A DNA stretch of 64,000 nt from Streptococcus respiraculi (GTDB lineage Bacteria > Bacillota > Bacilli > Lactobacillales > Streptococcaceae). Shown here in pieces: positions 1 to 64,000 of the stretch; position 1 is the first letter of the stretch; each line of letters begins with the position of its first letter. Under the pieces are notes generated by a model. It was not told the origin of the DNA. It did not search any database and was given only the letters and a program-made list of their open reading frames with translations. A program made the position numbers and the translations under genes. The stretch is taken from the NCBI RefSeq assembly GCF_003595525.1, contig NZ_CP022680.1, forward strand, positions 391,001 to 455,000, given 5' to 3'.

Positions 1-570
1 GCTAGTGAACTGTTCGAAAGTGAGCAGTCAGAAATTGAAGGCTTAAAATCGAGAGTAGTAGAAATCGAAAGTGAATTGAGTGAGTTGGTTGAGGCAGCCA
101 AGGTAGAAGATAGCGAAGAATACAATGCTCTCTTTGATACCATTAAGAAAAATGATGAGGGAGAGCCACAAGATAGCTTTGATAATAAACTGTTAAACCA
201 ATCCCTGAAGCAAGTAGAACAATCCTCTGCTGAGTATACTCTTTTGAAAAAAGTTGTGGAGAACACCAAGGAAAAAACGACCATCAGCAAGTCCATTAAG
301 GTAAAAGAGCAAGAGTTGAAAGAACTCGTATCGGACCGTATTGAGAAATTAACGGATGAAGAAATCGACCGCCTTCTGTATAAAAAATGGTTTGGCAATG
401 TTGTCAAGAAGGCTGTGGAACTGGTTGAAACACCTCTTAAAGCTGAAATTGCCATTATTGATGAATTGGACAAGCGCTACGGTGAAACCTTAGATGACAT
501 GGACGCTGAAATTGCTAAGCTAGAAAAAGAACTGGAAGCCTTAATGAATGAATTGGTGGTGCTGTCATGA
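1..570 (+). CDS. hsdM: Type I restriction-modification DNA methyltransferase subunit HsdM, 3' end
   Basis: The frame is open from the first base and ends at a TGA at 568-570, so only the C-terminal ~189 residues are present. The protein is strongly charged and Lys/Glu-rich with heptad-like helices, as expected for the HsdM C-terminal region that packs on HsdS; the methylase catalytic motifs lie upstream of the window. Identity rests on position: it directly precedes hsdS and hsdR, and an ATG for an hsdS-like frame overlaps its stop. The start apparent at 76 is internal and not a real start. Confidence 0.85.
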   Translation, partial: ASELFESEQSEIEGLKSRVVEIESELSELVEAAKVEDSEEYNALFDTIKKNDEGEPQDSFDNKLLNQSLKQVEQSSAEYTLLKKVVENTKEKTTISKSIKVKEQELKELVSDRIEKLTDEEIDRLLYKKWFGNVVKKAVELVETPLKAEIAIIDELDKRYGETLDDMDAEIAKLEKELEALMNELVVLS

Positions 571-689
571 CAAAAATAGATAAGAACATTCCCAAACGTC
601 GCTTTAAAGAGTTCAAAAATGCTTGCGATTTTCTAGATACAAGAAAAAAATCGTCGGAAGTTGGAGGTGTTTTATGCCAAAACAATTAG
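567..689 (+). pseudogene. Truncated original hsdS start overlapping hsdM
   Basis: An ATG at 567 overlaps the hsdM stop (ATGA), the usual translational coupling of hsdM and hsdS. The 40-residue product begins with an HsdS N-terminus (KRRFKEFKNA) but then runs into the 131-bp repeat and stops at 689, before any target-recognition domain. I infer that this was the ancestral hsdS start and that it was cut off when the repeat array formed. The working start is now at 936. Confidence 0.6.
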
Positions 690-991
690 TACCTAAACGC
701 CGTTTTCCAGAATTTACGGACGCTTGGGAGAGAAAATCTCCAGTGGAGATTTTCTGCGATTTTCTAGATACAAGAAAAAAATCGTCGGAAGTTGGAGGTG
801 TTTTATGCCAAAACAATTAGTACCTAAACGTCGTTTTCCAGAATTTACGGACGCTTGGGAGAGAAAATCTCCAGTGGAGATTTTCTGCGATTTTCTAGAT
901 ACAAGAAAAAAATCGCCGGAAGTTGGAGGTGTTTTATGCCAAAACAATTAGTACCTAAACGTCGTTTTCCAGGATTTACGGACGCTTGGGA
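625..991 (+). repeat. 131-bp tandem repeat (2.8 copies) at the 5' end of hsdS
   Basis: Units begin at 625, 756 and 887. Each carries a GGAGG ribosome site, an ATG (674, 805, 936), codons for the HsdS N-terminus, and, in the first two units, a perfect 11-bp inverted repeat around a 3-bp centre (731-755 and 862-886). The third unit leaves the pattern at 991 and continues into the real hsdS. Because 131 is not a multiple of three, the reading frame rotates by unit, so the first two ATGs give only 48-residue peptides (674-820, 805-951). A diverged, inverted copy lies at 9301-9435. Confidence 0.9.
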
Positions 992-2168
992 ACAGCGGAG
1001 GTTTTCGGAGGTAGCTATAACTAGTAGAGGATTGACCTACAAACCATCTGATATATGTAAAGATGGTGTTCGCGTTTTACGTTCCTCTAATATAGATGAA
1101 GATAGATTTGTTTTAAAAGATGATGATGTTTTTGTGAAAAATAATGTAGTGAATATTGGTTATGCAAAAGAGCATGATATTCTTATCACTTCTGCAAATG
1201 GTTCATCAAGACTTGTAGGGAAACATGCAATTATAAAAGAAATCGCTGATGAACCAATTGTTCATGGTGGATTTATGTTAATTGCTTCAACTAAATATCC
1301 ATATTTTATCAATGCTTCTATGAGTTCCTCTTGGTATAAGAAATTTATTGATTTATTTGTATCAGGTGGTAATGGAGCTATTGGGAATCTTAATAAAAAT
1401 GATTTGGACAATCAAAATATTTTTATTCCGACTGAAGCTGAACAACAAAAAATCGGTGAGTATTTCTCTAACTTCGACCGCCTCATCACCCTTCATCAGC
1501 GTAAGCTTGACAAGTTAAAAAATGTCAAAAAGGCTTATTTGTCGGAATTATTCCCTGCTGAAGGAGAGCGTGAGCCAAAACGCCGTTTTCCAGGATTTAC
1601 GGACGCTTGGGAACAGCGGAAGCTGGGAAATATTCTTCAAGAGAGTAATATTCGTACATCGAATTTTATAAACAACCCATTATATAGTTTAACTATCGAA
1701 AATGGTGTCACTCCAAAGACAGAACGTTATGAAAGAAGTTCACTTGTAACAAAAACAGAAGACTTATTTAAAGTAGTTAAACCAAATGAGTTTGTTACCA
1801 ACCCTATGAATCTTAGATTTGGAGCACTTGGATATAATAAAAATGCCTTTAATGTAGCTGTTTCTGGATATTATGATGTGTTTTCGATTGACGACAATAA
1901 ATGTAGTGGATTTTGGAACGCATACTTTAAAACTCCTAAAACTATGAAAATTTTTGATGATGTCGCTACCGGTTCTCTTGTCGAAAAACGTAGAGTAAAA
2001 TATTCTACTCTCCAACAGTTAGACCTCTATATGCCGAATGCTTTAGATGAAAAAATTCAAATCGGAAGATGCATGAATCAAATCGACCGCCTCATCACCC
2101 TTCATCAGCGTAAGTTGGATAAGCTAAAAGATTTGAAAAAGGCCTACTTAAATGAACTATTCGTTTGA
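936..2168 (+). CDS. hsdS: Type I restriction-modification specificity subunit HsdS (expressed copy)
   Basis: A 410-residue HsdS, the normal length. It has an N-terminal conserved segment, target-recognition domain 1 (about residues 17-180), a central helical spacer ending near residue 215, a second copy of the conserved segment (KRRFPGFTDAWEQRK), recognition domain 2 (about 228-385) and a C-terminal helix. The start at 936 has GGAGG at 925-929. HsdS sets the DNA sequence recognised by both the methylase and the nuclease. Both recognition domains are duplicated downstream as silent cassettes, and the same 31-bp sequence ends both domains (1475-1505, 2084-2114), so domains could move between positions. 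Confidence 0.93.
   Translation: MPKQLVPKRRFPGFTDAWEQRRFSEVAITSRGLTYKPSDICKDGVRVLRSSNIDEDRFVLKDDDVFVKNNVVNIGYAKEHDILITSANGSSRLVGKHAIIKEIADEPIVHGGFMLIASTKYPYFINASMSSSWYKKFIDLFVSGGNGAIGNLNKNDLDNQNIFIPTEAEQQKIGEYFSNFDRLITLHQRKLDKLKNVKKAYLSELFPAEGEREPKRRFPGFTDAWEQRKLGNILQESNIRTSNFINNPLYSLTIENGVTPKTERYERSSLVTKTEDLFKVVKPNEFVTNPMNLRFGALGYNKNAFNVAVSGYYDVFSIDDNKCSGFWNAYFKTPKTMKIFDDVATGSLVEKRRVKYSTLQQLDLYMPNALDEKIQIGRCMNQIDRLITLHQRKLDKLKDLKKAYLNELFV
984..1506 (+). repeat. 523-bp direct repeat, copy 1 (HsdS recognition domain 1)
   Basis: This matches 5380-5902 in the same orientation over an equal 523-bp length. The encoded amino acids are identical. It starts at the shared 16-bp motif gcttgggaacagcgga and ends just after the 31-bp shared motif at 1475-1505. 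The two copies flank recognition domain 2 and hsdR. Confidence 0.9.
1604..2114 (+). repeat. 511-bp inverted repeat, left copy (HsdS recognition domain 2)
   Basis: This is matched in inverted orientation at 6858-7368 over an equal 511-bp length with the same encoded amino acids. It starts at the conserved gcttgggaacagcgga motif and ends at gtaag, the end of the 31-bp shared motif. The repeat pair brackets hsdR, the direct cassette and the recombinase. Confidence 0.9.
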
Positions 2169-2222
2169 TTTCAGCGTGTGTCCTGTAGGCATAACAGGAT
2201 ATAGAAAGGATGCAGAAAGTAT

Positions 2223-5200
2223 ATGAGAGATAAAAATGCCTCTGAGAAGGCCTTTCAGGAAAGTTTTGTAGCAGAATTAACAAAGTACAAGTGGCAAGCA
2301 CCGGATAAACTGAATGGAAATTTACAGAAAGTAACTGTCCAAGATTTGGTGAACAACTGGAGACAGGAATTGAACCGAATAAACGCCGATATTTTGGAAG
2401 GTGTTGCCCTTACTGATGCAGAATTTTCACAAGTTATGTCAAAAGTGAAACAAATTGCCAATAGCTATGAGGCGGCCAAAATCTTATCTATGGAAGGTTC
2501 AATTGGTAAGCTTGACGGTATTTATCGTGATTCTCATCCAGATATAACACGCCAGCAGATTACGTTGACACTATTAAAAAAAGCCCAAGTGAGTGGTGGG
2601 GATTCGAGTTATCAGGTGGCACGTGAAGTCTGGTCAGAAAGCGGAAATCGTTTTGACTTGGTTCTGTTAATCAATGGTCTGCCACTAATCAATATCGAAC
2701 AAAAGCGCAGTGATGTGTCACTTGAGGAAGCCATAGGGCAATTTATGCGTTATTACCGCGATGGCGACTATACCAATAACTTTATGGCTTTTTCACAAAT
2801 GATGATTGCAACTTCCGAGATTGAAACACGGTATTTCGCTACACCAAAATCAATCAATGATTTTAATCCGTCTTTTGTTTTTCATTGGTCTGTTACGCAA
2901 AAAGATCAAGATGGCAATCCGATGGGGCAACGTGTAGTAACAGACTATCGTGACGTAATTGAGCACCTACTCATGGTTCCAATGGCCCATCAAATGGTTG
3001 GTGACTATCTTATTATTGATGAAGACCCAGTGAATGAAGAAAATCGTCGTCATATGCTGATGCGCCCCTATCAAGTCCATGCTTTACAGGCTGTGGAAAA
3101 GGCTGCCTTTGGATGGGATAATCCAGACAAAATCCCACATGGGGGATTTGTTTGGCATACGACTGGTTCTGGAAAAACAATCACGAGTTTTAAAACAGCT
3201 CAGTTTTTATCGACACGAACAGAGTTTGATAAGGTCGTATTTTTACTGGATCGTAGAGATTTGGATGAACAGACCTCTAAAGCCTTCAAGGCTTATGCTA
3301 CCTATGAATCGGTGAATGTGGATGATACGAAGAGTACCTATCAGTTACGAAGACAGCTTACCGCGGCCAAGAGCGGTATTGTTGTGACAACGACCTTCAA
3401 ATTGAGTTTTTTGGTTAAAGATTTAATCGCTGCACAAGATACTAGCCTAGCAGATAAAAAAATCCTTTTTATCATTGATGAAGCCCATCGGACAACGATG
3501 GGAGATATGATGGGAATGATTAAAGAGTATTTCTTTAAAAACGGCTTATTCTTTGGATTTACGGGTACCCCTCTCTTTGATGAAAATAAGGTCAAAGGAA
3601 AAATCAACGAGCGTAGCGAGGTCATCAATACAACTGAAAAATTATTTGGTCCTCTCCTTCATCAGTACACGATTGATGAAGCGATTGCGGATGGCAATGT
3701 ATTAGGATTCCATGTCGATTACATCAATACAGGAGAATTTAGAAGTTACGAAGATTTGCGTGAGCAACTGATTGATACAGTAAGTCAGAAAAAGCCAGAG
3801 CTTGGTAAAAAAGCCCTTCAACGACAAGTCCAACAATGGTCGGAATTAGAAGTTGAAAAAAATGCGGTTAAAGAAGGCCTCTTAGTCTACCAAGATAAAA
3901 CACATATTCCACGAGTGGTGGAGGAGATTCTTTCAAGCTGGCAGGAGCAATCACAAAGTGGAGAGTTTAATGCTATGCTGACAGTTGCTTACAAAGAACG
4001 TGTCATTGCCTACTATCATGAATTTAAAAAGCAGATTGCTGAAACATACCAAGTTGGTGAGCATAGCCCTAATATTGCCATGACCTTTAGCTTTGGCAAT
4101 GAAAATGATCCAGAAAATGTCACGAGAGATGTTATTGAAGAACTGTTTTCTGATTATGAAAAGATGACGGGCGTCTTATTTGTAGCTGGAGACAAGGAGA
4201 GAGGCGAACAAGCTTATTTTGAAGACGTAACAGATCGCTTCAAACGAGGAGGTAGTGGTAGAAATCCTAAAAACTTGGACATCATTATCGTAGCTGACCA
4301 ATTATTGACTGGTTATGATGCCAAACGCTTGAATACCCTGTATGTGGATAGACGACTGGAATTACAAGGGTTAATACAAGCCTATTCACGAACCAATCGT
4401 GTATTTGGCTCTGCCAAAGAATTTGGAACGATTATCAACTTCCAATACCCACGCATCACAGAAGAAACCGTTAATGCAGCTCTGAAATTATACGGTAGTG
4501 GCGGTCAAAGTAGTCGTGTTCTTGTTGAAAAATACGAAGATGCTGTAAGGCTGTTAAACCAATGTGTTGATGGATTGATTGTAGCACTACCAAATCCAAC
4601 GGACTGGATTCAACTTCAGGTTGATGAGGAAGAAAAAGAAAGCTTCAAGCAAGCTTTTAAAGAAACTGCTAAGCAATTAAATCGTGTGGAACAGTACTAT
4701 GAGTTCTCTTGGGATGACGATTTATTTGGCATAACAGAGCATACCTGGTTGCAATATATTGGTGCGTATAAGAATTTATTCCCGCGTGAAATAGGACCAG
4801 TTTCTGATGAGATTAGTCCATTAGCAGGACGCACAAAATTGCAAGGTTCCCAAATTATTAACGCCCAAAGTCTGTTGACATTGATTGGTGAGAAAACGCA
4901 AAATAAAGATGGCTATATGGTCATCAATGATGGGAATTTAGTTTTAATTTTAGAACAAATTCAAGAGTTGAGTAATATGGGTGAAGATGAGCTAGCCGAG
5001 GCTTTAAAAACGTTTATCAATGAAGAACTCGTTACCGGTCATCTTTCAGCAACACTTGACTTTGATGAATCCTTTAAGAAATGGCAAGATGAGCGACAGT
5101 TTAAAGTCATTCAGCAGTTTGCTACGGAATGGGGAATTGATAGTCGCTTACTTCAAAAATCATTGAAAGAATTTCAACTGAACAAAGCAGATGAGATTCC

Positions 5201-5339
5201 TTATAAATCCGAGATCATGACGACACTCAATCCAGCTAGTGCTACAAACCAGTTTTCAGGCAAAAAATTACTACTTAATATGGAGTTGAATAAAATCCTA
5301 CCCCAGTGGATGCTGGAAACCAAACAAAAGTATAAATAA
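2223..5339 (+). CDS. hsdR: Type I restriction endonuclease subunit HsdR
   Basis: A 1038-residue motor and nuclease subunit that cuts unmethylated DNA after ATP-driven translocation. The N-terminal nuclease fold shows an Asp at about residue 144 and an E-x-K at about 159-161. A Walker A motif (TTGSGKT) is near residue 315 and a DEAH box near 420, followed by the second helicase lobe and a C-terminal HsdM/HsdS-binding region. It lies 54 bp after hsdS and is probably read from the same upstream promoter. The gene sits between the arms of the 511-bp inverted repeat, so inversion would take it out of the operon. Confidence 0.95.
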   Translation: MRDKNASEKAFQESFVAELTKYKWQAPDKLNGNLQKVTVQDLVNNWRQELNRINADILEGVALTDAEFSQVMSKVKQIANSYEAAKILSMEGSIGKLDGIYRDSHPDITRQQITLTLLKKAQVSGGDSSYQVAREVWSESGNRFDLVLLINGLPLINIEQKRSDVSLEEAIGQFMRYYRDGDYTNNFMAFSQMMIATSEIETRYFATPKSINDFNPSFVFHWSVTQKDQDGNPMGQRVVTDYRDVIEHLLMVPMAHQMVGDYLIIDEDPVNEENRRHMLMRPYQVHALQAVEKAAFGWDNPDKIPHGGFVWHTTGSGKTITSFKTAQFLSTRTEFDKVVFLLDRRDLDEQTSKAFKAYATYESVNVDDTKSTYQLRRQLTAAKSGIVVTTTFKLSFLVKDLIAAQDTSLADKKILFIIDEAHRTTMGDMMGMIKEYFFKNGLFFGFTGTPLFDENKVKGKINERSEVINTTEKLFGPLLHQYTIDEAIADGNVLGFHVDYINTGEFRSYEDLREQLIDTVSQKKPELGKKALQRQVQQWSELEVEKNAVKEGLLVYQDKTHIPRVVEEILSSWQEQSQSGEFNAMLTVAYKERVIAYYHEFKKQIAETYQVGEHSPNIAMTFSFGNENDPENVTRDVIEELFSDYEKMTGVLFVAGDKERGEQAYFEDVTDRFKRGGSGRNPKNLDIIIVADQLLTGYDAKRLNTLYVDRRLELQGLIQAYSRTNRVFGSAKEFGTIINFQYPRITEETVNAALKLYGSGGQSSRVLVEKYEDAVRLLNQCVDGLIVALPNPTDWIQLQVDEEEKESFKQAFKETAKQLNRVEQYYEFSWDDDLFGITEHTWLQYIGAYKNLFPREIGPVSDEISPLAGRTKLQGSQIINAQSLLTLIGEKTQNKDGYMVINDGNLVLILEQIQELSNMGEDELAEALKTFINEELVTGHLSATLDFDESFKKWQDERQFKVIQQFATEWGIDSRLLQKSLKEFQLNKADEIPYKSEIMTTLNPASATNQFSGKKLLLNMELNKILPQWMLETKQKYK

Positions 5340-5373
5340 TCAAAGGAGATCAAGAGAATTCTTGGTCTTTTTT

Positions 5374-5907
5374 GCTTATGCTTGGGAACAGCGGAGGTTT
5401 TCGGAGGTAGCTATAACTAGTAGAGGATTGACCTACAAACCATCTGATATATGTAAAGATGGTGTTCGCGTTTTACGTTCCTCTAATATAGATGAAGATA
5501 GATTTGTTTTAAAAGATGATGATGTTTTTGTGAAAAATAATGTAGTGAATATTGGTTATGCAAAAGAGCATGATATTCTTATCACTTCTGCAAATGGTTC
5601 ATCAAGACTTGTAGGGAAACATGCAATTATAAAAGAAATCGCTGATGAACCAATTGTTCATGGTGGATTTATGTTAATTGCTTCAACTAAATATCCATAT
5701 TTTATCAATGCTTCTATGAGTTCCTCTTGGTATAAGAAATTTATTGATTTATTTGTATCAGGTGGTAATGGAGCTATTGGGAATCTTAATAAAAATGATT
5801 TGGACAATCAAAATATTTTTATTCCGACTGAAGCTGAACAACAAAAAATCGGTGAGTATTTCTCTAACTTCGACCGCCTCATCACCCTTCATCAGCGTAA
5901 GCCATAA
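5374..5907 (+). pseudogene. Silent hsdS cassette, recognition domain 1 copy (direct)
   Basis: An hsdS fragment with one recognition domain identical in protein sequence to that of the expressed gene. It ends with the 31-bp motif at 5871-5901 and a TAA at 5905. It lacks the second half of HsdS. An ATG-like start at 5362 has no convincing ribosome site, although hsdR transcripts could read through. The recombinase starts 15 bp after its stop. A half-size HsdS from here cannot be excluded, but a storage cassette is the simpler reading. Confidence 0.8.
5380..5902 (+). repeat. 523-bp direct repeat, copy 2
   Basis: This is the second copy of 984-1506 in the same orientation. Homologous recombination between the copies would remove 4,396 bp, including the second half of hsdS and all of hsdR. 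Confidence 0.9.
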
Positions 5908-5922
5908 CAAGAAGGGGTATAT

Positions 5923-6846
5923 ATGAATAAAATTACAAGAGAAACCTTATTACATGACTATTTTCAACAATGGACAAAATTATTTAAAGAAGGAGCAGTT
6001 CGTCCTGTTACCCTTGAAAAATATCAAAACAATTACCAGCACTTAAAAGCTATTGTACCGAATCTGAAATTATGTGAACTCGATCGAACGGTTTACCAGC
6101 AAATATTAAATCAATATGCACAAACGCATGAGAGGCAAACGGTTATTGATTTCCACCATCAGATTAAAGGAGCAGTACTAGATGCGGTAGATGAAGGGTT
6201 AGTTGATAGAGATCCGACAAGAAAAGTTATTTTTAAAGGTAAGGCACCTAGAATAAAGAAGGTTAAGTATTTGAACCAATTTGATTTACATAGTGTCTTA
6301 GCTGACTTGAATTTAGAACTGCAGATCAATTGGGATTGGTTAATATTACTGATTGCCAAAACAGGATTGCGATTTTCGGAAGCTCTTGGACTAACTCCGT
6401 CTGATTTCAATTTCGTACAACAAAACATATCTGTTACGAAAACATGGGATTACAAGGGTAAAGGTGGATTTTTACCAACTAAAAACAAGTCTTCAATACG
6501 AAAAGTCCAGATTGATTGGCAATTAAGTATGCAATTCCAGCAATTAATAAAAGACATACCAGAAGATATGCCTATTTTTGTAAACGGTCCAATTTGTAAT
6601 TCAACACCAAATAAATGGTTGGAGAAGCATTGCAAGAACGTAGGGGTACCAGTGATATCAATACATGGGTTGCGACATACTCATGCGTCTCTTTTAATGT
6701 ATGCAGGAGTATCTATTGCAAGTGTATCTAGGCGACTGGGGCATTCTTCTATTACTACAACGCAAAAGGTTTATATGCATGTCATCACTGAGCTTGAAAA
6801 TCAGGATAACGACTTGGTTATGCGCTACCTGTCAGGCTTGAGTTAA
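5923..6846 (+). CDS. Tyrosine recombinase (XerC/CreX-like) of the hsdS locus
   Basis: A 307-residue phage-integrase-family enzyme. It has an N-terminal SAM-like DNA-binding domain and a catalytic domain with R150 (TGLRFSEA), a probable K187, H248-x-x-R251 (HGLRH), H274 (LGHSS) and nucleophile Y284 (VYMH). All the catalytic residues are present, so it should be active. The start at 5923 has a gaagggg ribosome site. It lies between silent hsdS cassettes, as recombinases do in known inverting type I systems of streptococci (CreX/PsrA at the pneumococcal SpnIII locus). The likely role is site-specific inversion of hsdS segments. Its stop overlaps the stop of the convergent cassette. No phage genes are nearby. 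Confidence 0.9.
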   Translation: MNKITRETLLHDYFQQWTKLFKEGAVRPVTLEKYQNNYQHLKAIVPNLKLCELDRTVYQQILNQYAQTHERQTVIDFHHQIKGAVLDAVDEGLVDRDPTRKVIFKGKAPRIKKVKYLNQFDLHSVLADLNLELQINWDWLILLIAKTGLRFSEALGLTPSDFNFVQQNISVTKTWDYKGKGGFLPTKNKSSIRKVQIDWQLSMQFQQLIKDIPEDMPIFVNGPICNSTPNKWLEKHCKNVGVPVISIHGLRHTHASLLMYAGVSIASVSRRLGHSSITTTQKVYMHVITELENQDNDLVMRYLSGLS

Positions 6847-7368
6847 GACAAAGAAGGCTTACGCTGATGAAGGGTGATGAGGCGGTCGATTTGATTCATG
6901 CATCTTCCGATTTGAATTTTTTCATCTAAAGCATTCGGCATATAGAGGTCTAACTGTTGGAGAGTAGAATATTTTACTCTACGTTTTTCGACAAGAGAAC
7001 CGGTAGCGACATCATCAAAAATTTTCATAGTTTTAGGAGTTTTAAAGTATGCGTTCCAAAATCCACTACATTTATTGTCGTCAATCGAAAACACATCATA
7101 ATATCCAGAAACAGCTACATTAAAGGCATTTTTATTATATCCAAGTGCTCCAAATCTAAGATTCATAGGGTTGGTAACAAACTCATTTGGTTTAACTACT
7201 TTAAATAAGTCTTCTGTTTTTGTTACAAGTGAACTTCTTTCATAACGTTCTGTCTTTGGAGTGACACCATTTTCGATAGTTAAACTATATAATGGGTTGT
7301 TTATAAAATTCGATGTACGAATATTACTCTCTTGAAGAATATTTCCCAGCTTCCGCTGTTCCCAAGCG
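6843..7368 (-). pseudogene. Silent hsdS cassette, recognition domain 2 copy (inverted)
   Basis: A reverse-strand hsdS fragment starting at the shared gcttgggaacagcgga motif (7352-7367) and carrying a recognition domain identical in protein sequence to the second domain of the expressed hsdS. It ends after the 31-bp motif (6858-6888) with four extra codons and a stop at 6843-6845. It has no ribosome site or hsdS-type start; the open frame runs back into the 3' end of the ATPase gene in another frame. It converges on the recombinase gene with overlapping stops. Confidence 0.8.
6858..7368 (-). repeat. 511-bp inverted repeat, right copy
   Basis: This is the inverted partner of 1604-2114. Recombination between the arms would invert about 4.7 kb (2115-6857) that includes hsdR and the recombinase. 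Confidence 0.9.
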
Positions 7369-7426
7369 CTAGTCTTACAACTAAAAATTCTATTTAGATT
7401 GCATGGTTTTCTTGAATTTCTAATTC

Positions 7427-8635
7427 TTATCTTTCTAGTAACCAATCTATAATATTTTTTTTCTGAATACCATTATAGTTTGCAGATGGCTGAATGGTAT
7501 CCATTGTTAGAAGAAATTTCGGAAATTGATCTTTAATGGCCTCTAGCGGTCGAAGTTCTCGGTCCAATGTTTCTGGAGCAAGCGTTGTTTCGCTTACTTG
7601 ATAATAAGCATAATGACCAAAATCGGTTACAACCACAAAGTCAACTTCATATTTGTCGATATTGCCAACATAAACTTGAGAGTATCTACGTCTCAACTCC
7701 AGATAAACAATATTTTCCAATATATGGCCGATATCTTCTTTGTGATCTGGCAACAAGAGACGTCTAAATCCTAAATCAACAGGATAATACTTTTCCAACC
7801 GCTGTAGCAAGGCTCTGCCTTTCACATCAAAGCGTGGAACGGCATAAAAAAGTAAGCTATTGGTCAATGTTGTTAAATAATTTTCCAAAGTAGCATGGGA
7901 TAAGGAAACGCCTTGGCTAATGAGGGTATTACGGATTTTATTAGTCGATACTAGGCTTCCTACACTACTGAGAAGAGTCCGTACAATGCGCTCGATTATA
8001 GTAGGATTTGGATTCCCTAATCGTGTGACAATATCATTTAAGAGTATAGAATGATATATTCCTCTTAGATAGTCGATTTTTTCAGCGTAAGACGATGTTT
8101 GAAGCAAATAAGGAAACGCGCTAAATAGATAATCATTAAACCATTCTATTCTGCTCTTGTGCTCGGGGATATTTTGACCGGATAGATATTCCTCAAATGA
8201 TAACGGAAGAATCTCTATTTCAACATACCGACCTGTCAAATTTGTTGCTAACTGACTGCTCATAAAATATGCATTTGATCCAGTCAAATAGAGATCTACA
8301 TTTTGAGAAATAAACAAACTATCTGCTACTAGTTCAAATTGCTCAACATGCTGAATTTCGTCTAAAAAGATATAATATTTTTTATCCTCTACCAATAATT
8401 CTGTTATGTAAGTATGCAATGCCCTAAAGTTACGTAAGTCGTAAAAACTCAGGTCCTCAAAATTGATGGATATAATTTGATTTTCGTTCACTCCTTCTTT
8501 TAACAGTTCCTCTTTAAAAAGTTGGAAAAGAACGGACTTACCTGCACGTCGGACACCAGTTACTACCTTGATAATTTGACGGTCTCGATGTCTTCTAAGA
8601 AACTCCAAATAAAATGGTCTTTGAATATAGTTCAT
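7427..8635 (-). CDS. AAA-type ATPase with DUF4143 C-terminal domain
   Basis: A 402-residue protein with Walker A GVRRAGKS (27-34), Walker B YIFLDE ending at residue 93, an AAA_14-like N-terminal half, and a C-terminal DUF4143-like domain with an Asp/Val-rich nuclease-like core (YEVDFVVV). The start at 8635 has a TGAGGT ribosome site and its own strong promoter. The same frame is open upstream into the inverted hsdS cassette, giving a 671-codon frame, but I read the two as separate. Members of this family are common, poorly understood, and often carried as accessory genes. It sits between two inverted hsdS cassettes, so it travels with the array; a role in it is not shown. Confidence 0.8.
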   Translation of the reverse strand: MNYIQRPFYLEFLRRHRDRQIIKVVTGVRRAGKSVLFQLFKEELLKEGVNENQIISINFEDLSFYDLRNFRALHTYITELLVEDKKYYIFLDEIQHVEQFELVADSLFISQNVDLYLTGSNAYFMSSQLATNLTGRYVEIEILPLSFEEYLSGQNIPEHKSRIEWFNDYLFSAFPYLLQTSSYAEKIDYLRGIYHSILLNDIVTRLGNPNPTIIERIVRTLLSSVGSLVSTNKIRNTLISQGVSLSHATLENYLTTLTNSLLFYAVPRFDVKGRALLQRLEKYYPVDLGFRRLLLPDHKEDIGHILENIVYLELRRRYSQVYVGNIDKYEVDFVVVTDFGHYAYYQVSETTLAPETLDRELRPLEAIKDQFPKFLLTMDTIQPSANYNGIQKKNIIDWLLER

Positions 8636-8653
8636 AATAGTTACCTCAGATAT

Positions 8654-8682
8654 AGTATAACCCAAATACAAATTATTTTCAA
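8654..8682 (-). promoter_or_regulatory. Promoter of the DUF4143 ATPase gene
   Basis: On the minus strand, TTGAAA (8677-8682) and TATACT (8654-8659) are separated by exactly 17 bp, about 20 bp upstream of the ATPase start. This near-consensus sigma-70-type promoter supports independent expression of the ATPase. Confidence 0.75.
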
Positions 8683-8788
8683 ATATTTGGAAATAACGAA
8701 CTATTTTTGGGTCTTTTTCTAATTTTTTAAAAATAATATTGAAAATTTTTGATGTCCCATACAAAAAGTAGCCAAATAAGTAGAAAAA

Positions 8789-9356
8789 CTTACGCTGATG
8801 AAGGGTGATGAGGCGGTCGAGATGAGTAAAATACTTCGCAATTTGTTTCTGTTCAGATAGGGATGGCATCAAAATATCCATATTCGCCATCTGCTTTCCA
8901 GAGACCTCGACAAAAGTAGAACCGGCTCCAACTGCCTCACCATATTTTTTCAGTTCTGGTGTTCTGGAGAAAATAAAGTAAGAATCAAGTTTATTTTCAT
9001 GAGGAATAATAGACTGAAATCCCTGATTAGTACACGCTGTTTTTCGCAGTATTGCTGTGTTTCCGATACCTGCTCTTGAAGTAAAAAGAACAGTTCCAAC
9101 TGGTAACATTTTGGCAGAGCTTTTTTCAAAACCGAACTTTGTAACTTTTCTTTCACTGCCTTCGAGATAAATCTGTTTACCAATCTCAGCAGGAGTATAC
9201 CAATCTATATCGCCATCCCAATAATCTGAAACGTTAATGCTTGGAGTTCCTCCTCCACAAATATCAGCAACGTCCCCCAGCTTCCGCTGTTCCCAAGCAT
9301 AAGCATTTTCGAACTCTTTAAAGTGATGTTTGAGTACTAATTGTTGTGTCTTAAAG
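8789..9356 (-). pseudogene. Silent hsdS cassette with a third, distinct recognition domain (inverted)
   Basis: On the minus strand this has a conserved HsdS N-terminal segment, the 23-bp 5' motif (9276-9298), a recognition domain unlike either domain of the expressed hsdS, and the 31-bp 3' motif (8789-8819). The position that is ATG in the expressed copy reads AAG here, so the hsdS start codon is missing while the ribosome-site sequence remains. After the 31-bp motif the frame runs on without a stop into the ATPase gene. It looks like a stored alternative specificity for the first domain position. Confidence 0.8.
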
Positions 9357-9435
9357 CACCTCCAACTTCCGCTGATTTTTTCCTGTATGTAGAAAATCGC
9401 AGAAAACCTCCACTGGAGATTTTCTCTCCCAATCA
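9301..9435 (-). repeat. Diverged inverted copy of the 131-bp hsdS 5' repeat
   Basis: On the minus strand this follows the unit found at 625-991: gcttatgattgggag, the palindrome (9401-9425, with one mismatch), gcgattttcta, the ggaagttggaggtg segment, and then the HsdS N-terminal codons. It therefore mirrors the tandem array at the other end of the locus and marks the likely outer boundary of the invertible region. Confidence 0.75.
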
Positions 9436-9527
9436 TAAGCATTTTCGAACTCTTTCTTCATTGGGTGCTTTTGTTAATTATTCTCTTTGTTATTTCCGAT
9501 GTTTACATACCTACACTTCACAAACTC

Positions 9528-9536
9528 TGCTATAAT
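9528..9536 (+). promoter_or_regulatory. Extended -10 promoter of the glycerate kinase gene
   Basis: TGC-TATAAT gives an extended -10 about 35 bp before the start codon. A -35 element at the normal distance is not clear. Confidence 0.45.
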
Positions 9537-9571
9537 AATGGTAAATTGTAGCTATCTAGTGAGGTAATCAG

Positions 9572-10615
9572 ATGAAAATAGTGAGTGCAATCGATTCGTT
9601 TAAGGGGGCAGCGACTTCTGCGGAGTTAAACCAGGCGGTCAAGGAAATGGTGGAGGAAGTTCTTCCAGAAACGGAGGTGGCGACTTTTGCAATCGGAGAC
9701 GGCGGCGAGGGGACCTTGGAGGCTTTGGCCGAGGCACTTGATGGGGAGTTGATTTCTGTTTCGACTGTGGATTTGTTGGAGCGTCCGATTGAGGCTTCCT
9801 ATTTCTTGTCGGGTCAGACGGCATTTATTGAGGCGGCATCGGTGATTGGCATTGATAAGATACATCCGACACCAGCAACCGTAGAGGTGGCGACCAGTTT
9901 TGGCTTGGGTGCTGTGATTCGAAATGCTTTGAGTCGTTCTTGTGAAGAAATCGTCCTCACATTAGGCGGAACAGGAACATCGGATGGTGGCAGAGGTTTA
10001 CTGGATAGTCTGACGGAAGAAGACAAAGAGCAGTTGCGTCGAGTCAACCTTATTGGTCTAACAGATGTGAGAAATGTCTATGCTGGATCAGAAGGTTATG
10101 CGCGTATTTTTGGTCCGCAAAAAGGAGCAAATCAAACACAAGTAGAAGCGATGAATAAGGCAGCTTTTACTTTTGTGCAGACGATAAAAGAAGAGTTAGA
10201 AATTGATCTGCAAGCTATTCCAGGGACGGGGGCAGCTGGCGGTTTAGGTGGTGCACTTGTAGTCTTGGGGGGAGAGCTGAAGGCAGGCTTTCCATTTGTG
10301 GCGCAAGCAATTGGACTAGCTCAAGCCATACAAGGGGCAGATTTGGTCATTACGGGCGAGGGACGCTTGGACAGTCAAAGTCTCAATGGTAAAGTACCTG
10401 TAGGTGTAGCTGATGTAGCCCGTTCTGCTGGTGTTCCGACAATCGCCATTTGCGGTAGCGTAGCGACAGATGTGACGGAATTTGGCGATTATTTCTTAGC
10501 GACCTTTTCGATTCAGACAGGAGTTTATTGTCTGGAAAAGGCTATGAAAAAAGAAGTCACTTTAGAGAATGTCCGTTTTGTAGTGAAAAATATCCTTCGA
10601 AGTCGTTTTCTGTAA
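9572..10615 (+). CDS. Glycerate kinase (GlxK/GarK family)
   Basis: A 347-residue cytosolic enzyme that phosphorylates glycerate with ATP, feeding it into lower glycolysis. It opens with the family signature (SAIDSFKGA) and GDGGEGT, and has the central LGGTGTSDGG and GTGAAGGLGG glycine loops and ITGEGRLDSQS near the C-terminus. The length is usual. The start at 9572 has GAGGT upstream. It stands alone between the hsd locus and a convergent lipoprotein gene. No partner genes for glyoxylate or glycerate metabolism are adjacent. Confidence 0.93.
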   Translation: MKIVSAIDSFKGAATSAELNQAVKEMVEEVLPETEVATFAIGDGGEGTLEALAEALDGELISVSTVDLLERPIEASYFLSGQTAFIEAASVIGIDKIHPTPATVEVATSFGLGAVIRNALSRSCEEIVLTLGGTGTSDGGRGLLDSLTEEDKEQLRRVNLIGLTDVRNVYAGSEGYARIFGPQKGANQTQVEAMNKAAFTFVQTIKEELEIDLQAIPGTGAAGGLGGALVVLGGELKAGFPFVAQAIGLAQAIQGADLVITGEGRLDSQSLNGKVPVGVADVARSAGVPTIAICGSVATDVTEFGDYFLATFSIQTGVYCLEKAMKKEVTLENVRFVVKNILRSRFL

Positions 10616-10664
10616 AAGAAAGTTAAAAATCGGTGCTATCAGCTAACCATTGAACAATGGGATG

Positions 10665-10717
10665 AAAAAAGGCTTCAGAACAGTCTTTTTCGGAGAATGG
10701 TCTGAAACCTTTTTATT
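10665..10717 (+). terminator. Terminator between the glycerate kinase and lipoprotein genes
   Basis: Imperfect stem ggcttcagaac / ggtctgaaacc (10671-10681 and 10699-10709), with an A-run on the left and a T-run on the right, so it can serve both convergent genes. Confidence 0.7.
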
Positions 10718-10744
10718 TTAGCTATTGTTTCTAATTCTTGGTAG

Positions 10745-11881
10745 TTAGTCCTCTACCCGATAGAAGACTTCTTGGGCGAGAATATCTGCGGGCATGAGGT
10801 ATTGAGTCGAGAAGAGGCGGTCTTTGGATTTGTCGGTGGGGTCCTCTGCATTTTCTGCGATTGGTGTGATGGCAACTCCTTTAGGGATAAAGACAGTTGA
10901 AACAATTGCAGATGCCATAGCATTTGGATTTCGGATGCCAGCCATGAGTTGTCCATTCTCAATTTTGGCATAGTTCAAATTGACATAGTAATTTCTATCT
11001 GGCACATCTTGGTAGTTGACTGTTCCGTCTGCTTGGATGGTCAGAACTCTTCCTTTGCCGTTTTTCCAAGTACCTGCAAGACTTGAGAAATCGCCAGTTG
11101 CTACGGCATTGATGTCCATGCTTTTTCCAGCGGTATCTGTAGCAGATGCAGGTTTTTGCGGTGTTTCAAAAGATGCCCAGTTGAGAGCCACTAAGTCAAG
11201 CTCTTCTGTTTTTGATTTGCCACATAGCTGGTCTAGTTTAATTGGACCAAGCTGAAATTCGTTTTGATCGATTTGCTTCGGTTGGGTACTATCTGCAGAA
11301 AATTGGTAAAGTGTTGCGGTACCTTCTCCCGTTCCAGAACTCCAACTAGCGGCAACAACATCGCCATTCTGATAAATCCTAAAGGCGTTTCTAGCTCCGC
11401 CATGACCAGCAACAAAACCTTCTGATAAGAGGTTAGGTGTTTTGTTATCTAAATAGTAAAGAGCGACTGGAAAAATTTGCTGATCCTGTTGGAAGGAGCC
11501 GACCAGTAACTCATTTTGTCCGTCTTGATTGACATCAAGAAAAGTATAGCGCAAGCGATCTGGAGAGTATAGGGCACTCTCGATTACCCAAGAATTGAGT
11601 TCGATATTTAGGCTGCCCAGTAATTCTTGGATGTGGGCGATGTTTGTATTATAGGTAGCACTGTATTCGAGTATTTTTTGATAGTCTTCAAAGACACTGG
11701 CATAAGATTTTTTATCGTCTTCTGGGGTTGTTTTTTTGACTTCGGAAGAAGTAGCTGTTGAGTGGCTTGTTTGCTCTGGTGTGCTAGGTTGACTTGTTTT
11801 GTTGGTCGTACAAGCAGTCAGTAGTGTACCGGTCAATAAGCTAATTAGAGCAATATGTGATAATTTAGCAGTCTGTTTCAT
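10745..11881 (-). CDS. Predicted lipoprotein, possibly DUF6287-containing
   Basis: A 378-residue protein with a lipoprotein signal peptide (hydrophobic segment and lipobox LLTAC), a Ser/Thr-rich linker, a middle domain with a calcium-like DVNQDGQNELL loop, and a C-terminal SLAGTWKNGKG module resembling the streptococcal DUF6287 domain. The start at 11881 has AAGGAGAG upstream; the longer open frame reaching 12262 has no ribosome site and crosses the divergent promoter. The function is unknown. It should be anchored to the outer face of the membrane. The domain name is from memory and needs a profile search. Confidence 0.8.
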   Translation of the reverse strand: MKQTAKLSHIALISLLTGTLLTACTTNKTSQPSTPEQTSHSTATSSEVKKTTPEDDKKSYASVFEDYQKILEYSATYNTNIAHIQELLGSLNIELNSWVIESALYSPDRLRYTFLDVNQDGQNELLVGSFQQDQQIFPVALYYLDNKTPNLLSEGFVAGHGGARNAFRIYQNGDVVAASWSSGTGEGTATLYQFSADSTQPKQIDQNEFQLGPIKLDQLCGKSKTEELDLVALNWASFETPQKPASATDTAGKSMDINAVATGDFSSLAGTWKNGKGRVLTIQADGTVNYQDVPDRNYYVNLNYAKIENGQLMAGIRNPNAMASAIVSTVFIPKGVAITPIAENAEDPTDKSKDRLFSTQYLMPADILAQEVFYRVED

Positions 11882-11921
11882 AGGCCTCTCCTTTGTATGA
11901 ATAGGTGCATAACTGACTTCA

Positions 11922-11930
11922 TTATAGCAC
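11922..11930 (-). promoter_or_regulatory. Extended -10 promoter of the lipoprotein gene
   Basis: On the minus strand the sequence reads TGC-TATAAT about 40 bp before the start codon at 11881. The -35 element is weak. Confidence 0.45.
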
Positions 11931-11969
11931 AAAAAATACAGATAATCTGCCCAGTATCCTATATTAAAA

Positions 11970-11998
11970 TTTACAGATAATTTAAAGCGTGTTATAAT
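11970..11998 (+). promoter_or_regulatory. Promoter of the ECF transporter operon
   Basis: TTTACA (11970-11975) and TATAAT (11993-11998) with a 17-bp spacer, close to the sigma-70 consensus. It leaves an untranslated leader of about 130 nt before the first gene. Confidence 0.75.
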
Positions 11999-12040
11999 AG
12001 TCAAAACGATGCCTGTTGGATAATAGATCGATAAAATTTG

Positions 12041-12075
12041 CTCTTCTTGGTAGGGTGTTACCCGTTGAAGAAGAG
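12041..12075 (+). promoter_or_regulatory. Hairpin in the leader of the ECF operon
   Basis: Arms ctcttctt (12041-12048) and aagaagag (12068-12075) enclose a second short stem gggt/accc, giving a stacked hairpin. There is no T-run after it, so it is not a standard terminator. No known riboswitch consensus was recognised. Confidence 0.5.
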
Positions 12076-12135
12076 ATACTAAAGGCAATAATAAAGAGGA
12101 TTTATGAGGAATTCTCAGTAATGGTGGAGAAGATG

Positions 12136-12729
12136 ATGAAGCAATTAAAAGTGAAAGATTTGATGGTGATAGGGGCTTTTGCGGCTCTCTACTTTCTATG
12201 CGTGGGCCTGGGGACCTTGGTGGCAGCTCTATTTGATCGTTCGGGTAATATGATGTATGCACCAGCTTTTTCAGCTATTTTAGGTGGACCAGTTTATATG
12301 CTCTTGGTCGCTAAAGTCGGGAAATTTGGCTCAATTAGTCTAGTAAGTGCCGTTATGGCCTGCTTCTTTTTTATGTCTGGCTACATGACAGCAGCTTTTT
12401 TGCCAAGTCTAGTTTTCGGTATCTTAGGAGATGTGATTGCAAGACAGGGACAATACAAGCAAAAATGGCTTAACCTTGTGAGTTTCATCGTTTTTTCTTT
12501 TGGAAATTTAGGGCCAATCATTCTCATGTGGTTGATGAAAGATGCTTATGAGGCAAATCTTTTAGCGCGAGGGAAATCTGCGGAATATATCGCTCGTGTC
12601 ATGGTGGATTTCACGCCTGCCAACGTGCTAGGCTTATCTGCAACTATCATTGTTGGGGCCTTGATTGGAGCTGTTATAGGACAAAAAATGGTAGATAAAT
12701 CCTTCAAAAAATCGGGGTTGCTGCAATGA
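12136..12729 (+). CDS. ECF transporter substrate-binding (S) component, Trep_Strep/MptD-like
   Basis: A membrane protein of about 197 residues with five or six hydrophobic helices, resembling the Trep_Strep integral membrane family that acts as an ECF S component. It binds an unknown small substrate in the membrane and works with the T and A genes that follow. I chose 12136 because GGAG lies 6 bp upstream (12126-12129). ATG at 12121 or 12133 is possible. The frame back to 12016 would place codons in the leader hairpin. Its stop overlaps the next start (ATGA, 12726-12729). Confidence 0.8.
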   Translation: MKQLKVKDLMVIGAFAALYFLCVGLGTLVAALFDRSGNMMYAPAFSAILGGPVYMLLVAKVGKFGSISLVSAVMACFFFMSGYMTAAFLPSLVFGILGDVIARQGQYKQKWLNLVSFIVFSFGNLGPIILMWLMKDAYEANLLARGKSAEYIARVMVDFTPANVLGLSATIIVGALIGAVIGQKMVDKSFKKSGLLQ

Positions 12730-13385
12730 GATTTGATGCCAGAAGCAAGTTTCTGTTAAGCATTTTTGCAGGAGTTACCTATGGTCTGCATGTGACGGCT
12801 TGGGAGCGTGCTTATCTGCTATTAGGAATTGCAGTTTGTTGGCTTCTTGTGGGACGAATCAAAATGGTGTTTGTGACTTTGCTAGGCTATTTTATAGTCT
12901 ATCAGTTGAGCCAGGTAGATTTGCTTCCGATGTGGCTTTTTCGTTTTACCTTTATGCTTAGCCATATCTGGGTACCCTTAATGGCTGGGCATTTTCTGCT
13001 TATGACAACCTCAGCTTATGAGTTAATCCATGGTCTTAGAAAGTGGCGCTTGCCAGAGACTTTTTTACTAACCTTGGGAGTTATGTTTCGTTTTCTTCCT
13101 ATGATTAAAAAAGAGGTCCGACTGATTCAAATGGCTTTAAAAACGAGGGGAATTTTTTTGAGAAAACGGGATATTCTCTTGCAACCTCATCGCTATCTGG
13201 AATACGTTTTAGTACCCTTGATGATGTCGCTTTTGCGCTCTGCGCAGGATTTGACGATTGCTACCTTGACCAAGGGGCTAGCAGTGACGAAAAGACCCAG
13301 TGAGTTTGTCCACTCCCGTTGGACCTGGCTAGATTGGAGTATCTGTGTATGGTGTCTCAGCTTTCTTATCCTAAAATTCAACTAG
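12726..13385 (+). CDS. ECF transporter transmembrane (T) component, CbiQ family
   Basis: A 219-residue membrane protein with N-terminal hydrophobic helices and the CbiQ-type C-terminal coupling region containing an Ala-Arg-Gly-like motif (KTRGIFLRKR). That region couples to the ATPase. It is translationally coupled to the S gene by ATGA overlap, and its 3' end overlaps the ATPase start by 37 bp. The tight overlaps mean the three proteins are made together as one transporter. Confidence 0.87.
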   Translation: MRFDARSKFLLSIFAGVTYGLHVTAWERAYLLLGIAVCWLLVGRIKMVFVTLLGYFIVYQLSQVDLLPMWLFRFTFMLSHIWVPLMAGHFLLMTTSAYELIHGLRKWRLPETFLLTLGVMFRFLPMIKKEVRLIQMALKTRGIFLRKRDILLQPHRYLEYVLVPLMMSLLRSAQDLTIATLTKGLAVTKRPSEFVHSRWTWLDWSICVWCLSFLILKFN

Positions 13386-14782
13386 AAGCTCGTAACGTAC
13401 GGCTTCGATATGCGTCTAGTCAGAACATAGCCTGTCACATCGGATCTTTACAAGTGAAGAAGGGTGAGTGTCTTGTCTTATGTGGTCCGAGTGGCTCGGG
13501 GAAGTCTTCTGTTCTTCATCTCATCAATGGCTTGATTCCTGAGTATTATCAAGGAGAGATTGAGGGAAGTTTGCGAATTGGTCCCCTATCCTATCAAGAA
13601 AGTAGTGTGGAAGAATTGGCTTATCAAGTGGCGTCTGTTTTTCAAAATCCGGCGACACAATTTTTTCATCAAGAAGTGTTACAAGAATTAGTTTTTCCCT
13701 GTGAAAATCAAGGAATGGCACGAGAGGTTATTTCAAAACGATTGGCAGAGGTAGTAGAACGATTTCAACTAGCGTCTTTGTTACATGAAGACATGGAAAA
13801 GTTGTCGGGTGGGCAAAAGCAGGTCGTGGCAATTAGCACAGCAGCTATGCAGGGAACAGACATCATGATTTTTGATGAACCGACTGCAAATCTTGATACA
13901 GCAGGTGTAGAGCGGGTGCAGAAATTACTTCAATCCCTAAAGCAGCAGGGAAAAACGCTTATCATCGCAGAACATCGACTGGCCTATCTAAACGAAATAG
14001 CGGATTCTTATGCGTATTTTTATGAGGGTAAGCTGGTAGAACATCTGCCTGCGCATGAGTTTCTTGCTTATTCTGATCAACAGCGAGCAGAATTGGGTCT
14101 GCGGACAGCAAGTCTAGATACTTATCAAGCACGTGTGAGGGAATTAGCTCACTCGTTTACGGATGACCAAATAGGTCTTGAAGTACGAAATTTCCATATT
14201 TACAATAATGGCGACTATCTTTATCAGTTAGATCATCTCATGTTAGCACCAGGGCAGGTTATCGGCCTTATCGGAGCAAATGGTTCTGGTAAGACGAGTT
14301 TTGCCCGCTCCTTGTTGGGCCTAGAAGGTGACAAGACAGGTTCAGTTTATTGGCAGGGGCAAAGACTAAATGCTCGGAAACGCCTTACGAAAATGGCTTA
14401 TGTCATGCAAGATGTGCAGTTGCAGTTAATCACGGAGCGAGTTGAGAAAGAATTGACCTTGGGCTGCCCTACTCACGAGCTGGATTCAGAGGTTCTTCAA
14501 GCTTTTCGTCTGTCACAGCTCCTTTCTCGTCATCCGATGAGCTTATCAATGGGAGAACAGCAGCGCCTGATGATAGCAGCTAGCCTGATAGCCGATAAGG
14601 ACATCATCATCTTTGATGAGCCCTCAAGTGGGCTTGACAGAGAGCAAATGGTACAACTAGCCACCCAACTTGAACTGTTAAAAGCAAAGAACAAACTAGT
14701 TTTGCTCATCTCTCACGATGACGAATTGCTAGCCAGGGTTTGTGATAAAGTGGTGGATGTAGCAGGACTTAAGAAATCATAA
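13349..14782 (+). CDS. ECF transporter ATPase (A) component with two ABC domains
   Basis: A 477-residue protein with two fused ABC ATPase domains. Domain 1 has Walker [10 protein letters not shown] near residue 46 and signature LSGGQ with IFDEPTANLD. Domain 2 has GANGSGKTS near 309, a reduced signature (LSMGEQQ), and IFDEPSSGLD. The fusion replaces separate EcfA1/EcfA2 subunits. The start at 13349 has GGAG 9 bp upstream, inside the T gene. It powers the transporter encoded by the operon; the substrate is not known. Confidence 0.9.
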   Translation: MVSQLSYPKIQLEARNVRLRYASSQNIACHIGSLQVKKGECLVLCGPSGSGKSSVLHLINGLIPEYYQGEIEGSLRIGPLSYQESSVEELAYQVASVFQNPATQFFHQEVLQELVFPCENQGMAREVISKRLAEVVERFQLASLLHEDMEKLSGGQKQVVAISTAAMQGTDIMIFDEPTANLDTAGVERVQKLLQSLKQQGKTLIIAEHRLAYLNEIADSYAYFYEGKLVEHLPAHEFLAYSDQQRAELGLRTASLDTYQARVRELAHSFTDDQIGLEVRNFHIYNNGDYLYQLDHLMLAPGQVIGLIGANGSGKTSFARSLLGLEGDKTGSVYWQGQRLNARKRLTKMAYVMQDVQLQLITERVEKELTLGCPTHELDSEVLQAFRLSQLLSRHPMSLSMGEQQRLMIAASLIADKDIIIFDEPSSGLDREQMVQLATQLELLKAKNKLVLLISHDDELLARVCDKVVDVAGLKKS

Positions 14783-14784
14783 TC

Positions 14785-14815
14785 GAGGCTGGTCACAAAG
14801 TCCAGTCTCTTCTTA
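14785..14815 (+). terminator. Terminator of the first ECF operon
   Basis: Stem gaggctggt / tccagtctc followed by ttctt, immediately after the ATPase stop. Confidence 0.65.
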
Positions 14816-14935
14816 ATGTTTTGACGAGTATGAATAAAGGTTAGGATATCGTTAAGTCGCTTTGATGAACGCCAGTTCTATCTGCAGCTCCTTGCCTTGT
14901 CTTGTCTTATTCCTTTCTCGGTCCACTATAAAAAT

Positions 14936-14965
14936 GAAACCCAGCACGGATTTAGTGCTGGGTTT
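14936..14965 (-). terminator. Terminator of the TRIC-family gene, overlapping its stop codon
   Basis: A perfect stem aaacccagcac / gtgctgggttt. On the minus strand the TAA stop (14952-14954) lies in the loop region, so the end of the gene forms part of the hairpin. An A/T-rich tract follows. Confidence 0.75.
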
Positions 14966-15614
14966 TGCGTTTCTCCATATTCGGTAAATTGATATGATAT
15001 TTAATGACAAGCAAGCGGATGAGTAGGAAGATGAAAAAGAGGCTGATAAAGACAGGGATTCGTGCCAATTTCCAATCAAGTACAAGGATGTGATAGCTAA
15101 TCCCTGTAAAAAGAGCCAGCACAGCATAGACATCTTCTTTTAAGACAACAGGTGTCTCATTGACCAGCAAATCGCGGACGATTCCGCCACCTACTCCTGT
15201 CAGGGCTGCCAAAATACCTGATGTCATACCATTCAAACCCAGTTCCACCCCGGTGCTTGCTCCAATGAGAGCAAAGATGACGAGTCCAATCGCATCAAAG
15301 ACCAGGTTGGTCTTGCTCAGAAATTGATACAAGGTTTTATCGCGCGGTGATTCATTTTTCTTCATGATGACAAAGAGGTACATGATGATGGAGACAATAA
15401 TCGAAAGATAGATTGAAGATGGCTCTACAAGGGCAACAGGGACTTGATTGACCATAGTATCGCGAATGACGCCTCCCCCAATTGCCGTAATCGTGGCTAG
15501 TAGTGTAATGCCGAAAATATCGAGTTTCTTCTTAAATCCTTTAATCGTTCCAGAAACGGCAAATGAGATGGTACCAACGTAGTTGCAAATCAGTAAAAAC
15601 AAATCGAAATCCAT
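14952..15614 (-). CDS. TRIC cation channel family membrane protein (UPF0126)
   Basis: A 220-residue protein with two repeats of a three-helix unit. Each repeat contains a glycine-rich signature (AIGGGVIRDT near residue 47 and GVGGGIVRD further on), followed by a seventh helix. This is the YadS/YicG-type fold of bacterial TRIC channels, likely potassium-permeable. The start at 15614 has GGAGG upstream; the longer frame to 15659 lacks a ribosome site. It is a single-gene unit, divergent from the dehydrogenase operon. Its physiological role in streptococci is not established. Confidence 0.85.
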   Translation of the reverse strand: MDFDLFLLICNYVGTISFAVSGTIKGFKKKLDIFGITLLATITAIGGGVIRDTMVNQVPVALVEPSSIYLSIIVSIIMYLFVIMKKNESPRDKTLYQFLSKTNLVFDAIGLVIFALIGASTGVELGLNGMTSGILAALTGVGGGIVRDLLVNETPVVLKEDVYAVLALFTGISYHILVLDWKLARIPVFISLFFIFLLIRLLVIKYHINLPNMEKRKTQH

Positions 15615-15845
15615 AGCAACCTCCGCAGTTATTTTACCATAAAATAACAGAAGGTTCAACGCTTACAAAAGTTTGTGAAAAAAAGAACATACCTGAATGC
15701 AGTAAAGTCAGAAAATGATGAAAAAAGGGGATAAAATGCGCTTTTTTAGAATAAGTCTATGAAATATAAAAGCGGTTAAATTATTTGCTATTTGTGAATT
15801 TTTGGATTATCATAGAGAGGAAACAGAATTACTTTGGAGGAAAAT

Positions 15846-16814
15846 ATGGTATCTATTTCAAAAGAAAAACATTTAGACATGTTTTTAAAAATGCAACAAA
15901 TCCGTGATGTGGATATGAAATTGAATAAACTTGTTCGCCGTGGATTTGTACAAGGGATGACCCACTTCTCAGTCGGAGAAGAGGCTGCTTCAGTTGGAGC
16001 GATTGCGGACTTGACAGATCAAGACATTATCTTTTCAAATCACCGTGGACATGGTCAAACCATTGCCAAAGGAATTGACATCAATGCCATGATGGCTGAA
16101 CTTGCAGGTAAAGCTACTGGTTCCTCAAAAGGACGTGGTGGATCTATGCACTTGGCAAACCTTGAAAAAGGAAACTATGGTACAAACGGTATCGTTGGTG
16201 GTGGTTACGCCCTTGCAGTCGGTGCGGCCCTTAGCCAACAATATCTTGGAACAGATAATATCGTGATTGCCTTTTCGGGAGATTCAGCGACCAACGAAGG
16301 TAGCTTCCATGAGTCAATGAACTTGGCTGCTGTTTGGAATTTGCCAGTTATCTTCTTTATTATCAACAACCGTTACGGTATTTCAACAGATATTACCTAT
16401 TCAACAAAAATTCCTCACCTTTACCTACGTGCAGATGCTTACGGTATGCCAGGTCACTACGTAGAAGACGGGAATGACGTCGTAGCTGTTTACGAAAAAA
16501 TGCACGAAGTCATTGAGTATGTTCGTGCTGGAAATGGCCCTGCCCTTGTTGAGGTTGAGTCTTATCGTTGGTTTGGACACTCAACTGCCGATGCAGGTGT
16601 TTACCGTACCAAAGAAGAAGTGGATGCTTGGAAAGCAAAAGATCCGCTTAAAAAATACCGTGCTTACTTGACAGAAAACAAGATTGCAACTGATGAAGAA
16701 TTGGATGCCATTGAGGCGCAGGTTGCAGAAGAAGTTGAAGCATCTGTAAAATTTGCTCAAGAAAGTCCAGATCCAGACATTTCGATTGCTTACGAAGATG
16801 TTTTTGTGGACTAA
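15846..16814 (+). CDS. pdhA: Pyruvate/acetoin dehydrogenase complex E1 alpha subunit
   Basis: A 322-residue thiamine-diphosphate-dependent E1 alpha (acoA-type). The ThDP/metal motif reads GDSATNEGSFHESMN, with Ser in place of the usual second Gly of GDG. HRGHGQ and GRGGSMH active-site loops are present. With E1 beta it decarboxylates pyruvate (or acetoin) and transfers the acyl group to lipoyl-E2. ATG 15846 was chosen because GGAGG is at 15836-15840. It is the first gene of a five-gene set ending with lipoate ligase. The name could equally be acoA; pyruvate is the likelier substrate in streptococci. Confidence 0.93.
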   Translation: MVSISKEKHLDMFLKMQQIRDVDMKLNKLVRRGFVQGMTHFSVGEEAASVGAIADLTDQDIIFSNHRGHGQTIAKGIDINAMMAELAGKATGSSKGRGGSMHLANLEKGNYGTNGIVGGGYALAVGAALSQQYLGTDNIVIAFSGDSATNEGSFHESMNLAAVWNLPVIFFIINNRYGISTDITYSTKIPHLYLRADAYGMPGHYVEDGNDVVAVYEKMHEVIEYVRAGNGPALVEVESYRWFGHSTADAGVYRTKEEVDAWKAKDPLKKYRAYLTENKIATDEELDAIEAQVAEEVEASVKFAQESPDPDISIAYEDVFVD

Positions 16815-16890
16815 TCCTTCAAACAAGGAAAGAAACAGCAAACGTTCCCCAGTGGAACAACTAAGATTTGATATTTTCTAGGAGAAAAAC

Positions 16891-17886
16891 ATGACTGAAA
16901 CAAAAGTAATGGCCTTGCGTGAAGCGATTAACTTGGCTCAAAGTGAGGAAATGCGTAAGGATGAACGCGTATTCTTAATGGGAGAGGACGTAGGTATCTA
17001 CGGTGGAGACTTCGGTACCTCTGTTGGAATGTTGGAAGAATTTGGTGAAAAACGCGTCCGCGACACACCTATCTCAGAAGCAGCGATTGCAGGTTCAGCT
17101 GTAGGAGCTGCTCAGACTGGTCTTCGTCCAATTGTTGACTTGACCTTCATGGACTTTATCACCATTGCCCTTGATGCCATTGTCAACCAAGCAGCAAAAA
17201 CCAACTACATGTTTGGTGGTGGCTTGAAAACACCAGTCACTTTCCGTGTGGCTTCAGGTTCAGGAATTGGATCAGCAGCGCAACACTCTCAATCACTTGA
17301 AGCATGGTTGACTCATATCCCAGGAATCAAGGTTGTCGCACCAGGTACAGCTAACGATGCTAAGGGGCTCTTGAAATCTTCTATCCTCGATAACAACCCA
17401 GTTATCTTCTTAGAACCAAAAGCACTTTACGGTAAGAAAGAAGAAGTAAACCTTGACCCAGATTTTTACATTCCACTTGGAAAAGGGGAAATCAAACGTG
17501 AAGGAACAGATGTGACAATCGTATCATACGGCCGTATGTTGGAACGTGTGCTTCAAGCAGCTGACGAAGTAGCAGCAGAAGGAATCAGCGTAGAAGTGGT
17601 TGACCCACGTACCCTTATTCCGCTTGACAAAGAATTGATCATCAATTCTGTTAAGAAAACTGGGAAAGTCATCCTTGTCAATGATGCTTACAAAACAGGT
17701 GGTTTCATCGGTGAGATTGCTTCTATTATCACAGAAAGTGAAGCCTTCGATTACCTCGATGCACCAGTTGTGCGTATCGCTTCTGACGACGTTCCAGTTC
17801 CTTATGCTAACATTCTTGAAAATGCAGTATTGCCAAACGTTGAAAAGATTAAAGCTGCAATTTATAAACAAGTCAACAAAGGGTAA
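16891..17886 (+). CDS. pdhB: Pyruvate/acetoin dehydrogenase complex E1 beta subunit
   Basis: A 331-residue transketolase-type subunit that completes the ThDP active site with E1 alpha. Seen are the N-terminal REAINLAQSEEM helix, LMGEDVG, FMDF and a C-terminal transketolase domain (VVDPRTLIPLD). The length matches the family. The start at 16891 has GGAG 10 bp upstream. The 76-bp gap from pdhA has no terminator, so the genes are co-transcribed. Confidence 0.95.
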   Translation: MTETKVMALREAINLAQSEEMRKDERVFLMGEDVGIYGGDFGTSVGMLEEFGEKRVRDTPISEAAIAGSAVGAAQTGLRPIVDLTFMDFITIALDAIVNQAAKTNYMFGGGLKTPVTFRVASGSGIGSAAQHSQSLEAWLTHIPGIKVVAPGTANDAKGLLKSSILDNNPVIFLEPKALYGKKEEVNLDPDFYIPLGKGEIKREGTDVTIVSYGRMLERVLQAADEVAAEGISVEVVDPRTLIPLDKELIINSVKKTGKVILVNDAYKTGGFIGEIASIITESEAFDYLDAPVVRIASDDVPVPYANILENAVLPNVEKIKAAIYKQVNKG

Positions 17887-17977
17887 AAGCGAGAAAGACG
17901 GTTTTGGGAGAGTTCCAAACCGTCGCTCCCTTGTTTGCTAATGGACAAAGAATGGAAAAAACAGAAAGGAAGATTAC

Positions 17978-19363
17978 ATGGCAATAGAAATTATCATGCC
18001 TAAACTCGGTGTAGACATGCAAGAAGGCGAAATCATCGAGTGGAAAAAACAAGAGGGTGATGTGGTCAATGAAGGCGACGTTCTCTTGGAAATGATGTCT
18101 GATAAGACCAGCATGGAATTAGAAGCAGAAGACTCAGGTGTCCTTCTTAAAATCGTTCATGGGAACGGCGCAACCGTGCCTGTTACAGAAGTGATTGCCT
18201 ATCTCGGAGCAGAAGGCGAAAGCGTAGATGTAGTGGCAAGCTCAGCTCCTGCACCAGCACAAGAAAGTGCACCTGCTGAAGTAGCCCCCGTTGCAGTAGT
18301 AGCAGTTCCTACACCAGCTGCAAAACCTCAAGGTGGAGGAAAAGTGCGTGCAACACCAGCAGCTCGTAAATTAGCGAAAGACTTAGATATTGATCTTGGT
18401 CTTGTTCCAGGAACAGGAGCAAATGGTCGTGTCCATAAGGCAGATGTCGAAGATTTCAAGGGTGCTGCTCCTAAAGCAACGCCACTTGCACGTCGTATCG
18501 CTGCTGATAAGGGTATCAATTTAGAAGATATCGTGGGAACAGGTGTCAAAGGCAAGATTCTAAAAGAAGATGTACTTGCAGCACTCGCAGCTAGCCAATC
18601 ACCAGCAGTCGAAGCAGCACCAGCTAAGGCAGCAGAAAAACCAGCCAAAGAATTGCCAGAAGGCGTTGAAATCATCAAGATGAGCCCAATGCGTAAGGCA
18701 ATCTCAAAAGGAATGGTCAACTCTTACCTTACTGCACCAACCTTTACGCTTAACTACGATATTGACATGACTAACCTCATGGCGCTTCGCAAGCAAGTTC
18801 TTGAGCCAATCATGAACAAGACAGGCTTGAAAGTGACCTTTACAGATTTGATTGGTCTAGCGGTTACTCGTACCTTGATGAAAGAAGAGCACCGCTACAT
18901 GAATGCTTCCCTCATCAACGATGCACAAGAAATTGAGTTGCACAAGTTTGTCAACCTTGGAATTGCCGTTGGTTTGGATGACGGTTTGGTTGTACCAGTT
19001 GTACATGGTGCAGACAAGATGAGCCTTTCTGACTTTGTTGTCGCATCAAAAGATGTCATCAAAAAAGCACAATCAGGCAAGTTGAAAGGGGCAGAAATGT
19101 CTGGTTCAACTTTCTCTATTACCAACCTCGGTATGTTTGGTACCAAGACCTTTAACCCAATCATTAACCAACCAAACTCAGCAATTCTCGGTGTTGCCTC
19201 AACTGTTCAAACACCAGTTGTGATTGATGGAGAAATCAAAATCCGTCCAATTATGGCCCTCTGCTTGACTATTGACCACCGTATTATCGATGGTATGAAT
19301 GGTGCCAAGTTTATGGTGGATCTTAAGAATTTACTTGAGAATCCATTGGAATTGTTGATTTGA
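17978..19363 (+). CDS. pdhC: Dihydrolipoamide acyltransferase E2, with two peripheral-subunit-binding domains
   Basis: A 461-residue core enzyme. One lipoyl domain has lipoyl Lys43 (SDKTS) and is followed by an Ala/Pro-rich linker. Two peripheral-subunit-binding domains stand in tandem (about 123-160, RATPAARKLA, and 165-203, KATPLARRIA). The catalytic acyltransferase domain carries DHRIIDG (His434, Asp438) near the C-terminus. The usual E2 has one binding domain, so this subunit could hold more E1/E3. The lipoyl domain is nearly identical to the one on the E3 encoded next. Confidence 0.95.
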   Translation: MAIEIIMPKLGVDMQEGEIIEWKKQEGDVVNEGDVLLEMMSDKTSMELEAEDSGVLLKIVHGNGATVPVTEVIAYLGAEGESVDVVASSAPAPAQESAPAEVAPVAVVAVPTPAAKPQGGGKVRATPAARKLAKDLDIDLGLVPGTGANGRVHKADVEDFKGAAPKATPLARRIAADKGINLEDIVGTGVKGKILKEDVLAALAASQSPAVEAAPAKAAEKPAKELPEGVEIIKMSPMRKAISKGMVNSYLTAPTFTLNYDIDMTNLMALRKQVLEPIMNKTGLKVTFTDLIGLAVTRTLMKEEHRYMNASLINDAQEIELHKFVNLGIAVGLDDGLVVPVVHGADKMSLSDFVVASKDVIKKAQSGKLKGAEMSGSTFSITNLGMFGTKTFNPIINQPNSAILGVASTVQTPVVIDGEIKIRPIMALCLTIDHRIIDGMNGAKFMVDLKNLLENPLELLI

Positions 19364-19431
19364 GTACGAAATCACAGTATAGGTTATCAGTAGAAGAACT
19401 TTTAAACAAAATAAAGAAAGGATGTAGAACG

Positions 19432-19530
19432 AGTTCGTTGGATTTGAACACGAACTAAATGCTCGGAATTTAGATAGTCCTCCTTGGGTATAAACCATCC
19501 TACGTTGGACTCTAAAATTCGGTCGCATTT
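19432..19530 (+). repeat. Two stacked inverted repeats in the lpd leader
   Basis: Arms agttcgt/acgaact (19432-19438, 19450-19456) are followed by a 24-nt imperfect pair (19457-19480 with 19507-19530, aaatgctcgg... against ...ggtcgcattt). The block lies between an aaagaaagg ribosome-like sequence (19412-19422) and the ATG at 19553, which has no ribosome site next to it. It looks like an inserted intergenic element or a regulatory RNA fold. Confidence 0.6.
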
Positions 19531-19552
19531 TGACGTTCTTTGTATCATAATT

Positions 19553-21307
19553 ATGGCAGTTGAAATTATTATGCCAAAACTTGGCGTTGACATGCAAGAA
19601 GGTGAAATCATCGAGTGGAAAAAACAAGAAGGTGATGTGGTTAACGAAGGTGACGTTATCCTAGAAATGATGTCTGATAAGACTAGCATGGAATTAGAAG
19701 CAGAAGATTCAGGAATCTTGCTAAAAATTGTTCGTGGAAACGGTGAAACAGTACCTGTAACAGAAGTAATCGGCTACATCGGTGCAGAAGGCGAAGTGGT
19801 GGACGCAGGTGCAGCTCCAAAAGCAGATGTTGCTCAGGCAACTGCAGACTTGAAAGCAGCAGGACTTGAAGTGCCAGCGGCTCCAAAAGCAGCGCCCGCA
19901 GCTCCAAAAGCAGAACTTGCAGCAGACGAATACGATATGGTCGTTGTCGGTGGAGGTCCTGCAGGTTACTACGCTGCGATTCGTGGTGCTCAATTAGGTG
20001 GAAAAATCGCCATCGTTGAGAAATCAGAATTTGGTGGAACATGCTTGAACAAAGGATGTATCCCAACAAAAACCTATCTTAAAAATGCAGAAATCCTTGA
20101 CGGTTTGAAGATTGCAGCTGGTCGTGGTATCAATCTTGCTTCAACCAACTATACAATCGATATGGATAAGACTGTAGATTTCAAAAACTCAGTTGTTAAA
20201 ACATTGACAGGTGGGGTACAAGGACTCTTGAAAGCCAATAAGGTAACCATCTTCAACGGTCTTGGTCAAGTAAACCCTGATAAGACTGTCACAATCGGCA
20301 GCCAAACCATCAAAGGTCGTAGCATCGTCCTTGCGACAGGTTCAAAAGTATCACGCATCAACATCCCAGGTATCGATTCTAAACTTGTCTTGACCTCAGA
20401 TGATATCCTTGATCTTCGTGAAATTCCAAAAACTCTTACTGTTATGGGTGGTGGAGTTGTCGGAGTGGAACTTGGACTTGTCTATGCGTCATACGGTACA
20501 GAAGTAACCGTTGTGGAAATGGCAGACCGGATCATTCCAGGTATGGACCGTGAAGTGTCTGTTGAACTTCAAAAAGTCCTTTCTAAGAAAGGCATGAAGT
20601 TCTTGACCTCTGTTGGTGTATCAGAAATTATCGAAGCCAACAACCAATTGACCATCAAGTTGAACGACGGTTCAGAAATCGTATCTGAAAAAGCTCTTCT
20701 TTCAATCGGACGTGTACCACAATTGGCTGGTTTGGAAAATCTGAACCTTGAAATGGACCGTGGACGTATCAAAGTCAATGCCTACCAAGAAACATCTATC
20801 CCAGGTATCTATGCGCCAGGTGATGTGAATGGTACTAAGATGTTGGCGCATGCCGCTTACCGTATGGGTGAAGTAGCAGCTGAAAATGCGATTAACGGAA
20901 ACCATCATAAAGCGAAATTGGATTTCACACCAGCAGCCGTCTACACACATCCAGAGATTGCCATGGTTGGTTTGACAGAAGACCAAGCACGTGAGCAATA
21001 TGGAAATGACATCTTGATTGGTAAATGTAGCTTTACTGGAAATGGTCGTGCCATTGCTTCGAATGAAGCGCATGGATTTGTCAAAGTCATTGCAGATAAG
21101 AAATACCATGAAATCCTTGGTGTTCACATTATTGGTCCAGTAGCCGCTGAAATGATCAATGAAGCAGCAACTATTATGGAATCAGAATTGACAGTGGACG
21201 ATGTAGCAGCATCTATCCACGGGCACCCAACCTTCTCAGAAGTCATGTACGAAGCCTTCTTGGATGTCTTGGGAGTAGCCATTCACAACCCACCAAAACG
21301 CAAATAA
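19553..21307 (+). CDS. lpd: Dihydrolipoamide dehydrogenase E3 with N-terminal lipoyl domain
   Basis: A flavoenzyme of about 584 residues that reoxidises dihydrolipoamide with NAD+. Residues 1-80 are a lipoyl domain (Lys43, SDKTS) nearly identical to that of E2. It then has an Ala/Pro linker, an FAD site GGGPAGYYAA, the redox disulfide GGTCLNKGCIPTK, an NAD site GGGVVGVELG, and the C-terminal dimer domain with HPTFSE. ATG 19553 matches the start of the lipoyl domain (MAVEIIMPKLG), though no ribosome site is visible; a TTG at 19484 is the only longer option. Confidence 0.93.
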   Translation: MAVEIIMPKLGVDMQEGEIIEWKKQEGDVVNEGDVILEMMSDKTSMELEAEDSGILLKIVRGNGETVPVTEVIGYIGAEGEVVDAGAAPKADVAQATADLKAAGLEVPAAPKAAPAAPKAELAADEYDMVVVGGGPAGYYAAIRGAQLGGKIAIVEKSEFGGTCLNKGCIPTKTYLKNAEILDGLKIAAGRGINLASTNYTIDMDKTVDFKNSVVKTLTGGVQGLLKANKVTIFNGLGQVNPDKTVTIGSQTIKGRSIVLATGSKVSRINIPGIDSKLVLTSDDILDLREIPKTLTVMGGGVVGVELGLVYASYGTEVTVVEMADRIIPGMDREVSVELQKVLSKKGMKFLTSVGVSEIIEANNQLTIKLNDGSEIVSEKALLSIGRVPQLAGLENLNLEMDRGRIKVNAYQETSIPGIYAPGDVNGTKMLAHAAYRMGEVAAENAINGNHHKAKLDFTPAAVYTHPEIAMVGLTEDQAREQYGNDILIGKCSFTGNGRAIASNEAHGFVKVIADKKYHEILGVHIIGPVAAEMINEAATIMESELTVDDVAASIHGHPTFSEVMYEAFLDVLGVAIHNPPKRK

Positions 21308-21313
21308 GAAAGC

Positions 21314-21340
21314 AAAAAGGGGCGAAAGCCTCTTTTTCTT
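21314..21340 (+). terminator. Terminator after lpd
   Basis: Stem aaaaaggggc / gcctcttttt with a GAAA loop and a T-run. Confidence 0.75.
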
Positions 21341-21418
21341 GCATATAGAGTAATACCAATCACTTGTCTTTTGACAGTGTTTACCCTATACTAGATATTG
21401 AGTATACTCAATAGAAAT

Positions 21419-21490
21419 TAAAGACTGATTAGGCAACGAACCGTAGGTAGAACTAGAGTTCGGAAAGGTGAGTTAACAACGTCAGGATTT
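21419..21490 (+). repeat. Dispersed intergenic repeat, copy 1
   Basis: A segment of about 72 bp between lpd and lplA (ctgattaggcaacgaa ... aaggtgagttaac ... gtcag) that aligns along its length with the reverse complement of 29987-30059. The preceding gagtatactc (21401-21410) is palindromic. It resembles the small intergenic repeats (RUP/BOX-like) of streptococci; the exact family was not determined. Confidence 0.65.
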
Positions 21491-21525
21491 AATTTTTGAA
21501 CAGTATGAAAAATGAGGAGTACATT

Positions 21526-22515
21526 ATGAAATACATCATCAACAACAGTAACGATCCTGCCTATAACATTGCTTTAGAAGCCTATGCTTTTAAGGAGTTG
21601 ACGGATGTCGATGAGATTTTTATCTTATGGATCAATGAGCCTGCGATTATCATTGGAAAACACCAAAATGCCATTCAGGAAATCAACAAGGAATACACCG
21701 ACGCACACGGTATCCACGTTGTTCGTCGTTTGTCAGGTGGTGGCGCGGTTTATCATGATTTGAACAACTTGAACTACACCATTATTTCCAATAAGGCAGA
21801 CGAAGGGGCCTTTGATTTCAAAACCTTCTCAAAACCAGTGATTGACACCCTTGCAACCTTAGGAGTGAAGGCTGATTTTACGGGCCGTAATGACCTTGAA
21901 ATTGACGGCAAGAAGATTTGTGGGAATGCTCAAGCTTACGCTAAGGGTCGCATGATGCACCATGGTTGCCTGCTCTTTGATGTTGATATGACCGTCTTGG
22001 GAGATGCGCTTAAAGTCAGCAAGGATAAGATTGAGTCTAAAGGTGTGAAATCGGTTCGTGCGCGTGTGACCAATATTAACAACGAATTGCCAGAAAAAAT
22101 GACCGTCTTGGAATTTAAAGAGGCCATTTTAGACCAGATGAAAAAAGAATACCCAGACATGGACGAATACGTCTTGTCAGAGGATGAATTAGCTCGTATC
22201 AAAGAAATCCGTGATAGCCAATTTGGCACATGGGATTGGACATTCGGTCAAACACCTGAATATACTGTTGAGCGTAGCGTCCGTTATCCTGCAGGAAAAA
22301 TCACGACCTATGTCAAGGCAGAAAAATCAGTCATTGAATCAATTAAAATTTACGGTGACTTCTTTGGAATCGGAGATGTCTCAGATATCGAGAACTTGTT
22401 GGTTGGTACGCGTTACGAGTATACAGATGTACTTGAAAAACTCCAAACCATTGATACGACACACTATTTCTCACGTATGACGACAGAAGAAGTTGCAAAA
22501 GCGATTGTCGCTTAA
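21526..22515 (+). CDS. lplA: Lipoate-protein ligase
   Basis: A 329-residue enzyme that adenylates lipoate and attaches it to the lipoyl lysines, here most likely those of the adjacent E2 and E3. It contains the signatures RRLSGGGAVYHD (lipoate site) and GRNDLEIDGKKICGNAQ, and a C-terminal accessory domain. The start at 21526 has GAGGAG upstream. It lies just after the dehydrogenase genes but is separated from them by a terminator and a repeat, so it may have separate expression. Confidence 0.93.
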   Translation: MKYIINNSNDPAYNIALEAYAFKELTDVDEIFILWINEPAIIIGKHQNAIQEINKEYTDAHGIHVVRRLSGGGAVYHDLNNLNYTIISNKADEGAFDFKTFSKPVIDTLATLGVKADFTGRNDLEIDGKKICGNAQAYAKGRMMHHGCLLFDVDMTVLGDALKVSKDKIESKGVKSVRARVTNINNELPEKMTVLEFKEAILDQMKKEYPDMDEYVLSEDELARIKEIRDSQFGTWDWTFGQTPEYTVERSVRYPAGKITTYVKAEKSVIESIKIYGDFFGIGDVSDIENLLVGTRYEYTDVLEKLQTIDTTHYFSRMTTEEVAKAIVA

Positions 22516-22523
22516 GAGAGAAT

Positions 22524-22550
22524 AGGAGGTTGGGAAACCAGCCTCTTTTA
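22524..22550 (+). terminator. Terminator after lplA
   Basis: Stem gaggttgg / ccagcctc with a T-run. Confidence 0.7.
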
Positions 22551-22654
22551 TGACTATATAGCTCCTGCCTATGGCTGTTCATAAGGGTTTGGTATTAGTC
22601 AAATAGGGGAGTTTTTGGTATGATAGAAGAGTAATTTTACCGATAGGAGAAACT

Positions 22655-23503
22655 ATGTCAAATAATTTACTTGTTTTGCAATCAGACTTCGGTTTGGTCG
22701 ATGGAGCAGTGTCAGCCATGATTGGGGTGGCGCTACAAGAATCTCGTGATTTGGTCGTTCACAATCTGACACATGATATTACCCCTTACAATATCTTTGA
22801 AGGTTCGTATCGTCTTTTTCAAACAGTAGAATACTGGCCGGAAGGCACAACCTTCGTCTCTGTTGTTGACCCAGGTGTCGGATCAAAACGTAAGAGCGTT
22901 GTGGCGCTGACTGAGCAAAACCATTACATCGTGACCCCTGATAACGGGACTCTTTCTTTCATCAAACAACACGTTGGTATCAAGGCTGTGCGTGAGATTT
23001 CAGAAGTGGCGAATCGCCGTGCCAATACGGAACATTCCTATACCTTCCATGGTCGTGATGTATATGCCTATACAGGTGCAAAATTGGCGTCTGGTCATAT
23101 TAGCTTCGAAGAAGTAGGGCCTGAGCTCAAGGTGGAAGATATTGTTGAGATTCCAACTGTACCAACAGAAGTCGGTACTGACTTTGTCAAGGGTGCGATT
23201 GACATCTTGGATGTCCGCTTTGGTTCTCTTTGGACATCGATTACCCGCGAGGAATTTTATAGTCTCACTCCAACCTTTGGAGATCGCTTTGAAGTGACCA
23301 TTTATAACAATGATATGCTGGTCTACCAAAACCAAGTAACCTACGGCAAGTCCTTTGCGGATGTTCGTATCGGTCAGCCTCTGCTTTATATCAATTCCCT
23401 TTACCGTGTAGGTCTTGCCATCAATCAAGGTTCATTTGCTAAGGCATATAATGTTGGTGTCGGACAAAACTGGCATATTGAAATTAAGAAAATGAGTGTT
23501 TAG
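22655..23503 (+). CDS. SAM hydroxide adenosyltransferase (DUF62 family)
   Basis: A 282-residue enzyme of the fluorinase/DUF62 superfamily. It has the N-terminal TDFG-like strand (QSDFGLVDG), [16 protein letters not shown] and FHGRDVY motifs, and a C-terminal SAM-binding domain. Known members hydrolyse S-adenosylmethionine to adenosine and methionine. The start at 22655 has GGAGAAA upstream. It is followed 20 bp later by an ECF S component, a pairing that suggests the product or substrate is linked to uptake of a related compound; that link is inference. Confidence 0.87.
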
Positions 23504-23523
23504 CAAGAAAAAGGAGATTCTCA

Positions 23524-24072
23524 ATGAAAAATAATTCGATTAAAACAGTTGTGGCAACGGGTGTCGGAGCAGCCTTGTTTGTGGTGATTAGCCTGCTCGT
23601 CAATATTCCTGTTGGTTTTATCCCTAATACGTCAGTGCAACTCCAGTATGCTGTTCAGTCTCTATTAGCTGTTCTCTTTGGCCCAATCGTTGGTTTCTTA
23701 GTTGGCTTTATCGGCCATGCCTTGAAAGATTCCCTCACCTACAGTCCTTGGTGGTCATGGATTTTTGCATCAGGCGTTTTCGGCTTGATTGTTGGAACCG
23801 TGAAAAATCGCTTGCGTATCAGTGAAGGTGCCTTTACGACCAAGGATATTGTCTTGTTCAACGGAGTGCAAATCGTGGCGAACCTCCTTGTCTGGGGTGT
23901 CATCGCACCTGTTTTGGACATCTTAGTCTACCATGAGCCAGCCAATAAAGTATTTATCCAAGGAGTGGTAGCTGGTAGTCTCAATGCTGCTACTGTTGCG
24001 ATTGCAGGAACGATTTTACTAGCAGTCTATGCCAAGACACAAGTGCAAAGCAACAGCTTATCAAAAGATTAG
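23524..24072 (+). CDS. ECF transporter S component (UPF0397 family)
   Basis: A 182-residue membrane protein with about five helices and the UPF0397 pattern ([13 protein letters not shown] near the N-terminus, [21 protein letters not shown]). It provides substrate specificity for an ECF transporter. Its probable partners, a double ATPase and a T component, are encoded at 26293-28800, separated by two unrelated genes. In related streptococci these genes are adjacent. The start at 23524 has AAAGGAG upstream. Confidence 0.85.
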
Positions 24073-24087
24073 AACTTCCTTGTTCAT

Positions 24088-24122
24088 AACCTGTTCAGTG
24101 ATTCCTGAGCAGGTTTTGTTTC
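24088..24122 (+). terminator. Terminator after the UPF0397 gene
   Basis: Stem aacctgttcag / ctgagcaggtt followed by ttgttt. Confidence 0.7.
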
Positions 24123-24230
24123 GTATTTTCGGTCAAATAAATTGCCTTCAATTGTAGATACAAAGTATAATAGAAGAGTTGAATGATAAAATTCAGACAA
24201 TTTTTAGAAAGAAAAGAGAGAAGAAATCTT

Positions 24231-25217
24231 ATGGCAAAAGATATTCGTGTCTTACTGTATTACAAATACGTTCCAATTGAAAATGCGCAAGAATTTGCGG
24301 CGGAACACTTAGCATTTTGTAAATCAATCGGCTTAAAAGGTCGTATCCTTGTAGCGGATGAAGGAATCAATGGAACAGTTTCGGGTGATTATGAAACGAC
24401 CCAAAAATACATGGACTATGTCCACTCACTTCCTGGTATGGAAGACCTTTGGTTCAAGATTGACGAGGAAGAAGAGCAAGCCTTCAAGAAAATGTTTGTT
24501 CGCTACAAGAAAGAAATCGTGCACTTGGGCTTAGAAGACAATGATTTTGACAACGACATCAACCCGCTTGAAACAACAGGTGCCTACCTTTCACCACAAG
24601 AATTTAAGGAAGCCCTTTTGGATGAAAACACCGTCGTTCTTGATACACGTAATGACTACGAATATGACCTCGGGCACTTCCGTGGAGCCATTCGACCAGA
24701 CATCCGCAACTTCCGCGAGTTGCCACAATGGGTCCGTGACAACAAGGAAAAATTCATGGACAAACGCGTGGTTGTTTACTGTACGGGTGGAGTCCGTTGT
24801 GAGAAATTCTCTGGTTGGATGGTCCGTGAAGGCTACAAAGATGTTGGTCAACTGCATGGTGGTATTGCGACTTATGGAAAAGATCCAGAAGTTCGTGGCG
24901 AACTTTGGGATGGAAAAATGTACGTCTTTGATGAGCGTATTGCTGTTGATGTCAACCACGTAGACCCTGTTGTAGTCGGAAAAGACTGGTTTGACGGAAC
25001 GCCATGTGAACGCTATGTCAACTGTGGCAATCCATTCTGTAACCGCCGTATCTTGACCTCAGAAGAAAACGAGCATACATACCTCCGTGGTTGCTCGCAC
25101 GAATGCCGTGTTCACCCCCGCAATCGCTATGTGGCTGAACACCAGTTGACACGTGAAGAAGTCGCAGAACGTTTAGCGGTTATCGGAGAAACGCTTGACG
25201 AACTTATCGCAAATTAA
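24231..25217 (+). CDS. trhO: tRNA uridine(34) hydroxylase, rhodanese-like (TrhO)
   Basis: A 328-residue cytosolic protein. It has an N-terminal ferredoxin-like domain, a rhodanese domain with active-site Cys in [12 protein letters not shown], and a C-terminal zinc-ribbon-like Cys cluster (CxNCxNPFCNRR and C-SHEC). The family performs oxygen-dependent hydroxylation of U34 in tRNA wobble positions. ATG 24231 was chosen because it gives the family N-terminus; the ribosome site is a weak AGAGAGAAG. It has terminators on both sides, so it is monocistronic. Confidence 0.9.
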
Positions 25218-25221
25218 GCAT

Positions 25222-25253
25222 GAAAAGAACTGGGCAACATGTCCAGTCTTTTC
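25222..25253 (+). terminator. Terminator after trhO
   Basis: Stem gaactgg / ccagtct flanked by an A-run and TTTTCTTTT. Confidence 0.65.
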
Positions 25254-25322
25254 TTTTGCAAAAGCTATAACCTCCCATGTCAAAAACTATGAAAATTCAG
25301 GTTGATTTTATGGTAAAATAGT
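25249..25322 (+). repeat. 74-bp promoter-bearing direct repeat, copy 1
   Basis: It starts in the T-run after the trhO terminator (ttcttttgcaaaagctataacc) and ends with the extended -10 tggtaaaatag. It is matched at 26137-26212 with few differences. It supplies the promoter for the phosphorylase-family gene. Confidence 0.8.
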
Positions 25323-25339
25323 GAAAGAGGAGAATATCT

Positions 25340-26101
25340 ATGATTTTAGAAGAATTTGATAGTAATCGCTTAGCCATTATTAATCCTGAGGATCTGATAG
25401 CTCCCTTGCCAGACTTTCCAGAGGTGGCGGTGTCCTGTTTTGCTCGAGGGACCTTTGATCGTCTGTTGAGAGCTTATCCACAGGAGTTGCTTTTTACGAC
25501 AGCTATCGCAAATGTGGAAATTCCGATTTATCGGATTGTTGTGGCGGGAAGAAACATAGCCATTTTTAATGCACCCGTAGGGTCTCCTGCTTGTGTAGCG
25601 GTTTTAGAAGATTTGATTGCTTTAGGGATGAGAAAATTGGTGCTTTTTGGGACTTGCGGCGTTCTTGATGAGGATATTGCTGAGACGTCCATCATTGTGC
25701 CTCTTTCAGCCATTCGAGATGAGGGAACGAGTTACCACTATGTGAAAGCAAGTGATGAGATTCTTTTAAATACCGATATTCAGCAAGCTTTCATCCAGTT
25801 TTTAGAGGATAAGAAGATTTCTCATGTGACAGGTAAGGTCTGGACGACAGATGGAATCTATCGAGAAACCATTGATAAATTGCGCAAGCGAAAAGACAGC
25901 GGAGCGATTTGTGTCGATATGGAATGTTCTGCTGTGGCGGCTCTGGCTTGCTTTCGTGGGGTAGATATCGCTCATTTTTTCTATGCAGCAGATCATCTAT
26001 CTGAGGAAGAGTGGGACATGAGAACCCTTGCAAATGATGCGGATTTAGACGAGAAAGATAAGGTTGCAGATTTGGCGGTTCAGTTTGCTTTGACCTTATA
26101 G
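25340..26101 (+). CDS. Nucleoside phosphorylase-family protein
   Basis: A 253-residue PNP/UDP phosphorylase-fold protein. It has the phosphate-binding-like glycine loop (FGTCGVL), a GSP motif (APVGSPA), and the nucleoside-site CVDMECSAVAALA that typifies uridine or purine nucleoside phosphorylases. It should cleave a nucleoside to base and ribose-1-phosphate; the substrate is not defined. A GAGGAG ribosome site precedes 25340. The gene is flanked by two 74-bp direct repeats and by terminators, which suggests insertion or duplication between trhO and the ECF ATPase. Confidence 0.82.
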   Translation: MILEEFDSNRLAIINPEDLIAPLPDFPEVAVSCFARGTFDRLLRAYPQELLFTTAIANVEIPIYRIVVAGRNIAIFNAPVGSPACVAVLEDLIALGMRKLVLFGTCGVLDEDIAETSIIVPLSAIRDEGTSYHYVKASDEILLNTDIQQAFIQFLEDKKISHVTGKVWTTDGIYRETIDKLRKRKDSGAICVDMECSAVAALACFRGVDIAHFFYAADHLSEEEWDMRTLANDADLDEKDKVADLAVQFALTL

Positions 26102-26115
26102 AGGAGTTCTATTAT

Positions 26116-26143
26116 AAAGGCTGGATGATTCCAGCTTTTTCTT
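26116..26143 (+). terminator. Terminator after the phosphorylase-family gene
   Basis: Stem aaggctgg / ccagctttt with a T-run, leading into the second 74-bp repeat. Confidence 0.7.
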
Positions 26144-26212
26144 TTGCAAAAGCTATAACCCCCCATATCAAAAAACTATGCAAATTCAGGTCGATTTTAT
26201 GGTAAAATAGTA
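26137..26212 (+). repeat. 74-bp promoter-bearing direct repeat, copy 2
   Basis: A near-identical copy of 25249-25322, again ending in tggtaaaatag, now upstream of the ECF ATPase gene. The 80 bp between it and the start codon (26213-26292) hold no riboswitch I recognise. Confidence 0.8.
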
Positions 26213-26292
26213 AGATAGAAAACGTTTCACTAGTCACTGGGGGAAAGTACTCAAGGGCTAGGGACTGCGGAAGAAATGAGATAACAGCATTT

Positions 26293-27966
26293 ATGAAAAA
26301 AGCAATCATTGAGTTTGAAAACTTTAGTTTTAAGTACAATGCTCAGCAGGAAGCGACTTTGCGTGAGATTGACCTCACCATTTACCAAGGAGAGAAAGTC
26401 TTGATTGTGGGGCCATCTGGCTCTGGGAAGTCAACCCTAGGTCAATGCTTGAATGGAATTATTCCCAATATCTATCAAGGGACAAAGACAGGAAATCTGC
26501 GGATTGACGGAAAAGATGCCTTTGATACGTCCATCTATGAAAAATCCCTTCTTGTTAGCACGGTCTTGCAGGACACGGACGGGCAATTTATCGGGCTCAG
26601 TGTTGCAGAGGATTTGGCTTTTGCTCTTGAAAATGATGTGACAGCTCTGAAAGAGATGAAGGAGCGGATTCGGTCTTGGGCGGAACGCTTGGACTTGAGG
26701 GATTTACTAATCCAAAGACCGCAGGATTTATCAGGTGGACAAAAGCAACGGGTGAGTTTGGCAGGCGTCTTGATTGATGAAAGTCCTATTTTGCTCTTTG
26801 ATGAGCCTTTGGCTAATCTTGATCCCAAGTCAGGTCAGGACACGATTGATTTGATTGATCGCTTGCACAAGGAGCAGGGAACAACGACCATTATCATCGA
26901 ACATCGCTTGGAAGATGTTCTCTATCGGCAGGTGGATCGTCTGGTCTTGGTCAATGAAGGACGGATTCTTTACAATGGTGCGCCTGATGCCTTGCTTCGG
27001 TCTGAAATGCTCGTTGAAAATGGCATTCGAGAGCCTCTTTATATCACAACTCTGCGCCAGCTAGGCTATGATTTGGACAAGGAAGCAGATGTGACGAGCA
27101 TTGAAAAACTAGCTTTGACAGATGTTCCAGTCGAAGCCTTGCCAGAGCTTATTGTGGAAGAAAACGCGGACAATCCCTTGGTCGAGGTCAAGCATCTACG
27201 GGTTGCCTATGGTGATAAGGAAGTGCTAAAGGACGTGAACCTCTCTATTTGTCGGGGAGAGCGCCTTGCCATTATCGGAAAGAACGGGGCAGGAAAGTCC
27301 ACTCTCGCTAAGGCCTTGTGCCAGTTTGTTGCGGTTTCAGGTGATATCTTGTGGGATGGTCAGTCTGTTCTTGGAGATTCGATTAAGGAGCGGGCGGAGC
27401 GTATCGGATACGTCTTGCAGAACCCCAATCAGATGATCAGCCAGACCATGATTTTTGACGAGGTGGCTCTGGGTTTACGCTTACGAGGAGTTTCAGAAGA
27501 AGAAGTGACCCAGAGAGTTGAAGCGGTTCTTCGGACGTGTGGGCTTTATGCTTTTCGGAAATGGCCGATTTCAGCTCTCTCATTCGGACAGAAAAAGCGG
27601 GTGACCATTGCTTCTATCTTGGTCTTAAATCCAGAAATTATTTTACTAGATGAGCCGACGGCTGGTCAGGATCAACGAAATTATACTGAAATCATGGATT
27701 TTCTTGATGAATTGAACCAGCAAGGCCATACCATTATCATGATTACCCATGACATGCAGTTGATGTTGGATTATTCTGATAGGGCTATTGTTTTAGTGGA
27801 TGGACAGATTGTAGCAGATAACAACCCAGCGCACATTCTGACCAATCAGGAAGTGATTCAGGCTGCGAATCTGAAAGAAACCAGCATTTTCCACTTAGCT
27901 GAAAAACTAGGAGTCGACGCCCTAGCCTTGACCCAATTTTACATGGAAAGAGAAAGGAAAGAGTAG
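26293..27966 (+). CDS. ECF transporter ATPase with two ABC domains
   Basis: A 557-residue fusion of two ABC ATPases. Domain 1 has GPSGSGKST near residue 40, LSGGQKQR and [10 protein letters not shown]. Domain 2 has GKNGAGKST near 332, LSFGQKKR and [10 protein letters not shown]. It drives the ECF transporter whose T subunit is the next gene and whose S subunit is probably the UPF0397 protein at 23524. The ribosome site before 26293 is weak. The T gene starts one base after its stop. Confidence 0.9.
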
Positions 27967-28800
27967 ATGAAAGGCATGAATATCATTGGCTATCGGGCTG
28001 GTCATGGTCTCGTTTATGACTTATCAGCCGTTAGCAAGCTCGTCTTTTTCCTCGTTGTATCAATCGCAGCCATGGTGACCTATGATACACGCTTGGTCTT
28101 TGCCATTGCGATACTTTCCTTATGCTTGTTTAAATGGTCGCAAATTCGGCTCAAGGATGTGTCGTTTATCTTGATTGTGACAACGATTTTTGCGGTGATG
28201 AATGCGCTTATGGTTTATCTCTTTGCACCAGAATATGGAGTGGAGCTTTACGGCGCAAAGACTGTCCTCTGGTCAGGGATTGGTGCTTATACGCTGACCA
28301 GTCAAGAGCTCTTTTATCTCTTGAACCTACTTTTGAAGTATTTTTGTACCATTCCTCTTGCAGTCATCTTTCTGATGACGACGCACCCGAGCCAATTTGC
28401 GTCAAGTTTGAATCAACTAGGTATTTCTTACAAGGTTGCCTATTCGGTCAGTTTGACCATGCGCTATATTCCCGATATTCAGGAGGAATTTTATACTATT
28501 CGGATGTCGCAAGAAGCTAGAGGGATTGAATTGTCCAAAAAAGGTAAGGTGTTGGAGAGAATCAAGGGAAATTTGGCACTTGTCATCCCACTGATTTTTA
28601 GCTCACTTTCACGGATTGATACTATTTCAACAGCTATGGAATTGCGACGCTTCGGAAAAAATAAAAAACGAACCTGGTATACCTATCAGGATCTGGGGAA
28701 AAAAGATTATCTAGTCTTAGCCCTAGCAATCAGCATCCTGCTTCTAACAGGATTCTTGTTTGTCATCAATGGTGGTCGTTTTTACAATCCTTGGGGATAA
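27967..28800 (+). CDS. ECF transporter T component
   Basis: A 277-residue CbiQ-family membrane protein with several N-terminal helices, the coupling motif region RMSQEARGIEL and a C-terminal helix. Its start directly follows the ATPase stop, with an AAAGGA ribosome site inside the ATPase gene, so the two are made in step. No S gene follows; the nearest candidate is 4 kb upstream. Confidence 0.88.
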   Translation: MKGMNIIGYRAGHGLVYDLSAVSKLVFFLVVSIAAMVTYDTRLVFAIAILSLCLFKWSQIRLKDVSFILIVTTIFAVMNALMVYLFAPEYGVELYGAKTVLWSGIGAYTLTSQELFYLLNLLLKYFCTIPLAVIFLMTTHPSQFASSLNQLGISYKVAYSVSLTMRYIPDIQEEFYTIRMSQEARGIELSKKGKVLERIKGNLALVIPLIFSSLSRIDTISTAMELRRFGKNKKRTWYTYQDLGKKDYLVLALAISILLLTGFLFVINGGRFYNPWG

Positions 28801-28870
28801 TAGAACACTAGAAAGAGGCTGGGACAGACTCCCATGATTGCTTCGCAATCACCCACCAAACATGAAAACT

Positions 28871-28920
28871 AGCCCACAAGCCCTCATTAGGTGTATAATC
28901 CTAGTGAGGGCTTTGTGGTT
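28871..28920. terminator. Strong hairpin after the second ECF operon
   Basis: Arms of about 18 bp with one mismatch (cccacaagccctcattagg against cctagtgagggctttgtgg) enclose tgtataat. It could terminate the ECF operon or mark the edge of the decayed mobile element that follows. Confidence 0.55.
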
Positions 28921-28974
28921 GATGATTTATTGGCTTTGATTGCCGAGGGACACACTAATCCACTCTACTGACGA

Positions 28975-29067
28975 GAGCCACAGAAAGCCACCATTGCCAT
29001 AGCACACCACTTATTAAAATTAGCCTATTATCTCCTAAAAAAACCACCAAACTTACCTCTAAGCTAG
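28975..29067 (+). pseudogene. Transposase C-terminal remnant (IS110-like)
   Basis: A frame without a start codon encodes a tail like QKATIAIAHHLLKLAYYLL before a stop at 29065, resembling the C-terminus of IS110/IS116-type transposases. Nothing else of the gene survives. The 28801-29218 gap therefore holds a hairpin and a decayed IS. Its edges carry similar inverted ends (aaagaggctgggaca near 28812 and the reverse of tgtcccactcccttt near 29202), which may be its boundaries. Confidence 0.4.
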
Positions 29068-29218
29068 GAAAATGAAAAAGGATTGTTAGGGGCGAGCTAA
29101 CAATCCAAGAACAAAAAATGCACTCTTAGGATAACATAAGGGGGGATTTTTTGCACCTTTTAAGTAGTTTTCGTATAAAAAGTCCTTGTCTCCATTTTTG
29201 TCCCACTCCCTTTTTGCT

Positions 29219-29932
29219 TTATAGTGGTCGTTTGTTGGGCATACCCGCTTTACGTGGGTACTTGTTTGGTGTTTCTTTCTTCTTCTCGACAATGGTCAGG
29301 GTTCGTGGGTCTCCGTTTGGAAGAAGATAGTCTACATTCTCGATGACCTTGGCAAAGAGAGCGGTTAGAGCATTTTTCGCTTGGGTTAGCTCATCTTCGG
29401 CACTTGAAGCCTTGAGGGCAATTAGTTTTCCATTTACTGTGAGAAATGGAATGGTTAACTCCGCTAAAATCTGCATGCGGGCAACTGCTCGGGCAGTTGC
29501 GATCTCAAATTGCGCTCGGAAGTTCTTGTCTTGGGCGAAATCCTCAGCTCGCCCGTGATAGAAGTGAACCTTGGTTAGGTCCAATTCTTGAGCTAAGCGA
29601 TTCAAGAATTGAATCCGCTTGTTGAGTGAGTCGATAATAGTGACGTCTAGTTTTGGAAAGAGGATTTTCATGGGTAGGCTCGGAAAGCCAGCTCCTGCTC
29701 CGATATCAAGAAGACGAATCGGCTCATTTACCAGATAACCTTGCAGGATAGGAGCTAGCGAATCGTAGAAATGCTTGAGGTAAACACCTTCCTCATCCAC
29801 GATAGCGGTCAAGTTAATCTTTTCATTCCATTCGACCAAGCGGGTAAAATAGAGGGCGAATTGTTCTTTTTGTAAATCTGTTAGGCTATAGCCTTGTGCT
29901 TCTAGGGCGGTGTAAAATTCTTCTGGTTTCAT
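29219..29932 (-). CDS. rsmG: 16S rRNA (guanine-N7) methyltransferase RsmG (GidB)
   Basis: A 237-residue SAM-dependent enzyme that methylates G527 of 16S rRNA. The SAM-binding motif [15 protein letters not shown] is seen near residue 75, with EKINLTAI upstream and ATARAVA in the core. The length is that of the family. The start at 29932 is the family's MKPEEFY. It lies alone between a transposase remnant and a repeat next to pbp1A. Confidence 0.94.
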
Positions 29933-29986
29933 ATCTCTATCTTATCACAAATATAAAAAAAGCAAAACTCATACTCATCCAAAATA

Positions 29987-30059
29987 AAAATCTGACGTCG
30001 TTCACTCACCTTGCTGAACGGTTCGTTCCACGTAAGGTTTCGTTTCCTAGTCAGATTTT
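29987..30059 (-). repeat. Dispersed intergenic repeat, copy 2, ending in a hairpin
   Basis: The ends aaaatctgac / gtcagatttt are exact inverted repeats. The minus strand aligns with 21419-21490. It lies just after the pbp1A stop on the minus strand, so it may also terminate pbp1A. Confidence 0.7.
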
Positions 30060-30064
30060 GATTT

Positions 30065-32248
30065 TTATTGAGAAGAACTTGGCGTTGGGCTAGAAGAAGC
30101 AGGTTGGTCTTGATTAGTGCTATTTGTAGTGCTAGTTTGTGGCTCTTCTGATGGTTGACTAGTCGCAGGGTCTGTCAAACTGCTTGTTGTAGAACTTGCG
30201 TTTGAAGAGCTAGAAGTTGACGTCGTGCTACTTGTAGTCGTGTTAGTGTTTGGAGTATAGGTGTATTGAGGAACACTTCCTTCCAAGTACCAATATCCTC
30301 CGTATCGATAGATGCCATCTGGGGCTTCCCAATCACTAGCAGTGTCAATCGGATTGAGATAGGCCATCATGCTATGGTAAACATCTGTTGCAATAGGAAT
30401 ACCATTGTCTAAGATTGGCGTTTGTCGATTGGGATACCCTGTCCAAACAGCCATGGCATAACGTGTAGTATAGCCTACAAAGTTTTCATCAGGAACAACG
30501 AGTGTGCTGTAGTTGGCTGGTTCGTTATTAGCGAGAATCGCATCCATCTCCGCATCTGTATAATTAGAGGTACCGGTCTTACCTGCTTGAGGAAGGCCTG
30601 GAATTGCAGCGTTCAACCCATTTCCGTAAGTCAAGACACTCTTCATCATATCGGTCATCATATAAGCTGTTTCAGCTGTCATGACACGGGTGCCTTCAGG
30701 GACAAATTCTTTTGTGCTACCATCACTAAAGACAACCTTGTTGACGTATTGTGGCTTGTAATAGGTACCACCGTTGGCAAAGGCAGCGTAGGCTGCCGCC
30801 ATTTTCTCACTGCTTGCCCCATACTTAGAGCTGGTATCTGTCGTATTACTTGAAATGGAGTTTGAATAGAGCAGTTCCGGATAAAAGATCCCCAGACTAT
30901 TTAAAAACTTATGAGCTTTGTCTAAGCCAACGGCCTCTAATGTCTTAACGGCAGGAACATTCCGTGAATATTGAATGGCTGCTTTTAAGGTTAGCGAACC
31001 ATAGTAGGTTCGATCCCAGTTATTGATTGGAGTGTTGGAACCAGGGTAATTATAAGGAGAATCCACGATGATATTAGCTGTCGAGTTATAGACACCATAT
31101 TCAAGGGCAGGCGCATAATCTGTAATCGGCTTCATGGTCGATCCGAAGTCTCGGTTGGTTTCAACTGCTTGGTTGGTACCAAATGAAACATTGCTATCTT
31201 GGTTTCTGGAGCCGAGCTGGGCAACGACATGTCCATTTGAAACATCGACTACGGTAGAAGCGACTTGGAAGTTTTCATCAGGGTAGTTGACATAGTTGCC
31301 AGAGTTATAAATATCCCAGAGCTGTCTTTGAGCATCTACATCGACATTCGTATAGACATCAAGTCCTGTAGTAAGTAGATTGTAGCCAGTTTGCGCTTCG
31401 ACTTCCTCGATGACTTCCTTGAGGTAGTTATCCATGTAAAGTGGGTAAGCTGAAGTATTGGTGAGAGGTTGTAAGCCGTCGTTGATATCTGTTAGAACGG
31501 CAGCTTCGTACTGCTCTTGGGAAATATATTTTTGCCCGAGCATCTGTTGCAAGACTAAGTCCCTACGGTATTTAGCCGCTTCTGGCTGGGTGTAAGGGTC
31601 GTATTGATTGGGTGCCTGAGGCATACCTGCCAAGAGTGCCAACTGTGGGAGAGTGAGCTCTTTTAACTCTTTTCCGTAGTAGGCTCTCGCCGCGGTCTTC
31701 ATCCCATAATTTCCATTCGCCATAAAGACCTTGTTGACATAGTAGGTCAAAATTTCTTGCTTAGTGTTCCGACGCTCCAACTGAAGGGCCAGCCAGGCTT
31801 CTTGGATTTTTCGTTTAATGGTTTGATCCTGAGTTGATGTGGAAAAATAGGTCAACTTGATAAATTGCTGGTCCAAGGTTGACCCGCCTTGGAGGTGCCC
31901 ACCTTTTAAGTTGTTGACAAATGAACCTGCAATCCGAATGACGTCGATTCCGCGATGGCTAAAGAAGCGTTGGTCCTCAATAGAGACAATCGCATTGACC
32001 AAGTCTTCAGGAATTTCAGAGGTTTTTGCATTGGAGCGTTTCTCTGAACCCAAATCGGCAATTAGCTTGCTATCCTTGTCGTAAATTTTACTGGAAACCG
32101 TCGCAGTAAGTGCCTCTTCTGTCAATTTTGGAGCAGAGCTCACATAGTAGATGACGATTGCTAGCACGACCAGAAATAGAGCGATAAAGCTAGCTAGGGC
32201 AACGTTAGCGAAAATGATCCACATTTTCTTAAGGTTTGGTTTTTTCAA
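30065..32248 (-). CDS. pbp1A: Bifunctional penicillin-binding protein 1A
   Basis: A class A PBP of about 727 residues that polymerises and cross-links peptidoglycan. It has a short cytoplasmic tail, one membrane helix, a GT51 glycosyltransferase domain with [10 protein letters not shown] (Glu near 92), and a transpeptidase domain with STMK (Ser near 370), SRN and KTGTS. It ends in a long Ser/Thr-rich tail. I chose a TTG start at 32248, which follows AGGTGG at 8 bp; a GTG at 32260 is possible. It overlaps recU by 20 bp, the classic recU-pbp1A pair of Firmicutes. Confidence 0.93.
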
Positions 32249-32849
32249 GAGTATCACCACCTAATAAATTTTTTTCAACAACTTCTAAGTAAGGTAAGCT
32301 AGGATAGCCCCCCATCTCGATTTGGAATCCATGTTTACGAATATAGTCAATAGGCATGGATTTTTTGCCGTTTTCGACCCTGTAAAAATCAATCAGAGCA
32401 GCAGCAGGAAGCAGATAGGTTTCTTTCAGTGTTGAAAAGTGAAGGAGTACAAAACAAATTCCTCTTTGTTGCAGGACTTGATCCATATGTTCAATCTGAT
32501 GCGAGTGAAAATTTTTCATTGGCATCGATGTTTTCTGTCGCGTTTCCTTGGCCTCAAAGTCGATATAGTGACCTTGGTAGACCCCTGAATAGTCCGTCGT
32601 AGATGCCTGACGGAAATAGGCTTCGACAATCTTAGCCCGACTTCGTCTTGGGTAATCTACTTTCACGATTTGTACAGGGGTCGGTTTCTTATGGATGACC
32701 GCATGCCCATGAGCTAGATAGTAGGTATTACTATCGTTAATAGCGGCTTCAAAGGACATGCCTCGGTTGGCAAAGTCCGTCTGCTGGCGAGAAGATTTTG
32801 AATTGGTTCTACTGATTTTTTTTCTAACCTGATGAGGATAATTGACCAT
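32229..32849 (-). CDS. recU: Holliday junction resolvase RecU
   Basis: A 206-residue endonuclease that resolves recombination intermediates. It shows the family N-terminus (NYPHQVRKK), FANRGMSFE, the catalytic [18 protein letters not shown] core with the nuclease acidic residues and Lys, and SHQIEHM. The length is usual. It is transcribed with pbp1A, whose start lies inside its 3' end. The divergent gene ypsA starts 66 bp away. Confidence 0.95.
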
Positions 32850-32914
32850 AGAACTCCTTCTTGATAAAATAAAATCATTATATTATACCATAACATAGGA
32901 AAAGAGTTCAAGTA

Positions 32915-33454
32915 ATGCACATTGACCGGATACTGATTACAGGCTATCGTCACACCGATTTGGGGATTTTTTCAGATAAGGACCCTCGCCTTGCCATCAT
33001 CAAAAAAGCCATTCGAATGGATTTGATTCGCTTCTTGGAAGAGGGGGTGGAATGGTTCATCTTGACGGGGAATCTAGGTTTTGAATACTGGTGTTTGGAG
33101 GTCCTTCGAGACCTACGAAAAGAAGGGTATGAATGCCAGATAGCAACGCTCTTTTTATTTGAGAACCATGGGGAAAATTGGAATGAGGCCAACCAGATAA
33201 AATTAGCCCATTTTAAGGCTGTTGATTTTGTAAAAATGACTTATCCTCGCTATGAAAATCCCAGCCAATTTCGATTATACAATCAGTTCTTGTTAGACAA
33301 TACAGATGGCGCCTATCTATTTTATAATCCTGAAAACGAAACAAACTTGAAATATCTTTATCGTCTGATGTTAAAAAAAGAAGAGTATGTTAGAAAAACG
33401 CTTACTTTTGAGCAGTTAAATGAGATAGCTGAAAATTTTGAAGAAATTGAGTGA
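32915..33454 (+). CDS. ypsA: YpsA family protein (UPF0398/DUF1273)
   Basis: A 179-residue cytosolic protein with the SMF/DprA/LOG-like Rossmann fold of the DUF1273 family. It starts with [15 protein letters not shown] and has [10 protein letters not shown] and a conserved central acidic pattern. In Bacillus YpsA affects cell division; the biochemical activity is unclear. It is followed after 73 bp by gpsB, a conserved pairing that supports a division-related role. Confidence 0.88.
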
Positions 33455-33527
33455 TATGACTTGATTTTTCCCTATATTTTTTCATATAATAGAGGTAATG
33501 ACGTTTTAGAAGATAGAGGTGTAGCAA

Positions 33528-33860
33528 ATGGCAAGTATTAAATTTACAACGAAAGATATTTTTGAACAAGACTTTAAAATCGGTTTTCGCGGCTATGATC
33601 AAGATGAGGTGAATGATTTTTTAGATGAAATCATGAAAGATTACGATGCTTACGATGCAATTATCAAGGAATTGAAAGGTGAGATTGCTCGTTTGAAAGC
33701 GCAAATGGCAAATGCGCCACGTGTAGCTACAGCGAGTATGGAAGATTCTGAAACATTGAGAACAGAACGGGCGTCTTCAGCAAGCAACTTTGATATTTTG
33801 CGCCGTTTGAACCGTTTAGAAAAAGAAGTATTCGGCAAGCAAATCGCTCAAGAAGACTAA
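33528..33860 (+). CDS. gpsB: Cell division regulator GpsB
   Basis: A 110-residue DivIVA-like protein with an N-terminal membrane/PBP-binding domain (TTKDIFEQDFKIGFRGYDQDEVNDFLDEI), a coiled coil and a small C-terminal helix. It coordinates septal and peripheral wall synthesis and binds class A PBPs. The start at 33528 has AGAGGTG upstream. It directly precedes rnpB. Confidence 0.95.
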   Translation: MASIKFTTKDIFEQDFKIGFRGYDQDEVNDFLDEIMKDYDAYDAIIKELKGEIARLKAQMANAPRVATASMEDSETLRTERASSASNFDILRRLNRLEKEVFGKQIAQED

Positions 33861-33871
33861 GAGTAGTAAGA

Positions 33872-34256
33872 TTGTGCAATTTTTGGATAATCGCATGGTA
33901 GCCAACTATCATGAGGAAAGTCCATGCTAGCACCGGCTGGGATGCCGGTAGTGTTTGTGCTAGGCGAACCAATAAGCCTAGGGACGCAGTAATGCGTTAC
34001 GGCGATCAAAACAGCTAAGTCGAAAGATATGCTCGAGTAGGTCTGAAAAGTGCCACAGTGACGGAGTTTTTATGGAAACATAAAAAGTGGAACGCGGTAA
34101 ACCCCTCAAGCTAGCAACCCAAATTTTGGTCGGGGCATGGGGAAGTCGGAAGCAGAACGAACTTTCCTGACTGCGTAAGCGGTAGACAGATGATTATCGA
34201 AAGTGGTAGTGCCTAGTACCACTGGAACAAAACATGGCTTATAGAAAATTGCATAT
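33872..34256 (+). ncRNA. rnpB: RNase P RNA, type B
   Basis: The 5' strand tgcaattttt and the 3' strand aaaattgcat (34246-34255) form helix P1. The conserved blocks gaggaaagtccatgctagc, the purine-rich cgaaccaataagcctaggg region and the 3' ggcttatag pattern are present. The length of about 385 nt fits a Firmicute type B RNA. Ends are set by the P1 pairing and may be off by a few bases. Confidence 0.93.
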
Positions 34257-34263
34257 ATAGGTA

Positions 34264-34284
34264 GGCTAGCTTTGCTAGCTTTTA
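34264..34284 (+). terminator. Terminator of rnpB
   Basis: Stem gctagc / gctagc with a TTT loop followed by tttta. Confidence 0.8.
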
Positions 34285-34297
34285 TTATCGGAGAATC

Positions 34298-35461
34298 ATG
34301 AAGAAAACATTTACATTTATTGCGACAGCAGCTGCTGGATTAGAAGCTGTAGTAGGGCGTGAAGTTCGGGAGTTGGGATACGACTGTCAGGTCGAAAATG
34401 GCCGCGTTCGTTTTGAAGGCAATATTGAGGCGATGATCAAAACCAATCTCTGGCTCAGATCAGCTGATCGAATCAAGATTGTGGTCGGAAGCTTCAAGGC
34501 TAAGACCTTTGAAGAACTATTTCAAGGTGTTTTTGCCTTAGATTGGGAGTATTACCTGCCCTTGGGCTGTAAGTTCCCGATTTCAAAAGCTAAGTGTGTC
34601 AAGTCAACTCTACACAATGAACCTAGTGTCCAAGCTATTTCTAAAAAAGCAGTGGTTAAGAAATTGCAAAAGCATTTTTCACGACCAGAAGGTGTGCCTT
34701 TGCAGGAAGTGGGAGCAGAGTTTAAAATTGAAGTATCGATTTTAAAGGATGTTGCAACGGTTTTGATTGATACAACGGGTTCGAGCCTCTTTAAACGTGG
34801 CTATCGTGCTGAAAAAGGTGGCGCACCAATTAAGGAAAATATGGCAGCAGCCCTCTTGCAGTTGTCTAACTGGTATCCTGATAAGCCCTTGGTTGATCCA
34901 ACCTGTGGTTCGGGAACCTTTTGTATCGAAGCCGCCATGCTTGCCCGTAATATGGCGCCAGGCCTAGAGCGTTCTTTTTCCTTTGAAGAATGGAATTGGG
35001 TTGATGATACCCTGATCAGGCAGGAAAGACAGGCCGCTCGCCAAGCGATTCGAAGGGATGTGGAACTGGATATTTCAGGCTTTGATATTGACACGCGCAT
35101 GATTGACATTGCTAAGAAAAATGCAGTTGCAGCAGGAGTGGATAAAGATATTACCTTTAAGCAAATGCGCTTGCAGGATTTTCGAACGGATAAAATCAAT
35201 GGTGTTATTATCTCAAATCCGCCTTACGGAGAGCGTTTGCTCGATGACACGGCCATTATGACCCTCTATCGAGAAATGGGGCAAACATTTGCGCCTCTCA
35301 AAACCTGGTCCAAATTTATTTTGACCAGCGATGAGCAATTTGAACAACGCTACGGCAGTCAAGCAGATAAAAAACGCAAATTATACAATGGAACATTAAA
35401 AGTCGACCTTTATCAATTTTTTGGACAGCGCGTGAAGCGAGTGGTGAAAGAGCAGGAATAA
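34298..35461 (+). CDS. THUMP-domain rRNA methyltransferase (RlmL N-terminal type, YpsC)
   Basis: A 387-residue SAM-dependent RNA methyltransferase. It has an N-terminal THUMP RNA-binding domain, then a Rossmann methylase with PTCGSGTFCIEAA and the catalytic NPPYGERL motif, which points to N2-guanine methylation of 23S rRNA. It lacks the second methylase of Gram-negative RlmKL. The start at 34298 has CGGAG upstream. mapZ begins three bases after its stop region. Confidence 0.9.
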   Translation: MKKTFTFIATAAAGLEAVVGREVRELGYDCQVENGRVRFEGNIEAMIKTNLWLRSADRIKIVVGSFKAKTFEELFQGVFALDWEYYLPLGCKFPISKAKCVKSTLHNEPSVQAISKKAVVKKLQKHFSRPEGVPLQEVGAEFKIEVSILKDVATVLIDTTGSSLFKRGYRAEKGGAPIKENMAAALLQLSNWYPDKPLVDPTCGSGTFCIEAAMLARNMAPGLERSFSFEEWNWVDDTLIRQERQAARQAIRRDVELDISGFDIDTRMIDIAKKNAVAAGVDKDITFKQMRLQDFRTDKINGVIISNPPYGERLLDDTAIMTLYREMGQTFAPLKTWSKFILTSDEQFEQRYGSQADKKRKLYNGTLKVDLYQFFGQRVKRVVKEQE

Positions 35462-35463
35462 AC

Positions 35464-36864
35464 ATGGTAAAGAATACAGAAAAGAGCAATAATCTCCCAG
35501 ATGATGGAGAAAAAATCTTAGAGTTTGAAGATGCAAAAAATATGACTGTAGGTCAAGCAGTCAGAAAACATGAAGAAATTCAGGCAGGTGTGACCGAAGA
35601 AGATGGTCTTTTAGATCGCTATATCAAGCAACACAGAGATGAGATTGAGTCAAAAAAATATGAAACACAGGTCAATCTTCCGGTTGTGACAGATGAGGAT
35701 GTAGCTGAGACAGAAGAAGTAGAAGAAGCAGAGGAAGTTAGTGAAGTAAATGATTCCTCACTTGAGCCGACTGTTGAAGAGCAAGTAGATGCGCTGCCAC
35801 TTCATAAGCTTGCTCCAGAGACTTCTAAAGAAGAGGTCTTGCCTGACCCTGAAACAGCCCCATTTAATGATTTTGAAGAAGAAGAGAAACCCTCTCGTAA
35901 GCCTATGGTGATTTGGATAGCCTTGGCGCTCTTCTTTATCACAGCTTTGGCTCTAGCCTTTGTCTGGATGAAGCAGTCAGAAAAAGCAGAAGAGGCAACA
36001 TCTTCTTCGACCTCAACCAGTCAAAGCAGTAGCTCAAGTAAGGAAGATGCGACACTCACAGCTTTTAACAGCCTCTATGCGACATTCTTTGTCGATAAGG
36101 AACAAAGCAAGCTAAAAAATAGTGAATTTGCTAAGTTACCTGAATTGAAAAAAGCTTTGGATAAGATTGATAAGAAAGCGTCTGCTTATCAGACTGCTAA
36201 AAAGAAGTATGACAGTCTCGAAACAGCGATTAAATCCGTTCAAGCCTTAAATAATCAGTTTGATAAACCAATTCTTGTTAATGGTGACTTGGATACAACG
36301 GCAACGGTGAAAGATGGCGAAACCCTTACTCCCGCTACGACAGGTATCGCAGCTGTTGATGCAAAAATTACAGCAGCGATTAATCTAGGGCGTTCTCAAC
36401 AAACGACAGCTAGTAGCGTGGCGCCAGCACCAAATACAGGAACAAACGCAGGCGCACAAGTAGCAGCTACAGAAGCCCCTGTAAGTGCAGATCAGATGGA
36501 TCCTTCTGTCCAAACGGGTGGGGACAGTGTTGGTACGGACCCTCTGTATGGTATTGCGATTCCTGCAGGTGTTACTCTCCAACGCAATCTTAGCCGTGTC
36601 CCGTATGATCAAACGAAGATTGATGACGTTAACAATCCAGCATGGACTTTTAACCCAGGTGTCTTAGAAGCGATTATTGCAGTTTCTCAAGAACGAGGAT
36701 ATGTAATTGGCTACAACTACATTTTGGAGCCTGTCAATATCATCAATGGCAATGGCTATTACAACTTATTCCGTCCAGACGGTACTTACCTCTTTTCAAT
36801 GAATGCTAAAACAGGCTACTTTGTTGGAAATGGTGCAGGATATGCCGACGATTTAGATTATTAA
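35464..36864 (+). CDS. mapZ: Midcell-anchored division protein MapZ (LocZ)
   Basis: A 466-residue single-pass membrane protein. Its acidic cytoplasmic N-terminal region is about 145 residues and opens with a conserved KILEFEDAKNMTVGQA segment. It has one membrane helix (about 147-168), a Ser-rich linker, and an extracellular C-terminal domain rich in Asn, Gly and Tyr that in pneumococcus binds peptidoglycan. MapZ marks the division site and positions FtsZ. The length matches pneumococcal MapZ. The gene context (gpsB, rnpB, methyltransferase, mapZ) agrees. Confidence 0.93.
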   Translation: MVKNTEKSNNLPDDGEKILEFEDAKNMTVGQAVRKHEEIQAGVTEEDGLLDRYIKQHRDEIESKKYETQVNLPVVTDEDVAETEEVEEAEEVSEVNDSSLEPTVEEQVDALPLHKLAPETSKEEVLPDPETAPFNDFEEEEKPSRKPMVIWIALALFFITALALAFVWMKQSEKAEEATSSSTSTSQSSSSSKEDATLTAFNSLYATFFVDKEQSKLKNSEFAKLPELKKALDKIDKKASAYQTAKKKYDSLETAIKSVQALNNQFDKPILVNGDLDTTATVKDGETLTPATTGIAAVDAKITAAINLGRSQQTTASSVAPAPNTGTNAGAQVAATEAPVSADQMDPSVQTGGDSVGTDPLYGIAIPAGVTLQRNLSRVPYDQTKIDDVNNPAWTFNPGVLEAIIAVSQERGYVIGYNYILEPVNIINGNGYYNLFRPDGTYLFSMNAKTGYFVGNGAGYADDLDY

Positions 36865-36911
36865 AAATGACGAAAGCCTATCATTGCGAGATAGGCTTTC
36901 GTCATTTTTAA
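36864..36911. terminator. Perfect 18-19 bp terminator after mapZ
   Basis: aaaatgacgaaagcctat and its exact complement enclose a 9-nt loop, with A and T runs at the ends. It is strong in both directions. Confidence 0.9.
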
Positions 36912-36931
36912 GACCTTAGGTTCAAGATTGC

Positions 36932-36956
36932 TTTAACAGTCCAGTGGACTGTTAAA
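36932..36956. repeat. Palindrome tttaacagtcc / ggactgttaaa
   Basis: A near-perfect 11-bp inverted repeat in the 428-bp gap after mapZ. No T-run follows, so an operator-like or cruciform element is more likely than a terminator. Confidence 0.4.
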
Positions 36957-37120
36957 GGTCGGAAATACAAGGTTGCTTGCGTCCGCACTATCTAATAAAG
37001 TATCGAAAAATGCTACTGTTGATAGTAATAGAGTATTAGTTTTTATGCAGCTAGAGGTGAGCACAAATATTTTGAAGGCAAATATTTTTGAATAAAAAAT
37101 GATTTAATGATTCAAAGCTA

Positions 37121-37150
37121 TTGCACCCCACCCCTTATATGTGGTACAAT
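37121..37150 (+). promoter_or_regulatory. Promoter of a candidate small RNA
   Basis: TTGCAC (37121-37126) and TACAAT (37145-37150) with an 18-bp spacer and an extended TGG before the -10. Confidence 0.5.
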
Positions 37151-37156
37151 AACCAA

Positions 37157-37238
37157 GATGTTGTTTACTTATCGAAGATGTCATATATGACGACAAGCTA
37201 GGGGTACAGACGTTTTGTATATTCTAGCTTTTATAGTG
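37157..37238 (+). ncRNA. Candidate small RNA or attenuated leader
   Basis: Downstream of the promoter at 37121-37150 lies an 80-nt segment without coding sense. It has a 12-bp palindrome gtcatatatgac (37180-37191) and ends in a stem aagctag / ctagctt followed by ttta, like a terminator. The next gene starts at 37293 and has a second -10-like tatgat just before it. This fits a short independent RNA, or an attenuator for the lipoprotein gene. Confidence 0.35.
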
Positions 37239-37292
37239 CTTACTCACTGAATGGACAACATAATGATATGATAAAAAGAAAAGGAGTATTTT

Positions 37293-37868
37293 GTGAATAA
37301 GAAGTTACGATATGGATTGCTTTCTGTTGCAACACTTACCTTTCTAGCTCTTGGAACAGCTTGTACGAGTTCAAAAATGACCACTGCTTCTAGTAGTGAA
37401 GCAACATCTAGTGCAGCTGACACAGTGAATTCGGCAAAGAAGCTTGAAGGTAAAACATTGCCAGACTTTAAGGTTCAAAATGCAACTGGCGAGGAGTTAT
37501 CTTCGAATCAATTATTGGGCTCGAAAGCAACTTTGTTAATCGTTTGGGCAAGTTGGTGTCCAGACTGTCAGCAGCAATTACCTATTATTGAAAAAGTGTA
37601 TCACTCATATAAAGACCGTGTAGATTTCGTAGGGATAAATTATACGGACGGAGACCGTGAAACACAGGAGAAAGCAGCTCAGTATCTCACTGAAAAAGGC
37701 TATACGTTACCAGTTGTTTTTGATAAATCAAGTGCAACACAAGAGTTTTTAGGGGTTGAATCCATTCCTACCATGTATCTTATTAAAGGGAATAAGATTG
37801 AAAAAGTATTTGTGGCAGTAGAGGCAGAAGAAACCTTACAAACAGCTCTAGATGCATTAGTAAAATAA
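37293..37868 (+). CDS. Thioredoxin-fold lipoprotein (TlpA/ResA-like)
   Basis: A 191-residue extracytoplasmic thiol-disulfide protein. It has a signal peptide with lipobox LGTAC (lipidated Cys24), a Ser/Thr/Ala linker, and a thioredoxin domain with the active site WCPDC (89-92) and a cis-Pro loop (SIPTMYL). GTG 37293 has AAGGAG upstream. The following surface protein gene begins 17 bp later, so the redox protein may act on surface proteins. A role in methionine sulfoxide or disulfide repair is only a possibility. Confidence 0.87.
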   Translation: MNKKLRYGLLSVATLTFLALGTACTSSKMTTASSSEATSSAADTVNSAKKLEGKTLPDFKVQNATGEELSSNQLLGSKATLLIVWASWCPDCQQQLPIIEKVYHSYKDRVDFVGINYTDGDRETQEKAAQYLTEKGYTLPVVFDKSSATQEFLGVESIPTMYLIKGNKIEKVFVAVEAEETLQTALDALVK

Positions 37869-37885
37869 AAAAAGGAAAATAGGAT

Positions 37886-40180
37886 GTGAATAAAATGAAA
37901 AAATTGATCAAAAAATTCGCCTATCTTGGAGCTACATTGGGATTGCTTGTTAGCAGTGTTGGAAGTGTAGGTCAGGTATTTGCGGTAGATGGTGCTGATT
38001 CAGATACGGATATTAGTTATGTTTATTCTGAACAATGTAAAGTAGGAAAAAATGTTAACAATCTATTTGAAAATGCAGGTGTGGGACATGTAAAGGTAAA
38101 AACTGTCAAAGGACAGTATCAATTAGCGGCGGATAATCCGTATCAAATTAATAATTACCAATCAGTCCTTGTACAATTTCAAGGAAAAATTCCAAATACA
38201 GATTTCTCCTTGAAAAAAGGTGATTATTTTACGGTTCAATTATCGACAGATACTCGTACTGCAGGGATTACTAGCCAGAATGTTGTTCGTATTCCAGATA
38301 TTACAACAATGGACAACGGACAAACCGTTGTTCTTGCAACAGCTAATTTTGATCCAGCAACGAGACTAATTACTTATGTCTTTACAGAAGCAGTAGAGAA
38401 GCGTCAAAATATTGAAATTCTGCAACAATTTGTTCAGTCTGCTGATCCAAATAAGGTATTGAACAATGGACCATTTACCTTCAAAGGAGAATATGCAGGG
38501 ATACCGTACGAATATACTTATGATATGGAAATCTATTCAGCAGATGATTTGAATCGGTTTAATAATGTCAGTGAGGCAAATCCAGTAGAGGTTGCTTCAA
38601 AATTGACAGATGTGAATCCAACAAATAATAAGTTTGAGGCAGTTACAAAAGTGAAAGTGAGCGGAACTGGAAGCCCATTGACATTCCGTTATTCTAAACA
38701 TCCATCTGTACCAATTGATGGTGGGACTCGCCTAACAATTTATGAGATTCCAGAAGACCAAGAACTTGCTGGTTATGGGATTAATTCAGCTTGGACCGAT
38801 GTGACGGCATCATTCACTAGGACAGAAACGGAACAAGGTATTGAATATACTATTCCAAGTAACAGCTCAACAAAATACGCTTTCGTTTCCCATGGGACCT
38901 ATGTTGAAGACACAGGGATTTACTATGTACCATCAGCAATCTATAAAGGGAAGACCTCAGGTATTGCTGTATTGATGGATAAAGCTGCGACAATTGGCTG
39001 GGCAGATGCGGATGATATTCAAAAATTCCGATGCGTTCCCCACAAAGAAATTAAAATCAAAAAAGTTGACAGTCAGAACAAAGAACACGGATTAGCAGGC
39101 GCGAAGTTTGAAGTTCGCAATGCAGCAGGTACAGTTGTTGCGACTGTTGAGACAGGTGAGAATGGAGAGGTTTCTGTAGGGAATCTACCATTGGGTGAAT
39201 ACACTGTTACCGAAGTTAAAGCGCCAGCAGGCTATGCTCTTTCTAGTGAAGCAAAAACAGTGGTTCTTGATGGAACAACTGATCCAGTCGTGAATCACCA
39301 AGTAGAAAACATTGGAATCGGTAGTGTCAAAGTAACTAAAGTCGATGCAGATAATAAGTCGAAACTGTTACCAGGTGTTGTCTTTGCTTTGAAACAAGGC
39401 GAAGCTGAAATTGCCCAAGCAACAACAGATGAAAACGGGGTAGCTTTCTTTGAAAACATTCCATATGGTGATTATAAACTTGTTGAGCTTGCAACTGCTG
39501 TTGGTTATGTTTTGAGTGGTGAAACACGTGATGTCAAAATCACAGAAGCTGGTCAAGTTGTTGACTTGAATACCTTCGAGAACCATCTAATCAAGGGTAG
39601 TGTGACTGTCACTAAAGTTGATGCAGACGATGAATTTAAAGTCTTGCCAGGTGTTGTCTTTGTCTTGAAACAGGGTGATACAGTTGTTGCTCGAGAAACG
39701 ACGGATTCCAAAGGAACTGCGACCTTTAAGTCTATTCCTTATGGAACGTATACGCTTGCAGAAGAAAAAACAATTTCTGGTTACGATTTGAGTACAGAAA
39801 CACGTGAAGTGACGGTTTCAGAAGATGGTCAGACAGTTGACCTTGGTAAGTTTGCAAATAAAAAAACACAAACACCTCCGCCGTCATCAACGGAGCCAAG
39901 TTCATCATCGACCGAACCAAGTTCATCATCGACCGAACCAAGTTCGTCAACAGAGCCAAGTTCATCATCGACTGAACCAAGTTCGTCAACAGAACCTTCA
40001 AGCAGTACCTCAGTACCAATGTCATCTGGTCAAACGCCACCTCCAGGAGGCAGTGTATCGATAAGACCAAAATCAATTCTTCCACGTACAGGTGAAACAG
40101 CTTCTATCTGGATGGGGGTTCTAGGTCTTGCTTTGCTTGCTCTTGTAGGATTTGTATACCGTACAAAAAAAGAAAACTAA
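37886..40180 (+). CDS. LPXTG-anchored surface protein with SpaA/Cna-B repeats
   Basis: A 764-residue cell-wall protein. It has an N-terminal signal peptide ending near GQVFAVDG, an adhesin-like N-terminal region of about 350 residues, and three SpaA/Cna-B domains (from about residue 388 to 660) with the V-x-K-x-D lysine and Y-x-x-x-E motifs expected for intramolecular isopeptide bonds. A Ser/Pro/Thr/Glu stalk of short repeats precedes the sortase motif LPRTGE (732-737), a membrane helix and a basic tail. GTG 37886 is chosen on its AAAGGA site; ATG 37895 is possible. It resembles a pilin or adhesin, but no sortase or other pilin gene is adjacent. Confidence 0.88.
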   Translation: MNKMKKLIKKFAYLGATLGLLVSSVGSVGQVFAVDGADSDTDISYVYSEQCKVGKNVNNLFENAGVGHVKVKTVKGQYQLAADNPYQINNYQSVLVQFQGKIPNTDFSLKKGDYFTVQLSTDTRTAGITSQNVVRIPDITTMDNGQTVVLATANFDPATRLITYVFTEAVEKRQNIEILQQFVQSADPNKVLNNGPFTFKGEYAGIPYEYTYDMEIYSADDLNRFNNVSEANPVEVASKLTDVNPTNNKFEAVTKVKVSGTGSPLTFRYSKHPSVPIDGGTRLTIYEIPEDQELAGYGINSAWTDVTASFTRTETEQGIEYTIPSNSSTKYAFVSHGTYVEDTGIYYVPSAIYKGKTSGIAVLMDKAATIGWADADDIQKFRCVPHKEIKIKKVDSQNKEHGLAGAKFEVRNAAGTVVATVETGENGEVSVGNLPLGEYTVTEVKAPAGYALSSEAKTVVLDGTTDPVVNHQVENIGIGSVKVTKVDADNKSKLLPGVVFALKQGEAEIAQATTDENGVAFFENIPYGDYKLVELATAVGYVLSGETRDVKITEAGQVVDLNTFENHLIKGSVTVTKVDADDEFKVLPGVVFVLKQGDTVVARETTDSKGTATFKSIPYGTYTLAEEKTISGYDLSTETREVTVSEDGQTVDLGKFANKKTQTPPPSSTEPSSSSTEPSSSSTEPSSSTEPSSSSTEPSSSTEPSSSTSVPMSSGQTPPPGGSVSIRPKSILPRTGETASIWMGVLGLALLALVGFVYRTKKEN

Positions 40181-40186
40181 GCTAAT

Positions 40187-40215
40187 AAAAAAGAAAGGGT
40201 TCCCCTTTCTTTTTT
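40187..40215 (+). terminator. Terminator after the surface protein gene
   Basis: Stem aaaaaagaaaggg / cctttctttttt with a short loop. Confidence 0.85.
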
Positions 40216-40257
40216 AGGTTATTATGGCTTCAAGCCAGTTCTTCTCGCAGAGAAGAA

Positions 40258-40976
40258 CAAGAAAACCACCAGCTAAGCTGGTGGCTAACAAGGCTTCTAG
40301 CTTTCATTTATTTTTCCTAGTATAATCTAATTGTTCAGGTTAGACAAAGGAGGAAAAATAAATGACTAAAAGTAGTTATAGTTTATCACACACCAAATGG
40401 ATGTGCAAATATCATATTGTCTTCACACCGAAGTACCGAAGAAAAGCCATATACTACAACATTAGGCAGGATTTAATCAAGATTTTCCGTCATCTATGCC
40501 AATATAAAGGAGTTGAAATTATTGAAGGTCACATGATGTCAGATCATGTTCACATGTTAGTTCTCATTCCTCCAAAACTTGCGATTTCTGAATTTATGGG
40601 CTATCTGAAAAGTAAAAGTGCCTTAATGATATTTGATAAACATGCGAATTTAAAATATAAGTATGGAAATCGCAAATTTTGGGCAAGAGGCTATTACGTC
40701 AGTACGGTAGGATTAAACGAGAAAACTGTTGCGAAGTATATCCGTGAGCAGGAAAAGACTGACATCGCTCTTGATAAGTTGAGTGTTAAAGAGTATGAAG
40801 ATCCATTTTCAGATGGAAGTTTTAGAACAAGATAAAAGCCCGTTGTTACGGGCATTAGTCAAGTAATAGAAGCTAACCTGAACGAAGTTCAGCGAGCGTC
40901 TTTAGACGCCCGCTGGAGGGAAACGGCTTATAGCCGGTGTACAAGCCACCCGTTTTCACGGGTGGTTATGACTCAA
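40258..40976 (+). mobile_element. IS200-type insertion sequence (about 0.7 kb)
   Basis: One Y1 transposase gene flanked by subterminal hairpins rather than terminal inverted repeats: ccaccagc-taa-gctggtgg (40266-40284) at the left and ccacccgttttcacgggtgg (40946-40965) at the right. No orfB is present, so it is the single-gene IS200 form. The right end runs into the 3' end of luxS; a TCAA at 40973-40976 matches known right-end cleavage tetranucleotides of IS608-type elements. The exact ends are inferred. Confidence 0.75.
40362..40835 (+). CDS. tnpA: IS200/IS605-family Y1 transposase TnpA
   Basis: A 157-residue HUH-type single-strand transposase. It has the family start (YSLSHTKWMCKYHIVFTPKYRR), the metal-binding HVH at 62-64 and nucleophile Tyr126 (AKYIREQ). 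It is intact, so the element may still be mobile. The start at 40362 has AAAGGAGG upstream. Confidence 0.95.
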   Translation: MTKSSYSLSHTKWMCKYHIVFTPKYRRKAIYYNIRQDLIKIFRHLCQYKGVEIIEGHMMSDHVHMLVLIPPKLAISEFMGYLKSKSALMIFDKHANLKYKYGNRKFWARGYYVSTVGLNEKTVAKYIREQEKTDIALDKLSVKEYEDPFSDGSFRTR

Positions 40977-41454
40977 TAACGTGGCGTTCAAATGGGTCGT
41001 CTGAGATACCTTGGGAGAGAATGAGTTTTGCCCATTCTTTAGCAGAAAAGAGGCTATGGTCCTTATAGTTGCCACAGGATTCGATGGTTGTACCAGGAAC
41101 ATCTTCCCAGGTGGTTACTTCTGCAATTTCCTCCAAGCAAGATTTGATGACCAGTGCAATCTCAGTGGTAGAATGACTCCCCCACATAATCATGTGAAAG
41201 CCTGTTCGGCAGCCAAATGGAGAGCAATCAATCAGACCGTCCATGCGTTTTCTGATGAGGAGTGCCAGCAGATGTTCAATCGTATGGAGTCCTGCGGTAG
41301 GAATCGCATCTTCATTTGGTTGAACCAAACGGATATCGTAATTTGAAATGACATCTCCCTTAGGTCCCGTTTCTTCCGAAATCATGCGGATATAAGGTGC
41401 TTTAACGATGGTATGGTCCAGTTCGAAACTTTCAACTAGAACTTCTTTTGTCAT
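40966..41454 (-). CDS. luxS: S-ribosylhomocysteine lyase LuxS
   Basis: A 162-residue metalloenzyme that cleaves S-ribosylhomocysteine in the activated methyl cycle and yields the AI-2 precursor. It has the metal ligands His57 and His61 (HTIEH) and Cys127 (ESCGNY), and catalytic Cys82 (FGCRTG). The start at 41454 has AGGAGG upstream. The stop codon directly abuts the right hairpin of the IS200 element. The last residues (Glu-Ser after HVI) appear to come from the IS end; from memory, pneumococcal LuxS ends at HVI with 160 residues. Confidence 0.95.
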
Positions 41455-41480
41455 AATATTCCTCCTTTTGTTTTAAAATG

Positions 41481-41489
41481 ATTATAACA
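41481..41489 (-). promoter_or_regulatory. Extended -10 promoter of luxS
   Basis: On the minus strand the sequence reads TGT-TATAAT about 27 bp before the luxS start. Confidence 0.5.
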
Positions 41490-41580
41490 TATTTTTGATT
41501 TGGAGATTGTGAAATGAATGAAAATATGGTAGAATGAAAGAAGATTTTTAATCTAAAAAATAAATAAAAAGAGGTGGAAA

Positions 41581-43194
41581 ATGACTGCACTATCCATTGG
41601 TGTTGCTCTTATTTCCGCTCTCATTGGTTTAGTTATTGGTTATCTAGCGATTTCTTTAAAAATGAAAACTGCAAAAGAAGCTGCAGAATTAACACTTTTA
41701 AACGCTGAACAAGAAGCAAGTAATATTCGAGGAAAAGCTGAGCAAGAGGCAGATCAGTTGATGATTGTTGCGGAACGCGACCGTCAAACCTTGAAAAAAG
41801 AATTGCTTTTAGAAGCGAAAGAAGACGCTCGAAAATATCGTGAAGAAATTGCGGAAGAATTTAAGTCGGAACGACAAGAATTGAAACAAACGGAAGCACG
41901 CTTGACAGAACGTGCAAGCAGCTTGGACCGTAAAGACGATAATTTAACAAATAAAGAAAAAGCTTTGGAGCAAAAGGAGCAATCCCTTACAGATAAGTCT
42001 AAACACATTGAAGAGCGCGAAGAAGAGGTCGCAAAATTAGAGGAGCAAAAGGCTCTTGAATTAGAACGAGTGGCATCGCTCACTCAGGAAGAAGCACGTG
42101 ATTTAATCTTAACGGATACACGTGATAAGATGGCCCATGAAATTGCCACTCGCATAAAAGAAGCAGAACGAGAAGTCAAAGAAAGGGCTGATAAGACAGC
42201 CAAAGACTTGTTGGCTCAAGCAATGCAACGGATTTCTGGTGAATATGTAGCTGAACAAACGATTACCTCTGTTCATTTACCAGATGATACCATGAAAGGT
42301 CGGATTATCGGACGTGAGGGCCGAAATATTCGTACTTTTGAAAGTCTGACAGGGATTGATGTGATCATTGATGATACGCCAGAAGTGGTTGTCTTATCTG
42401 GATTTGATCCCATTCGCCGAGAGATTGCCCGCATGACCATGGAAGCCTTGTTGCAAGATGGTCGGATTCATCCAGCTCGTATTGAAGAATTGGTTGAGAA
42501 ACATCGTGTTGAGATGGACAACCGCATTCGGGAATATGGTGAGGCAGCAGCTTATGAAATTGGTGCACCAAATCTTCATCCAGATTTGATTAAGACTATG
42601 GGACGCTTGCATTTCCGCACATCCTATGGTCAGAATGTATTGCGCCATTCGATTGAAGTAGCTAAATTGGCTGGTGTACTTGCGGCAGAACTCGGTGAGA
42701 ATGTCAATATGGCCCGCCGTGCAGGTTTCTTACATGATATCGGGAAAGCTATTGACCGTGAGGTGGATGGTAGCCACGTTGAGATTGGAACAGAACTGGC
42801 TCGTAAGTACAAGGAACATCCAGTAGTGGTCAATGCGATTGCCAGCCACCACGGTGATGTTGAAGCGACAAGTACGATTGCAGTGGTTGTTGCAGCAGCA
42901 GATGCCCTCAGCGCAGCGCGTCCAGGATCACGTCGTGAATCGATGGAAGCTTATGTGAAACGTCTTCAAGATTTGGAAGAAATTGCTAATAGTTTTAATG
43001 GTATCAAGCAAGCCTATGCAATTCAGGCTGGTCGTGAGGTACGTATTATTGTTCATCCAAATATTGTCAATGATGATAAGATTACCATTTTGGCCCATGA
43101 TATTCGTGAGAAGATTGAAAACAATCTCGATTATCCAGGTAATATCAAGGTAACGGTTATCCGTGAAACACGTGCGACGGAAGTAGCTAAATAA
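41581..43194 (+). CDS. rny: Ribonuclease Y
   Basis: A 537-residue membrane-bound endoribonuclease that starts mRNA decay. It has an N-terminal membrane helix (about 1-25), a long charged coiled coil to about residue 210, a KH domain with [15 protein letters not shown], and an HD domain with [11 protein letters not shown] and HDIGKAID. The length is that of the family. The start at 41581 has AGAGGTGG upstream. It is monocistronic; a terminator follows. Confidence 0.96.
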
Positions 43195-43201
43195 GAATCA
43201 G

Positions 43202-43232
43202 AAAGATTAGTTCTTAGGAGCTAGTCTTTTTC
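43202..43232 (+). terminator. Terminator of rny
   Basis: Stem aagattagttc / gagctagtctt with TTAG loop and T-run. The rest of the 43195-43487 gap holds only the gmk promoter. Confidence 0.75.
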
Positions 43233-43434
43233 TAGTCACTAAAAATTTTAAGTAGAATAGTAATAACAGCTGTTGAAAAAGAGTTTGATATTATACTCTC
43301 TTAATCTCAACATTAGTATTTTTTGATATCGTATTAGATAGTGCTGACGCATTACGTGAGAAACGATTAAACATAGTCATTCTTTATGGAGGTCAACTAT
43401 AACAACTTTTATTGGATAAGATAATGAAAATCAG

Positions 43435-44111
<677 letters not shown>

Positions 44112-44128
44112 AAATTAGGTAAAGAGAT

Positions 44129-44443
44129 ATGATGTTAAAACCGTCTATTGATACGTTGTTAGACAAGGTACCTTCAAAATATTCCTTGGTCATCTTAGAA
44201 GCAAAACGTGCGCATGAGTTGGAAGCAGGAGCAAAGGCTACTCAAGAATTTACTTCTGTCAAGTCAACCTTACGTGCTCTGGAGGAAATCGAATCTGGAA
44301 ATGTTGTGATTCACCCAGATCCAGTAGCAAAACGTGAAGCTGTTCGCCGTCGTGCGGAAGAAGAGCGCCTTCGTCAGGAAGAAGAAGAACGAAAGATTAA
44401 AGCACAGATTGCCAAAGAAAAAGAAGACGGCGACAAAATCTAA
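44129..44443 (+). CDS. rpoZ: RNA polymerase omega subunit
   Basis: A 104-residue subunit that helps assemble and stabilise RNA polymerase. It has the streptococcal N-terminus ([30 protein letters not shown]) in conserved form and a highly charged C-terminal helix. It lies 17 bp after gmk, as in most Firmicutes. Confidence 0.93.
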
Positions 44444-44449
44444 AAGGCA

Positions 44450-44480
44450 AAGCTCAGTTGGCATTCCAACTGGGTTTGTT
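44450..44480 (+). terminator. Terminator-like hairpin after rpoZ
   Basis: Stem agctcagttgg / ccaactgggtt with CATT loop and a T-rich tail. It may attenuate rather than fully end transcription into priA. Confidence 0.6.
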
Positions 44481-44521
44481 TTCATTTTGAAGTTGTTGAA
44501 CAAAACGAGAAAGGAGCCAGA

Positions 44522-46900
44522 ATGTTTGCAGAAATTATCGTCGATGTCCCCTTGATGCAGACGGACCAAGCCTATACCTATCATATTCCAGAAGAATTTG
44601 AAAATATGCTTGAGGCAGGGATGCGGGTCCATGTTCCCTTTGGAAATGGGAATCGGCTCATTCAAGGAATTGTGGTCGGCTTTTCAGAAGAAACGGATAC
44701 AGAGACGAAAGACATTGCTGAGGTGCTGGACTTTTCACCTGTTTTAAATGCGGAGCAATTATGGCTGGCAGATGAACTGCGAAAAACGGTTTTTTCTTAT
44801 AAGATTTCCCTCTTAAAAGCCATGTTGCCCAGCTTGCTCAATTCTTCTTATGACAAGGTGCTTTCTCAAGGGGTGGGCCTATCAGAAGCAGATAGGCAAG
44901 CCATTTTTGGTGGTCAAGAGAGTGTTCATTTCTCAGATTTGGACATTCAGCAGCAGGCTCGAGTCATGCGCCTAGCCCAGGCTGGTAAAATGACCGTTGA
45001 CTATCTGGCTAAGGATAAGAAGCAGATTAGGACTGAAAAGTGGTATCAGGTAGAGCTAGATAAATTGCAGAATCTTGCAATCAGCAATCGTGCTAAAAAA
45101 CGTCAGACCTTAAAGGAAGTTCTGTTGCAGCAAGGCGGTCCTGCTCCTCTAGCGAACTTGCGCGAGAATTTTTCGGCTGACATTATCCGTTATTTCCAAG
45201 AACAAGGTGCTATTAAAATCTGGGAAGAAGAAGTCAGCCGTACGCAGGCGTATTTTGACGGTATAAAGCAAGCTCAGGCCTTACAGCTCAACGGCGAGCA
45301 AGCGACAGCTGTCCGAGAAATCATCTCAGAAATTGGTCAGGAAAGTAGAACCTATCTCCTAGAAGGAGTGACTGGGAGCGGGAAGACCGAGGTCTACTTG
45401 CAAGTTATTGATCATGCCGTGAAGCAGGGAAAGACGGCTATTATGTTGGTGCCTGAAATTTCCCTGACCCCGCAGATGACCAACCGCTTTATTGCTCGTT
45501 TTGGTCAGAAAGTAGCGATTTTGCATTCGGGCTTATCTGAGGGAGAAAAGTACGATGAATGGCGCAAAATTGAACGCGGGGATGCCCAGGTAGTTGTGGG
45601 AGCTCGTTCTGCGATTTTTGCCCCTCTGACCAATATCGGAGCCATTATCATCGATGAGGAACACGAGGCGACCTACAAGCAGGATTCTAATCCCCGCTAC
45701 CATGCGCGAGATGTGGCCAAACTTCGAGCCGACTATAATCGAGCAGTCTTAGTCTTGGGATCTGCCACTCCGAGCTTGGAAAGTCGAGCTCGGGCTAGTA
45801 AGGGGCTCTATGGATTTCTGACACTGACCCAGCGAGCCAATCCTCAAGCCCAGATTCCCTCTGTTGAGGTCGTTGATTTTCGGGATTACATCGGCCAGCA
45901 GGAAGCTAGTACGATTACCCCTGTTTTGCTTTCGAAAATCAAGGAAAAATTAGCTAAAAATGAGCAGGTTGTACTGATGCTCAACCGTCGTGGGTATTCT
46001 TCTTTTGTCATGTGTCGGGACTGTGGTGCAGTGGATGAGTGTCCCAATTGTGATATTTCCCTAACTCTCCATATGGATACTAAGACCATGAACTGCCATT
46101 ATTGTGGTTTTCAAAAGGATATTCCCCGTTTTTGTCCCAACTGCCATAGCAAGGCCATTCGTTACTACGGGACAGGTACTCAAAAGGCTTATGATGAGCT
46201 AATGGAATTATTGCCTGAAGCCAGGATTTTGCGTATGGATGTTGATACAACCCGCAAAAAAGGTAGTCACGAAAAAATCTTGACCGCCTTTGGGAAGGGC
46301 GAAGCAGATATTCTTCTTGGGACACAGATGATTGCTAAGGGACTGGATTTTCCAAATGTGACCTTGGTTGGGGTTTTAAATGCGGATACGGCTTTGAACT
46401 TGCCTGATTTTCGTTCGGCAGAGCGGACCTTCCAGCTCCTCACTCAGGTAGCAGGTAGAGCGGGTCGAGCTGATAAGGCAGGGGAGGTTGTGATTCAGAC
46501 CTATAATCCGAAGCACTACGCTATTTCCTTTGCTAAGGAGCAGGACTATGAAGGTTTTTACCAGTATGAAATGGCTATGCGCAGGGCCTGGGGCTATCCG
46601 CCCTACTATTACACGGTTGGTCTGACCTTGTCGCATAAATCTGAAGAGCTGGTCGTCAAAAAAGCCTTTGAGGTCATGACATTATTGCGGGAGCAACTGA
46701 GCAACCAGATTCAATTGCTGGGTCCAACGCCAAAACCGATTGCACGGACCCATAACCTATATCATTATCAGATGATTGTCAAATACCGTAAGGAACCGCA
46801 TTTGGACCGAGTCTTAAATCACGTGCTCGACTGGACTCAGGAAAGGGAAAACCAAGACCTACGTGTCGTGATTGACCATGAACCACAAAATATGATGTGA
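44522..46900 (+). CDS. priA: Primosomal helicase PriA
   Basis: A 792-residue replication-restart helicase. It has an N-terminal DNA-binding domain, Walker A GVTGSGKTE near residue 282, DEEH, and a zinc-binding insertion of eight cysteines between helicase lobes (CRDCGAVDECPNC and CHYC...CPNC). Motif VI contains QVAGRAGR. The length and start (MFAEIIVDVPLMQTDQAYTY) fit the family; ribosome site AAGGAG. Confidence 0.96.
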   Translation: MFAEIIVDVPLMQTDQAYTYHIPEEFENMLEAGMRVHVPFGNGNRLIQGIVVGFSEETDTETKDIAEVLDFSPVLNAEQLWLADELRKTVFSYKISLLKAMLPSLLNSSYDKVLSQGVGLSEADRQAIFGGQESVHFSDLDIQQQARVMRLAQAGKMTVDYLAKDKKQIRTEKWYQVELDKLQNLAISNRAKKRQTLKEVLLQQGGPAPLANLRENFSADIIRYFQEQGAIKIWEEEVSRTQAYFDGIKQAQALQLNGEQATAVREIISEIGQESRTYLLEGVTGSGKTEVYLQVIDHAVKQGKTAIMLVPEISLTPQMTNRFIARFGQKVAILHSGLSEGEKYDEWRKIERGDAQVVVGARSAIFAPLTNIGAIIIDEEHEATYKQDSNPRYHARDVAKLRADYNRAVLVLGSATPSLESRARASKGLYGFLTLTQRANPQAQIPSVEVVDFRDYIGQQEASTITPVLLSKIKEKLAKNEQVVLMLNRRGYSSFVMCRDCGAVDECPNCDISLTLHMDTKTMNCHYCGFQKDIPRFCPNCHSKAIRYYGTGTQKAYDELMELLPEARILRMDVDTTRKKGSHEKILTAFGKGEADILLGTQMIAKGLDFPNVTLVGVLNADTALNLPDFRSAERTFQLLTQVAGRAGRADKAGEVVIQTYNPKHYAISFAKEQDYEGFYQYEMAMRRAWGYPPYYYTVGLTLSHKSEELVVKKAFEVMTLLREQLSNQIQLLGPTPKPIARTHNLYHYQMIVKYRKEPHLDRVLNHVLDWTQERENQDLRVVIDHEPQNMM

Positions 46901-46928
46901 GGGATTAGATTCCCTCTTTCTTCTTTTT
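46899..46928 (+). terminator. Terminator after priA
   Basis: Stem gaggga / tccctc followed by tttcttcttttt. Confidence 0.65.
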
Positions 46929-46993
46929 AGAACTTGAGAGACTCTATCATCAGGGTCTGAGAAGCCTTTCAGACAGAGAAATAGGCCAGAAAA

Positions 46994-47002
46994 TGGTATA
47001 AT
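46994..47002 (+). promoter_or_regulatory. Extended -10 promoter of fmt
   Basis: TGG-TATAAT, 46 bp before the fmt start. Confidence 0.5.
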
Positions 47003-47048
47003 AGGGTAGACGATACCTTTGGAAAATGAAGCAAAAAGGAGTATGCGG

Positions 47049-47984
47049 ATGACAAAATTGATTTTTATGGGGACGCCAGATTTTTCAGCGACAGTCCTCA
47101 AGGGGTTGCTAGAAGATGACCGATATGAGATGTTAGCAGTTGTTACCCAGCCAGACCGTGCGGTGGGTAGAAAAAAAGAAATCCGAATGACACCGGTCAA
47201 AGAAGTAGCCTTGGCGCATGACTTGCCCGTTTATCAGCCGGAAAGATTGTCCGGAAGTAGCGAATTAGAAGAATTGATGACACTGGGTGCAGATGGCATC
47301 ATCACAGCAGCTTTTGGTCAGTTTTTACCGACAAAGCTTCTTAATAGCATGTCTTTTGCGGTCAATGTTCATGCGTCCCTTCTACCAAAATATCGTGGCG
47401 GTGCACCGATTCACTACGCTCTCATCAATGGAGATAACGAGGCTGGTGTGACCCTCATGGAAATGGTCAAGGAGATGGATGCGGGCGACATGATCGCGAA
47501 AGCTGCGATTGAAATTACCGATGAAGACAATGTCGGCACCTTGTTTGAGAAATTGGCAGTTGTGGGGCGTGATTTATTGTTGGAAAATCTTCCTGCTTAT
47601 ATAGCTGGCGACTTGAAGCCAGAAGCTCAAGACCCAAGCCAAGTGACCTTCTCACCTAATATCAGTCCTGCAGAAGAACGCCTCGATTGGGCTAAGACCA
47701 ATCGTCAGCTCTTTAACCAGATTCGAGGCATGTATCCGTGGCCAGTGGCTCATACTCTTTTAAACGGTGAGCGATTTAAGATTTATGAAGCGAGTCTCGC
47801 TGAGGGGTCGGGTCAACCAGGGGAAATTATTGCACTTAGCAAGAAAGGATTGCTCATTGCAACAGGTGAAGGAGCCATTGCTCTGAAAACCGTTCAGCCA
47901 GCAGGTAAGCCGAAAATGGGGATTGCCGATTTCCTAAATGGATTCGGGCGTAAGTTAGCAGTAGGTGATCGCTTTGGTGAATAA
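47049..47984 (+). CDS. fmt: Methionyl-tRNA formyltransferase
   Basis: A 311-residue enzyme that formylates initiator Met-tRNA using 10-formyl-THF. It has the N-terminal FMGTPDFSA, the folate-site region [14 protein letters not shown], catalytic Asn/His/Asp residues in that fold, and a C-terminal OB domain. ATG 47049 has AAAAGGA 8 bp upstream and gives the family N-terminus; upstream in-frame ATGs are too close to the ribosome site. rsmB overlaps or abuts its 3' end. Confidence 0.95.
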
Positions 47985-49284
47985 AAAAGAAACAGCGCGT
48001 GGTCTTGCCTTAGCCATTTTAGGTCAGGTCTTTGATGAGGGGGCTTATGCGAACCTTGCCCTTAATCAAGCTCTAAAAACTTCTTCCTTGTCAGAAAAAG
48101 ACAAGGGGCTTGTGACCGAGTTGGTCTATGGCACGGTCATGCGAAAAATCACGCTCGAGTGGTATCTAGCACATGTGATTGAAGATCGAGATAAATTAGA
48201 CTCCTGGGTCTATTATCTACTCATGATGAGCCTTTATCAGATTTTGTATCTGGATAAAATTCCCGATCATGCCCTTGTTAATGAAGCAGTGGAATTGGCA
48301 AAGAAAAGCCGTGGAACAGATAAATTTGTTAATGCTATTTTAAGAAAACTAGTGGATAATGAACTACCAGCTATTGACAGTATCAAACGCAAGAACAAAC
48401 GCCTATCTATTCAGTATTCTCTTCCTGTTTGGTTAGTGAAAAAACTGATTGACGAATACGGAGAAGAGCGGGCAATCAAGATTTTTGAGAGTTTACTAAT
48501 CCGCAATAAAGCTAGTGTCCGTGTGACCAAGCCTCAGGATATGGAAATCATAAAAGAAGAGACAGAAGGAGAACGTTCCCTCTTATCAGATGTCGGCTTG
48601 GTCAAGCCACATGGTCATTTTGCAGGGACGGTATTTTTCAAGGACGGGCGGATTACCATTCAAGATGAGAGCAGCCAGTTGGTGGCACCAACGCTCAATC
48701 TTCAAGGTGATGAAGCAGTGCTCGATGCCTGCGCAGCTCCAGGTGGAAAGACAGCTCACATCGCCAGCTATTTGACGACAGGAACTGTCACGGCTCTTGA
48801 CTTGTACGACCATAAATTAGCCTTGATTGAAGAAAATGCTGCTCGCCTTGGTGTGGCAGATAAGGTGGTCACCAAAAAGCTAGATGCAAGGCACGTCTTT
48901 GAGACATTTGGAGCAGATGCCTTTGATAAGATTTTGGTGGATGCACCTTGTTCAGGGATTGGGCTCCTGCGCCGTAAACCAGACATCAAATACAACAAGG
49001 AAATAGCAGACTTTAAGGCTCTGCAACAAATTCAGCTAGAGATATTAAACAATGTTTGTCAAAGTCTGAAAAAAGGTGGTATAATAACCTATAGCACCTG
49101 CACCATTGTAGCAGAAGAGAATCATCAAGTGGTCGAGGCATTCCTAGCCAAACACCCCAATTTTAAACAAGTAAGATTAGAACATAAAAGAAAAGATATT
49201 CTGCAAGACGGCTGTATTCTCATCACCCCTGAATTATATGGGAGTGACGGATTCTTTATCAGCCAATTTCAGCGAATATCGTAA
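47977..49284 (+). CDS. rsmB: 16S rRNA (cytosine-C5) methyltransferase RsmB
   Basis: A methyltransferase of about 435 residues for C967 of 16S rRNA. It has an N-terminal NusB-like RNA-binding domain and a Rossmann domain with [28 protein letters not shown] (catalytic Cys region) and TYSTCTI (second Cys). GTG 47977 is chosen; GTG 47965 in the same frame is possible. It overlaps the fmt stop by 8 bp, so the two are coupled. Confidence 0.94.
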
Positions 49285-49293
49285 GAGGAGGAA

Positions 49294-50043
49294 ATGGACC
49301 AGATGGAAATTTCATTATTAACAGACGTAGGTCAGAAACGTACCAATAACCAAGATTATGTCAATCGTTATACAAACCGAGCAGGTATTGATTTGATTGT
49401 ATTGGCAGACGGTATGGGTGGTCATCGTGCAGGGCATATTGCGAGTGAGATGGCAGCTACAGATTTGGGGATTTCATGGGTAGATACACAGATTCACACC
49501 TTGAATGATGTTCGTGAATGGTTCTCGACTGTCCTTGAAGAAGAGAATCAAAAGATTCATGAGTTGGGACAGACAGAAGAATATCGTGGGATGGGGACAA
49601 CCTTAGAAGCTGTGGTCATCATTGACCACCAAATGATTTATGCCCATATCGGAGACTCGCGAATTGGTCTGGTGCGCGACGGGGAATACAGCCAGTTGAC
49701 CAATGACCATTCACTGGTAGGTGCTTTGGTACGTGCAGGACAATTGACCGAAGAAGAAGCGCAGCATCATCCACAGAAGAATTTCATTACTCAGTCTATC
49801 GGGCAACAAAATCCTGTTGAAGCAGATATTGCTTTAAAAACGTTAGAGCCAGACGATTACATTTTAATCAACAGTGATGGTTTAACCAATATGGTTTCTA
49901 ACGAAGATATTCGGGATATTATCCTCAGTGAAGTATCCTTAAACAGTAAGACAGAAAGTCTCATTCGCTTTGCCAATAATGCCGGTGGTACAGATAACAT
50001 TACTGTAGCCCTCATCCACATGACCGAGGAGGCTAGGCAATGA
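49294..50043 (+). CDS. phpP: PP2C-type Ser/Thr phosphatase PhpP (Stp)
   Basis: A 249-residue metal-dependent phosphatase that counters StkP. It has the PP2C motifs [32 protein letters not shown]-type and [13 protein letters not shown] 49294 follows GAGGAGG closely; ATG 49303 ([10 protein letters not shown]) is the more usual family start. The stop overlaps the stkP start (ATGA), so kinase and phosphatase are made together. Confidence 0.94.
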
Positions 50044-52016
50044 TTCAGATTGGGAAAATCTTTGCTGATCGCTACCGAATCGTCCGTCAAATCGGTCGTG
50101 GTGGAATGGCGGATGTTTATCTGGCAAAAGATTTGATTTTGGATGGTGAAGAAGTTGCTGTTAAGGTTCTTCGAACCAACTATCAAACCGATCAGATAGC
50201 CGTTCAGCGTTTTCAGCGTGAAGCTAGAGCCATGGCGGATTTGGACCATCCGAATATTGTGCGTATTTCAGACATTGGTGAAGAAGACGGACAACAGTAT
50301 TTAGCGATGGAATATGTCGATGGTCTCGATTTAAAACGCTATATTAAAGAAAATGCCCCTTTGTCAAATGACGAAGCGGTACGGATCATGGGACAAATCC
50401 TTTTAGCGATGAGAATGGCCCATACCCGTGGTATCGTTCACCGCGATTTGAAACCGCAGAATGTCTTGTTGACCAAGGAAGGTGCAGCCAAGGTAACGGA
50501 TTTTGGAATTGCAGTGGCCTTTGCAGAGACCAGCCTAACCCAGACCAATTCGATGTTAGGCTCCGTCCATTATTTGTCACCTGAACAGGCTAGAGGCTCA
50601 AAAGCAACAGTCCAAAGTGACATTTATGCTATGGGGATTATCCTGTTTGAAATGTTGACAGGTCGAATTCCCTATGATGGGGATAGTGCTGTAACGATTG
50701 CCCTTCAGCATTTCCAAAAAGCGCTACCCTCTGTACGAGAAGAAAATCCTAGCGTGCCCCAGGCACTTGAAAACGTCGTCTTAAAAGCAACAGCTAAAAA
50801 GCTCACTGACCGCTATAAGACTGTAGCTGAGATGTATGCAGATATTGCTTCTTCCTTATCCAATAATCGCCTGAATGAAAAGAAAGTTGTCTTAGAAGAC
50901 GGAAAAGTAGATACCAAAACCCTACCAAAGTTGTCGACAATTGCGACCGAGCAACAACCGCCTTCTGCGAAATCTCCTAAGAGAGAGGCTTCTTCTAAAT
51001 ATTCAGACCGTCCGATAGCTCCCCCCTTAAAGAACAAGCGAAAAATGCGGACACGCTATAAAGTATTGATTGGAGCAATTTTGCTGATTATCGCTGCAGT
51101 AGCTGCTCTGCTTTTGAATACCCCTGCTACCATCAAAGTTCCAGATGTCAGTGGACAAACACTAGAAGTTGCACAGGAGTTAATTGAAACTGCAGGCTTG
51201 AAAGTTGGTAAGGTGACAGAGGAGCCTTCTTCAGAAGTGGAAGAAGGGAAGGTCATCCGGACTAACCCAGCAGCGGATACCTCAAAAAGGGAAGGCAGTA
51301 CGGTTGATATCGTCGTAGCAACGACGGATGCGGTGAGCGTTCCAAATGTTGTTGGAAAGGACTTTGACGAAGCTAGGGTTGAGCTAGAAGCAGCTGGCTT
51401 TGTCGTGAAAGAGAAACAAGAGTACAGTTCTGAAATGGAGGCTAAGAAGGTCATCTCAACAGATCCGCCAGCTCATTCTTCTAAGACCAAGGGAAGTACG
51501 GTAACGGTGACTGTATCCAAGGGAGTTGAACAATATCAAGTCCCGAATGTCGTTGGAAAAAGTCTCGAGGCAGCTACGCAAGAACTAAAAGCAGCAGGCT
51601 TGAAGGTCGGGGCAACAACCGAAGAATATGATTCACACCAAAAAGGTATTGTGATTCGAACCGAGCCAGGTGTGGGAGAAACTCTTGCCAAAGATTCAAT
51701 CGTTAATCTTGTCATCTCAAAAGGTCCAGCACCAGTGATGCCAGACTTTGGTATCTTAAAAGTCAGTTATGCAGACGCGCGAAGACAACTCCAGAATTTA
51801 GGGGTTAATGTCACTGTTGAAAAGGTTGAAGATGTCAATTATACTGCTTCAGGCGAATTGGTAGTAGGACAATATCCTTCTGCTGGTGCCACTATTGGCG
51901 ATAGCGTGACGCTTTACGTATCTGTGCCAGCTGCTACATCGTCATCGACAAGCAGCCATACTGATTCAGGTACTTCTGGAAGTAGCTCAACAACTACTAG
52001 TAGCTCAGAACATTAA
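50040..52016 (+). CDS. stkP: Ser/Thr protein kinase StkP (PASTA kinase)
   Basis: A 658-residue membrane kinase. The kinase domain (about 12-270) has [13 protein letters not shown], catalytic HRDLKPQN and DFG. A linker, one membrane helix (about 341-360) and four extracellular PASTA repeats (from about 364) that sense wall fragments follow, then a Ser/Thr-rich tail. It regulates division and wall synthesis, with substrates such as MapZ and GpsB in pneumococcus; both are encoded in this window. Confidence 0.96.
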
Positions 52017-52019
52017 AAC

Positions 52020-52048
52020 AGAAAGAGGGGCTAGAGCTCCTTTTTTCC
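52020..52048 (+). terminator. Terminator of the stkP operon
   Basis: Stem gaggggct / agctcct with a run of six T. Confidence 0.7.
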
Positions 52049-52109
52049 TACCCTAGAAGGAGGTAATTCGGAAGAATTTTGGTACAATAGTAGGGAAAGG
52101 AATCATACG

Positions 52110-52805
52110 ATGAGAAAAGTCCAGTTTTTTTTATTAGTCGAAAGTATTATTTTTACCTTGGCTTGTTTTGATGTCCTAGCAAGTGAGGCGGCTCGGACCA
52201 TCTTACTGGTTGCTCTGTTTTTGCTGGGAATCTGGTATGTGACAGGAAGAAAAATTACGAGTGTTTTTCTCTCCAGTGCAATCTTTTTAATCTTTCTGGT
52301 CTTTGTCTTAAATCCCTACTTTATCATCGGAGTCATCTTCTTGTTGATCTATATGATGATCAATTTCTTCTCCCGCTATGAGAAGCGCAATCAGTACACA
52401 CATCTACATTTTGAAGATACGGCGCTCGAAGCTCACAAGCAAAAAACCAAGTGGTTTGGCAATCAAGACCATTCCCAAGATTCTTACGGCTTTGAAGACG
52501 TCAATATTGTTCGTCTCTTTGGTAATGATGTGGTAGATCTTGATGAGACGGTTTTGGTCGGACGGGACAATATTGTCGTGGTCCGCAAGACTTTTGGTAA
52601 AACCAAGATTATCGTTCCAATTGATGTCGAGGTTTCCTTGTCAGCAGCGAGCTTATATGGTAGGGTCTATTTCTTAGGTCTTTCCTACTGGGATTTGCGT
52701 AATGAGAGTTTCTCCATTGCAAGTCCTTACTACAAGGATTCCCATAAGCGAGTAAAAGTGGTTGTCAATTGTATTTTTGGTGATGTGGAGGTGGTTCGCG
52801 TATGA
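52110..52805 (+). CDS. liaF: LiaF-like membrane regulator of the cell-envelope stress system
   Basis: A 231-residue protein with several N-terminal membrane helices (to about residue 90) and a C-terminal soluble domain of the LiaF/YvqF type (VNIVRLFGNDVVDLDETVL ... KTKIIVPIDVEVSLSAASLYG). In related species LiaF inhibits LiaS in the absence of envelope stress. An extended -10 (tggtacaat, ~52081) precedes it. The stop overlaps the liaS start. Confidence 0.9.
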   Translation: MRKVQFFLLVESIIFTLACFDVLASEAARTILLVALFLLGIWYVTGRKITSVFLSSAIFLIFLVFVLNPYFIIGVIFLLIYMMINFFSRYEKRNQYTHLHFEDTALEAHKQKTKWFGNQDHSQDSYGFEDVNIVRLFGNDVVDLDETVLVGRDNIVVVRKTFGKTKIIVPIDVEVSLSAASLYGRVYFLGLSYWDLRNESFSIASPYYKDSHKRVKVVVNCIFGDVEVVRV

Positions 52806-53824
52806 TAAAGAAAGGAACCGTTCTTCTTCTCGCCTGGTATGCTACCTTGATTGTCTTGGTAGTGCTGGCAGCAGTCTTTCCTCTCCTCCACCAGTCTTTC
52901 TTTGATATATCTTTATGGACATCGACAGAACAATTTATATTTACCGTTTTTCTCTTGATTGTTATTCTGACCTTTTTTTTGGTCGTTTTGGTTCAATCCG
53001 TCGCGATTGTTGCTACCCAAGGAATGCGGCAGAAAATTCGTTCCATTATTCAAAACAAGAACATCCGCAGCTCATCAGAAGATGACCAGCTCTTGCTCCA
53101 ATTATCGGAAAAAGTGCGTGGCTTGACTCGGCAGGTCCAGCTGATTGACAACCAGGATTTGGTCAAAAAAGAAGAAATTGTGGAAGGGGAACGCAAGCGG
53201 ATTGCTCGTGATTTACATGATACTGTCAGCCAAGAATTATTTGCCAGCAGTATGATTTTATCAGGTTTGTCTAGTAGCTTAGAGACGATTGAGGCGGATA
53301 TCTTGCAGCAACAATTAGGAATCGTCAAAGACACGATTGAAACAGCCCAGCGTGATTTGCGCATTTTGCTCTTGCATTTGCGCCCGAGTGAGTTAGATGG
53401 CAAGGATTTGGTGGAAGGTTTTGACGTTATTCTGCGGGAAGTAAGCGATAAGAGTACAATTGAAGTGCAGTTTCATCATGAAGTGGAGAAGTTGCCAACT
53501 GCCATCGAAGAGCATCTCTTTCGCATTGGTCAAGAGATTGTCAGCAATACCTTGCGGCACTCTAAAGCCCATCATCTGGATGTTTACCTCGTGCAATCAG
53601 AGTATGAAGTGCAGCTGAAAATGACGGATGATGGTGTCGGTTTTGTCAAAAATGACGAGCAAGAAGTCAGCTACGGCTTACAAAATATTCAGGAACGGGT
53701 AGAAGATATGGCAGGAACGGTGAAAATTCGCACCGCTCCTGACAAGGGAGTGGCGATTGATATCCGTGTCCCATTATTGAAAGGAAAAGAACATGAGCAA
53801 GATTCGAGTCTTACTAGTGGATGA
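52802..53824 (+). CDS. liaS: Sensor histidine kinase LiaS
   Basis: A 340-residue kinase with two N-terminal membrane helices and a very short outer loop, a HAMP-like linker, the HisKA_3 box RIARDLHDTVSQELF (phospho-acceptor His139), and an ATPase domain with a glycine motif (DDGVGF). It senses envelope damage through LiaF. It overlaps liaF by 4 bp and liaR by 32 bp. Confidence 0.93.
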   Translation: MIKKGTVLLLAWYATLIVLVVLAAVFPLLHQSFFDISLWTSTEQFIFTVFLLIVILTFFLVVLVQSVAIVATQGMRQKIRSIIQNKNIRSSSEDDQLLLQLSEKVRGLTRQVQLIDNQDLVKKEEIVEGERKRIARDLHDTVSQELFASSMILSGLSSSLETIEADILQQQLGIVKDTIETAQRDLRILLLHLRPSELDGKDLVEGFDVILREVSDKSTIEVQFHHEVEKLPTAIEEHLFRIGQEIVSNTLRHSKAHHLDVYLVQSEYEVQLKMTDDGVGFVKNDEQEVSYGLQNIQERVEDMAGTVKIRTAPDKGVAIDIRVPLLKGKEHEQDSSLTSG

Positions 53825-54437
53825 CCATGAAATGGTCCGACTAGGATTGAAAAGTTTTTTAAATTTACAACCAGATGTCGAGGTAATCGCAGAAGCCAGT
53901 GACGGTCAAGAAGGAGTTGAGAAATCTTTGGAACTAAGACCAGACATCATTGTCATGGACTTGGTCATGCCTCAGCTATCAGGGGTTGATGCGACGTTGG
54001 AAATTCTTAAAGAATGGAAGGATGCCTCTGTCTTGATTTTAACCTCATACTTGGACAATGAAAAAATTTATCCGGTCTTGAAAGCAGGAGCCAAGGGCTA
54101 CATGCTAAAAACCTCGAGTGCAGAAGAAATTGTCCGTGCCATTCGTAAGGTTTATCAGGGAGAGCTTGCCATTGAAACGGAAGTGGAAAAGAAGATGGAG
54201 CACCAAAAACGCCACCCTGCTTTGCATGAGGATTTGACAGCGCGCGAAAAGGAAATTTTGACCTTGCTTGCCAAGGGCTACGACAACCAACGGATTGCAG
54301 ATGAATCCTTTATTTCCCTAAAGACAGTCAAAACTCACGTGTCGAATATCTTGTCGAAGCTAGCTGTAAGTGACCGCACGCAGGCAGTTGTCTATGCTTT
54401 CCAACATGGACTGGTAGCGCAAGACTCAGAATCGTGA
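53793..54437 (+). CDS. liaR: Response regulator LiaR
   Basis: A 214-residue NarL/LuxR-family regulator. The receiver domain has the acidic pair at 10-11 and phospho-acceptor Asp56 (IVMDLVMP), Thr/Ser and Lys switch residues. The C-terminal helix-turn-helix (LTAREKEILTLLAKGYDNQRIA) binds DNA. It ends the liaFSR operon. Confidence 0.94.
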   Translation: MSKIRVLLVDDHEMVRLGLKSFLNLQPDVEVIAEASDGQEGVEKSLELRPDIIVMDLVMPQLSGVDATLEILKEWKDASVLILTSYLDNEKIYPVLKAGAKGYMLKTSSAEEIVRAIRKVYQGELAIETEVEKKMEHQKRHPALHEDLTAREKEILTLLAKGYDNQRIADESFISLKTVKTHVSNILSKLAVSDRTQAVVYAFQHGLVAQDSES

Positions 54438-54512
54438 TATAATAATACTCGATTGTGAAAGCTAGTCAGATTCTGAGTTTTAGAAAGCATAACATGCAGT
54501 AAAAGGAGATAT

Positions 54513-55913
54513 ATGGACGCGAAATTAAAATACAGAGCTAAAAAAATAAAAATCATCTTTTTTGATATTGACGATACTCTTCGTGTCAAGGATACAGGCT
54601 ATGTTCCAGCTTCCTTGACCCATGTATTTAAATCTTTGAAAGAAAAAGGGATTCTAACAGGTATTGCTTCTGGGCGTGCTATTTATGGTGTAGTACCAGA
54701 ATTACAAGCCTTGAAGCCAGATTATTTTGCGATGATTAATGGCAGTTTTGTCGAAGATGCAAAAGGAAATATTATCCGTCAAAAAGCGATTGCGACAGAG
54801 CTGGTAGAACGTTGTATCGAGTGGACCAAGACAGAAGGAATTGATTACGGCTTAATGGGAGGCCATAAGGCAACCCTGTCTCACCGTGATGAACGTATCA
54901 GTAAGACCATTGACATTATTTATGAAAATTTGGAAACAGATCCCGATTTTTATAAAGAAAATTCCATTTATCAGATTTGGACTTTTGAGCAAGAAGGTAG
55001 AGAGGTCGAACTTCCAGCAGACTTACAAGAAGAGATGCGTAGCGTCCGTTGGGAAGCAATCTCATCGGATATTATCCTGCAAGACGCATCGAAAGCAGCA
55101 GGAATTGCAGCAGTTGTCGAACACCTTGGTTTGAAACCTGAGAATGTCATGGTCTTTGGGGATGGTTTGAATGACCTAGAAGCCTTTGATTATGCTGGAA
55201 TCAGTGTTGCTATGGGTGTTTCTCACCCTGACTTAGCAGCAAAAGCAGACTACATTACAAAAACAGTAGAAGAAGATGGCATTTTACATGCCTTGGAGGA
55301 ATTTGGTTTGGTAGAAAAAGAAAAATATTACCCACAATTGGACTTAGAGAATGTTGAAGGACCTCGTGCGACAATTAAGACTAGTCATGGCGATTTAAAG
55401 TTGCAATTATTCCCTGATATTGCACCAAAAACAGTTGCAAACTTTGTGGCGCTCGCAAAAGACGGCTACTATGATGGTGTTATTTTCCACCGCATTATCA
55501 AAGATTTCATGATTCAAGGGGGAGACCCAACTGGAACAGGTATGGGTGGCGAATCCATTTATGGTGAAGCTTTTGAAGATGAATTTTCAATGGAAGCTTT
55601 CAATATTCGCGGAGCGCTGTCGATGGCAAATGCAGGACCAAATACCAACGGCAGTCAATTTTTCATCGTTCAAAATACCAACTTACCTTATGCTAAAAAG
55701 GAATTAGAACGAGGTGGCTGGCCAGCACCGATTGCAGAAATCTATGCAGAACAAGGCGGAACACCGCATTTGGATCAACGCCACACTGTCTTTGGTCAAT
55801 TACGAGATGAAGCATCATACGCTGTTTTAGATACCATTGCTGCAGTTGAAACAGGGGCGATGGACAAGCCAGTCGAAGACGTCATCATTGAAACAATCGA
55901 AATTGAGGATTAA
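54513..55913 (+). CDS. Bifunctional Cof-type HAD hydrolase / cyclophilin peptidyl-prolyl isomerase
   Basis: A 466-residue two-domain protein. Residues 1-265 are a HAD-IIB phosphatase (FFDIDDTL nucleophile motif, SGRA, and [10 protein letters not shown] near 210). Residues 270-466 are a cyclophilin ([21 protein letters not shown], with NTNGSQFFI and HTVFGQ). The fusion is known in streptococci; the physiological substrate and reason for fusion are unclear. AAAGGAG precedes 54513. A divergent-looking inverted repeat (54424-54433 with 54469-54478) lies between it and liaR. Confidence 0.92.
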
Positions 55914-55914
55914 G

Positions 55915-56274
55915 ATGAAAATTGGAGAGAAATTACGGGGGACGGTGACCGGTATCCAACCCTACGGGGCCTTTGTTGACTTGGAAAATGGAACAACAGG
56001 ATTGATTCACATTTCAGAAATCAAAACAGGCTATGTGGACAATATCCGCGAGCAATTAAGGATTGGGCAGGAGTTGCTGGTGCAAGTCGTTGATTTTGAT
56101 GAATATAGCCAAAAAGCTAGTCTATCTCTACGAACGCTAGAAGAAGAAAAGCAGAAAGTCCCACGACCTCACCGCTTTACAAGTGACCGCTACAAAATTG
56201 GTTTTGAACCCCTAGCTAAGAATTTACCGCATTGGATCAAAGAAGCCAAAAAGTATTTAGAAAAGCAAGCATGA
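55915..56274 (+). CDS. cvfD: S1-domain RNA-binding protein (CvfD/GSP13 type)
   Basis: A 119-residue protein with one S1 domain (residues 1-72: GEKLRGTVTGIQPYGAFVDLENGTTGLIHISEI) and a C-terminal tail rich in Lys/Arg. It binds RNA and in related species is a post-transcriptional regulator. ATG 55915 has GAGG in the end of the previous gene. It is coupled to the HAD/cyclophilin gene by a one-base gap. Confidence 0.85.
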   Translation: MKIGEKLRGTVTGIQPYGAFVDLENGTTGLIHISEIKTGYVDNIREQLRIGQELLVQVVDFDEYSQKASLSLRTLEEEKQKVPRPHRFTSDRYKIGFEPLAKNLPHWIKEAKKYLEKQA

Positions 56275-56283
56275 ATAAACAGC

Positions 56284-56320
56284 AAAAAAGGAATTAGGAG
56301 TAATCCAATTCCTTTTTTAA
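56284..56320 (+). terminator. Terminator after cvfD
   Basis: Perfect stem aaaaaaggaatt / aattcctttttt with an 11-nt loop. Confidence 0.85.
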
Positions 56321-56332
56321 TAGTTTAGTCTT

Positions 56333-56493
56333 AGAACCTGTATTTATAAGCGAAGTCATTCTAGTCGGGAACTTATTTTACGATGATCAAGGTGTTTTTT
56401 TGAAGGAATACTGACTGTGTTTCGAAAAAAAGCAACGATGAGTAGAAAAAAATAAGTCCTAAATAGAGTTGCTGAGCTTTGGATACAGGTTCT
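56333..56493. mobile_element. MITE-like element with 11-bp terminal inverted repeats
   Basis: A 161-bp segment bounded by exact inverted ends agaacctgtat (56333-56343) and atacaggttct (56483-56493), flanked by TTA/TAA. It has no open frame of note, although the minus strand shows decayed transposase-like codons. It sits between a terminator and the cysK stop. It is probably a non-autonomous derivative of an IS. Confidence 0.6.
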
Positions 56494-56498
56494 TAAAT

Positions 56499-57419
56499 TT
56501 ACGCTTCATAAAGAGCGGTTGAAAGATAACGCTCACCGTTGTCAGCAAGGATTGCCAGCACCTTTTTACCAGTTCCTAGTTCTTTTGCGACTTCAATCGC
56601 AGCGTAAATGGCAGCACCAGAAGAAATTCCTACCAGGAAGCCCTCTTTTCCACCAATCGCTCGACCAGTCGCGAGTGCATCGTCTGATTTGACACGGATA
56701 ATATGGTCGTAGGATTCAGTATCTAGGGCTTCAGGGATAAATCCTGCGGAAATTCCTTGGATTTTGTGTGGTCCAGGTGCCTCGCCTGATAAGACAGCAG
56801 ATTCGTCTGCTTCGACAGCGTAAATGCTGATAGCGGGATTTGCTTGTTTGAGAGTATGAGAGACTCCTGTAATCGTTCCGCCGGTTCCAATCCCAGAAAC
56901 AAAGGCATCGAGTCCTGTTGGGCCAAAGGCTTCTAGAATTTCTTGACCAGTAGTATCCTCGTGGATTTTTGGGTTAGCAGGATTTGCAAATTGAAGAGGC
57001 ACCCAACCTTCACGTTCTTTTGCAATTTCATGAGCTTTTGCAATCGCCCCCTTCATTCCCTCGCTACCAGGAGTAAGAACGAGTTCAGCTCCGTAAGCTT
57101 GAATGATTTTGCGGCGCTCAATGCTCATGGTTTCAGGCATGACGATAATCACCTTGTACCCTTTTGCAGCTCCGACCCAGGCAAGTCCGATTCCTGTATT
57201 TCCGCTGGTTGGCTCCACAATGGTATCGCCAGGTTTGATGACTCCGTCTTTTTCAGCTTGTTCAATCATCGCTAGGGCAATCCGGTCTTTGACAGATGAA
57301 CCAGGATTGAAGGCTTCTAATTTCACATACACATCCGCAGCCCCTTCTGGTACGAGATTGTTTAATTTTACGATAGGAGTCTTTCCAACTAATTCTGTAA
57401 TATTTTGATAAATAGCCAT
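56499..57419 (-). CDS. cysK: Cysteine synthase A (O-acetylserine sulfhydrylase)
   Basis: A 306-residue PLP enzyme making cysteine from O-acetylserine and sulfide. It has the PLP lysine motif [11 protein letters not shown] (Lys near 42), [12 protein letters not shown], and GTGGTITG phosphate-binding loop. The C-terminal Ser for PLP nitrogen is in ISSGAA. It is a single gene with GGAGG before 57419; yigZ lies upstream on the same strand with a terminator between. Confidence 0.95.
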
Positions 57420-57478
57420 GCGGCACCTCCATTTCTTATTGCTATCAGTATACTCTTGTCTTTATTGTTTGTAAAATA

Positions 57479-57506
57479 TAAAAAACCTATCGTGGTGATA
57501 GGTGTT
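57479..57506 (-). terminator. Terminator of yigZ
   Basis: On the minus strand the stem aacacctatc / gataggtttt is followed by a T-run. Confidence 0.7.
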
Positions 57507-57507
57507 A

Positions 57508-58140
57508 TCAATGCACAGGGATTTCAACGATACGGAAATCAGTTTTTTCAACTTGGATTTTTCCATGGTAAAATTTTGTCAGACTGTCCATGATGTTCTG
57601 CGTCTCTTTCTTATCGGTAAAAATCATGGTCTGAATATCTGCTAAAAATTCAGTATCATATTCTTCTAAATTATGTGTCGCCCGCCAATTGGCAAATTCC
57701 TGATATTGGGAATAGTTCATCGTAATCGAAATGCCTTGCTGTTCCTTGACCTCGACAATCCCAATCTCAGATACGGTATGGGCGACTGCTCCAGCATAAG
57801 CCCGAATCAAGCCTCCGGCCCCTAATTTAACTCCACCAAAATAGCGGGTCACAACGACAGCTACATTGGTCAATTGATTGTTTTCTAAGACAGTAAGCAT
57901 CGGAACGCCAGCAGTTCCAGAAGGCTCACCGTCGTCTGAAGACCGCTTGATTCCCATATTTTCGCCTAGGATAAAAGCAGAGCAGTTATGGGTGGCGCGG
58001 GAGTGTTCTTTTTTGATTGAGTTAATAAAGTCACGGGCTTCATCTTCAGAAGCTACCCGTTTTACATGACAGATAAACCGTGATTTTTTGATTTCCTCTT
58101 CTGCTAAACCGTCAGTAGCAATTGTTCGATATTCTCTCAT
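57508..58140 (-). CDS. YigZ/IMPACT family protein
   Basis: A 210-residue protein with the IMPACT (UPF0029) N-terminal domain (SRFICHVKRVASEDEA, AHNCSAFILG, DDGEPSGTAGVPML) and a C-terminal DUF1949-type ferredoxin-like domain. The molecular function is not well defined; related proteins affect translation or proteolysis. It is divergent from comFA, a conserved arrangement in streptococci. Confidence 0.88.
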   Translation of the reverse strand: MREYRTIATDGLAEEEIKKSRFICHVKRVASEDEARDFINSIKKEHSRATHNCSAFILGENMGIKRSSDDGEPSGTAGVPMLTVLENNQLTNVAVVVTRYFGGVKLGAGGLIRAYAGAVAHTVSEIGIVEVKEQQGISITMNYSQYQEFANWRATHNLEEYDTEFLADIQTMIFTDKKETQNIMDSLTKFYHGKIQVEKTDFRIVEIPVH

Positions 58141-58191
58141 ATCCTGATTGTACTAATTTTTTTTTAAGATGACAAGTTTTCAGATAAAAAA

Positions 58192-58199
58192 TGCGAATA
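58192..58199 (+). promoter_or_regulatory. Com box (ComX/SigX promoter) of comFA
   Basis: TGCGAATA, one change from the streptococcal com-box TACGAATA, with a long T-run about 30 bp upstream (58157-58165), as in late competence promoters. It is only 7 bp from the comFA ATG. Confidence 0.75.
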
Positions 58200-58206
58200 G
58201 ATAACT

Positions 58207-59523
58207 ATGACAGATTTAGCAAATTACTATGGACGGTTGTTTACCCACCACCAATTGACAGCAGAAGAGCGCAAGCAAGCTCAGAAGGTAGCAAGTCAAG
58301 TTGACAAGGCCTGTTTTCGTTGTTCAACTGTTTTTGATGACAAGCATCGTCTGCCAAATGGCGCCCTGTATTGTAGAGAGTGCATATTACTCGGACGCGT
58401 GCGGACGGATGAAGATTTATATACATTTCCCCAGCAAGCCTTTCCACCACAAAATTCTTTAAAATGGAAAGGACGGTTGACTGCATGGCAGCAGGGAATT
58501 TCAGATGCGCTTCGGCAACAATTTCAAGCTAAAAAAGCTACCTTAGTTCATGCTGTGACAGGAGCTGGTAAAACTGAAATGATCTATCATGTCATGGCAG
58601 ATGTGATTGATGCAGGCGGTGCGGTTTGCTTAGCTAGTCCACGGATTGATGTTTGCCTCGAGTTGTATAAGCGTTTGCAGCATGATTTTTTCTGTCCGAT
58701 TAGTCTGTTACATGAGGGAGCAGAACCTTACTTTCGCACGCCACTTGTGATTGCAACCACACATCAACTGCTGAAATTTTATCAGGCGTTTGACTTGGTC
58801 TTGATTGATGAGGTGGATGCCTTTCCCTATGTGGATAATCCCATACTTTATCGTGCAGTAGAAAATGCTATCAAAGAAGGTGGTGTGACCATATTTTTGA
58901 CTGCTACTTCGACGAATGAATTGGATAAAAAAGTTCGTATTGGAGAACTGCACCGCCTCCGACTACCCCGACGCTTTCATGGGAATCCCCTAGTCGTTCC
59001 GCAAAAGGTATGGCTCTCTCATTTTGAAAAGAATCTAAAGAAGAGCAAAATCCCCCAAAAATTGGTAAAGAAAATAGCAGAGCAACAAAAAACAGGCTTT
59101 CCTCTCCTCCTTTTTCTACCGGAAATTCGTATGGGGCAAGACTTTGCTAATCTATTGACAACCTATTTTCCAGACCAGGGCATTGGCTTTGTCTCCAGTC
59201 AGACCGAAAATCGTCTTGAAATCGTGGGACAATTCCGCAAGCAGGAAATCACCATACTTGTCACGACCACTATTTTAGAACGTGGGGTCACTTTTCCAGG
59301 TGTCGATGTTTTTGTAGTAGAGGCTAATCACTACCTCTATACCTCGTCCTCCCTCATTCAGATTGCCGGACGAGTAGGCCGAAGTATGGAGCGGCCAACA
59401 GGGACCTTGCTCTTTTTTCATAATGGAACCAATCGTGCGATTGAAAAAGCTATTCAAGAAATTCAGCTAATGAATAAGGAGGCAGGCGATGGTCAGGTGT
59501 CTACTGTGTCAGCAAAGTCTTAA
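58207..59523 (+). CDS. comFA: Competence helicase ComFA
   Basis: A 438-residue DEAD-like ATPase needed for single-strand DNA import during transformation. The N-terminal zinc finger has Cys pairs (ACFRC and YCREC), Walker A is AVTGAGKTE near 120, the DEVD box is LIDEVDAF near 200, and motif VI includes IAGRVGR. No ribosome site precedes ATG 58207. It overlaps comFC by 35 bp. Confidence 0.95.
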   Translation: MTDLANYYGRLFTHHQLTAEERKQAQKVASQVDKACFRCSTVFDDKHRLPNGALYCRECILLGRVRTDEDLYTFPQQAFPPQNSLKWKGRLTAWQQGISDALRQQFQAKKATLVHAVTGAGKTEMIYHVMADVIDAGGAVCLASPRIDVCLELYKRLQHDFFCPISLLHEGAEPYFRTPLVIATTHQLLKFYQAFDLVLIDEVDAFPYVDNPILYRAVENAIKEGGVTIFLTATSTNELDKKVRIGELHRLRLPRRFHGNPLVVPQKVWLSHFEKNLKKSKIPQKLVKKIAEQQKTGFPLLLFLPEIRMGQDFANLLTTYFPDQGIGFVSSQTENRLEIVGQFRKQEITILVTTTILERGVTFPGVDVFVVEANHYLYTSSSLIQIAGRVGRSMERPTGTLLFFHNGTNRAIEKAIQEIQLMNKEAGDGQVSTVSAKS

Positions 59524-60154
59524 AAATCGGGTCTTGTTTTCAGACATTCTTCTATTAAAGAAAGAAAAAGAAGAAGTTTGTGTTGACTGCAAAAAGCGGT
59601 TTCTTCCCATATCAGAAACGCACTGCCCAACATGCTTTAAAGAAGGAGAAGAAAAAGTCTGTTCAGACTGCCACTATTGGCAGGACAAGGGGACGGGAGT
59701 CTCCCATGAAAGCCTCTATCGCTATAACGAAGCAATGGCAGATTATATCAGCCGCTATAAATTTATTGGCGATTATCTGCTACGGACTGTATTTGCAACT
59801 GAATTACGGATCTATTTCAAAGATAAGAGAGGTCATACGCTTGTGCCTATTCCTATTAGTGAGCAGAGAATGGCAGAGCGTGGCTTCAATCAAGTCACTG
59901 GCTTGCTAAATGCAGCAGGGCTTTCGTTTCAGGAAATTCTCCAAAAAGAAGCGACCAAAAAGCAATCAGATAAGAATCGCCAAGAACGTTTAGCGTTAAA
60001 GCAGCCTTTTTCCATTGTTGAAAAAACAGCTATTCCCGAAAAACTTATATTGGTAGATGATATTTATACGACAGGCGCTACTATATGGTTAGCAAAACAA
60101 CTCTTGATGAAAAATGGTGCGAAAACAGTCACGAGTTTTTCACTCGCCCGTTAG
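59489..60154 (+). CDS. comFC: Competence protein ComFC (phosphoribosyltransferase fold)
   Basis: A 221-residue protein with an N-terminal zinc ribbon (CLLCQQ, CVDCKK, CPTC, CSDC) and a C-terminal phosphoribosyltransferase fold with the PRPP motif ILVDDIYTTGAT. It works with ComFA in DNA uptake. The start at 59489 has AAGGAGG 6 bp upstream, inside comFA. Confidence 0.93.
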   Translation: MVRCLLCQQSLKNRVLFSDILLLKKEKEEVCVDCKKRFLPISETHCPTCFKEGEEKVCSDCHYWQDKGTGVSHESLYRYNEAMADYISRYKFIGDYLLRTVFATELRIYFKDKRGHTLVPIPISEQRMAERGFNQVTGLLNAAGLSFQEILQKEATKKQSDKNRQERLALKQPFSIVEKTAIPEKLILVDDIYTTGATIWLAKQLLMKNGAKTVTSFSLAR

Positions 60155-60161
60155 TAAACGC

Positions 60162-60189
60162 TTGCAAAAAAATCATAATATGGTATAAT
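60162..60189 (+). promoter_or_regulatory. Promoter of hpf
   Basis: TTGCAA (60162-60167) and an extended -10 TGG-TATAAT (60184-60189) with a 16-bp spacer. hpf therefore has its own promoter after the competence operon. Confidence 0.7.
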
Positions 60190-60230
60190 GATAGTGAACA
60201 AAAGCGAAAGCTTAGAAAGAGGTATTTACT

Positions 60231-60773
60231 ATGATTAAATTTAGCATTCGTGGAGAGAACATCGAAGTAACAGACGCTCTTCGTAGTTACGTCGAAGAAA
60301 AAGTAGCTAAGATTGAAAAATACTTCCATGCAGACCAAGAGTTAAATGCGAAAGTAAATCTAAAAGTATACCGTGATAAACGCTCAAAAGTAGAAGTGAC
60401 TATCCCACTAGGATCAATTACACTTCGTGCAGAAGATATCTCTCAAGACATGTACGGTTCAATTGACTTAGTAGTTGATAAGATTGAACGTCAAATTCGC
60501 CGCAATAAAACAAAGATTGAAAAGAAAAATCGTCAAAAAGTTTCTACTAGTCAGTTGTTTACAGAAGAGTTAGTAGAGCAAGTTGAAGAAGAAGTAAAAG
60601 TTGTTCGTACCAAGCAAGTGGATTTGAAACCAATGGATTTAGAAGAAGCTATTTTACAACTTGAATTGCTGGGACATGATTTCTTCATCTATACAGATGC
60701 GAAAGACTCTACAACAAATGTCATTTACAAGCGTGAAGACGGTGGCCTCGGTTTACTAGAGGTCAAAGCTTAA
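60231..60773 (+). CDS. hpf: Ribosome hibernation-promoting factor, long form
   Basis: A 180-residue protein that dimerises 70S ribosomes into 100S particles. It has the N-terminal HPF/YfiA domain (IKFSIRGENIEVTDALRSYVEEKVAKIEKYF) and a C-terminal dimerisation domain (LKPMDLEEAILQLELLGHDFFIY) that defines the long form. The start at 60231 has AGAAAGAGG upstream. An IS30 element lies downstream of its terminator. Confidence 0.95.
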   Translation: MIKFSIRGENIEVTDALRSYVEEKVAKIEKYFHADQELNAKVNLKVYRDKRSKVEVTIPLGSITLRAEDISQDMYGSIDLVVDKIERQIRRNKTKIEKKNRQKVSTSQLFTEELVEQVEEEVKVVRTKQVDLKPMDLEEAILQLELLGHDFFIYTDAKDSTTNVIYKREDGGLGLLEVKA

Positions 60774-60784
60774 AAAATATCTTG

Positions 60785-60816
60785 AAAATATCTGCAGATT
60801 CCTGTAGATATTTTTT
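60785..60816 (+). terminator. Terminator of hpf
   Basis: Stem aaaatatctgcag / ctgtagatattttt with a T-run. Confidence 0.85.
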
Positions 60817-60919
60817 GAATCTCCTCTTGCGAAAGTGAGTAGCTTTCGTAGTAGCTTATACTAGCAGTAAGAGGCCACGTTTTTTACGGTATTATCGGGC
60901 CAAGGCCAAAAAGAAGGCA

Positions 60920-62006
60920 CAGTTCGGCAAATTTCAAGTTCAAGTTAGCCAGTCTGTAAAAATTCTCTAGGAGATTTGTAACCCAATATCTTCTTTGGAT
61001 AGTTGTTAATCCAGTTTTCAATAAATGCGACTTGTTGCTGCGTCGCCTTTTTGCTTCCCTTAGGCAACCAACGCCTGATGAGTCTATTATGATTCTCATT
61101 AGTTCCACGCTCCCAAGAGGAATAAGGGTGGGCATAGTAGATATGATCGGGGCCAAAAACTTCTGCTAAACGACTGAATTCAGTCCCGTTATCAGCTGTG
61201 ATTGAGTTAATTTGATAATCTCTGAGGATCATTTTCAGAGCTTGATTGACTGAAGACGCGGACTTATCGGGAATGAGTCGGATGATTTGATAACGACTCT
61301 TTCTATCAGTTAGAGTCAACAGACACTCATTTTTTGCCCGTGTTTGAATAACCGTATCAATTTCAACATCACCAACATTCTCACGTTGATTAATGCTTTC
61401 TGGCCGTTCCTCAATCGATTTTCCAGCCGGCTTAAAGTTGGGACTCGCTTGTTTTTTCTTCGTTTTCTCCTTGCGAGGATAAAGCATGCCATCCTTGGTC
61501 AATCCTAAGTGTCCATGATGAATCCAGTAGTAAATGGTGGAGACGGAGACAGATATCCCTTTTGCTTTTACCATCATCTCAGGAGAGTATTTCTGCTTGA
61601 TATAGTGAAGAATCTTTTCTTTGAGTTCCTTGGTTAGGGAAGTCTGCCTCACAGAATGTTTACGATTATTTTGATAGTTTTTTTGAGCGAAGTCAGCTGA
61701 GTAGATTATTTCAAATTTTCCTTTACGCACTTGTTGCCTAACCAGACCACGTTTGACTTCGTTGTGAATGGTTTGAGGAGCCTTCTCTAATCTTCTAGCG
61801 ATTTCACGATTTGAGAGCCCTTCTTGAAGCCAACGCTCAATCATTCTACGTTCAGCTAGTGTCAAATGTTTCCTTTTTGGTGTATAATAGTGTTGCATCT
61901 CAGAGTCTTTCTAATTGTTCTTGTGGTGATTACAATTATATCTCTCTGAGATGTTTTTTTATACCCTTGAGTGGCTAACTTCATTTTAGAACTTTCGCCG
62001 AACTTT
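60920..62006 (-). mobile_element. IS30-family insertion sequence
   Basis: One transposase gene bounded by imperfect terminal inverted repeats of about 33 bp: agttcggc ... gttagccag (60921-60952) and gtggctaac ... gccgaact (61971-62002). The right end is about 40 bp upstream of the -35 of the rRNA promoter. A target duplication could not be defined by eye. The gap 60817-60919 holds nothing recognised. Confidence 0.8.
60945..61898 (-). CDS. IS30-family transposase
   Basis: A 317-residue DDE transposase. It has an N-terminal helix-turn-helix (LTLAERRMIERWLQEGLSNREIARRL), and the catalytic triad in DVEIDTV, TADNGTEFS and the glutamate of ERGTNENHNRL. It appears intact. The C-terminus lies within the left terminal repeat. 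Its short pre-ATG region has no strong promoter. Confidence 0.93.
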   Translation of the reverse strand: MQHYYTPKRKHLTLAERRMIERWLQEGLSNREIARRLEKAPQTIHNEVKRGLVRQQVRKGKFEIIYSADFAQKNYQNNRKHSVRQTSLTKELKEKILHYIKQKYSPEMMVKAKGISVSVSTIYYWIHHGHLGLTKDGMLYPRKEKTKKKQASPNFKPAGKSIEERPESINQRENVGDVEIDTVIQTRAKNECLLTLTDRKSRYQIIRLIPDKSASSVNQALKMILRDYQINSITADNGTEFSRLAEVFGPDHIYYAHPYSSWERGTNENHNRLIRRWLPKGSKKATQQQVAFIENWINNYPKKILGYKSPREFLQTG

Positions 62007-62044
62007 CGTTCATGAAAAAAATTCAAAAAAAGTAAAAAAAGTAG

Positions 62045-62073
62045 TTGACAATAAGAAGCAGAGGTGATATACT
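62045..62073 (+). promoter_or_regulatory. rRNA operon promoter
   Basis: TTGACA (62045-62050) and TATACT (62068-62073) with a 17-bp spacer. An A-rich UP-like stretch (62014-62044) lies between it and the IS30 end. Confidence 0.85.
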
Positions 62074-62115
62074 GATATAGTTGTCGCTTGAGAGAGCGAT
62101 AAGGCAAGACCTTTG

Positions 62116-62130
62116 AAAATTAAAGAAGAC
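62116..62130 (+). promoter_or_regulatory. 5' arm of the 16S processing stem
   Basis: aaaattaaagaagac is an exact complement of 63802-63816 after the 16S gene. The pair would form the RNase III stem that brackets pre-16S RNA. Confidence 0.75.
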
Positions 62131-62227
62131 GAACCAAACGTGCAGGGTGGTTTATGGAGACATAAACCGTCAATGAACATAAGAAAATAAATCTGTCAGT
62201 GGACAGTATGAGTGAAGACTCAAACTA

Positions 62228-63782
<1,555 letters not shown>

Positions 63783-63801
63783 AAATGGAACTCTGTACGT
63801 A

Positions 63802-63816
63802 GTCTTCTTTAATTTT
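63802..63816 (+). promoter_or_regulatory. 3' arm of the 16S processing stem
   Basis: gtcttctttaatttt pairs exactly with 62116-62130 in the leader. Confidence 0.75.
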
Positions 63817-63828
63817 GAGAGGTCTTGT

Positions 63829-63845
63829 GGGGCCTTAGCTCAGCT
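63829..63845 (+). repeat. 17-bp duplication of the tRNA-Ala 5' end
   Basis: ggggccttagctcagct is identical to the first 17 bases of tRNA-Ala at 63963-63979, 134 bp downstream. The sequence after it (aagcgaaaccg...) does not continue as a tRNA. The interval 63846-63962 contains a perfect 9-bp hairpin (63933-63941 with 63954-63962) ending one base before the tRNA. Confidence 0.85.
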
Positions 63846-63962
63846 AAGCGAAACCGCAGGTTTCAGGTTTGTCGAAGCGAAAGCGAACGACAGGGGCCAG
63901 CGGCACCCGAAGACAATAGAATAAGAAACGTGAACTAATAAGAGAAAACCAGATTATTAGTT

Positions 63963-64000
63963 GGGGCCTTAGCTCAGCTGGGAGAGCGCCTGCTTTGCAC
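63963..64000 (+). tRNA. tRNA-Ala (TGC anticodon), 5' part
   Basis: ggggccttagctcagctggg starts the gene in the 16S-23S spacer. The anticodon loop ctttgcac gives TGC at 63996-63998. The window ends in the anticodon arm. Confidence 0.93.

Follow-up and report, generated by a model that had tools for sequence, protein, structure and literature searches.

Type I specificity switches have been described mostly as reciprocal inversions or as excision and reintegration. Four described systems are closest to the locus examined here. SsuCC20p of Streptococcus suis CC20 combines hsdM, hsdR and one working hsdS with extra target-recognition domains (TRDs) that have a tyrosine recombinase among them, and its switching needs that recombinase (PMC10790761). 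The available text of PMC5198162 places it beside rpsI and rplM and reports an S subunit without repeats and no movement between TRD1 and TRD2. The SpnIII or cod locus of S. pneumoniae (CreX/PsrA) has a local tyrosine recombinase, inverted extra hsdS material and inverted repeats of three different lengths (15, 85 and ~300 bp). As far as the accessible portion of PMC6620402 goes, switching at the 15-bp repeat depends on the locus recombinase, recombination at the longer repeats continues without CreX and without RecA, and strain G54, whose SpnIII locus reportedly underwent a deletion, has a duplicated TRD 1.1. In SpnIV or tvr (TvrR), TRD cassettes are moved at short core repeats, and circles are excised and reintegrated according to the part of PMC6265443 that deals with them. 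Domain movement (DOMO) in type I S genes follows an x-TRD1-y-x-TRD2-y layout in which a TRD fits either position; in the available sections of PMC3077401, it is inferred from allele comparison, its machinery is unknown, and TRD duplication is described.

The locus of Streptococcus respiraculi described here resembles SsuCC20p, SpnIII and tvr, yet it lacks a tested feature of each. It lies in a window of 64,000 nucleotides, the whole stretch of DNA that was analysed, and like SsuCC20p it adjoins rpsI and rplM. Beyond the hsdM-hsdS-hsdR operon, which is intact, come three silent TRD cassettes; a tyrosine recombinase gene, also intact, lies among them. The 3′ end of hsdM occupies 1..570 (+; 855 aa, mostly upstream of the window, gene start G000 C1:389003), the expressed hsdS 936..2168 (+; 410 aa, with TRD1 = A and TRD2 = B) and hsdR 2223..5339 (+; 1038 aa), with a terminator-like hairpin 3′ of hsdR at 5341..5374 (+). 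Pfam profiles identify hsdS, hsdR, the recombinase and an AAA_14/DUF4143 gene, and hsdM is recognized by N6_Mtase and HsdM_N; hsdR, hsdM and hsdS are intact together, as in a type I restriction-modification (R-M) system. Methylase_S has three matches genome-wide, all inside the locus, but the model misses TRD B, so a B-like TRD elsewhere in the genome stays possible. An earlier, sequence-only reading had proposed a self-rearranging anatomy, and all of its coordinates hold. The gene-order search that it proposed found the same order, hsdM-hsdS-hsdR-TRD-recombinase-inverted TRD, in three related loci (L013, L052 and L053). It had also singled out the position of hsdR between expressed and silent copies and the embedded DUF4143 ATPase; neither is special, because every complete locus of the clade (four of four) has the former and, of 278 other Streptococcus genomes searched, 29 carry a homologue of the latter at 70-89% identity. 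The DUF4143 gene (7427..8635, −), a common streptococcal accessory gene that sets this locus apart from SsuCC20p, is probably an unrelated insertion. It was rejected as a switch component on that distribution and on the lack of any hsd, TRD or recombinase match in the 11 homologue neighborhoods fetched (3.1 to 4.2 kb each). A search for the empty site gave no junction, since none of the 12 congeners searched has a match (E 1e-60) to the glycerate kinase gene of the right flank; no att-like repeats of the rpsI end, of 13-16 bases, were found further along.

The expressed TRD A block between the motifs (984..1506, +) is identical to silent cassette 1 (5380..5902, +) over 523 bp, and the expressed TRD B block (1604..2114, +) is identical to the inverted cassette 2 (6858..7368, −) over 511 bp, with 100% identity and 0 mismatches in both; in A as in B, the identity breaks off at the motif edges. 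Cassette 3 (TRD C, 8789..9298, −) is the sole silent cassette unlike the expressed TRDs. The three silent specificity cassettes announced by the sequence-only reading are all present, but two of them duplicate TRDs in use, a point which that reading had overlooked, and the locus therefore has three distinct TRDs. The five cassettes are each 522 or 510 bp long, in frame and free of stops, so either half of hsdS can take any TRD. The 20 loci examined yielded 52 cassettes, of which 50, silent ones included, are in frame and open; L061, L067 and L069 contributed no cassette to this count and L068 one, and two tandem cassettes of L065 were missed. Duplicated TRDs were found in three of the 20 loci: S. 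pacificus repeats an expressed TRD as a silent cassette with 1 mismatch in 510, and its duplicates and those of L065 are similar to the ones here, while the other 17 have no duplicate. Such duplicates would not be expected from intramolecular inversion alone, and copying or exchange between chromosomes is the favored, though not proven, explanation. The exact direct (523-bp) and inverted (511-bp) repeats could also stem from a one-off event or from a mixed culture whose sequences were merged in assembly. The sequence cluster of the recombinase holds three member sequences on two contigs, the longest of 2,041,601 bases. In a search for sister strains, no TRD of the locus exceeded 92% identity among the matches listed (120 in each of two listings), which may reflect other strains with other TRDs or a database gap. 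A literature search of open papers for silent hsdS sequence, gene conversion and TRD duplication in combination returned PMC3077401 only.

All five TRD copies are framed by the same pair of motifs, a 16-bp 5′ motif, GCTTGGGAACAGCGGA, at 984-999, 1605-1620 and 5380-5395 (+) and at 7352-7367 and 9283-9298 (−), and a 32-bp 3′ motif at 1474-1505, 2083-2114 and 5870-5901 (+) and at 6858-6889 and 8789-8820 (−). Both sets had been placed correctly before, including the five exact copies of the 5′ motif; the 3′ motif had been given as 31 bp. Genome-wide, the 16-mer occurs five times at ≤1 mismatch, each time exactly and within the locus, and the same pattern read backwards occurs 0 times at that threshold. 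Copies of either motif resemble one another more closely inside a locus than across loci, the pattern that continuing exchange would produce: 5′ motifs (66 copies from 20 loci) differ by 0.84 mismatches within a locus versus 1.99 when loci are compared, 3′ motifs (51 copies from 15 loci) by 2.64 versus 5.30, and none of 2000 permutations reached either value. This comparison covered 20 of 28 loci, leaving out L019, L056, L059, L060, L066 and the repeat records L050, L051 and L054; its sites were picked by a mismatch limit relative to the motif of this locus, and they include one in L061 (at 13895, away from TRDs) that is probably a chance match. The duplicated TRDs of three loci raise the within-locus likeness, and part of it is explained by protein constraint because the motifs encode conserved HsdS residues. 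In PMC7394358, phase-variable loci are recognized by a 100% identical inverted repeat of ≥20 bp between hsdS and DNA within 30 kb; the 511-bp pair and pairs of 32 to 34 bp are such repeats.

The tyrosine recombinase gene (5923..6846, +; 307 aa), which the sequence-only reading had called intact and Pfam confirms, encodes R, HxxR, H and Y motifs, presumably in their usual roles. It lies 20 and 11 bases from its flanking cassettes, and in six of the seven clade loci it sits between two tail-to-tail TRDs (the seventh contig ends in the 3′ motif). Among the 20 matches listed, its relatives reach 62.5% identity on plasmids and 60.9% in phages, although the phage tally also counts a record at 80-90% missing from the listing; a scan of IMG/VR returned a single stretch but no relative.

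Set against the described systems, the locus has HsdR 80% and recombinase 88% identical to those of S. suis 10581, a listed SsuCC20p carrier lacking four parts (PMC10790761). It differs from the reportedly repeat-free SsuCC20p S subunit in that each of its five TRDs has the same 16-bp and 32-bp motifs, and the 14-bp inverted repeat of that system (TAAATCATCATTTA / TAAATGATGATTTA) was absent at ≤2 mismatches from window positions 1-9600 and five related loci, while a scan of 27 loci gave no exact match. As in SpnIII, which the sequence-only reading had named as similar, there is a local tyrosine recombinase with inverted extra hsdS material. The CreX core ATTATGGGAA and the 5′ motif here both contain TGGGAA, but the core itself has no exact match in window positions 1-9600, and near matches, with 1-2 mismatches, lie away from the motifs. 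Unlike the three repeats of SpnIII, one motif pair serves both slots here, and the recombining stretch encloses hsdR, whereas hsdR and hsdM are listed ahead of the hsdS genes in SpnIII. The tvr repeats all share one orientation and tvrAT precedes tvrR; here, two of the five motif pairs are inverted and 20 bases separate silent TRD A from the recombinase gene. The DOMO layout is found here as well, together with silent cassettes and a recombinase.

Taken together, the anatomy and the experimentally studied relatives lend good support to a putative type I R-M switch that has a recombinase of its own. We consider it probable that this recombinase acts on the edge motifs and that each of the TRDs A, B and C can be placed in the first or the second half of the single hsdS. 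Recombination by the enzyme at these short motifs, which mark the 5′ and 3′ edges of each TRD, would give up to nine alleles of the sole expressed hsdS, and differing alleles would change methylation and restriction targets and hence the methylome. At least some transfers would be duplicative rather than conservative inversions, by sister-chromosome exchange, circle excision and reintegration, or conversion. This mechanism is supported by the restriction of the 5′ motif to the locus, the open, in-frame cassettes, the end of identity at motif edges, the within-locus motif likeness, the gene order kept in L013, L052 and L053, the S. pacificus duplicate, and the published recombinase dependence of SsuCC20p and of the SpnIII 15-bp repeat. 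The locus recombinase need not perform all recombination, since the longer SpnIII repeats recombine without CreX and RecA. Neither another arrangement nor a circle was seen in the one assembly of the species, and no strain pair came to light.

A less likely but possible alternative is that the locus only inverts reciprocally at its motifs as in SpnIII, the TRD duplicates being old or accidental and unrelated to switching. Inverted motif pairs exist, inversion is the main mode of SpnIII in the available text of PMC4948785 and PMC6620402, the G54 locus with its reported deletion also has a duplicated TRD, and 17 of 20 loci have none. However, each expressed TRD has a second copy here, one direct and the other inverted, free of mismatches and with edges at the motifs, and S. 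pacificus and L065 have similar duplicates. That TRDs move by homologous or illegitimate exchange or by transformation with DNA of relatives, with the recombinase in another role or a passenger, is quite unlikely: domain movement is known in S genes with TRD-edge repeats (available text of PMC3077401) and CreX is dispensable at the long SpnIII repeats (likewise for PMC6620402), but the recombinase abuts the cassettes, keeps its place between tail-to-tail TRDs in six of seven clade loci, and its loss stops SsuCC20p switching (PMC10790761). A fixed arrangement, or duplicates produced by an assembly merge of several arrangements, is improbable given the maintained frame of the silent cassettes and the homogenized motifs, even though the species is represented by one assembly, whose small contig C2 has at least 6.4 kb in common with the chromosome and which may therefore contain other unresolved repeats, and the contig of a relative (L015) starts and ends within a 3′-motif repeat.

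A further lead, overlooked by the sequence-only reading, lies ahead of hsdS, which begins at ATG 936 and is preceded by a tandem array (624..991, +) in which a 131-bp start module occurs 2.8 times. Each module holds covarying hairpins, two in number except in the first copy, which is without hairpin 1, a ribosome site and an ATG (674, 805 and 936). ATG 567, probably where hsdS once started, now opens a 40-aa ORF (567..689, +), and a diverged inverted copy of the module, with AAG replacing ATG, lies at 9312..9436 (−). The module has no match in Rfam, and a combined search of open papers for a tandem leader and attenuator at hsdS in type I restriction returned no paper. An extension of the recombinase mechanism, which we regard as unlikely in full, would make the silent TRDs a kept store that is written into either hsdS half by motif-bounded duplicative transfer. 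With the start module also a cassette, the array would reset both specificity and hsdS-hsdR expression, and the 511-bp inverted TRDs around hsdR would let restriction flip off with methylation specificity unchanged.

The locus is a useful variant for specialists rather than a great surprise. One short motif pair framing every TRD, in both slots and both orientations and with stored exact copies, would allow any TRD in any slot, and the exact duplicates of TRDs in use hint at copying besides simple flipping. The locus would thus make duplicative cassette transfer by a tyrosine recombinase testable, and whether transfer is duplicative decides how many methylomes a clone can have and whether its repertoire erodes.

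Downstream of rplM-rpsI in this Streptococcus genome (2.06 Mb in two contigs; the window is 391001–455000 of contig 1) lie hsdM (855 aa), hsdS (ATG at 936 to 2168), hsdR (2223–5339), silent TRD A (5380–5902, +), a tyrosine recombinase (5923–6846, +), silent TRD B (6858–7368, −), an AAA_14/DUF4143 gene (7427–8635, −) and silent TRD C (8789–9298, −); rplM and rpsI were named from their translations. A 16-bp motif opens and a 32-bp motif closes all five TRD copies without a mismatch, which bears out the sequence-only reading that expressed and silent TRDs share their edges. The 16-mer was absent from the rest of the whole genome, allowing up to one mismatch. Both motifs code for conserved residues of HsdS (AWEQR and DRLITLHQRK), so protein constraint should account for some of the likeness among the copies. 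Base differences were fewer within than between loci for the 5′ motif (0.84 vs 1.99, 20 loci) and the 3′ motif (2.64 vs 5.30, 15 loci), values reached in none of 2000 permutations for either motif. Recent duplication in three loci and the choice of sites near our own motif both favour this result. S. pacificus carries GCTTGGGAACAACGTA in all four copies, and the S. suis contigs and congeners L052 and L053 mostly use GCTTGGGAACTGCGGA. Such concerted change within loci is the pattern that repeated exchange inside a locus would leave.

The view that the three silent cassettes are alternatives holds for TRD C, the sole TRD not in use, but fails for A and B. Silent A is an exact copy of the expressed TRD1 (523 bp), as silent B is of the expressed TRD2 (511 bp), with 0 mismatches in either pair, and identity stops at the motifs with not one matching base beyond. 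Such duplicates occur in three of the 20 loci examined. In S. pacificus the second expressed TRD is repeated as a silent cassette ahead of the recombinase, the two differing at 1 base in 510, in the region of the last motif base. Locus L065 (genome G082) has, beside its recombinase, three identical tandem TRD cassettes (10516–12144, 576-base period), together with a near-identical expressed TRD. SpnIII of strain G54 is another reported case of a duplicated TRD, in a locus described as having undergone a deletion (PMC6620402). A reciprocal swap within one molecule leaves the set of TRDs as it was and creates no duplicates; these can arise by sister-chromosome exchange, by circle excision and reintegration, or by conversion. 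It is also possible that the A and B duplicates are an assembly merge of a mixed population. Among database proteins, the HsdS records P0001–P0004 carry one TRD in both halves, ~82% identical to TRD B, which points to duplicative domain movement outside this locus; no HsdS match listed was >92% identical to TRD A, B or C. Elsewhere in the genome, the chromosome (C1:263585–270000) and the 26,370-base small contig (C2:8972–15436) have at least 6.4 kb in common at 99.96–100% identity with an integrase within, which may represent a mobile element that was excised or duplicated.

The recombinase has relatives in 26 of 284 genus genomes, own genome counted (E 1e-60); identity is 94% in S. pacificus, 92% in a Peptoniphilus, and 88% in two S. 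suis contigs and two further congeners. The position of hsdR between expressed and silent copies had been taken as a peculiarity, and it proves normal for the clade, since all four complete loci (own, L013, L052 and L053) run hsdM-hsdS-hsdR-TRD-recombinase-inverted TRD. The gene order differs in L014 and L016, and the contig of L015 is incomplete. At 62% identity, rpsI adjoins hsdM in L014 (Peptoniphilus sp. KCTC 25270), where hsdM forms two separate matches 1.5 kb apart; judging from the 92% identical recombinase and the adjacent rpsI, this locus is probably a recent transfer between distant genera. SsuCC20p is likewise described as adjoining rpsI and rplM (PMC5198162), which suggests that these loci share one insertion site. 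Of the 120 recombinase relatives listed (P0121–P0240), 71 are at least 400 aa long. Most of these, including one named Ligilactobacillus salivarius, combine a Methylase_S with a Phage_integrase domain, as if a silent TRD had been joined in frame to the recombinase. The longest contig in the recombinase's own database cluster (P0121) has 2,041,601 bases vs 2,037,500 for our contig.

Between hsdM and TRD A, 2.8 tandem copies of a 131-bp start module (624–991) precede the TRD, and the last holds the hsdS start codon. The full unit comprises TTGGGAGAG, a pair of hairpins, a ribosome site (GGAGG), ATG and codons to the next GCTTGGG, and its end falls at the core of the TRD 5′ motif. Hairpin 1, which scored as terminator-like, is missing from the first copy, and ATG 567, overlapping the hsdM stop, now opens a 40-aa ORF. 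The six other aligned loci (L052, L053, L060, L061, L066, L067) carry related units in or close to this position, singly or, as here and in L061, L066 and L067, in tandem. In a 13-unit alignment 92.3% of cells pair, falling to at most 65.4% when partners are slid; both-sided changes at six pairs were equalled in 1 of 500 shuffles and the covariation score in 0 of 500, for a region that is also coding and a structure drawn from the sequences scored. In 6 of the 13 units one hairpin-1 pair does not form, and L052 and L053 have a degenerate hairpin 1. Rfam gave no match for the module; its palindrome alone (≤3 mismatches) was found in 17 of 279 congeners, often at sites away from hsd genes.

Our locus is related to SsuCC20p and probably works alike. 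However, the SsuCC20p S subunit is reported to have no repeats and no TRD movement between two positions (PMC5198162), whereas ours has repeats in hsdS at both TRD positions; the SsuCC20p 14-bp repeat was not found here or in five relatives (≤2 mismatches). The 5′ motif shares TGGGAA with the conserved 10-bp CreX core of SpnIII, ATTATGGGAA (PMC6620402). In tvr, as described (PMC6265443), repeats have a single orientation and tvrAT lies ahead of the recombinase, whereas here the motifs take both orientations and silent TRD A lies ahead of it. The x-TRD-y repeat layout of DOMO genes (PMC3077401) is matched, with a recombinase and silent cassettes added. Taken together, these likenesses and differences make the locus a variant of switches already known.

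Most likely, the recombinase exchanges cassettes at the motifs. The silent copies appear to lack a start: silent A sits behind a terminator-like hairpin, and beside TRD C an inverted, diverged start module (9312–9436) has AAG in place of ATG. The promoter scan says little, since 37 promoter-like sites were found vs 36.7 expected; no site between hsdS and hsdR was among those listed. Should hsdR share a transcript with hsdM-hsdS, inversion across both B copies would sever hsdR and leave the methylase unchanged. The TRDs (A 522, B 510 and C 510 bp) are all in frame and each fits either hsdS slot, which allows nine hsdS alleles; the present one is A-B.
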